This document shows, piece by piece, positions 1 to 32,454 of a stretch of DNA of 32,454 nt (within the stretch, counting starts at the first letter, position 1; every line of letters starts with the position of its first letter). A program made the translations under genes and the position numbers. The DNA is taken from assembly GCA_025362325.1 (NCBI GenBank), contig JANYGO010000265.1, forward strand, positions 1-32,454. Direction: 5' to 3'. Below the pieces are notes generated by a model. That model searched no databases. It was not told the origin of the DNA and saw only the letters and a list, made by a program, of their open reading frames with translations. This stretch comes from Cyanobacteriota bacterium. GTDB lineage: Bacteria > Cyanobacteriota > Cyanobacteriia > Cyanobacteriales > Microcoleaceae.

Positions 1-212
1 ATATCTAGGTTTTCGATGATTGTAGAGGCGATCGTCCGTGGCGGCTTTCCTAACTTTTTCCCCAAACTCATCGCCGCGTTGCACTGAAAGTCCCCAAAGT
101 TGGGATTGCTGGCGGCGGCTAGCATCGGATCTGTACTTGAATAACTTTCGCCGAATGCAGCGGTGAATGCTTTTTCAAATCTTGCTTTTAACTGTTGGGC
201 GATCGAGTTCAT
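1..212 (-). CDS. argS: Arginyl-tRNA synthetase, N-terminal fragment (runs off left edge)
   Basis: Class I aminoacyl-tRNA synthetase that charges tRNA-Arg with arginine. Only the first 70 codons are in the window. They start MNSIAQQLKARFEKAF and contain the stretch SNPNFGDFQCNAAMSLGKKL, which matches the additional N-terminal (Add-1) domain typical of ArgS, where a NPKFGD-like motif precedes QCNAAM. The catalytic HIGH and KMSKS regions lie outside the window. The ATG at 212-210 is the natural start: it begins the recognisable domain, and a 250-base AT-rich gap separates it from the divergent small gene on the plus strand. Identification rests on by-eye recognition of this N-terminal domain. 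Confidence 0.88.
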   Translation of the reverse strand, partial: MNSIAQQLKARFEKAFTAAFGESYSSTDPMLAAASNPNFGDFQCNAAMSLGKKLGKPPRTIASTIIENLD

Positions 213-466
213 CTTTAATATTTTGATTGGATACTTGGTGTTTTTAACTTATGTATTTGTACTTAGCTTTTGCTGAATATGTGATTGAAATCACAGGCTA
301 AGGTAACTGAGGCTACATTTTATCACAATGCCGATCGCTTGACAAACCCAAAATTATCACATTCGATCGATGATGGCGATCGCTACATAATTTAATTAAA
401 TGACTTAGATTAAGGTATGTTAATATTTTTTTAATGCTCGCAAAAATTCTACGAAAGGAAGTAGTT

Positions 467-862
467 ATGTTATCTCAACCTGTTTTTGGCGATCGTTCTC
501 TGACCCAAGCCTTTTATCAAGCTGTAATCAATCGCTTCGATGACCCTCTGAGTCTTTCGACTCAAGCGCTATTACGAGAGTGCACCCTCGGTTTCGCCCC
601 TTGTCCCGAGGGAGTCAAAACCTTTTTCATCGTCGCGCCGAGTCTGGATGCAGCAGAGCAACTAATTGCAAAAATCAACAGTATTTTGGAGCGAGTTGCC
701 GAGCTCATGGCTGGAGTCGGACAAGTTGCTCTGTGCATCGTTCCCCCCGGTAGCGAGGCCGAGCAACCTGTAGATCTACAAGACTTAGAAAAAGTTCCCG
801 CCGATTGTCTCGCTTGCAAATTATTTACAATTATCTGTGCTGATGCTGCGAGCGATCGCTAA
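467..862 (+). CDS. Hypothetical small acidic protein, 131 aa
   Basis: I do not recognise a family. The reading frame is open from an ATG at 434, but the ATG at 467 is preferred because it has a strong Shine-Dalgarno sequence (AAAGGAAG at 454-461) six bases upstream, giving MLSQPVFGDRSLTQAF. The protein has no signal peptide or membrane segment. A helical middle part (about residues 60-85, ending in a valine/glycine-rich hydrophobic stretch) is followed by an acidic segment and a Cys-rich end, DCLACKLFTIICADAASDR, with a CxxC plus one more Cys. The gene stands alone: argS is divergent upstream and a 660-base repeat-rich gap follows. The composition and clean start suggest a real cytosolic protein. 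The CxxC could bind metal or be redox-active, but that is speculation. Confidence 0.7.
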   Translation: MLSQPVFGDRSLTQAFYQAVINRFDDPLSLSTQALLRECTLGFAPCPEGVKTFFIVAPSLDAAEQLIAKINSILERVAELMAGVGQVALCIVPPGSEAEQPVDLQDLEKVPADCLACKLFTIICADAASDR

Positions 863-1203
863 AATTGACACTTAGCAACCAGCAACTCGCTGTGCTGCGC
901 TAAACCTGTGTCTTTACTGGCGCGGGATAGATTGCTTATTAGTAAAAGTCGCTGGAATTCTCCAGCAAAGCGTGCAGGTAGTTCGATCGTTTGCCCGGTT
1001 GCACTCGCAATCGTTGGCAAGTGTTAAACAAGCAAGCAGAATACATAGGAAATGCCCGCTTGTGAGTCGATCTAATTTTTACCTGCTCGATCAAACAGTG
1101 TTGCATCTACTTTTTACCTCCCCAATCACCGCCACTAACAAGCCGCACTAACTCTCCTGGGTGTCTCGCTTCAAAACACAGCAGCAGGAATTAGGCGTTG
1201 ATT

Positions 1204-1245
1204 CAGTTGACAGTTGACAGTTGATAGTTGACAGTTGACAGTTGA
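1204..1245. repeat. Heptamer tandem repeat, (CAGTTGA)x6
   Basis: Six consecutive 7-base units, five CAGTTGA and one TAGTTGA, forming 42 bases. This is the classical short tandemly repeated repetitive (STRR) type known from filamentous cyanobacteria. Because the unit is 7 bases, it can shift any reading frame it enters. Confidence 0.9.
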
Positions 1246-1320
1246 CCGAAGGAAGAAGAAAGAGGGAAGTTCGGCAATGGATTTTGTAACGGATGTAACG
1301 GATTTAAAAGTTAGTAGTTA

Positions 1321-1382
1321 GTAGGGTGCGTCAGTTCCAAGTTTTGACACAATTCAAACAGATTGAAACTGACGCACCCTAC
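1321..1382. repeat. MITE-like hairpin, GTAGGGTGCGTCAG family, copy 1
   Basis: Perfect 16-bp inverted arms, GTAGGGTGCGTCAGTT (1321-1336) and its complement (1367-1382), enclose a 30-base AT-rich loop. A second copy with the same outer arms but an unrelated loop lies at 8350-8412, so this is a dispersed element and not a gene-specific terminator. Confidence 0.85.
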
Positions 1383-1522
1383 GGGGATATATAGCGCGAT
1401 CGCATCACAGGATCGGAGAATTTGTTAAAAATTTAAGTTGAAAATTTGAATTATTAAATTTTATGCCTAACATTGGCGATAAAATCTAAGATTGAAATTC
1501 TCCAATCTCAAATCAAGCCATC

Positions 1523-2914
1523 ATGGTAAAACTGACACCGAACCCCAGCTTTAGTTTAACGATTCGCGTTGCTCTGCCGAACCAGCCGGGAATGCTGGCT
1601 AGCGTCACCAGCGCGATCGCATCTGTAGGTGGCAATTTCGGCCAAATCGACTTAATCGAGCAAAGCCGCGCCACTACCATTCGCGATATCACCGTCGATG
1701 CTTACAGCATTGAACATAACGAAGAAATCGTCCAAGCAGTGAAAGCGCTACCGGATATCAAAGTGATCGATGTGTACGATCGCACTTTCGACTTGCACCG
1801 TGGTGGAAAAATCAGCGTAATTAGCAAAATTTCCCTCAAACGCCAATCCGATTTGGCAATGGCATACACCCCAGGAGTCGCCCGCATCTGTACTGCGATC
1901 GCCAATGACCCCCAACAAGTTTACAATCTGACAATCAAACAAAATACTGTTGCCATTGTTACCGACGGTAGCGCAGTTTTGGGACTGGGAAACCTCGGCC
2001 CAGCCGCCGCACTGCCAGTCATGGAAGGCAAAGCCATGCTATTTAAAGAATTTGCCGCAATTGACGCCTTTCCTATCTGTTTGGACACGCAAGATACCGA
2101 GGAAATTATTCGCACCGTGCAGAATATCGCCCCGGTTTTTGGTGGCGTTAACCTGGAAGATATTTCTTCTCCCCGTTGCTTTGAAATCGAAGCCAGATTG
2201 CGGGCAACCTTAGATATTCCAATTTTTCATGACGATCAACATGGCACGGCGATTGTTAGTTTGGCAGCATTAATTAATGCCTTAAAAATCGTCAAAAAAA
2301 CGATCGCAGAAGTGTGTATCGTAATTAACGGAGCTGGTGCGGCCGGAATCGCGATCGCCCGTTTGTTGCGCAAAGCAGGTGCCGAAAACATCATCATGTG
2401 CGACTCCAAAGGTGTTCTCTCCAAAGACCGCACGGATATGAACCCAGAAAAACTAGAATTTGCTGTGGATTCGGGCGGTACTTTGGAAGATGCGATGGCC
2501 GGTGCTGATGTATTTTTAGGTGTCAGTGCGCCCGGGGTGGTCACTCGCTCTATGGTGCGATCGATGGCCGAGAATCCGATCGTGTTTGCAATGGCAAATC
2601 CCATTCCTGAAATTCAGCCAGAATTAATTATGGAGGATGCGGCGATCATTGCCACCGGACGCAGCGATTACCCGAATCAAATTAACAATGTTTTGGCGTT
2701 TCCGGGGATATTTCGAGGTGCTTTGGACTGCAAAGCTCGCACGATTACCACAAGTATGTATTTGGGTGCAGCTTATGCGATCGCCTCTTTAGTCAGCCCT
2801 TCTCAGCTTGACAAAGAACACATTATACCATCTGTTTTTGACGAAAGAGTTGCCATTGCTGTCGCCGGTGCCGTGCAGTTGGCGGCCCGAGCCGAAGGTA
2901 TCGCCCGCGACTAA
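1523..2914 (+). CDS. NAD(P)-dependent malic enzyme with N-terminal ACT domain, 463 aa
   Basis: Catalyses oxidative decarboxylation of malate to pyruvate and CO2 with reduction of NAD(P). Residues about 9-90 form an ACT domain (SLTIRVALPNQPGMLASVTSAIA), a small-molecule-binding regulatory module that probably gives allosteric control. The malic enzyme core follows. Tyr in MAYTPGVARIC and Lys in VMEGKAMLFKEFAAIDAF are the expected catalytic pair. Acidic residues in GGVNLEDISSP and IFHDDQHGTAIV are metal/substrate ligands, and INGAGAAGIAIARLL is the Rossmann GxGxxG loop followed by an acidic residue (MCDSKG), which suggests NAD preference. The length fits the short bacterial form plus ACT. The start ATG sits just before the ACT domain. 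The gene appears monocistronic and is followed by a strong hairpin at 3006-3033. Confidence 0.95.
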   Translation: MVKLTPNPSFSLTIRVALPNQPGMLASVTSAIASVGGNFGQIDLIEQSRATTIRDITVDAYSIEHNEEIVQAVKALPDIKVIDVYDRTFDLHRGGKISVISKISLKRQSDLAMAYTPGVARICTAIANDPQQVYNLTIKQNTVAIVTDGSAVLGLGNLGPAAALPVMEGKAMLFKEFAAIDAFPICLDTQDTEEIIRTVQNIAPVFGGVNLEDISSPRCFEIEARLRATLDIPIFHDDQHGTAIVSLAALINALKIVKKTIAEVCIVINGAGAAGIAIARLLRKAGAENIIMCDSKGVLSKDRTDMNPEKLEFAVDSGGTLEDAMAGADVFLGVSAPGVVTRSMVRSMAENPIVFAMANPIPEIQPELIMEDAAIIATGRSDYPNQINNVLAFPGIFRGALDCKARTITTSMYLGAAYAIASLVSPSQLDKEHIIPSVFDERVAIAVAGAVQLAARAEGIARD

Positions 2915-3005
2915 TTGCAGGAAGTTCGGCAACGGATTTTATAACGGATTTAACGGATGTAACGGATAGAGGGAAGTTCAGCAACGAGGAATGTACGGGA
3001 TAGAT

Positions 3006-3033
3006 GGAAGTTCGGCAACGATGCCGAACTTCC
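3006..3033. terminator. Hairpin downstream of malic enzyme (GGAAGTTCGGCA palindrome)
   Basis: Perfect 12-bp arms, GGAAGTTCGGCA (3006-3017) and its complement (3022-3033), with a 4-base loop. The position 92 bases past the malic enzyme stop suits a transcription end, but there is no long T-tract. Single-arm copies of the same motif occur at about 2923, 2983, 1266 and, inverted, 30500, so it is also a dispersed repeat family. Confidence 0.55.
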
Positions 3034-3109
3034 TTACTGAGTGATAAAAGTCACAGCAATAAACAAGATAAAAAGATATAATTAAATAACCCAAGTCCAG
3101 CTAGGTCAG

Positions 3110-6100
3110 ATGCAAAGCCAGTTAAGAAAAGCCAAGCCCGATCGCTGCAACAGCAAATTGTTACAACTGTGTCCGATCGGGCTGGCATTGTGCCGGACAG
3201 ACGGGACTTTTCTAGACATCAATCCAGCTTTTGCAAACATTATCGGCTACACAGTTGCAGAAACTCTCAACCTCAACTACTGGGAAATTCTGCAAACAGA
3301 TTGCGCTGGTAGAGAAAAATATTTAGAAATTCCAGAAAAAAATAGCTGTACTAGCCCGTGCGAAGCAGCATACAAACATAAAAACAACCATTTCGTATCC
3401 GTGCGAGTTTCCGACTGGGCAATTGAAACTGATGGAGAATGCGTGATTTGGCTGAGTGCTGAAAAGATTTTAAATCATCGGGATGAAAACAGTCAGCCAC
3501 GGGAATCAGCGCCACCGCACTGCAATTCAGATCTACAAAAAATGCGGTCAAACCAGACTGTCGAACTGATAAAAACTCAGGAAATACTCCAAGAAAAAAT
3601 CGCCGAACTCGAACTTTCAAAATCGCAACTGCAACTGCAAAATCAGATTATAGACCAAATTCGCGAGGTCGTAATTTGCACGGATGCGAACGGCTCAATC
3701 ACCAGTTGGAATAAAGCTGCTCAAAGGCTTTACGGCTACGAAAAAAGTGAAGTTGTAGGTCAATATATTAGTCTAATATATCCGCCGGAACAGCGGGAAT
3801 TAGTATTAAAATTAGTGGCAAAACCGCTAGGAGAAACAGGCGAGTGCGAACTAGAAATTACAATGCAGCGCAAGTCTGGAGAAGACTTCTACTCGCACTT
3901 ATCAATTTCTCTGGTTAAAGATGTTGGTGGCGAAGTTTTTGGGAGTGTGGGCTGCATCAGGGATATTAGCGATCGCAAAGATTTAGAACAAGAGTTAGCA
4001 CAGAAACAAGCACTATTTGATGCTTTTTTGCAGGATGCACCGGCAGGACTTTGCATTTTGGACTCCCAACTGCGTTACGTGCAAATTAATCAATTTCTAG
4101 CAGACATAAATTGCTTTAGTCCAGCCGAACACATCGGCAAGACTATACGCGAAATATTGCCCGAGCTCGCTCCAATGGTAGAGCCTTTGTATGAACAAAT
4201 ATTCAGAACGAAGGAACCCCTAATTAACATCGAGATGAGCGCTGAAAATCTAAGAAAGCCCGGAGTTGTCCGACACCTTACAGGCTCTTATTTTCCTCTG
4301 CTAGACAAAGACGGTGAGGCGATCGGCATCGGTGCAGTGGCGATTGACATTAGCGATCGCAAACTTGCAGAAGCAGCACTGCAAAAAAGTGAACAGCTTT
4401 ACCGCACGATGGCAAGCAACATTCCTAACGGTGCGGTGATGCTGTTCGATCGCGAAATGCGCTACACCCTGGTAGAAGGTACAGAATTAGCAGCCGTGGG
4501 GCTTTCTAAAGAGTTGATGGAAGGCAAGACAATCTGGGAAGTATTCGAGCCAGATTTTTGCGCTGCTGTCGAGCCAAATTATCTGGCGGCACTCGCAGGA
4601 GAAACAGTTGTTACAGAATTTACTTACCGCGATCGCATTTACCTTGCCCATACTTTGCCAGTCAGAAACGAACGGCAAGAAATCACCGGCGGATTGCTAA
4701 TGACTCAGAACATTACCGCTCGCCAATTAGCAGAAGAAGCTCTCAAGGAAAGCGAGGAAAAATACCGGTGCATTGTCGAGACAGCCGATGAAGGCATTTG
4801 GATGATCGATGCGGATGGTAAAACTACTTTTGTCAACCAAAAAATGGCCGATATGCTCGGTTGCACCGCAGAGGAAACGATCGGAGAGTCAGTATTTTCT
4901 TTCATGGATGCAGAAGGCGTGGCGATCGCCCAAGCCAATATTAACCGCCACCGTCAAGGAATTAGCGAACAGCTAGATTTTAAGTTCCTGCGCCGAGATG
5001 GCAGCGAGTTGTGGACGATGGTTTCTACTAATCCCTTGCTAGACAAAGAAGGGCGCTATATCGGCTCTTTGGCAATGGTTGCCGACATTACAGATCGCAA
5101 ACAAACAGAAGCCGCCTTGCAACAGTCGGAAGCCAAATTTCGATTACTTTACGAATTAACCAGCTTGGCTGTTTTAATGTTAGATGAAAACGGTATCCGC
5201 CATGTCAATAACGCCACCATAGAACTATTTGGAGCCACTAGCCAAGGGCAGTTGGTCGGCAAGAATCCAGGCGAATTGTCGCCGCCTTTCCAACCCAGTG
5301 GCAGAGACTCTTTGACCCAGGCTAAGGAAATGATAGCGATCGCCTTTGAACGCGGCCATAACCGTTTTGATTGGCTGCACCAGCGCTTAGACGGTACGGA
5401 TTTTCCGGCAGAAGTCGTGCTGACAATCATCCAAGTTGGAAATGAAAGCGTTATTCAAGCAGTTGTCCAAGATTTAACCGATCGCAAACTTGCAGAAGCA
5501 ATATTAGTGCGATCGGAACAAGCCCTCAGACAGCAAGCTCAGAGAGAACAACTGCTAAATCAAATTGCAAACCAAATCCGCAATTCTTTAGATTTAGACA
5601 CAATTTTAGAAACCGCCGTTCAAGAAATTCGCAATCTGATGCAGCTAGATTGGTGCGTCTTCATTTGGTATCGGCCAAATAGCCAGCATCCTATGTGGGA
5701 TACAGTCTGCGAAGCGAAAAATCCAGCTTTACCAAGTTTAATTGGTTCTTATGCGGTTGAGGAGCAATCTAGCCCTATGGTGCAGCAGATTTTGCGGCTG
5801 GAAATCCTGCGATTAGATGATGTCGGCAGTCTAGGCGACTTAGAAGTGCGCCAGATTTACCAGGCTTTTGGAATTAATTCTGTACTGTCGCTGCCAGTTC
5901 AAACTACTTCAGGCGATATTGGGGTGATTTGCTGCTATCAGGCTGCTGAAGCCCGAAATTGGAGCGATTCGGAAGTGGAATTGATGCAAGCGGTAGCGGC
6001 TCAAATTGCGATCGCGATCGACCACGCCGAACTGTACGATCGAACCCGCACAGCGGCCCGATTAGCTCAAGCTCAAACTCAACAGCTAGAACAAACTTTG

Positions 6101-6952
6101 CACCAACTCCAGCGCACCCAAACTCAATTAATTCAAAGTGAAAAAATGTCTAGTTTGGGACAGTTAGTCGCAGGTGTCGCCCACGAAATTAACAACCCGG
6201 TTAATTTTATCTACGGCAATCTCAGCTACACCAGCGAATACACAGAAAATTTGCTAAAAATCCTGCAACTTTACCAGCAGGAATACCCGCAGCCTAGCGC
6301 CATAATTTTAGATGCAAGAGAAGACTTTGAAATTGATTATCTTGTTGAAGATTTACCGAAAATTTTAGCATCTATGAAAGTCGGAGCCGATCGCATCCGC
6401 GACATAGTTTTGAGCCTGCGGACTTTCTCAAGACTTGACGAAGCCGAAATGAAACAAGTGGACATTCACGAAGGCATCGAAAGTACGCTAATGATTTTGC
6501 AAAACCGCCTGAAAAACAAACTCGACCGCCCGCCAATTAATATTATTAAAGAATACGGTAACTTGCCTTTAGTGGAATGTTATCCCGGTCAGTTAAATCA
6601 AGTATTTATGAATTTGTTGACCAATGCGATCGACGCCGTGGAAATGGAGATGAATAAACCCGATCGCACGGCAAAAAATCTGGCAATTACAATTCGCACC
6701 GAAGTAACCGATAATAACTGCGTGGCGATGCGGATAGCTGACAGCGGCCCAGGGATGACCGAAGACGTAAAACGGCGCTTGTTCGACCCATTTTTTACCA
6801 CAAAACCCATCGGCAAAGGCACAGGCTTAGGATTGGCAATTTCGCATTCTATTATCGTAGAAAAACACGGCGGCGAGCTTGACTGCAATTCTGTATTAGG
6901 AGAAGGTTCCGAATTTGCGATCGAGATTCCGCTGCGGCAAAAAAGAAATTAA
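3110..6952 (+). CDS. Orphan multi-PAS/GAF sensor histidine kinase, 1280 aa
   Basis: Cytosolic two-component sensor kinase with no membrane segment. By eye the order is: PAS (about 22-110), coiled coil (145-180), then five more PAS modules (about 180-290, 300-420, 430-540, 548-668, 672-795), most ending in the ISDRK/ITDRK linker typical of PAS-PAC junctions. A GAF domain follows (820-985), then a coiled coil (LEQTLHQLQRTQTQL), the dimerisation/phosphoacceptor helix with His1025 in AGVAHEINNP, and a HATPase with N-box (MNLLTNAIDAVE), DSGPGM, FDPFF and GKGTGLGLAI boxes. No receiver or HPt domain is attached and no response regulator is nearby, so the partner is unknown. The last ~280 residues are closely similar to the kinase at 13450-16956. 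PAS/GAF stacks often bind haem, flavin or bilin, but no diagnostic chromophore Cys motif was seen. Start ATG at 3110 has only a weak AGG upstream. Confidence 0.95.
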   Translation: MQSQLRKAKPDRCNSKLLQLCPIGLALCRTDGTFLDINPAFANIIGYTVAETLNLNYWEILQTDCAGREKYLEIPEKNSCTSPCEAAYKHKNNHFVSVRVSDWAIETDGECVIWLSAEKILNHRDENSQPRESAPPHCNSDLQKMRSNQTVELIKTQEILQEKIAELELSKSQLQLQNQIIDQIREVVICTDANGSITSWNKAAQRLYGYEKSEVVGQYISLIYPPEQRELVLKLVAKPLGETGECELEITMQRKSGEDFYSHLSISLVKDVGGEVFGSVGCIRDISDRKDLEQELAQKQALFDAFLQDAPAGLCILDSQLRYVQINQFLADINCFSPAEHIGKTIREILPELAPMVEPLYEQIFRTKEPLINIEMSAENLRKPGVVRHLTGSYFPLLDKDGEAIGIGAVAIDISDRKLAEAALQKSEQLYRTMASNIPNGAVMLFDREMRYTLVEGTELAAVGLSKELMEGKTIWEVFEPDFCAAVEPNYLAALAGETVVTEFTYRDRIYLAHTLPVRNERQEITGGLLMTQNITARQLAEEALKESEEKYRCIVETADEGIWMIDADGKTTFVNQKMADMLGCTAEETIGESVFSFMDAEGVAIAQANINRHRQGISEQLDFKFLRRDGSELWTMVSTNPLLDKEGRYIGSLAMVADITDRKQTEAALQQSEAKFRLLYELTSLAVLMLDENGIRHVNNATIELFGATSQGQLVGKNPGELSPPFQPSGRDSLTQAKEMIAIAFERGHNRFDWLHQRLDGTDFPAEVVLTIIQVGNESVIQAVVQDLTDRKLAEAILVRSEQALRQQAQREQLLNQIANQIRNSLDLDTILETAVQEIRNLMQLDWCVFIWYRPNSQHPMWDTVCEAKNPALPSLIGSYAVEEQSSPMVQQILRLEILRLDDVGSLGDLEVRQIYQAFGINSVLSLPVQTTSGDIGVICCYQAAEARNWSDSEVELMQAVAAQIAIAIDHAELYDRTRTAARLAQAQTQQLEQTLHQLQRTQTQLIQSEKMSSLGQLVAGVAHEINNPVNFIYGNLSYTSEYTENLLKILQLYQQEYPQPSAIILDAREDFEIDYLVEDLPKILASMKVGADRIRDIVLSLRTFSRLDEAEMKQVDIHEGIESTLMILQNRLKNKLDRPPINIIKEYGNLPLVECYPGQLNQVFMNLLTNAIDAVEMEMNKPDRTAKNLAITIRTEVTDNNCVAMRIADSGPGMTEDVKRRLFDPFFTTKPIGKGTGLGLAISHSIIVEKHGGELDCNSVLGEGSEFAIEIPLRQKRN

Positions 6953-6957
6953 CGAGT

Positions 6958-7111
6958 TATATCAAATCCGTTTGCATCGGAATGATATAAACGGAGAATA
7001 TGGAGAATATGGAGGAGACTGCACGTGCCGTGTCCCTACTGCGATCAATTGTAGGGACACGGCACGTGCAGTCTCCTCGCTTGTCATTCCGGCGCAGCCG
7101 GAATTGATATA
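6958..7111. mobile_element. MITE-like element with 28-bp perfect inner hairpin
   Basis: Outer imperfect inverted ends TATATCAAATCCG (6958-6970) and CCGGAATTGATATA (7098-7111) bracket a very strong inner palindrome. Arms of 28 bp at 7012-7039 and 7051-7078 (starting GAGGAGACTGCACGTGCC) match perfectly around an 11-base loop. There is no coding capacity. It lies between the stops of two convergent genes, where it may also end transcription from both sides. Confidence 0.75.
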
Positions 7112-7155
7112 GCTAAAACAATTAATTTTATTGTATTTACCTTCTTCCTTCTTCC

Positions 7156-7638
7156 TTATTTTATAACTTTTTTGTAAACCCGATCGCACCTTAGCGTCTC
7201 CACACCCGTTGTCGGCAGATAGCCGTTATTTTCATACATTTTCACAGCTTCTTTGAGAACGCTAGCAGTTTCTATCCAGATTTCATCAAAGCCGCGAGTG
7301 ATAATTGTACTTTCCAATTCTTGCAGTAAAAATTTCCCCAAACCTTGTCCCCTAGCTGCTGGCAAAATATACATTTTGCGAATTTCCACAGCATTCTTGC
7401 CGCGCTCAATGGGATAGTAACCCGCCGTACCGACTATTTGATCCTGCCGTTCAACTACCCAAAATTCCCCGCCTTTATTGTGATAGTGCAGTTCTACATC
7501 ATAAACATCTCGATCTGCCCCGTGAGGTTCACATTTTAAACCGTACTCTGCTAAAACATCCCGAATTAAATGGAAAGCCTCAGCGCGATCGCGCGTTTCC
7601 CAGGAACGAATGAAAAAATCCAGATGTTGGGTTTTCAT
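7156..7638 (-). CDS. GNAT-family N-acetyltransferase, 160 aa
   Basis: Transfers an acetyl group from acetyl-CoA to an unknown amine. The acetyl-CoA-binding motif A is clear: VEIRKMYILPAARGQGLGKFLLQEL, with the pyrophosphate loop RGQGLG at about residues 105-110. Motif B (ASVLKEAVKMYENNGY) closes the fold. The length is typical of single-domain GNATs. The ATG at 7638 (MKTQHLDFFIRSW) is preferred over an in-frame TTG four codons upstream; neither has a clear ribosome site. It is co-oriented with miaE 92 bases upstream and may be transcribed with it. The substrate cannot be told from the sequence. Confidence 0.9.
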   Translation of the reverse strand: MKTQHLDFFIRSWETRDRAEAFHLIRDVLAEYGLKCEPHGADRDVYDVELHYHNKGGEFWVVERQDQIVGTAGYYPIERGKNAVEIRKMYILPAARGQGLGKFLLQELESTIITRGFDEIWIETASVLKEAVKMYENNGYLPTTGVETLRCDRVYKKVIK

Positions 7639-7730
7639 GGGTTGTTGCAACTTATATTATTTTTTCGACTTTAGCAACCGTAAAATTACTGATTTTCTCG
7701 CATTTGACAGTCGTTAAATGCACCCAACTT

Positions 7731-8321
7731 TTAACTGTGAATTCTCGGTTCAGGATAAAGAGTTGCCAGCAACTCACTTTCTACCAATGATAATTCCTCC
7801 AGTCGCTCAATCACAAGAGCGCGATCGAAATAAGTTGTTGCCAAAATCCAATATACCCCGTAATGGCGGGCTTCCGAAGCCATCAAACTGCGGTAAAACT
7901 TAGCTAATTCCGCATCAGGACAATGCTCGCCCAGCAGCCCCAGCCGTTCGTGACTCCGCGCTTCAATCAAACCAGAAACCAACAAAGAATCCAAAAGTCT
8001 CTCCGGTTCCTGCCTGCGAATGTGGGCGGACAAACCGGCACCGTAGGGAGGCGCCGCCAAAGGGCCCAAAGCGATGCCGCGCTCTTCCAACCGCTGGTTG
8101 ACTTGCTCGAAATGCTCTAATTCTTCGCGGGCGATGGCGGTTAGCATCCTCACCAATTTTTCCCGTGCTGGGTAGCGAAACATTAAATTCAACGCTACTC
8201 CCGCCGCTTTCCGCTCGCAGTGGGAATGATCTAATAAGATGGTATCAAAATGGGCGATCGCCTGTTCGACCCAAGCTTCCGAAGTCGGCTGTTTCAAAAA
8301 CTTAATAGTTGGTAGTGTCAT
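7731..8321 (-). CDS. miaE: tRNA 2-methylthio-N6-isopentenyladenosine-37 hydroxylase, 196 aa
   Basis: Non-haem di-iron monooxygenase that hydroxylates the isopentenyl group of ms2i6A at position 37 of tRNAs reading UNN codons. The protein is an all-helical ferritin-like bundle with the expected ligand series: Glu36 (HCERKAA), Glu67/His70 (EELEHFEQ), Glu120 (IEARSHERL) and Glu150/His153 (SEARHYG). The length of 196 residues is normal. The start codon lies inside a TAGTCAT-type heptamer array, so the 5' leader consists of repeat DNA with no recognisable Shine-Dalgarno site, yet no later Met fits the family's N-terminus. The gene is followed by the GNAT gene on the same strand. Confidence 0.93.
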   Translation of the reverse strand: MTLPTIKFLKQPTSEAWVEQAIAHFDTILLDHSHCERKAAGVALNLMFRYPAREKLVRMLTAIAREELEHFEQVNQRLEERGIALGPLAAPPYGAGLSAHIRRQEPERLLDSLLVSGLIEARSHERLGLLGEHCPDAELAKFYRSLMASEARHYGVYWILATTYFDRALVIERLEELSLVESELLATLYPEPRIHS

Positions 8322-8344
8322 TAGTCATTAGTCATTAATCATTA
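8317..8344. repeat. Heptamer array (GTCATTA)x4 at the miaE start
   Basis: Four consecutive units, three GTCATTA and one ATCATTA. The complement of the first unit supplies the ATG of miaE (8321-8319). The same heptamer recurs at 12822-12902 and 16942-16976. Confidence 0.88.
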
Positions 8345-8349
8345 GTATT

Positions 8350-8412
8350 GTAGGGTGCGTCAGGTGAGAATGTTTAGTCACATTGATGATGATTTCGCCT
8401 GACGCACCCTAC
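8350..8412. repeat. MITE-like hairpin, GTAGGGTGCGTCAG family, copy 2
   Basis: Arms GTAGGGTGCGTCAGG (8350-8364) and its perfect complement (8398-8412) enclose a 33-base loop. The outer 14 bases equal those of the element at 1321-1382. It sits between miaE and the glycosyltransferase stop codon, directly next to a heptamer array. Confidence 0.85.
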
Positions 8413-8494
8413 TGCTGATGAGAGATGCGGACTGAAGTGCTCACTACAAACCTATTTAATCGCAGTCATTCCAGCGGAAATCATAACTATGTAT

Positions 8495-10672
8495 TCAGAT
8501 TTTACACAACTTTTCAAACACCCCATACATATCACCAGCAAACTTTTTCGGATTCCACAGCGGCGACAAATTGGCTGCGTCTTTAGACTTAACCAACTGT
8601 GCTTTAATTGCATTTCTAAATTCACCATCTTTACCCAATTTTACACCCAATTCCACATATTCCGCCCAAGACCAAGCCGCGCCAGTTTCCATCCCCAAAA
8701 CCTGCAAAAACGAATAACCCATTCTCGACAAAAATTGCTCTCCGGTACGAGTCACCACAGGCAAATTAAACCACAAAGCCTCTAAAGTGTGAGTTCCTCC
8801 ATTGTAAGGATAAGAATCCAACAAAACATCTGCCAGCAAATAGACAATTCTGTGTTCTTCCTCCGTAGCAAATCTAGGCAGAAACTTAATCCGATGCTTG
8901 CTGACTCCTTCAGCTTCGCAAGCTTGGTGATACGCACCCTCAAACACCGCAGCATCGCCCAAAGCTTTGTGAATTAAGATACTGTTCGGCACTTGTTTGA
9001 GAATCGCAACTTGTGCTTTTACTAAGTCGGAATTGAATTTTCTGCCGGGAGCGACGCACAGGTAAACAATCTGATCCAAACCGATCCGATTCGACTTTCT
9101 TAATACCGCTGGATCTACTCCATACCTCTGAAAACCTGACACCGCAACAAACGAATCTGGCATCCTAATTAACTGCTCGTCATAATATTTTTCCCTACCT
9201 GCTGGGTGCGAGTGCCAGTCTGTGAGAAAATAATTTTCTGAGGATATGTAAGGAGCATCAAATCCGAGCCAAGAAATACAAACTGGCGCGGGTTTTTGGT
9301 AGAGAATCTCAGCGTGAACTGGTACACTGAGAGAATCTAAATCGACTAAAACATCTAATTCATCTTGCTGAATTTGGTTGACAATTTCTGCGGAATTGGC
9401 AAGTCCGCTGGGGTAATTTTGCGGGAAAGTCAGTTTGCCGAAACTGGCAAATTGCTGAGTGCGATCGTCGGGAGTAATTCTTTCAGAAGCGTATAAATAC
9501 ACATTAGGCGTGATGTCGGACAATTCGCGAATGATGTCAGCGCTGCACCAACCTACAGAATGGCGGCTGAAGTGATTGGACAAAAAACCGATTTTTAACT
9601 GACTACCTGGGGCTTTTGGTTTGTAACTGTAATTTGCGGGTTGAGAAAAATTAGGTTTGATACATTTTTCGATGTACTTTTGGGCAATTAATCTGTAAAG
9701 TTTAGAGTTGGCTGCCAAGTCATCTCGCACATAGGGTGTGCTGAATAAGAAGTTTGCATAAAGCGATTTAATTTCTACCGAACTCGCCGTTTCTAAGTTA
9801 TTCTGCAAGTACAATTCTAGTTCTAAAAATCGATCGCCCGCAATTTGATTCAATCCTGAGACTTGATAGGTGCTGACGAAGTAAATCGCCGTCATAATCG
9901 GATCGGTTTCGGCACACATTTGGCTGTATTTGTGAACAGCTTGCCGCGCGGCTGCTAAATCGCTAGTATCTCTGAGGATGCCGCACAAATGTTGGTGGGC
10001 TGCAATAAAATCCGGTTTAATTTCTAGGGCTTTTTGCAGGTTGGGTATCGCCTCTTTAAACTTGCCCTGGTGGCGCAAAATTATGCCAATTTGACAGTAT
10101 GCTTCGGGTAAATCGGGTTTGAAAGCGATCGCCCGTTGCCATGCAGCCACAGCCTCATCTAACTTCCCTTGCCGCGCTAATTTATCGCCTAAATTTATGT
10201 GAAAATCTACCTGAGCCAGATGGGGATTGAGTTCGAGAGCTTTTTGCTCGTATGCGGACGCTGCATCCGACTGCCCTTGTTGCTTGAGTGCGCCTGCCAA
10301 ATTCCAGTAAGCAGCAGCCAAAGTTGGTTTAAGTTCGATCGCCTTTTGGTAATTGACAATCGCCTCCAACAAATGCCCTTGCTTGTAGAGCATACTCCCC
10401 AAATTAGCATAGGCCTCAGCAAAATCGGGATTCAGGGCGATCGCCTCCGAATAAAACCGCATCGCTTCCTCAATTTGCCCGCTTGCTTGCTGCACGTTAC
10501 CCATTGTCACGTAAGCCGCCGCCCAATCCGGTTGCAATTCCAGAGCTCGGCGACAAGCAGCGACGGCTGCTGCTAAATTGCCTTGGGAGTAATAGGTTTC
10601 TGCAACGACAGTCAGCGATGCAGCATCTTCAAATTGGGGTGTTTCTGATTGGTTGCGAAAATCGGAATTCAT
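8495..10672 (-). CDS. TPR-repeat, SPINDLY/OGT-type (GT41-like) glycosyltransferase, 725 aa
   Basis: Likely transfers a sugar from a nucleotide sugar to protein or another acceptor. About seven TPR units of 34 residues cover residues 20-270 (repeating pattern AYxNLGxxLxxQGxxxEAIxxYQKAIELKP). The C-terminal half (about 370-720) carries the O-GlcNAc-transferase-like catalytic region: LKIGFLSNHFSRHSVGW, PVCISWLGFDAPYISSENY, and the late motif DSYPYNGGTHTLEALWFNLP followed by GEQFLSRMGYSFLQVLG. His in HFSRHS matches the conserved H of the family. The start ATG at 10672 gives MNSDFRNQSETP; the frame is open a further 38 codons, but those overlap the divergent muramidase gene. In cyanobacteria such genes are common and targets are mostly unknown. 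Confidence 0.9.
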   Translation of the reverse strand: MNSDFRNQSETPQFEDAASLTVVAETYYSQGNLAAAVAACRRALELQPDWAAAYVTMGNVQQASGQIEEAMRFYSEAIALNPDFAEAYANLGSMLYKQGHLLEAIVNYQKAIELKPTLAAAYWNLAGALKQQGQSDAASAYEQKALELNPHLAQVDFHINLGDKLARQGKLDEAVAAWQRAIAFKPDLPEAYCQIGIILRHQGKFKEAIPNLQKALEIKPDFIAAHQHLCGILRDTSDLAAARQAVHKYSQMCAETDPIMTAIYFVSTYQVSGLNQIAGDRFLELELYLQNNLETASSVEIKSLYANFLFSTPYVRDDLAANSKLYRLIAQKYIEKCIKPNFSQPANYSYKPKAPGSQLKIGFLSNHFSRHSVGWCSADIIRELSDITPNVYLYASERITPDDRTQQFASFGKLTFPQNYPSGLANSAEIVNQIQQDELDVLVDLDSLSVPVHAEILYQKPAPVCISWLGFDAPYISSENYFLTDWHSHPAGREKYYDEQLIRMPDSFVAVSGFQRYGVDPAVLRKSNRIGLDQIVYLCVAPGRKFNSDLVKAQVAILKQVPNSILIHKALGDAAVFEGAYHQACEAEGVSKHRIKFLPRFATEEEHRIVYLLADVLLDSYPYNGGTHTLEALWFNLPVVTRTGEQFLSRMGYSFLQVLGMETGAAWSWAEYVELGVKLGKDGEFRNAIKAQLVKSKDAANLSPLWNPKKFAGDMYGVFEKLCKI

Positions 10673-10771
10673 TTGGCGGCCTATCTGTGCTATCAAGTTA
10701 AAGGTTGAATCTAGATTAATTTGCAGAGTAGCAGTTTTAGCGGAACTACGGGCGATCGTCACAGAGAATTT

Positions 10772-11437
10772 ATGAGCGACAAGCAAGCTTTAGGGCGCCA
10801 ACATCACATCAAGTGGAAACCAAACCTTATGCTGGGGATACTCTTGTTAGCCTTGGCAATCCCCTTACCCTTTGCCCAAAAGACTCTCGCACAACAGCAA
10901 ACAGCCAACTTTCGGCAGCGAGTATTTCAAACAGCGCTTTATTTCACCTTATATTTTGAGGGTGGCTTCAGCAATCACCCCGCAGATAAGGGCGGTAGAA
11001 CTTATCGGGGCATCCTGCAAACAGAATACGACTCCTACCGCTACAGTCGCGGGCTGCCGCCCCTCGACGTGACGCAGATGTCGGAAGCAGAGCTCCTAGA
11101 AATTTATAAATATTACTGGGATTCGAGCCTTTCGGGCACGATGCAGCCCGCTTTGGCGATCGTCATGTTTGACACTGCTGTTAATTTCGGCATCAACAAT
11201 TCTATTACATTTTTGCAGCAAGCTTTAGGATTGCCGCAAAGCGGCATTTTTGACGCGCGCACCAGGGAAGCGCTGAAAGCCGCTAACAACAAAAATACAG
11301 CGCTGCAAATGATTAACGAACGGATTATTTACCGCTACAAACGGGTGCAGGAAGATCCGAGTCAAATGGCTTTTTTTCGGGGGTGGTTGAGCCGCGATTA
11401 CAGTTTGTGGGGCTACGTGAATAAGATTAAAAATTAA
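10772..11437 (+). CDS. Exported GH108-type N-acetylmuramidase, 221 aa
   Basis: Predicted peptidoglycan hydrolase acting outside the inner membrane. Residues 1-40 look like a signal sequence: charged start, hydrophobic core LMLGILLLALAIPLPFA, likely cleavage after TLA at residue 40. The catalytic region follows with FEGGFSNHPADKGGRTYRG, where Glu63 in the EGG motif is the expected acid. The C-terminal part (FDTAVNFGINNSITFLQQALG) matches the predicted peptidoglycan-binding half usually paired with this domain. The ATG at 10772 is chosen because it begins the signal peptide; an upstream TTG would add 17 unlikely residues. It is transcribed divergently from the glycosyltransferase, with 99 bases between the two starts. 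Such proteins are often phage-like or used in wall remodelling; no phage genes lie nearby. Confidence 0.88.
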   Translation: MSDKQALGRQHHIKWKPNLMLGILLLALAIPLPFAQKTLAQQQTANFRQRVFQTALYFTLYFEGGFSNHPADKGGRTYRGILQTEYDSYRYSRGLPPLDVTQMSEAELLEIYKYYWDSSLSGTMQPALAIVMFDTAVNFGINNSITFLQQALGLPQSGIFDARTREALKAANNKNTALQMINERIIYRYKRVQEDPSQMAFFRGWLSRDYSLWGYVNKIKN

Positions 11438-11440
11438 GAA

Positions 11441-11470
11441 AAGACGGCGGTTGAAACCGCCCAGTCTTCT
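11441..11470 (+). terminator. Palindromic repeat/terminator after the muramidase (GCGGTTGAAACCGC family)
   Basis: AAGAC, GGCGGTT, loop GA, AACCGCC, GTCTT form a stem followed by CTTTT three bases past the stop codon, so it can act as an intrinsic terminator. The core GCGGTT-2nt-AACCGC recurs at 12999, 17301, 18701 and 18809, marking it as a mobile palindrome reused as a gene end. Confidence 0.7.
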
Positions 11471-11495
11471 TTTGCCCAAGTCCTGATTAAAAAAA

Positions 11496-11559
11496 ATCGT
11501 GAATTGACATTAACACATCAACCATTTGTCAAGTCAATTGAGTTCATAAAATTCACGAT
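11496..11559. promoter_or_regulatory. Inverted repeat upstream of the HTH-kinase gene
   Basis: Arms ATCGTGAATT (11496-11505) and AATTCACGAT (11550-11559) are perfect complements about 140 bases before the kinase start. The inner bases TTGAC and GTCAA also pair in part. It may be an operator, a leader structure or another short element; no direct evidence separates these. Confidence 0.35.
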
Positions 11560-11697
11560 CTTGATTCATAAAAGTCATATTTATCAAGATATATTTCAAA
11601 ACTTTAAAAATTTCCTAAATTTAAACTAAACCGTCTATAACAGAAATATAAAAATAAAATGCGTAGCTGCTGTACAAGTAACTTAAGCCAGGAAACT

Positions 11698-12837
11698 ATG
11701 ACGGTAGAAGAAGCAATCATTTTTTTGGACAATCTGGTATACGAGCAAACTGAAAAACGCCTAACTCGGTTGCAACAGGCGATAATTCGAGGCGTTGTAG
11801 AGGGTTTGACGTACCAAGAAATCAAGGAAAACGATCCGATCGCCCGCGGTTACACAGTGTGCTACCTGGGGCGGTATGTCGGCTACAACTTGTGGAAAGA
11901 CCTCACCAAGGTACTGAAGCAAGCAGAAATTATTGGACAAGAAGAAAGAGTCGTCGGAGCAAATCTTTGGGACTGCATCATGAGAACTGTACAAAAAGGC
12001 ACACCACCAGCTAAATCTGCCGATCCGATCTTGCAAAAGCTGCTGCGGATGCGTTACCGAATCAGAGAACACTTAGTCAGCACCGAGTACAGCGATACGT
12101 ATTTGGCTGAAGATGAAAATTTGCCCGATCGACCTTTGTGCCTCGTCAAGCGCCTGAAAAGCCAGTCAGAGAAAACCAGCAAGCTATTCGATATAGAAAC
12201 GCGGGTGTTATATCGCCTCGGCCAAAACGATCGGATACCAGAATTGCTAGCTCGCTTTGAAGAAGACGGATATTTTTATTTAGTCTATCAATTCATCGAA
12301 GGGCAACCCATTTATCAAGAACTCATCGAAGGTCAACCCTGGGAAGAACATCAAGTTATTGCTTTGTTGAAAGATATCTTAGAAGTGCTGGTTTTCGTTC
12401 ACAAACAAAATGTAATTCACCGCGATTTGCACCCTCAAAACTTAATCAGGCGCGCATCAGACGGCAAGATTGTATTAATTGACTTTGGGGCAGTTAAAGA
12501 AATCAACACCTCGGAAAATAGCATCGGTCAAACCAAATCGCGCGGCGGTGGCACTCAGCAAGAGTACATTCCCCCCGAACAAGCCATCGGCTCGCCGAAA
12601 TTTTGCAGCGACATCTATGCTGTCGGGATCATCGGCATTCAAGCCTTGACAGGGATGCGGCCCAAACAACTCAGAGTCGATAATTTAGGCAATCTCATTT
12701 GGCAGAAAAATGCAACTGTCACCCCCGAGTTTGCTCGCGTTTTAGACCAGATGGTGCTGTACGCTTTCCCCCAGCGTTACCCCTCAGCAACCGAAGCAAT
12801 GCTCGCACTTCAACAGTTGGGAGTCAGTAGTCATTAG
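11698..12837 (+). CDS. vMAP-N-like HTH domain fused to a degenerate Ser/Thr protein kinase, 379 aa
   Basis: Residues 1-100 (MTVEEAIIFLDNLVYEQTEKRL, then AIIRGVVEGLTYQEI and YLGRYVGYNLWKDLTKVL) match the HTH module found at the N-terminus of vWA-MoxR-associated and related cyanobacterial signalling/conflict proteins. Residues 118-375 form a protein kinase: Lys151 in CLVKRLK, His241-Arg-Asp243 in HRDLHPQNLI, Asn248, Asp262-Phe-Gly and PPEQ as the APE equivalent. Two features are odd. The glycine-rich loop is missing (HLVSTEYSDTYLA has no Gly), and the usual Lys after HRDL is His245. Activity may be weak or lost. The ATG at 11698 is chosen for its AGGAAAC ribosome site; the frame extends upstream to 11659. 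The last residues (VSSH) are encoded by a heptamer repeat. Confidence 0.85.
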   Translation: MTVEEAIIFLDNLVYEQTEKRLTRLQQAIIRGVVEGLTYQEIKENDPIARGYTVCYLGRYVGYNLWKDLTKVLKQAEIIGQEERVVGANLWDCIMRTVQKGTPPAKSADPILQKLLRMRYRIREHLVSTEYSDTYLAEDENLPDRPLCLVKRLKSQSEKTSKLFDIETRVLYRLGQNDRIPELLARFEEDGYFYLVYQFIEGQPIYQELIEGQPWEEHQVIALLKDILEVLVFVHKQNVIHRDLHPQNLIRRASDGKIVLIDFGAVKEINTSENSIGQTKSRGGGTQQEYIPPEQAIGSPKFCSDIYAVGIIGIQALTGMRPKQLRVDNLGNLIWQKNATVTPEFARVLDQMVLYAFPQRYPSATEAMLALQQLGVSSH

Positions 12838-12902
12838 TCAGTAGTCATTAGTCCTGCCGTCATTAGTCAGTAGTCAGTAGTCAGTAGTCAGTAGTCATTA
12901 GT
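12822..12902. repeat. TAGTCAG/TAGTCAT heptamer array overlapping the kinase stop
   Basis: About ten heptamers of the types AGTCAGT and AGTCATT, interrupted once by CCTGCC. The array begins inside the kinase gene, supplies its stop codon (12835-12837) and continues downstream. Confidence 0.85.
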
Positions 12903-13449
12903 TAAAGAACGAAACCCAAGACCATTGATGTGAGATTTGATACCAAATCCGGCTTTAATACTCCCCTCTTTAGTCCGCTTGGAGTGGACTTTGTTTATGT
13001 AGACGCGGTTTCAACCGCCGAGTCTTATTTTTTGTGCCGTTAGCGCAGCCCGTCCCTGCGGAGTCTACGCCAATCAAGTCGATCGCACAATCCGCTACCA
13101 TTACCCCTCGAACGACTGAGTACAAACACTCGGCTGGGTGAATTAATCGGGCGATCGCTAATTTTCCCACAAGAAGGAAAAAGGCTGACAACTGAAGGCT
13201 GAAGGAATTTTTTGTTTTAACTAACAATCAAGAAAACTTATTGAATTCTGATGAATGCTTTCTAGATAAGAGCCTGCGACTTTCAGTTGACACTCTCTCT
13301 TAAGTTAGATAAGATAATTAGTATTTTATGGTGAGCAAGCAAGTTTAACAATATCTTCAGCAGCTTTGTATAGCTGGTAACAATATAAGTACAGTGTTGA
13401 TTGTTACCTTTGATACGTAGTAACCCACATAATTTGAGGGAGCGAGAAA
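12903..13449. other. Intergenic region with a palindromic repeat, no gene seen
   Basis: Contains a GCGGTTTCAACCGC-family copy at 12999-13026, preceded by a GTCCGCTTGGAGTGGAC hairpin at about 12974-12990. Otherwise it is AT-rich, and no open frame looks like a protein. The last 100 bases presumably carry the histidine kinase promoter. Confidence 0.5.
12999..13026. repeat. GCGGTTTCAACCGC-family palindrome
   Basis: GTAGACGCGGTTTCAACCGC followed by CGAGTCTT, the same element as at 18809-18836, including the flanking TTTGTTT.TGTAGAC on one side and AGTCTT on the other. Confidence 0.85.
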
Positions 13450-16400
13450 TTGAAAATTTTTCAACGAGTACAACGAGTGCAGCCGCCCTCAACCCCTATT
13501 GTTGCACTTCAGTCTTTTGCTAAAAAAGCTGGTATTGCAGTAATCGCGATCGGCTGTACAGTCATTTTGGGTTGGATATTCGACCTGCAACTCTTAAAAA
13601 GCATTCTGCCCGGACTCGTGACAATGAAAGCCAATACAGCCGTCTGCTTTATTTTGGGCGGGCTTTCTCTGTTCGTCCAACAGCGCAGCCACAGCGAATT
13701 AACAACAAGAAAACATCAAAAAAACTATAACTTTTTAAGTGGTAGCAGTTCATTTTTACTTATATTAATTAGCCTCCTCACCCTAGTCCAATATAGCTTT
13801 AATTTAGACTTAGGCATCGACCAACTGCTATTTAAAGAAGGTTACACCCTGACAAGCCTCTCAACACCGGGACGCATGGCACCAAATACTGCTGGTGCTT
13901 TTTTATTGCTGGGAACAGCCCAGTTGCTGCTGTCAGAACGCCGCCCTAAATACCTCCAGGTTCAAATCTTAAGCTGTTGTGCATTTTTAATTGCATTTCT
14001 GGGTTTTATCGGTTACATCTACGGCAAAGCTTTATTTTACCAAATTGGCGATCGTACAGGAATGGCTTTGCACACTTCCGCAGCATTTATGTTGCTGAGC
14101 CTCGGCATTTTATTTGCCAATCCCGAGCGAGGATTGATAGCAGTAATTGCCAGCGATCGCGCGGGCGGCGTTATGGCGAGGCGCTTGTTGCCGCAAGCGA
14201 TCGTTATCCCGCCTTTAGCGGGTTATTTCATCATTTCAGGAGATCGATTTCAAGCCTACGAACCCGAGCTAGGACTATCGCTGTTAAGCGTATTGAACGT
14301 AATTATTTTTACAGTTCTGATTTGGCAGAATGCGAAAACTCTCTGCACCGCAGACCGGAAGCGCTATCGAGCCCAACAGGGACTGATCAAAGCTAAATCC
14401 GACTTAGAAACTCAAGTTGAGAAACGGACTCTCCAACTGCAACTCGTCAACGAGCAATTGCAGCAGCAAATTCTCGACTCTCAAGCAACAGAGCAGGTGC
14501 TCCAAAAAAACTATAACCTGTTGCTGACAGTTATAAACAGTACGCCGACAGCCCTATTTGTCAAAGATATTCAGGGCCGATACATGATGCTCAACGCTGC
14601 GGGAGCGAGTATAATTGGCAAGTCTTTTGATGAGATTATCGGCAGAGATGACAGCGAGTTATTTCCGCCGGAAATTGCGGGCAATATTCGCAAAACCGAT
14701 CGCCCACTTATGACAGCGGGAACAACGCAAGTGATGGAAGAAGAACTGCCAGTCCAAGGAAAATTGCGGACATTTCTTTCGACAAAAAGCGCTTACCGGG
14801 ACGGGCAAGGAAATATCAGCGGTATAGTTAGCATCGCGCGGGATATTACTGAGAGCAAACAAGCCGAAATCGCCAACAGAAGTCTGGCAGCAATTCTGGA
14901 AGCAACGCCGGATTTTGTAGGTATCTGCGACCTCGAAGGACAGGCTGTTTACATCAACAAAGCAGGCAGAAAAATGATGGGTATCGACGAAAACGAAGAT
15001 ATATCTCACAGACAAGTTGGAGAATTCTCGGCAGCGTCAGCCCGCAGCACATTGAAAGGCGCGATCGCCACCGCTATTTCTGAGGGCGTTTGGAGCGGAG
15101 AAACAACCTTCGTGTCAGCATCGGGCCTCGAAATTCCCGTCAGCCAAGTCATCATCTCCCACTCAGCACCAGACGGCCAACTCGAATACATTTCAACGAT
15201 CGCCCGCGACATCAGCGATCGCAAACAAGCTGAACAAGCGCTGCAACTTTCTCAAGCTCGTTTCGCCGGCATTGTAGAAATTGCCGACGACGCGATTATT
15301 TCCGTAGATGCTGACCAAAAAATTATCCTGTTCAACCAAGGTGCAGAACAGATTTTTGGGTGGAATGCTGCGGAGGCGATCGGGCAATCCCTGAACCTGC
15401 TGTTGCCCGAAGCTTTTGTCGCGACTCACAGCCACCTCGTCAGTAATTTCGGCGTCGCTGTTAAACAAGCCCGAAAAATGGGCAACCGCAAAGAAATTTT
15501 AGGGCGCCGCCGAGACGGTACGGAATTTCCCGCCGAAGCTTCTATTTCCAAACTCGAAGTTGCAGGCGAAATCCTATTCACAGCTATTTTGCGCGACGTG
15601 ACAGCCAGCCGAGAAGCCGAAGAATTGGTGCGTCTGAGCGAGGAAAGATACCGATCGCTGGCAATGGCCACCGCACAGATGGTTTGGATGACAGACGCTA
15701 ACGGAATCGCCGAGAGACCTCAGCCTGATTGGATAGCTTATACGGGCTTGAGTTCTCAAGACAAGGACTACTGGATAAAATCAGTGCACCCAGAAGATCG
15801 CGATCGCACAATACAAGCTTGGATGCGCGCAGTCGAAGCAAAAAGTCTCTACGAAGTCGAGCACCGCTTGCGGGCCGCAGACGGCAGCTACAGACACTTT
15901 TGGGTGCGCGCCGTCCCCGTTTTGGAAGCCGGCGGCAGTATTCGCGAATGGGTGGGAACTCACACCGACATTAGCGATCGGGTGCAAGTTTTGGCAACGA
16001 TGGAACAATCAGCCGCACAATATCGATCCCAAGCAGTCCAGCTCGAAAAAGCTCTCCGCGACTTGCACCAAGCTCAAACTCAACTAATCCAAACCGAAAA
16101 AATCTCTTCACTCGGCCAGCTAGTCGCCGGAGTCGCCCACGAAATTAACAACCCGATTAGCTTCATTTACGGCAACATCACCCACGCCAGCGAATACACC
16201 ACAGACTTGCTCAGTTTGCTCCACCTTTACCAGGAAAAATACCCAAATCCCCTCCCGGAAATTGCCGAAGCAACGGAAGATATGGAAATCGACTTCTTAA
16301 TGGCCGACTTTCCGAAGATTTTGGAATCAATGAAAGTAGGAGCCGATCGCATCCGCGACTTAGTTGTATCCTTGCGGAACTTTTCGCGACTCGACGAATC

Positions 16401-16956
16401 GCAGATGAAGCTAGTAGACATTCACGAAGGAATCGACAGCACTTTGCTAATTTTGCAGCACCGACTCAAAGCTAATGCAGGTCGTCCGGCTATTAAGATT
16501 ATCAAAGAATACGGCAACTTTCCAAAAGTCGAGTGCTATCCAAGTCAGCTCAATCAAGTATTTATGAATCTTATAGCAAATGCGATCGACGCCCTGGAAG
16601 AATACAACAGCCAGCGTTCTTCCCAAGAAATATATGCTCATCCCAACACAATTCGGATTAGCACCAGCGCGAATTCAGACACAGCAACAATTCGGATAGC
16701 CGACAGCGGGATGGGAATGAATCAAGAAGTCATTAGCAAGTTGTTCGACCCATTTTTTACTACTAAACCAGTCGGTAAAGGCACCGGATTGGGACTGTCA
16801 ATCAGCTATCAGATTATAGTGGAAAAACACCAAGGCAAATTGCAGTGTGTTTCCGCGCCCGGAGAAGGTGCAGAGTTTATCCTAGAGATTCCGATTTCCC
16901 AGAAAGTATTAGCAGTGGCGACGGAAAACATAAAGGAAATGGTCATTAGTCATTAG
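13450..16956 (+). CDS. Membrane-anchored multi-PAS sensor histidine kinase, 1168 aa
   Basis: Two-component sensor kinase. Residues 1-305 contain about eight hydrophobic segments (for example AGIAVIAIGCTVILGWIF, ANTAVCFILGGLSLFV, FLLILISLLTLVQYSF, IVIPPLAGYFII) and form an integral-membrane input domain of a kind common in cyanobacterial kinases. A coiled coil (325-350) and four PAS modules follow (about 354-473, 474-595, 600-723, 732-843). The phosphoacceptor is His897 in AGVAHEINNP. The HATPase has NLIANAIDALE (~1040), DSGMGM (~1084), FDPFF and GKGTGLGL (~1109). There is no receiver domain and no regulator gene beside it. The start is a TTG with GAGGGAGC just upstream; the first ATG would cut into the second membrane segment. 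The final VISH is encoded by a heptamer repeat that also provides the stop. Confidence 0.93.
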   Translation: MKIFQRVQRVQPPSTPIVALQSFAKKAGIAVIAIGCTVILGWIFDLQLLKSILPGLVTMKANTAVCFILGGLSLFVQQRSHSELTTRKHQKNYNFLSGSSSFLLILISLLTLVQYSFNLDLGIDQLLFKEGYTLTSLSTPGRMAPNTAGAFLLLGTAQLLLSERRPKYLQVQILSCCAFLIAFLGFIGYIYGKALFYQIGDRTGMALHTSAAFMLLSLGILFANPERGLIAVIASDRAGGVMARRLLPQAIVIPPLAGYFIISGDRFQAYEPELGLSLLSVLNVIIFTVLIWQNAKTLCTADRKRYRAQQGLIKAKSDLETQVEKRTLQLQLVNEQLQQQILDSQATEQVLQKNYNLLLTVINSTPTALFVKDIQGRYMMLNAAGASIIGKSFDEIIGRDDSELFPPEIAGNIRKTDRPLMTAGTTQVMEEELPVQGKLRTFLSTKSAYRDGQGNISGIVSIARDITESKQAEIANRSLAAILEATPDFVGICDLEGQAVYINKAGRKMMGIDENEDISHRQVGEFSAASARSTLKGAIATAISEGVWSGETTFVSASGLEIPVSQVIISHSAPDGQLEYISTIARDISDRKQAEQALQLSQARFAGIVEIADDAIISVDADQKIILFNQGAEQIFGWNAAEAIGQSLNLLLPEAFVATHSHLVSNFGVAVKQARKMGNRKEILGRRRDGTEFPAEASISKLEVAGEILFTAILRDVTASREAEELVRLSEERYRSLAMATAQMVWMTDANGIAERPQPDWIAYTGLSSQDKDYWIKSVHPEDRDRTIQAWMRAVEAKSLYEVEHRLRAADGSYRHFWVRAVPVLEAGGSIREWVGTHTDISDRVQVLATMEQSAAQYRSQAVQLEKALRDLHQAQTQLIQTEKISSLGQLVAGVAHEINNPISFIYGNITHASEYTTDLLSLLHLYQEKYPNPLPEIAEATEDMEIDFLMADFPKILESMKVGADRIRDLVVSLRNFSRLDESQMKLVDIHEGIDSTLLILQHRLKANAGRPAIKIIKEYGNFPKVECYPSQLNQVFMNLIANAIDALEEYNSQRSSQEIYAHPNTIRISTSANSDTATIRIADSGMGMNQEVISKLFDPFFTTKPVGKGTGLGLSISYQIIVEKHQGKLQCVSAPGEGAEFILEIPISQKVLAVATENIKEMVISH

Positions 16957-16976
16957 TCATCAGTCATTAGTCATTA
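16942..16976. repeat. Heptamer array (GTCATTA)x5 overlapping the histidine kinase stop
   Basis: Five units, four GTCATTA and one GTCATCA. The stop codon at 16954-16956 lies inside the second/third unit, so the gene's last four codons are repeat sequence. Confidence 0.88.
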
Positions 16977-17052
16977 GCATTTTGTAGGGGCGGGTTTAGC
17001 TAAGGATATATGATACAAATGACTAAAAAAAGGGCAAAACCCGCCCTCTTTC

Positions 17053-17193
17053 TCTTTCTCTTTCAGTCATGAGTCATTAGTTTCTGAGAGTCGCGCATGG
17101 GGCGAGAAACCCGGTTTCTACTCTTTCTTTCTCTTTCAGTCATGAGTCATTAGTTTCTGAGAGTCACGCATGGGGCGAGAAACCCGGTTTCTA
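17053..17193. repeat. 68-base direct duplication, 5-base spacer
   Basis: 17053-17120 and 17126-17193 are identical except for one base (G at 17093, A at 17166). Each copy ends with the palindrome AGAAACCCGGTTTCT, and a third, inverted-type copy of that palindrome (AGAAACCGGGTTTCT) lies at about 17231-17245. The near identity means a recent duplication. Confidence 0.9.
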
Positions 17194-17300
17194 CGAGTTT
17201 TGGCTTGAGTGACGAGAAATATACGCAGAAACCGGGTTTCTGAGGTACTTCTTCAGTCGGCGTCCGGCGTACTACCCTTCGGGAAGGCTAACACGTTTGT

Positions 17301-17325
17301 GTAGGCGCGGTTTCAACCGCCGTCT
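17301..17325. repeat. GCGGTTTCAACCGC-family palindrome
   Basis: GTAGGCGCGGTTTCAACCGC followed by CGTCT, preceded by GTTTGT. It is a shorter member of the dispersed family. Confidence 0.8.
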
Positions 17326-17420
17326 GCATCTCATCCCCGTCGCTCGATCGCCCAAAATCGCAATAATTCTTTACAATAACAGAGTAAATATAATTATTCA
17401 CTTAAAAAAACCCCTTGAAA

Positions 17421-18692
17421 ATGCCCGTAAACCAACTTTCTGTAACCACAGCCTCCACCCAGACACCAACACTCGACTTTGACATAGCCATCGTCGGAGG
17501 CGGCATAGTCGGCGCTACCTTAGCCTGCGCCCTCAAAGATTCAGGATTAAAAATCGCCATAATTGAAACCCAACTCCCCGCAGCAGCAGCAGCCAAAAAA
17601 CAAGCCTATGCAATTACCCTACTGTCGGGAATGATTTTAGAAGGTATCGGCGTGTGGGAGCAAATATTGCCAAAAATCACCACCTTCGAGCAAATTAGCC
17701 TCTGCGACGGCGACTATCCCGGTGTCGTCGAATTCCACCGCCCAGACTTGGGAAATACTGGCAAATTGCCGGTACCAAAAACAGCTTTAGGTTACGTTGG
17801 CGAGCACCGAGTCATGCTGTCAGCTTTGCAGGAATCTTTGGCAAAAAACCCAAATTTTAATTGGGTTTGTCCTGCGGAAGTAGTCGAAGTAAAATATTTA
17901 ACTAATTCGGCTGAAATTCTTATCAAACAAGACGGCGAAACTCGCACAATTCGCACTAAATTATTAGTTGCCGCCGACGGTTCGCGATCGCGCATTCGCA
18001 CCGAAGCCAACATCAGCACGCGCGGCTGGAAATACTGGCAATCCTGCATTGCTATCACCATTAAAGCAGAAAAACCGCACAACGATATCGCTTTTGAGCG
18101 CTTTTGGCCGAGCGGCCCGATGGGAGTCTTACCATTACCTGGGAACCGCTGTCAAGTAGTTTGGACAGCACCCCACGCGGAGGCAAAAGATTTGCAGTCA
18201 ATGGACGAAACAGAGTTTTTGACTTTGTTGGAACAACGCACGGGCGGGATTTTGGGCAGTTTGGAGTTGGAGAGCGATCGCTTTTTGTTCCCGGTGCAGT
18301 TAATGCAGAGCGATCGCTACGTTTTGCCCAGATTAGCGCTAATTGGCGATGCAGCCCACTGCTGCCATCCCGTCGGCGGCCAGGGATTGAATATGGGCAT
18401 TCGGGATGCTGGGGCGATCGCCCAAATCTTGCAGCAAGCGCACCAAAAAGGCGAAGATATCGGCGATTTGCGAGTATTAAAAAGGTATCACAACTGGCGA
18501 AAAAAAGAAAATTTAATCGTGTTAGGATTTACCGATTTTCTAGACAGATTATTTTCCAATACATGGCTGCCAATTGTTGCATTTCGCCGCTTCGGATTGT
18601 GGTGTTTGCGAACAATTCCCCCAGTCCGATTTGTATCCTTGCGGCTGATGACCGGCTTAATGGGTCGCCCGCCAGAATTAGCCAAAAATTAG
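17421..18692 (+). CDS. UbiH/UbiF-family FAD-dependent monooxygenase, 423 aa
   Basis: Flavin-dependent aromatic-ring hydroxylase of the Ubi-OHase type. The N-terminal Rossmann motif DIAIVGGGIVGATLACAL (GxGxxG) is followed by an acidic ribose-binding Glu. The middle GD-type motif VAADGSRSRIR and the C-terminal ALIGDAAHCCHPVGGQGLNM bind FAD pyrophosphate/ribose and are diagnostic. The length is normal. In cyanobacteria, which lack ubiquinone, members are thought to act on plastoquinone precursors or other phenols; the actual substrate here is not known. The ATG at 17421 is chosen over a TTG two codons upstream, though no clear ribosome site is seen. The gene is convergent with the catalase-like gene, separated by a palindromic element. 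Confidence 0.9.
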   Translation: MPVNQLSVTTASTQTPTLDFDIAIVGGGIVGATLACALKDSGLKIAIIETQLPAAAAAKKQAYAITLLSGMILEGIGVWEQILPKITTFEQISLCDGDYPGVVEFHRPDLGNTGKLPVPKTALGYVGEHRVMLSALQESLAKNPNFNWVCPAEVVEVKYLTNSAEILIKQDGETRTIRTKLLVAADGSRSRIRTEANISTRGWKYWQSCIAITIKAEKPHNDIAFERFWPSGPMGVLPLPGNRCQVVWTAPHAEAKDLQSMDETEFLTLLEQRTGGILGSLELESDRFLFPVQLMQSDRYVLPRLALIGDAAHCCHPVGGQGLNMGIRDAGAIAQILQQAHQKGEDIGDLRVLKRYHNWRKKENLIVLGFTDFLDRLFSNTWLPIVAFRRFGLWCLRTIPPVRFVSLRLMTGLMGRPPELAKN

Positions 18693-18695
18693 ATT

Positions 18696-18836
18696 AAGAC
18701 GGCGGTTGAAACCGCGCCTACAAAAACGATGTCCGCCTCCGCGGACTGAAGAAATAATGTAATTTCACCCCCCCGGTCTTCAACCCGCGGAGGCGGGTTT
18801 TGTTTGTGTAGACGCGGTTTCAACCGCCCAGTCTTC
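18696..18836. repeat. Inverted pair of GCGGTTTCAACCGC elements (MITE-like, ~141 bp)
   Basis: The left end AGACGGCGGTTGAAACCGCG (18698-18717) is the near complement of the right end around 18809-18836. The next inner bases also pair (CCGCCTCCGCGG near 18732-18743 with CCGCGGAGGCGG near 18785-18796). The whole gap between two convergent genes can fold into one long hairpin, so it probably acts as a bidirectional terminator as well as a mobile element. Confidence 0.75.
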
Positions 18837-18839
18837 TCT

Positions 18840-20045
18840 TCAAAAAGTCTCGTTTCCAGTTGGATCTGGGATTGGGTCGCTCAGACCTAGCTTCTGATAG
18901 CGATAGGAGGCGACAACCGGGTAAACAATGCCGCGTAGCCGATTTATTGCACCAACCGGACGATGGACTGCTAGACCGTTCCAAGGAGAAAATCGCAGGT
19001 TTTCACAGAAATCGTATTGTTTCTCAAAATTAATGATTTGATGCTTGACGGTGAGACGACCTACTGTGAAGAAAGGAGATTCGCTTTCCTTCCAGGTAAT
19101 CGTGGTATCGTCGATCGACATCTTGGAGTTGGTTTGGAATTGAATGCCAAAGTCCCAACAAAATTGAGCATCAGGTTGGAGAAGGGCTTGAATGATGTCC
19201 TCCCGGTAGTAATTGTCGAGTTGACTCGGATCTAAACCTAAAGCTTTGGCGCGATCGCTAAAAGGAAGTTTAGGAATCCCAGGTCGAGACTGAGATAAAA
19301 TCTTGTTGTGCGGCGGTTCGCCTGAAACTGGAGTAAACGCATATTTAATCACAGCCGGATATTCGACAGGAACTAGACTCGTTTTGGAAGCATCAAAATC
19401 GGGTTTGAGACCCAAAGCAGAGGCTGAACTGCTCCAATATCGTTCTGTTAGTAAACTTTTCGGAGTCGAACTCGTACCCTTGAGGAGTGCTAAGAATTGC
19501 CTCGGATGTTGATACAGCCACTTCTTTGTTGCCTCCTTCGACTCAACGACGGCAGAAAAAAAGCCGTAGTAATCTTTGATGTTTTCAACAAAGAAAAACG
19601 CTGAATTATGAACGATAAGATCCTGGGTTTTCGACTCATAGCTTTGCACAAGCCGTTCCCCTTCAACTCCCATCACTTTCACTGCCATTGAGCGGGTGTC
19701 AGGTTCGCAATCATTTTTGGGTTGGAAAGCCCCGTTGGCAAATCGCAGCCAAACAGGATATTGCTTGGGCAAAGACAGCAAGCCTTGCTTAAGGGAAATA
19801 GCATTGAGTTGCGAAGAAGTCAACGAGGCGCGTTTGTTCAATTCACGTTTAATCGCTTCCTCATCAAAGTCAAAGATTTCGAGAGTTCCTTTAACAGCAG
19901 CGTGGCTTTTGGTGTGAGTATCTCGCAGCGCCCGCTCCTTGTCCTTATAAAGATTATCCATGCGGATATTGGTTTGCTCGACTAGGCGATCGCAATATTC
20001 GCGTTCATTCTGTTCGGGATATTCTGTAAACAACTTATTGCTCAT
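18840..20045 (-). CDS. Catalase-related haem protein, probable fatty-acid hydroperoxide lyase/isomerase, 401 aa
   Basis: Haem enzyme of the catalase superfamily, probably acting on fatty-acid hydroperoxides. The distal site reads RDTHTKSHAAVKGTLEIF: His44 is preceded by Thr43, the Thr-His signature known from coral allene oxide synthase, where true catalases have Val-His. The distal Asn is present in VHNSAFFFV. The proximal haem ligand fits Tyr375 in RGIVY (RxxxY, Arg371), within HRPVGAINRLRGIVYPVVAS, the usual C-terminal signature of this subfamily. At 401 residues it lacks the longer extensions of classical catalases. The ATG at 20045 is chosen for the AAGGAAAAT site; a start at 20084 would overlap the upstream gene by 16 bases. 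It lies 23 bases after the DUF2235-dioxygenase gene, so the two are almost surely one operon. Product specificity (lyase, allene oxide or epoxyalcohol) cannot be read from sequence. Confidence 0.85.
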   Translation of the reverse strand: MSNKLFTEYPEQNEREYCDRLVEQTNIRMDNLYKDKERALRDTHTKSHAAVKGTLEIFDFDEEAIKRELNKRASLTSSQLNAISLKQGLLSLPKQYPVWLRFANGAFQPKNDCEPDTRSMAVKVMGVEGERLVQSYESKTQDLIVHNSAFFFVENIKDYYGFFSAVVESKEATKKWLYQHPRQFLALLKGTSSTPKSLLTERYWSSSASALGLKPDFDASKTSLVPVEYPAVIKYAFTPVSGEPPHNKILSQSRPGIPKLPFSDRAKALGLDPSQLDNYYREDIIQALLQPDAQFCWDFGIQFQTNSKMSIDDTTITWKESESPFFTVGRLTVKHQIINFEKQYDFCENLRFSPWNGLAVHRPVGAINRLRGIVYPVVASYRYQKLGLSDPIPDPTGNETF

Positions 20046-20068
20046 ATTTTCCTTGATGCGTTTGCTGA

Positions 20069-22855
20069 TTAAACGGGTTGCCAATTGTAGCGGTAAAACG
20101 AAATTCGATAGTTTTTACCTTGAGGAATGTTGCGGTGCACCACCTCAGAAAGCGTTTTGGTATTGTGAATAATTTCCCAGCCCACAGGCGAAAAAGTTTC
20201 TGGATTGAAGATATTTTCTGCTAATAAAGGATTGGTGAACGCTTGAGAAAACGCATCAATTCCGATTAATCGTCCCACTAAAGGAGGTAGGGCTGAGTTG
20301 GGACGCAAATCTTCGGCATAGAGTCCGACATAAAGCTCAATATTGTCTACGTGTCCGTACAAACTTTTTAGTTCTCGTTGAACTCTTTTATTGCCACTAA
20401 TCTGATCAAAATCGGTGACGCGGGGATACTTGCACAACTCGCGATAATCGTTGTAGCTTCTCAGTTTTGATTGACGAGCCATGCGAATACTGGCTAACTC
20501 GGTTGGTAACAGAAATTCAGGCGTATTGAATAAACTCAGTTGCGCGGCGGGTTGGGAACAACTTTCTTCAAAGATGCCTCCTAACCCCTTGCTGATAATC
20601 ATGTTGTTGTTCCACATGGAGGCAGGCATGGGTACTGTCTCCTCGTTGTGAATGAGAGTATCAGGCAACATACTGTGCCAGCGGTAGACCAAACTAAATT
20701 CTACCGACATCCAATTATGGCGATACCATTTTTCATTAGTGAAGGCCTGTGGATCGGTGAAGAATTGGAAGTGATAGGGAGTAATGTGGTTGATGTAATC
20801 TTCTAACACAATCCTGAGAAATTCAACTACTACAATGTTTCTGGCAGTTTGGAACAGACGTTCATCATCCCAGGCTGGATAGTTTTCTGCTAAGATGTCG
20901 CACACGCGATTGTGTTCTCTCAAGCAAAGAACGTTCAGCATGACATAGCCAATTTGCACGTTTGCCCGTTCTAATTCAATCCCCATCGCGAATAATTTTT
21001 GTTTTTTTTCGTGAGAGAATGTCTCGGATTTTGGGATGGAATTTTCGGTGTAAAGATGAGGTAATTCGGCGAATTCTTCTTTGGCTCGTCCCTCCTCATC
21101 GTAGTAGAACGGAGGATATTCTTCACCATTAATAAATTGGCTTTTCATCTTGCCGCCTTTGTGCGATCGCAACATCTGTGTAATCTTGGGGTTCAACCCA
21201 TAGACATTACACAGATCGATATGGTGGTTGGAAGTATTTTTACGGTGATCGTCGCGGGCTGTACGCAGAAAGCTATCGGTGAACCACTGCACAAAATAGG
21301 GAAACATTAGTGAAGATTTGGGCGAGTATTGTGTCTCCCCGTCTTTGCGATACAAAATTTCCAAATCCTTAATCGGCGGCAGATTTTTCTCAAACTCTTC
21401 GGTAGGCGCTAAATTAATGCCGACGTAATTTTCATTGGTCAAGGGTTTCCAATCTAAAGGCGGCAACTGGAGTCCAGAGTACGAGCGATCGATCAATGAA
21501 TCCCAAGATGTGTAGGGAGACATAGTGCTAAACTGATAGGGACGAACCGGAATCTTATTGATGGCATTGTTAATCAGCGTTTTATTGACTTTTTTCGCAA
21601 GACCTGAATTGTTTTGAATAAAGCTCCAAATTGGCTTTAAGCCAGTTAAAGCTGCCGTCTCCAGTTTGTTTTTAAATCCGTCCCGTGAAGTATCTCTTTT
21701 GCTTGCCATGATGGTTTTTCTTTCTCGGTATTTTCCGGTTCTACGTGGTGATGCTGCTAAGTTTTCACATTCTCGGTATTGCTCGATTCTAGGTGGTGAT
21801 GCTGCTAAGTTTTCAGATTGTGAAGCAGTCTTTTCAGCCTGCTGGATGGAATCAAGTCTTGGGAGAAGTCGTTGTAGATTTTGGGGGCGGTAATCCTGGC
21901 GGGTTTGCCACCGCAAGATCGTGCTTTCATGCAGTTCTTCAATTACATCGCTCACTTCACGCAACTTGATTCCTGCTAATTTAAAAACCCCTGGATCGTT
22001 ATTAAAGTCACACTCATAATTAGGATTAATACCTGTTGGAATGACGCTAGGATCGAATTCTAGCCCCAGTCCCAGGTTACGGGTTGAATCCAACATCCAC
22101 TGCAAGGCGGCATCTGATAACCCGCTGTGTTCTTTTGTTCCACCGCCGACGCAGCCGTGTTCGCCGGGAAACCAAACTTGAATTACCCGCTGGTTGTCAG
22201 CATCAGGATGCTTTTTCATGGGAGTTACGTCGAAAGCTTCGCGGATTTCGTCGATCGCCACGGCGTGCAAGGCATTCTGAATCCCTTTATTTAAAGTTGT
22301 GTCGTGAAATCTGTAGCGCTTGTTGAGTTGTTCGTGAACCTGCTTGAAGGCTGGTACACCAGGAATTCCCAGGGAACCGACGGTATCGAAACAACCAATC
22401 AAGGTAATCGGGACACGATCGCCATAGGTGTCGCGGTAATCGGCAGCCATTTTATCTCGCGGTTTAACGTCTCGATGACGGTAAAGCTCGTAAGCTTCGT
22501 GGGTTTTAGTCACATGAGGGCGCGATAGAAGACCAGCGCAATAAATCATTCCCGCTAGACTTCTGACGGTGTAAGCACCGCGACTGAACCCGAATAGATA
22601 AATTTCGTCACCATCTACATAGTTGAGACTGAGGAACCGATAGGCATCCTCAATGTTGCGATCGATTCCGAGTCCCGTGGCTCCGCCTAAAATCTTTTGA
22701 CTCTCGGTGCCAATGCCCTCGTCATAAAACACGATCTGTGGAACTCCATCACTTGCGATCGGTTTCACAGATTGAGCCAGCTTAACTACATTGCTTGGGT
22801 AAGGACTCGATAGCTGTTGCCAAGTTCCATCACAGCAAATAACCAGACGTTTCAT
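20069..22855 (-). CDS. Fusion of DUF2235 alpha/beta-hydrolase and cyclooxygenase-related fatty-acid dioxygenase, 928 aa
   Basis: Residues 1-330 are a DUF2235 (Tle1-like) hydrolase with an apparently complete triad: Ser91 in GFSRGAYTVR, Asp157 in CFDTVGSLG and His233 in FPGEHGCVGGG. Relatives include type VI secretion phospholipases. Residues 330-440 are a linker. Residues 440-928 are an animal-type haem peroxidase of the cyclooxygenase/alpha-dioxygenase group: SVEFSLVYRWHSMLPD contains the radical Tyr724 and the proximal haem His727 (COX Tyr385/His388). The COX distal-site motif QHFTH reads QWFTD, so the distal His appears to be Asp527. KLRSYNDYRELC and GWEIIHNTKTL match late COX motifs. The ATG at 22855 is preferred over a TTG at 22867, with GAGGTGG upstream. 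I infer release of a fatty acid by the first half and its peroxidation by the second, passed to the catalase-like neighbour. Confidence 0.9.
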   Translation of the reverse strand: MKRLVICCDGTWQQLSSPYPSNVVKLAQSVKPIASDGVPQIVFYDEGIGTESQKILGGATGLGIDRNIEDAYRFLSLNYVDGDEIYLFGFSRGAYTVRSLAGMIYCAGLLSRPHVTKTHEAYELYRHRDVKPRDKMAADYRDTYGDRVPITLIGCFDTVGSLGIPGVPAFKQVHEQLNKRYRFHDTTLNKGIQNALHAVAIDEIREAFDVTPMKKHPDADNQRVIQVWFPGEHGCVGGGTKEHSGLSDAALQWMLDSTRNLGLGLEFDPSVIPTGINPNYECDFNNDPGVFKLAGIKLREVSDVIEELHESTILRWQTRQDYRPQNLQRLLPRLDSIQQAEKTASQSENLAASPPRIEQYRECENLAASPRRTGKYRERKTIMASKRDTSRDGFKNKLETAALTGLKPIWSFIQNNSGLAKKVNKTLINNAINKIPVRPYQFSTMSPYTSWDSLIDRSYSGLQLPPLDWKPLTNENYVGINLAPTEEFEKNLPPIKDLEILYRKDGETQYSPKSSLMFPYFVQWFTDSFLRTARDDHRKNTSNHHIDLCNVYGLNPKITQMLRSHKGGKMKSQFINGEEYPPFYYDEEGRAKEEFAELPHLYTENSIPKSETFSHEKKQKLFAMGIELERANVQIGYVMLNVLCLREHNRVCDILAENYPAWDDERLFQTARNIVVVEFLRIVLEDYINHITPYHFQFFTDPQAFTNEKWYRHNWMSVEFSLVYRWHSMLPDTLIHNEETVPMPASMWNNNMIISKGLGGIFEESCSQPAAQLSLFNTPEFLLPTELASIRMARQSKLRSYNDYRELCKYPRVTDFDQISGNKRVQRELKSLYGHVDNIELYVGLYAEDLRPNSALPPLVGRLIGIDAFSQAFTNPLLAENIFNPETFSPVGWEIIHNTKTLSEVVHRNIPQGKNYRISFYRYNWQPV
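21723..21818 (-). repeat. 48-base tandem duplication in the fusion linker
   Basis: Two adjacent 48-base copies (21723-21770, 21771-21818) encode the repeated residues ENLAASPPRIEQYRE and ENLAASPRRTGKYRE in frame. It is located in the linker between the hydrolase and dioxygenase domains, just before an internal Met (codon 21709-21707) that begins MASKRDTSRDGFKN. Confidence 0.85.
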
Positions 22856-23798
22856 GTTCCACCTCAAAAGCTTTCACTCGGCGTAGCGTGCATTGCAACG
22901 CATCTTACCAGTTGAGTAGCTGCGTAAGCCTATTTATTTTACCAAGTAATTAACTGTTTTAAGAAAAACTTTAAAACCTGAAAAATGACCGACTGACCGC
23001 AATAGTCTAAACCGCTATTTATACCACTTCAAAAAAATCATGCAACTGTAGGAAAGCTGCAAACCCTTATGTGATATCATTTCCTGTAGATCGATGGATT
23101 GCAATGCGTAAAGTTCGATTTTTCGGACAGGAGTCCTTTGAATTTGCGGACTGGAGTCCGCACTACAAACAGTTTTTGATTGCGGTCAATCTACCGGACA
23201 CGATATGATATGTCATTCCCAATTTCAAATCGCAAATCCAAAATCAAAAATGGTATGAGCCTGCGAGTATAAATGGTTAAGCCTCCCATCATCGCATTCT
23301 TTTTTCCAGGAGAAACTGCAACTGAGCTTGCAATCATAAATCTCAACCAGGATAAATTGGAAATAGGCTGAAAGCAATGATTGTCAAAGGTGAGCAGGTA
23401 AGAGTTACTTTCCTATCGTTTACGATCGATTAACCGCAATAAAATTCGTTCGTAGTGCGGACTTAAGTCCGCAGAATTTTGCGTATTCTTGTGGGCACGC
23501 GCGATCCGTTTTTGTTAGAATAATCGACCCGACACGATATTATATCGTGTCCGCTCGATTGACAACGATAAAATTAGTTCGCGCCTGCGGACTCCATTCC
23601 GCAACCGAGCCGGACTAAAGTCCGCACTACGAACAGTTTTTGCTTTTGAAATTTTGACACGGAAATAGGAGACTTCGATCCGCTTGCAGGGGTTTTCGGA
23701 AGAGTCAAGAAAGCATTCATTTACTTGACTCTTATAGTTGCAAATAATCCCAGCAAAAAGGGATGAATGCAAGTTGGTTGCAATTAATCCTGGTTCAG
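22856..23798. other. 943-base intergenic region with nested palindromic elements
   Basis: No convincing gene. The half nearest the fusion gene is AT-rich (22920-23050) and probably carries its promoter. The other half is a mosaic of GCGGACT-type palindromes (about 23140-23165, 23449-23473, 23578-23601, 23611-23636) and a 21-base palindrome at 23530-23550. A 32-codon frame at 23273-23371 has no support. Confidence 0.55.
23449..23636. mobile_element. MITE-like element bounded by GTTCGTAGTGCGGACT inverted ends
   Basis: The left end TTCGTAGTGCGGACTTAAGT (from 23449) is complementary, with one mismatch, to the right end GGACTAAAGTCCGCACTACG (23611-23636). In the centre lies a palindrome with arms GACACGATAT (23530-23539) and ATATCGTGTC (23541-23550). 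The same terminal motif bounds the hairpin at 32029-32076. There is no coding capacity. Confidence 0.65.
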
Positions 23799-26192
23799 TT
23801 ATGCAACTTCTACGAACACGCCGCTGCGGGCAAACTCCTCCTCTTCAGGCGTGAAGTAGGGCACTCGATCTGCAATCTCAGGATCAAAACGGTATGTCTC
23901 CTGAAGGAATTGTCCGGCGATCGCAGCTTCCTCCAAATCCTTGATGTAATCTTGGGCTAGCGTGCAAGCCTCTCTCATACCTGCCTCGTCGCCCTTCTCC
24001 AACAGCTTTTGCAGCGTTGCTCTGACACCTGCTAACCGCGATGCTGGCTTGAGCAGCCCGTAGAGGCGGTACAAACGATCGACCGAGAGGCTGAGGTGTT
24101 TGAGCGCTTTGCTGCGCGCTAGTTCCGAGTCCAGACTAGGCCAGTAGCGGGTCGTGTAGAACGCTTTCTCATCCTTGTGATACCATTCCTCCGATCGAGC
24201 GATCGATGACGAGACTGTGTTGTGTAGTTTCCAGAAGAATAACCGCAGAGCAGAACCATCGACAACTGTAGACAGCTTTGCATCCATCGATACCTCAAAG
24301 TTATTGAGCTCTCGATCGCGCCCCAGCAAAAGATACTCTACCGGGTACATATCAACCTCTTTGTTCTGCACAACGTACATATTGAGGTGGTGGCGGCAGT
24401 AAGGGCACGGGTACATGGTAGCAAACAGCTTAAAGAAGTCCTTGAAGACTGCTACTAGGGCTTTTTGCTTTTCCTCTTTCTTGGTACACACAATTTCCGC
24501 CGTGGTGTGGAAGAAGCGCCACACCCCAGGGCCGATATAGTAGGGGAAACTGACGCGCATCTGAGAATCTTTCACGTCACTTCGACCCAAATACACATCA
24601 ATGAATGACACATACTGGGAAAGCGCCCCAGACTCGCGCCCAAACTCTTGGCGTTCGCGCCGTTTCTGCACCCCATTCAGATAGTGGTGGGTTAAACGCC
24701 ATGCCTGCATGATAGCCAGCTTTTGTTTTGGGCTGCATTTAGGAAAGTTTTCTGCCACATCCGCCCCATAGTGGCCAAATCCTCCAACGGATTTCGTGTT
24801 TTCGTACCATTGATCTAATGCCGCTTGGTCAGGTACGGTGTTGCTTTGGATGTCAGCCGCCGTACTGACACTGAAGGCCGCTAGCAGCTTCGGCATAAAG
24901 TCCTCATACCAATACACCACTGGCATCATCGCACCCTTGATTTCTTCTGAGGCATCGGAGAGGATAACGCGGTTCCACTGCTTCAGATAATCTTTGGGAT
25001 CGCCTTCAGATTTGGGGGGAGGTGGGGCAAGCTCTGCATTCAGTTCCCTCTGCCTCAGACGGTTGAGTTCGTTGATAGCCAGCACACCTTCGGCGATGTC
25101 ACGAAAGCTGAACTGCTTTTTCTTCATGGTGATGGCGAACTCGACACCTGCTGCAAATTTCTCCTTGACTGAGAGTGACTTGCGGCTTGCCTCCAGCATC
25201 GCTTTATCCTCGGTCAGCATCTCTGGTGTTTTTTCGATGGTTTTCCAGTTTTTGATGCGGTTTTCCACTCTAGCGTACTCAGAATCGATCGATTCAACGA
25301 CTGCATTTAGCAGAGGATGGCAAGCTTTTTCTACGATATCTAACCCTTTGTACAGTGCGATCGCTGTCTGCACAAACTTCACAAAGTCGGTGATTCTATA
25401 GGGTAGGTTTCTCACGCGCAGGTGAGTTTGGTGGTTGGCGGAGAAACTCTCGCGGAAGCAGCGGTAGGCAGATCCTTGAATCAGGCGGAACATACCGATT
25501 TGCATTTGCAGGCGCGAGGTAACGCGCTCTTTTTGATCCTGTGGGTGTTGCGCGAGCAGTTCTTTGAGTCGCGCTACCTCGGGATCGTCGTCGCTGAGTG
25601 CTTCCTGTAGGGGAGATTCGGTGGTTGTTAAAGTGGTTGTGTTAGTGGCTGCCACTATTTCTTCGGTGACGGTGGCTGCATCGCTTGAAGTAGGATTCGT
25701 TAGGGTAATTGGCGAATCTTGAGAGCTACTTATTTCTGATTCCTCCGGGACGAGTTTCATGAACTCTTCAAAGCCAATTGAGGCATCGCCATCACGATCA
25801 ACTTCTTTGATCATTTCTTCGAGTTCCTCATTAGTCAGCCCAAACTGACTCATGACGCTGTGCAGCTCGTTTGCAGTAATTTGACCGCTGCCGTCTTCAT
25901 CAAACACGCTGAATGCCAGCTTGAGACGGCTTTTGCGATCGCCCTGCTGCGACAAAATTAGCGTTTGGAATTCCTCAACATCTATACTACCCGACAAGTC
26001 AACGTCTACCTCCTTGACCATATCGCGCAGTTCGATGTCGCTAGGACTCTGCCCGAGCGATCGCATCACTTGCCCCAGTTCCTCTGTTGAGATCGCACCG
26101 CTGCCATTTTCATCAAATACTTTGAAAGCTTCCCAGAGCTTCGCCACCTCTTCTTCAGTCACAACTTTGTTTTCAAGGGCCACAGGTATCAT
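23799..26192 (-). CDS. Calmodulin-like EF-hand protein fused to an Erv/ALR-type sulfhydryl oxidase module, 797 aa
   Basis: Residues 15-148 form two pairs of EF-hands laid out as in calmodulin, with loops starting at Asp27, Asp63, Asp98 and Asp132, about 35 residues apart, each ending in Glu at position 12. Wording such as ELGQVMRSLGQSPSDIEL is strikingly close to eukaryotic calmodulin. In loop four the central Gly is Ala137. A Thr/Ser-rich linker (155-200) leads to a helical region (205-545) of no known family. Residues 550-665 resemble an Erv/ALR FAD-linked thiol oxidase: GPGVWRFFHTTAE, the redox pair Cys596-Pro-Tyr-Cys599 in MYPCPYCRHHL, and the FAD-type motif FFWKLHNTVSSS (His657-Asn658). 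No signal peptide is visible, so the location is probably cytosolic. The ATG at 26192 follows GGGAGGATTGATTC, an excellent ribosome site. It is on the same strand as the dioxygenase operon but about 940 bases away, so co-regulation is not certain. Confidence 0.85.
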   Translation of the reverse strand: MIPVALENKVVTEEEVAKLWEAFKVFDENGSGAISTEELGQVMRSLGQSPSDIELRDMVKEVDVDLSGSIDVEEFQTLILSQQGDRKSRLKLAFSVFDEDGSGQITANELHSVMSQFGLTNEELEEMIKEVDRDGDASIGFEEFMKLVPEESEISSSQDSPITLTNPTSSDAATVTEEIVAATNTTTLTTTESPLQEALSDDDPEVARLKELLAQHPQDQKERVTSRLQMQIGMFRLIQGSAYRCFRESFSANHQTHLRVRNLPYRITDFVKFVQTAIALYKGLDIVEKACHPLLNAVVESIDSEYARVENRIKNWKTIEKTPEMLTEDKAMLEASRKSLSVKEKFAAGVEFAITMKKKQFSFRDIAEGVLAINELNRLRQRELNAELAPPPPKSEGDPKDYLKQWNRVILSDASEEIKGAMMPVVYWYEDFMPKLLAAFSVSTAADIQSNTVPDQAALDQWYENTKSVGGFGHYGADVAENFPKCSPKQKLAIMQAWRLTHHYLNGVQKRRERQEFGRESGALSQYVSFIDVYLGRSDVKDSQMRVSFPYYIGPGVWRFFHTTAEIVCTKKEEKQKALVAVFKDFFKLFATMYPCPYCRHHLNMYVVQNKEVDMYPVEYLLLGRDRELNNFEVSMDAKLSTVVDGSALRLFFWKLHNTVSSSIARSEEWYHKDEKAFYTTRYWPSLDSELARSKALKHLSLSVDRLYRLYGLLKPASRLAGVRATLQKLLEKGDEAGMREACTLAQDYIKDLEEAAIAGQFLQETYRFDPEIADRVPYFTPEEEEFARSGVFVEVA

Positions 26193-26268
26193 GAATCAAT
26201 CCTCCCTAATGTTTTAATTGGGTCTCTATTGGATCTAGGCGGTTCTCCTAAACCAGAGAGTGCCGTAT

Positions 26269-26514
26269 TCATTGCCGGAAATGCCGATCGTCAACATCAA
26301 TCGGTAGAACATAACTGACCAACTCAGTGTATCCCGACAGGAGGCGATCGTACAGGATTAATTCGCCAAATTCTGCAAAATCGATCGTTCTACTTCGATC
26401 GCGAGCCATTGATTTCTCTAAAGCGGGTTCAAAAACCTCTAGATAAGTAGCAATTTTATCCACATCATCCGTCAGTATATTTGATATTTTATATTTTATA
26501 TTTACTTGCTGCAT
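26269..26514 (-). CDS. Hypothetical protein, 81 aa
   Basis: I do not recognise it. The sequence (MQQVNIKYKISNILTDDVDK...) is acidic-to-neutral, soluble and without clear motifs. It ends 76 bases before the start of the EF-hand/Erv gene, on the same strand, and lies downstream of a broken XRE regulator. The start is uncertain: the frame stays open upstream for about 30 more codons of low-quality sequence. It may be a genuine small gene, or the surviving part of a partner once paired with the XRE gene. No function is proposed. Confidence 0.4.
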   Translation of the reverse strand: MQQVNIKYKISNILTDDVDKIATYLEVFEPALEKSMARDRSRTIDFAEFGELILYDRLLSGYTELVSYVLPIDVDDRHFRQ

Positions 26515-26682
26515 TGAATCAAAGGAAGCCGAACTGAAGTCTCTATATTGGCGATTTTCTCGACAGCTTGCGCGGGGCTTGTGTCCGTTTTTGGCGCTAA
26601 ATCATCGCGATAATTTCTGCATATTGACGGATTGTTTTCTGATGACGCTTCTCAAAATACTGGGGCACTATCAAACACCAAA

Positions 26683-26899
26683 TTACTCTTTGACAACATC
26701 CATTAACTCTTCAATCAAAACATCGAGGGTGCGAGCTATTTTTTGAATCGAGGTGATATCAACCGTGGCCAGCCCTTCAGAACGAGCATAGTGCCTGACT
26801 GTACTTTACGGAACGTCCGAGCGATCGATCGGCCATATCCTTGAGCGTCCATCCTTTTTCATCAGCCAACTCTCGAATTCGGAACCTAACTAATCCCAT
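26683..26899 (-). pseudogene. XRE-family HTH regulator, frameshifted and with an in-frame stop
   Basis: The N-terminal part reads MGLVRFRIRELADEKGWTLK then DMADRS, the start of a lambda-repressor-type helix-turn-helix. After GATCGATCG the frame is lost, and continuation in another frame gives STVRHYARSEGLATVDITSI followed by QKIARTLDVLIEELMDVVKE and a stop. Reconstruction needs one extra base (a C in GGACGTT at about 26817-26823, minus strand) and a nonsense codon (TAA, complement near 26813) to be ignored. Two independent lesions make a sequencing error unlikely. An alternative upstream ATG at 26935 keeps the same frame. Small cytosolic regulators of this kind often control nearby genes or act as antitoxins; this one should no longer make a full protein. 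Confidence 0.8.
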
Positions 26900-26972
26900 T
26901 CTGCCTATTGACAAACGATCGATACCTGATACCATGATATCAAAAGAAATGATAGATCGCTATCCGTGAACG

Positions 26973-27206
26973 GTGAGTATTCAGCCAAACGTTCCCATAG
27001 AAACTCAATTAGCAGGACTCGGACAGCTCAAGGATCTTAGAAGCAACCCAAACCTCAAAGGTGTTGACATCAACTTTTTGCTGAAGCAAACACCGAATCA
27101 ATTAGAGGAAATGCTAAACAATCAAGATATCGAACCCAAAACCTACAGGCAGATTATGAAAGCCTTTGAAGGTCGAGATTTAGGCAAAAGAGGTAAAAAC
27201 AGATGA
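26973..27206 (+). CDS. Hypothetical small protein, first of a coupled pair, 77 aa
   Basis: Not recognised. It starts with GTG at 26973 (MSIQPNVPIETQLAGLGQLK) and ends in a basic tail (FEGRDLGKRGKNR). Its middle, NPNLKGVDINFLLKQTPNQLEEMLNN, predicts helices and looks like a small three-helix domain. The stop overlaps the ATG of the next gene (ATGA at 27203-27206), so translation is probably coupled. It is transcribed divergently from the broken XRE gene. A toxin/antitoxin or toxin-immunity arrangement would fit the layout, but no known family supports it. No strong Shine-Dalgarno site is visible. Confidence 0.6.
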   Translation: MSIQPNVPIETQLAGLGQLKDLRSNPNLKGVDINFLLKQTPNQLEEMLNNQDIEPKTYRQIMKAFEGRDLGKRGKNR

Positions 27207-27682
27207 AAACTGAGCCCAACATCCAAATCGCGATCGAATACAAGCTCAATCACAGTATTCATTGGCAATCCGTCGAGTTAACACCCTCAGAGTATTTTGA
27301 CCTCGAACCAGATGAGAATATTGAATTAGATTGCATTCCCAAATACAATCATGCCATTGAATACCTCGATTTTCAACCCGATCGAGTAGTCGCAACCAAA
27401 CTTATATTAATTGACCAAATAGTACAATCCAAGCGTTTGATTGTTGAGAGATTCTGGAATGGTGGAGAAAACCGATTAATTGAGCGCACCGATATAGGAG
27501 CAAATACTTACTGGGAACTGATCCTGGAACATCAAATAAGTAAAGACCCACTTTTGTGGGAAATTGTGAGGTTAGGGCGAGAAAATGGAATTGTGACACC
27601 TTGGTATCACGGTTTCTTGCAAGATAATGATGATGGATCTCAGACAGAAACTAAAGTTGACACAGAAGGCAATTTAGCCTGA
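27203..27682 (+). CDS. Hypothetical protein, second of a coupled pair, 159 aa
   Basis: Not recognised. It is a soluble, acidic protein (MKTEPNIQIAIEYKLNHSIH...) with alternating hydrophobic pattern suggesting mostly beta structure, an aromatic-rich middle (ERFWNGGENRLIERTDIGA, TYWELILEHQ) and a C-terminal WYHGFLQDNDDG. It has no Cys pair, signal or membrane segment. The start codon overlaps the stop of the 77-residue gene by four bases. Such strong coupling suggests the two products interact or must be made in fixed ratio. It is followed by the bidirectional terminator at 27761-27800. Confidence 0.6.
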   Translation: MKTEPNIQIAIEYKLNHSIHWQSVELTPSEYFDLEPDENIELDCIPKYNHAIEYLDFQPDRVVATKLILIDQIVQSKRLIVERFWNGGENRLIERTDIGANTYWELILEHQISKDPLLWEIVRLGRENGIVTPWYHGFLQDNDDGSQTETKVDTEGNLA

Positions 27683-27760
27683 CACAAAAAATTCAATTGA
27701 AATGCACAACAGCTTAATACCTGTAACGATATTTTTTCCTTGGGACTCACGCCGCCCAAT

Positions 27761-27800
27761 AAAAAAGCTGTCAACAGCCAAAACTGTCAGCAGCTTTTTT
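27761..27800. terminator. Bidirectional intrinsic terminator
   Basis: AAAAAAGCTG (27761-27770) and CAGCTTTTTT (27791-27800) are perfect complements, with further partial pairing inside (ACAG with CTGT). It has an A-tract and a T-tract on opposite sides, so it can end transcription of the unknown gene pair from the left and of tRNA-Leu from the right. Confidence 0.8.
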
Positions 27801-27808
27801 ATATTCAA

Positions 27809-27892
27809 TGCGGATGGCGAGACTCGAACTCGCAAGGACATAATGCCACACGCACCTCAAGCGTGCGCGTATACCAATTCCGCCACATCCGC
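27809..27892 (-). tRNA. trnL-GAG: tRNA-Leu, anticodon GAG
   Basis: Complete class II cloverleaf on the minus strand. Acceptor stem GCGGATG/CATCCGC with discriminator A, D-stem GCG...CGC, anticodon stem CACGC/GCGTG around loop TTGAGGT (anticodon GAG, reads CUC and CUU), long variable arm GGCATTATGTCC, T-arm GCGAG-TTCGAGT-CTCGC. CCA is not encoded. Its terminator lies immediately downstream. Confidence 0.95.
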
Positions 27893-28120
27893 TTTTTCCG
27901 GCAATCTTTGGGATTTTTGCGTTACGAGTTAAAGATTCACAGGTTGAGGTTCCTGACATTTAACTTGTGACTTGCCCTTTTGCACCGCCGATTTACAATC
28001 ATAGCACAACTACCAGCAAAATGTAAAATAAATTTTTGTGAACAATTTCTGCAAAACGATTATCCAGAACATACCGAAAGGCATTATTGTACAGAATATT
28101 GAGTGAATTAAGCAGCGAAG

Positions 28121-29473
28121 ATGGGGTTCTCGAAAATTTTAATCGCTAATCGGGGGGAAATCGCCCTCCGCATACTGCGCACCTGCGAGGAAATGGGGAT
28201 TGCCACGGTCGCCGTTCACTCCACTGTAGATAAACACGCCCTGCACGTCCAGTTGGCAGACGAAGCCGTTTGCATCGGCCCCCCCACCAGCAGCAAAAGC
28301 TATTTAAATATCCCCAACATTATCTCGGCGGCCCTGACGCGCAACGCCGCAGCCATTCATCCCGGTTACGGATTCCTCGCCGAAAACGCCCGATTTGCCG
28401 AAATCTGCGCCGACCATCAAATTACCTTCATCGGCCCGTCTCCGGCAGCCATGCGGGCGATGGGCGACAAATCCACTGCAAAAGAAACCATGCAGCGGGT
28501 GAAAGTCCCCACAGTTCCCGGTAGCGGCGGATTGCTGGCAGATGAACATGAAGCTTTGATCGTAGCCCGCGACATCGGCTATCCTGTGATGGTCAAAGCC
28601 ACCGCCGGCGGTGGAGGCCGTGGCATGAGGCTAGTCAGAGACGCCTCGGAACTCCCCAAACTCTTCCATGCAGCCCAAGGCGAAGCCGATGCAGCCTTCG
28701 GCAATCCCGGAGTCTACCTCGAAAAATTCATCGAAAAGCCCCGCCACATCGAAATCCAAATCCTCGCCGACAACTACGGTAACGTGATCCACCTCGGCGA
28801 GAGAGACTGTTCGATTCAGCGCCGACATCAAAAACTCCTGGAAGAAGCGCCGAGTCCAGCCCTGACGCAGAAACTTCGAGATCAAATGGGTCATGCCGCT
28901 GTCGCCGCTGCCAAATCTATCAACTACACGGGTGCGGGTACTGTGGAATTTTTGCTTGACAAATCGGGCAAGTTCTACTTCATGGAAATGAACACCCGGA
29001 TTCAAGTGGAACATCCCGTGACTGAGATGATTACAGGCTTGGATTTGATCGCCGAACAAATTCGCATCGCCCAAGGTGAAAAACTGCAAATCAAGCAAAA
29101 CCAAGTAGTTCTCAACGGCCACGCCATTGAGTGCCGGATCAATGCTGAAGATCCTGATCGCAATTTCCGGCCCCACCCCGGCAGAATCAGCGGTTATTTG
29201 CCTCCCGGCGGCCCGGGTGTGCGGATGGACTCTCACGTTTACACCGATTACGAAATACCTGCTTACTACGATTCTTTAATCGGTAAGGTAATTGTATGGG
29301 GGCGCGATCGACCTTCAGCCATCCGCAGAATGAAACGGGCATTGCGGGAATGTGCCATCACCGGCGTCCCCACTACCCTAAGCTTCCACCAAAAAATCCT
29401 CGATTCCCCCGAATTTCTCAGCGGCGAAGTTTATACGAATTTCGTGGAACAGTTCATGAACCAAAATAGTTAA
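28121..29473 (+). CDS. accC: Acetyl-CoA carboxylase, biotin carboxylase subunit, 450 aa
   Basis: Carboxylates biotin on the carrier protein AccB using ATP and bicarbonate, the first half-reaction of fatty-acid synthesis. The N-terminal domain starts [20 protein letters not shown]. The ATP-grasp domain has the glycine loop [12 protein letters not shown], the [20 protein letters not shown] motif and the active-site [18 protein letters not shown] with catalytic Glu/Asn/Arg. The C-terminal domain ends normally; 450 residues is the standard length. The start ATG is preceded by AGCGAAG. The other Acc subunits are not nearby, as is usual in cyanobacteria. Confidence 0.97.
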
Positions 29474-29992
29474 GCTGTTACGTATTTAAATTGCATATTC
29501 GGGGCGGGAACGAAGAGCCCACTCCACAAGAGTTTGATTAATTCTTGACAGACAATTTAAAGGCCGCAACAGCTTAAGCAATCGGACAAAGCTAATTACA
29601 CAAAGGATTTTGACGCTTACAAAGCTTTCATCAGAGATTTTATGTAATTAATTCTGTACAACTACCGAGGCTAGATTCCTGCTCTGGGACAGAAATGATT
29701 TTTCCTAGACAGGATTTAAAACTCAGCATTAAGGAACCCAAATAATTATGTATTCTGAGTCCTAAATGCGAATGCCGCAACAAGATCAGTAATCAAACAA
29801 GCTTAATTACACAAAGGCTTTTGACGCTTACAACGCTTTCAGGTGAGATGTTATGTAATTAATTCTGTACTACTTAGCAGAACCGCCATTATGTAGGGTG
29901 CGCAGTGCGCACCTTACCGCTATGACTAGCAAGTCAAACCACTTTTTGCGTCCGGGAATGACCGATGACTCATGATCAATGACTGATGAATC
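29474..29992. other. Intergenic region with a ~100-base direct repeat
   Basis: Two related copies of about 100 bases, 29563-29665 and 29774-29873, are separated by about 110 bases. Shared blocks include GCCGCAAC, TTACACAAAGG, TTTTGACGCTTACAA and ATGTAATTAATTCTGTAC. Within each copy TAATTACA and TGTAATTA form inverted ends. A GTAGGGTGCGCA/GTGCGCACC palindrome lies at 29893-29914. No coding capacity was seen. Confidence 0.6.
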
Positions 29993-30277
29993 CTACATGA
30001 TCATTGTCAGGATGCCTTGCTGGCCGAGAATCATTTCCCGCAGCAAGCTACAGATGCCCACCCAAATAATCGGCGTAATGTCCACTCCACCGATCGGCGG
30101 TACAATCTTTCTAGTTAGGGCTAAAAAAGGTTCAGTCGGCCAAGCAATCAGACTCAACGGCAGTCGGCTCAGGTTCACGCCGGGATACCAAGTCAGGACG
30201 ATCCGAAAAATAAATAGCAAAGTCATCAACACTAGGACAGAGCCCAGAATCCAACTTGCAACGGTAATACCAGTCAT
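29993..30277 (-). CDS. YggT-family (YlmG/Ycf19-like) membrane protein, 94 aa
   Basis: Small integral membrane protein. There are two hydrophobic segments, about residues 5-30 (VASWILGSVLVLMTLLFIFRIVL) and 65-90 (DITPIIWVGICSLL). They are separated by the conserved loop TWYPGVNLSRLPLSLIAWPTEPFLALTRKIVPPIGGVD, whose WYP, P(T/S)EPFL and PPIGGxD motifs are diagnostic for YggT. Plant and cyanobacterial relatives act in thylakoid/nucleoid organisation or membrane-complex assembly; the exact role is unclear. The start ATG at 30277 gives MTGITVASW. Confidence 0.93.
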   Translation of the reverse strand: MTGITVASWILGSVLVLMTLLFIFRIVLTWYPGVNLSRLPLSLIAWPTEPFLALTRKIVPPIGGVDITPIIWVGICSLLREMILGQQGILTMIM

Positions 30278-30577
30278 GGGTCTTATCTCGAAAATCTTAA
30301 GTTTTGTTAAGTCAGCTCTTCATAATTTTAACTGTTTCACAGGTGCGATCGAACAGGATAAGTAGAATTTTTCCGGCATCGTACCTTCAGATCTAGAGTA
30401 TTCAAGGGTTTGAGGGTTCAATGGTTCTAGTTTTTTAACGGGAAAATATTGCTTGTCAACCTCGATCCGTTACATCCTCGACATCCATTGCAACATCTGT
30501 TGCCGAACTTCCCTCTGAGAACTGACTGCTGATAAAATTAATAAAAATCAAATAGTTGTAACAAAGGTTTTGAATCT
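30278..30577. other. Divergent promoter region of the YggT gene and psbX
   Basis: 300 bases between divergent starts. The part at about 30460-30515 carries GATCCGTTACATCC and TTGCCGAACTTCC, inverted copies of the repeat mix found around 1260-1310 and 2920-3033. The last 50 bases before psbX are AT-rich (TAAAATTAATAAAAATCAAA), suitable for a promoter, but no -10/-35 pair is assigned. Confidence 0.4.
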
Positions 30578-30697
30578 ATGACTCCTTCACTCGCGAATTT
30601 TCTGTACAGCCTGCTGGTGGGCGTTGGGCTAATCGTGATCCCAGGAACGATCGCCCTAATCTTTATCAGCCAAAAAGACAAAATCAAGCGTACCTAA
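30578..30697 (+). CDS. psbX: Photosystem II protein PsbX, 39 aa
   Basis: Low-molecular-weight photosystem II subunit of the thylakoid membrane, near cytochrome b559 and the QB site, with a role in plastoquinone turnover. The sequence MTPSLANFLYSLLVGVGLIV continues as IPGTIALIFISQKDKIKRT. It has one membrane helix and the SQKDKI(K/Q)R tail that is diagnostic for PsbX, at the normal 39-residue length. ACAAAGG lies 12 bases upstream as a weak ribosome site. Its neighbour ycf66 is a conserved cyanobacterial association. The gene was found by reading the sequence; it is very short but clear. Confidence 0.97.
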   Translation: MTPSLANFLYSLLVGVGLIVIPGTIALIFISQKDKIKRT

Positions 30698-30768
30698 AAA
30701 GTTGGCGGTTTCAAGCGTCCGGCGCGCTAGTCAATTTTCGGCTAAACGTCGGGCATTTCCCCCGTGCG

Positions 30769-30833
30769 AAACCTCGGCTACCAGCAACTGTGAAGGCAAA
30801 ACCTTCGGTTGACTGCTTTCGCTGAGGTTTTTT
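30769..30833 (+). terminator. Structured terminator or small RNA end after psbX
   Basis: AAACCTCGGC (30769-30778) pairs fully with GCTGAGGTTT (30821-30830, one G-T wobble), followed by a six-T tract. The 42-base interior can form a second hairpin (GAAGG-CAAAA-CCTTC) and further pairs (GCAAC with GTTG). This is a strong Rho-independent terminator, unusually branched. Confidence 0.7.
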
Positions 30834-30988
30834 CCCGTTAAACTCATTATTATATGGTTCGCGAACCAAGCTGAAAGCCTGACCGGAGGCTGCCCTGTGA
30901 AACTACAGTCGGGATAACAGACTGACAGACTTATTGATAGATGTAAAATCTAACTCGCTAACATAGGAAAGACATAGGAGATAGGCTA

Positions 30989-31795
30989 ATGGTCAATTTA
31001 GGATTGAACTGGAGCAGCCTGTTAGGGATCATCCTAGCAGTAGCAGGGGCAGGACTGTACTTTCTGCGATCGTGGCGTCCCAAACTAGCCCGAGACCACG
31101 ATATTTTCTTTGCAGCAGTCGGCCTGCTGTGTGGCGGTATTCTGTTATTTCAAGGATGGCGGCTCGATCCGATTCTGGCCTTCGGTCAGTTCCTGCTGAC
31201 CGGTTCGGCGATCTTTTTTGCAGCCGAAAGCATCAAACTGCGGGGAGCGACCACAGCCCAAGCCAAAAGTCGCGCTCAATATGTAGATGAAGAACGACCC
31301 GTCAGCAACGCCTATGCTTACGACGGCTACGATTCTGAAATCGACCAGCTAGAACCAGAGGAAGACTACCCGCAGCGTCCCCGGATTCGAGGCAGCCAAG
31401 ACAACCGTTCCTCCCGGTTCGCCTACGACGACGAGGCCCGCCGCCGTCCCTCGAACCGCAACGGCAGCGCTAGCACCTCCAAGCCCGATGCGCCCGATCG
31501 CTCCTCGCGCAAGCGTCCCCGCCCAGAAGCCCCGCCAGCCCAAGGGTCTGACAACTGGGACGTTTCAGACAACCCCGAAGAAAGACCCGCTCGCAGCCGC
31601 AGCAACCGCCCCCCAACTTCGGAAAACCGCAGTTCTGACGCGCCGCCGAGAACCAAAAAAACCCGTCCTGCAGAAGCATCTAGGTCTCGCCCCAGCAACC
31701 GCGACGTGGAAGCACCCCCGTCAGACTACGTGGAATATCGACCAGTAGAATACCCGGAAGACCAACCGGATAATTCCTCCAATTTCGATAAATAA
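30989..31795 (+). CDS. ycf66: Ycf66-family protein, 268 aa
   Basis: Conserved cyanobacterial and plastid protein of unknown function. The N-terminal 90 residues hold the family core with three hydrophobic segments (WSSLLGIILAVAGAGLYFL, HDIFFAAVGLLCGGILLFQG, ILAFGQFLLTGSAIFFAAES) and the conserved SWRPKLARDHDIFF loop. After about residue 95 the protein becomes a long, low-complexity, Arg/Ser/Pro/Asp-rich tail, likely disordered, of the variable type seen in this family. The start ATG follows AGGAGATAGGCTA, an excellent ribosome site. psbX lies just upstream on the same strand, but a strong terminator stands between them. Confidence 0.93.
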   Translation: MVNLGLNWSSLLGIILAVAGAGLYFLRSWRPKLARDHDIFFAAVGLLCGGILLFQGWRLDPILAFGQFLLTGSAIFFAAESIKLRGATTAQAKSRAQYVDEERPVSNAYAYDGYDSEIDQLEPEEDYPQRPRIRGSQDNRSSRFAYDDEARRRPSNRNGSASTSKPDAPDRSSRKRPRPEAPPAQGSDNWDVSDNPEERPARSRSNRPPTSENRSSDAPPRTKKTRPAEASRSRPSNRDVEAPPSDYVEYRPVEYPEDQPDNSSNFDK

Positions 31796-31801
31796 GCAAA
31801 G

Positions 31802-31885
31802 ATAAGTAGGTGGGTGAAACTCAACATTTCTCGCGCCAGCAAGGCGAAAATCTGGAGTTGCGTTTAGTGACGCCCATCTACTTAT
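31802..31885. terminator. Inverted repeat downstream of ycf66
   Basis: ATAAGTAGGTGGG (31802-31814) pairs with CCCATCTACTTAT (31873-31885), one G-T wobble, six bases past the ycf66 stop. The 58-base interior also contains partial complementarity (CTCAAC and GTTGCG). It is either a large terminator structure or a MITE remnant. Confidence 0.5.
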
Positions 31886-32028
31886 TGTCAGACATTATAA
31901 TATTAAAATAACTATAAAAAACGATTTTAAAGTCCGCTCAATGAAGTAAAATAAAAATAAAAGTTAATAAAAAAACACTCTTTAAATATATTTAATAGTA
32001 TTCCTGTAAAATAACCTTTGTCAGGTTC

Positions 32029-32076
32029 GTAGTGAGGACTTTAGTCCTTATTTGGGCGGACTAAAGTCCTCACTAC
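32029..32076. repeat. Hairpin with perfect 19-bp arms, GTAGTGAGGACTTTAGTCC family
   Basis: Arms 32029-32047 and 32058-32076 are exact complements around a 10-base loop. They are related to the ends of the element at 23449-23636 (GTAGTGCGGACTT). Confidence 0.88.
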
Positions 32077-32174
32077 AAACCCATTTGAGCGCACACAATA
32101 GAAGGGGCGGAATCTACCAAAAGTACAATAGTCTTAAATGTTATAGCCTTTCTCTGAAAGATGAGGCGCTGGAC

Positions 32175-32222
32175 GGTAATTGGTAATTGGTAATTGGTAA
32201 TTGGGAATTGGGAATTGGTAAT
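32175..32222. repeat. Heptamer array (TGGTAAT/TGGGAAT)x6
   Basis: Six full 7-base units plus a partial one, four TGGTAAT and two TGGGAAT. This is a third unit type beside CAGTTGA and GTCATTA. Confidence 0.9.
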
Positions 32223-32390
32223 CGCCCGTGCCTATAGGCACGAGTCAGGTTTCTGGAGGTAAAGAGGTTCTCCGTGCGAAAACCCGATCATCGCAGAATC
32301 TGGCATACCTCATGGAGAGTGAGAACCGCTATAAATCTCAAATCTTAAATCAGCAATCTGCCACTACCGGAAATAGGAGGCTAATTTTAA

Positions 32391-32454
32391 GTGAATCGAT
32401 CGCTCGCCAGAAGATTCCAGAATTGCCGAAACTGCTGGCGGATCGTAGTTTGCC
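32391..32454 (+). CDS. Start of an unknown gene (cut by right edge)
   Basis: An AGGAGG ribosome site (32375-32380) stands ten bases before a GTG that opens MNRSLARRFQNCRNCWRIVV, running to the window end. The basic start turning hydrophobic suggests a membrane or exported protein, with two closely spaced Cys. Only 21 codons are visible, so no function is assigned. Confidence 0.5.
   Translation, partial: MNRSLARRFQNCRNCWRIVVC

Follow-up and report, generated by a model that had tools for sequence, protein, structure and literature searches.

A conserved cyanobacterial protein family joining a calmodulin-like EF-hand module to an Erv/ALR-type domain, a candidate calcium-gated thiol oxidase

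A precedent for calcium gating of a redox flavoprotein is NOX5, which also occurs in the cyanobacterium Cylindrospermum. For the cyanobacterial NOX5, PMC7317449 shows a four-EF calmodulin-like domain through whose C-lobe Ca2+ activates the flavoenzyme. Fusions of calmodulin-like EF-hands to many domains are reported from cyanobacteria, actinobacteria, proteobacteria and verrucomicrobia in the accessible sections of PMC7016017, such that a preliminary description of the locus analyzed here, which called calmodulin-like proteins with four hands rare in bacteria, overstated the case. The cyanobacterial partners named in those sections are 7TM, Tic110-like, NOS and NADPH oxidase, and the fusions share with the present protein the theme of EF-hands placed on redox or helical domains. 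Unnamed cysteine-rich partners are also mentioned there (Figure 3E) in a main text that lacks the term Erv; the architecture described below may be among those drawn in that figure. Erv domains (PF04777) are placed in Nostocales, Oscillatoriophycidea, Rhizobiales and Rhodobacterales by the accessible portion of PMC10598087. Both calmodulin-like fusions and Erv domains had thus been described separately from cyanobacteria; no paper on an EF-hand/Erv fusion was found in the literature searched, mostly without subscription journals and without bioRxiv preprints.

The window analyzed here is a stretch of 32,454 nucleotides from a cyanobacterial contig (JANYGO010000265.1, Microcoleaceae). Re-reading of the open reading frame and its translation left the earlier coordinates of the gene (23799-26192) unchanged and assigned it to the minus strand, which the preliminary description had not given. 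The proposal that four EF-hands and an Erv/ALR domain share one polypeptide is well supported by Pfam, conservation and homologues; the profile search suggested at that time returns both EF-hand and Evr1_Alr matches for the window protein. Table 1 presents the domain layout. The protein represents a conserved family, and an artefact is excluded. Promoter and terminator scans around the gene gave figures close to those of shuffled sequence, and the defence and phage family libraries contained no match with E < 0.05.

Table 1. Features of the calmodulin-Erv gene in window coordinates
Feature	Position	Strand	Basis
Whole gene, 797 aa: calmodulin-like module, linker, helical domain, Erv/ALR domain, C-terminal helices	23799..26192	-	ORF, Pfam, 55-row alignment
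GGGAGG, likely ribosome-binding site, 8 nt upstream of ATG	26201..26206	-	Direct sequence reading
EF-hand loop 1, aa 27-38, DENGSGAISTEE	26079..26114	-	Pfam; canonical in 50/56 rows
EF-hand loop 2, aa 63-74, DVDLSGSIDVEE	25971..26006	-	Pfam; canonical in 50/56 rows
EF-hand loop 3, aa 98-109, DEDGSGQITANE	25866..25901	-	Pfam; canonical in 53/56 rows
EF-hand loop 4, aa 132-143, DRDGDASIGFEE	25764..25799	-	Pfam; canonical in 53/56 rows
Acidic linker, aa 150-204	25581..25745	-	pLDDT 24-32 (blocks over aa 151-200); dN/dS 0.34-0.45
Helical middle domain, aa 205-545	24558..25580	-	Structure model; Pfam without known family; 71/341 invariant (34 rows)
Candidate EF-docking surface, aa 331-374	25071..25202	-	Conservation pattern (inference)
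Erv/ALR domain, aa 546-680	24153..24557	-	Pfam, core profile; 55/135 invariant (34 rows)
WxxxH motif (W558, H562)	24507..24521	-	Invariant 55/55; W558 aligned to yeast Erv1 W95
CPYC, presumed redox centre (C596, C599)	24396..24407	-	Invariant 55/55; aligned to Erv1 C130/C133
WKLHNTV, aa 654-660, presumed FAD-site His-Asn motif	24213..24233	-	Invariant 55/55; spacing fits Erv1 H162, V165
C-terminal helices, aa 681-797	23802..24152	-	Structure model; 13/117 invariant (34 rows)

Inspection of the N-terminus bears out the canonical EF-hands and calmodulin arrangement noticed earlier, where all four loops carry canonical Ca ligands and the module aligns end to end with calmodulins. Pfam places EF-hand_7 over two stretches (E 1.3e-28) and EF-hand_1 over four, and the first 150 residues are colinear with calmodulins by phmmer (E about 1e-38). 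Among the 50 structural alignments listed for the full model against calmodulins, identity is 44-54%, mostly 47-50% over both lobes, with Z of 11.5-12.2 and an rmsd of 2.1-3.5 for one lobe versus 12.7-15.3 for both, as the lobes superpose individually, one at a time. The module thus resembles calmodulin in its four canonical EF-hands, colinear over 138 residues at about 49% identity. Unlike calmodulin, it is covalently fused to its presumed target. Two residues are also missing between EF-hands 3 and 4, and two of the three alignments listed show the same shortening between EF-hands 2 and 3.

The EF-hand ligands are retained across most of the family. Under a rule requiring D at loop position 1, D/N/S at 3, D/S/N/T/G at 5 and E/D at 12, all four loops are canonical in 49 of 56 proteins, three in two proteins, one in four and none in one. 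Identity to the eukaryotic calmodulin PDB 8aht is 44-57% in the main clade versus 23-31% in locus L058 and five EF-degenerate members. These five divergent members (L068-L071 and a protein from Gemmobacter) have 0-1 canonical loops yet an intact Erv core; L068-L071 belong to small cyanobacterial genomes of 2.3-3.0 Mb in family f25, perhaps picocyanobacteria. Since the Erv core is kept where the loops have degenerated, calcium probably adds a layer of regulation that lineages can lose, and Ca2+ gating is no family-wide need. Of all the results, this apparent decay of EF loops beside intact Erv cores speaks most clearly against Ca2+ control being obligatory. For the window protein compared with four relatives, dN/dS is 0.06-0.22 in the EF module, 0.34-0.45 in the linker, 0.08-0.18 in the middle and 0.04-0.08 in the Erv domain; the EF module and the core are under purifying selection, and the linker is less so. 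A tree of the EF domain had very long branches and unsettled bootstrap values, and no origin of the calmodulin module is drawn from it. Elsewhere in the family, a stand-alone EF-hand pair of 108 aa (L066:4846-5172) lies 4.8 kb upstream of a calmodulin-Erv gene. It shares 70% identity with the N-terminus of the calmodulin-Erv protein across 89 residues, as if part of the calcium module had been duplicated.

The Erv/ALR assignment was assessed with an alignment of 55 rows, comprising the window protein and 54 full-length proteins. Excluded were loci below 740 aa (L032, L052, L062, L065), L067, the broken L082, short loci among L001-L016 whose genes longer loci also cover, together with six duplicate contigs (L073, L075, L078, L079, L080, L081). 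The Erv/ALR order of CPYC and an HN motif, claimed previously, stood: W558xxxH562, C596PYC599 and H657N658 are invariant in 55/55 rows down to 38% overall identity. The complete set of unvarying motif residues is W558, H562, Y594-P-C-P-Y-C599, H602, H657, N658 and V660, all of which the Gemmobacter member retains (WxxxH, YPCPYCxxH, HNxV). At the profile level, Evr1_Alr (PF04777) matches residues 556-612 of the window protein at 40.0 bits against a cut-off of 27.6, is matched by 34/34 scanned cores at E <= 1, and lies above the curated cut-off in all 16 PF04777 matches of the cyanobacterial sample. A search of the core profile against solved sequences gave 12 matches at E <= 1, ten of which are Erv/ALR oxidases (best E 1.3e-5), with Erv1, Erv2 and ALR among the structures matched.

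Like the FAD-linked sulfhydryl oxidases Erv1 and ALR, the domain carries WxxxH, CXXC and HNxV in order and scores above the Pfam cut-off. In contrast to them, it sits within an 800-aa protein with a calmodulin module attached, and the first CXXC Cys is separated from the HN His by 61 residues versus 32 in Erv1 (C130 to H162). The accessible part of PMC4721541 lists 13 yeast Erv1 residues as contributing to FAD binding. On that list, six are identical and invariant here (G554, W558, Y594, C599, H657 and V660, for Erv1 G91, W95, Y128, C133, H162 and V165), one is a conservative change (K171 to the invariant R666), and three are altered (R92 to P555, F137 to L603, C159 to W654). The remaining F174, R182 and W183 have no placement in the alignment, where R682 and W684 are candidates. 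Because C159, half of the structural CX16C disulfide of Erv1, is replaced by W654, that disulfide is missing from the window protein.

Cysteine conservation extends this difference from Erv1/ALR. The CPYC pair provides the only invariant cysteines, with C291 present in 51/55 rows, C743 in 50/55 and C486 in 47/55, and thus both the shuttle and the structural disulfides of Erv1 are missing; no second CXXC occurs in the window protein. The shuttle disulfide is absent from some Erv/ALR members and hence is not strictly defining. Neither an N-terminal signal (hydropathy maximum 1.16 over 19 residues) nor a membrane helix or other strongly hydrophobic segment is evident in the hydropathy scan of the window protein, from which a cytosolic location appears likely. 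Absence of conserved structural and shuttle disulfides is as expected in a reducing cytosol. The same absence, together with the three changed FAD-site residues and a Pfam match to the window protein that covers no more than positions 2-56 of the 93 in the profile, could instead mark a degenerate or repurposed Erv fold that has lost thiol oxidation and serves as an FAD sensor or in reductive electron transfer. We regard that explanation as very unlikely, given that CPYC, W558, H562, Y594, H602, H657 and N658 are invariant in 55/55 rows and that two family members match profile positions 2-82. FAD binding and thiol oxidase activity are what the motifs would predict for the window protein.

Between the linker and the Erv domain lies a helical region larger than either the calmodulin-like or the Erv/ALR domain, and the observation that residues 205-545 match nothing known holds: across 34 cores, other families are weak at E <= 1, with a best E of 0.0021 in four members. 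Its arrangement recalls QSOX (Trx-psiErv-Erv), where the Erv domain is likewise C-terminal to a long helical region. In contrast to QSOX, the window protein lacks a thioredoxin domain (no Pfam match at E <= 1) and a second CXXC, and its helical region has no profile similarity to Erv. At the profile level a QSOX-like psiErv in the middle has no support, as hhalign of Erv against the middle gave a probability of at most 0.3%; a 57% row for Erv against the C-terminal slice is an artefact of an 11-residue overlap of the slices.

Conservation of the middle domain raises the question of its role. In a 34-row core alignment, in which only rows below 93% identity were retained, 139 of 598 positions are invariant, comprising 55/135 in the Erv domain, 71/341 in the middle and 13/117 in the C-terminus. 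The invariant middle positions include Arg, His, Tyr, Trp, Glu and Asp, no convincing Pfam match accounts for them, and the core as a whole resembles a giant-virus protein by fold. The middle could on these grounds be the main enzyme or receptor, with Erv a built-in source of oxidant (disulfide or H2O2) and calmodulin the switch. This arrangement seems unlikely to us, as the Erv part is more conserved, no cofactor motif is recognised in the middle, and its conservation may reflect packing against Erv only, in the manner of psiErv, which packs against Erv in QSOX (PMC3616962, accessible part). Within the middle, rows with canonical EF loops conserve residues 331-374, whereas the five EF-degenerate rows do not. 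They constitute a candidate docking surface for the calcium module, and the same pattern can arise from plain divergence.

Structure predictions were generated for the core (pLDDT 72, pTM 0.81) and for the full-length protein (pLDDT 68, pTM 0.66), the latter with a disordered linker. Inspection of the full model indicates that helices 555-569, 573-592, 597-605 and 646-667 carry the motifs in Erv order. VIA-align matched core residues 354-580 to the mimivirus Erv enzyme R596 (3td7; Z 4.8, rmsd 3.5, 106 residues), which is weak support because its Z is tied with those of unrelated helix bundles. Absence of other Erv enzymes from the VIA listing is not evidence against the fold. VIA rows over core-model residues 31-248 are generic helix bundles (Z <= 5.0) and are not taken as relatives, and Foldseek comparison of the core model with the PDB gave no match with E <= 0.001. 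Fold comparison with BFVD gave a single stand-alone match, the Yasminevirus protein A0A5K0UAY3, labelled histidine kinase, which aligns with the core at E 5.8e-18 (TM-score 0.57 by query, rmsd 12.2, 19% identity, 747 columns) and with the full model at E 1.1e-17 (TM-score 0.42). By this predicted fold, the whole core probably exists in a giant virus, where its parts may be set differently.

How the calcium module acts on the oxidase is considered with NOX5 in view. NOX5 and the window protein each place a four-EF calmodulin-like domain on a redox flavoprotein, where NOX5 is a membrane-bound NADPH oxidase, whereas the window protein looks soluble and has no Pfam match at E <= 1 to the ferric-reductase membrane or NADPH/FAD dehydrogenase domains. 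By analogy with the EF-hand-gated NOX5, we consider it somewhat probable that the window protein is a Ca2+-gated FAD thiol oxidase of the cytosol, with both Ca2+ binding and gating as predictions; the EF-hand NO synthase encoded in the window's own genome adds a further precedent. The architecture suggests that calcium may switch the disulfide or peroxide chemistry of the enzyme. A rise in cytosolic Ca2+ would fill the four EF-hands, and the Ca-loaded module, tethered by its flexible linker, would then dock on the helical domain, where residues 331-374 may lie close to the contact. Docking would open or order the CPYC/FAD site, where a dithiol substrate would reduce CPYC and CPYC would in turn reduce FAD. 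Electrons would then pass from FAD to O2, yielding H2O2 and a disulfide, or to another acceptor.

The calmodulin module might instead target or scaffold a real thiol oxidase at a membrane, partner or filament, with Ca2+-dependent or independent binding and no gating of catalysis. Loss of EF loops in five divergent members whose Erv core persists would fit such a role, as would a long, poorly conserved linker and the lower pTM of the full model relative to the core. Three points argue against it: in the main clade the EF module is under purifying selection, conservation of the middle segment is confined to proteins with canonical EF loops, and NOX5 offers a precedent for gating. We regard scaffolding as a tentative possibility, less likely than gating.

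Distribution of the family was examined in genome contigs, plasmids and viral sequences. A genome-contig scan gave 51 loci, all cyanobacterial by title except one labelled proteobacterium; L067 has only 21 matching residues, and L052 and L065 are pieces from one genome. In a sample of 386 cyanobacterial genomes, 18 match the core, where 15 copies are intact (the window's included), one is broken, with a stop as well as a deletion (G167, locus L082), and two are remnants (G125, G376), so that the distribution in cyanobacteria is patchy. The broken copy and small remnants fall within one genus, g18, which points to the gene having been lost repeatedly. Evr1_Alr occurs in 16 genomes of this sample, all of them among the 18, indicating that cyanobacterial Erv, in the 386 genomes sampled, is always found within this protein. 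Genome G336, of the same genus as the host, holds a 94% identical copy on one contig represented twice (L017/L080).

Outside the cyanobacteria, the contig labelled proteobacterial comes from a phylum in which 1/398 genomes matches (core and PF04777), namely the centre genome itself, and from a class in which 1/274 matches the core. Its flanking genes are, by eye, presumably of the pcnB, nnr, tsaE, amiC, mutL and miaA types, an order we take to be gammaproteobacterial, which makes a stray cyanobacterial contig unlikely. The Gemmobacter aquarius member (WP_159082576), of 752 aa and 39% identical over 91% of the query, is plasmid-borne and annotated 'ERV1/ALR-related protein'; no other of the 72,556 plasmid records matched. 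In viral_contigs, two scans gave no sequence relative; the CPYC pattern occurred in ten stretches, within which the core profile gave only four short matches around the motif (best E 0.015). Phage records likewise gave no relative.

A core tree of 28 rows with a midpoint root, in which Gemmobacter and L058 are long branches, splits L069-L071 and Gemmobacter from the calmodulin-bearing cyanobacteria and L058 (100/100). The window protein groups with Nostocales, Calothrix and Tychonema copies (seven rows, 100/99), apart from the Microcoleus rows L028 and L074, and this placement suggests transfer between cyanobacteria.

Inspection of the flanks reveals no widely conserved neighbour, with no flanking family within 9 kb common to more than 10/60 loci, many of whose flanks are cut; the most widespread family reaches 10/60, nine of them Nostocales by title. 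Near the gene, window positions 18840-22867 (minus strand) encode a 932-aa fusion of a Tle1-like lipase with an animal-type haem peroxidase, and an overlapping catalase-like gene of 414 aa; together they read like a lipid-oxidation (oxylipin-like) operon. These genes were considered as an operon partner and set aside, being found elsewhere, among the loci compared, only in L017/L080. Positions 8495-10786 (minus strand) encode a 763-aa protein with TPR repeats and a glycosyltransferase-41 (O-GlcNAc-transferase-like) domain.

The wider redox context includes two VKOR proteins in the window's genome, of the kind used for ordinary disulfide formation, and hence the calmodulin-Erv protein is not the only likely oxidant. 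The same genome also encodes an EF-hand NO synthase (L108:5522-10168), which, like L025:2821-7443, combines an EF-hand pair, an NO synthase oxygenase domain and flavodoxin/FAD/NAD reductase domains in a single protein. About 2 kb from it lies a gene for a 626-aa protein with globin domains (two stretches) and pentapeptide repeats (L108:1608-3488). In Plectonema radiosum (L025), the NO synthase gene is 0.85 kb upstream of the calmodulin-Erv gene. Co-occurrence of the two was found in 3/15 intact carriers, 1/20 chosen non-carriers and 0/1 broken copy, and no meaningful link was drawn.

Taken jointly, these results can be read, with considerable reserve, as describing the first calcium-gated sulfhydryl oxidase, where a true calmodulin would switch a cytosolic, disulfide-poor Erv that supplies a new helical effector with oxidising equivalents, as disulfide or H2O2. 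The accompanying evolutionary reading is equally tentative: cyanobacteria, proteobacteria and a giant virus would have exchanged the core, and some lineages would be losing its calcium switch. A protein that contains its own calmodulin and a redox catalyst offers a directly testable Ca2+ decoder, and it would also be unusual for a thiol oxidase to work in a reducing cytosol. If true, EF-hands would control a third redox flavoenzyme of these bacteria besides NOX5 and the EF-hand NO synthase, which would bear on the cyanobacterial or actinobacterial origin of calmodulin proposed in PMC7016017.
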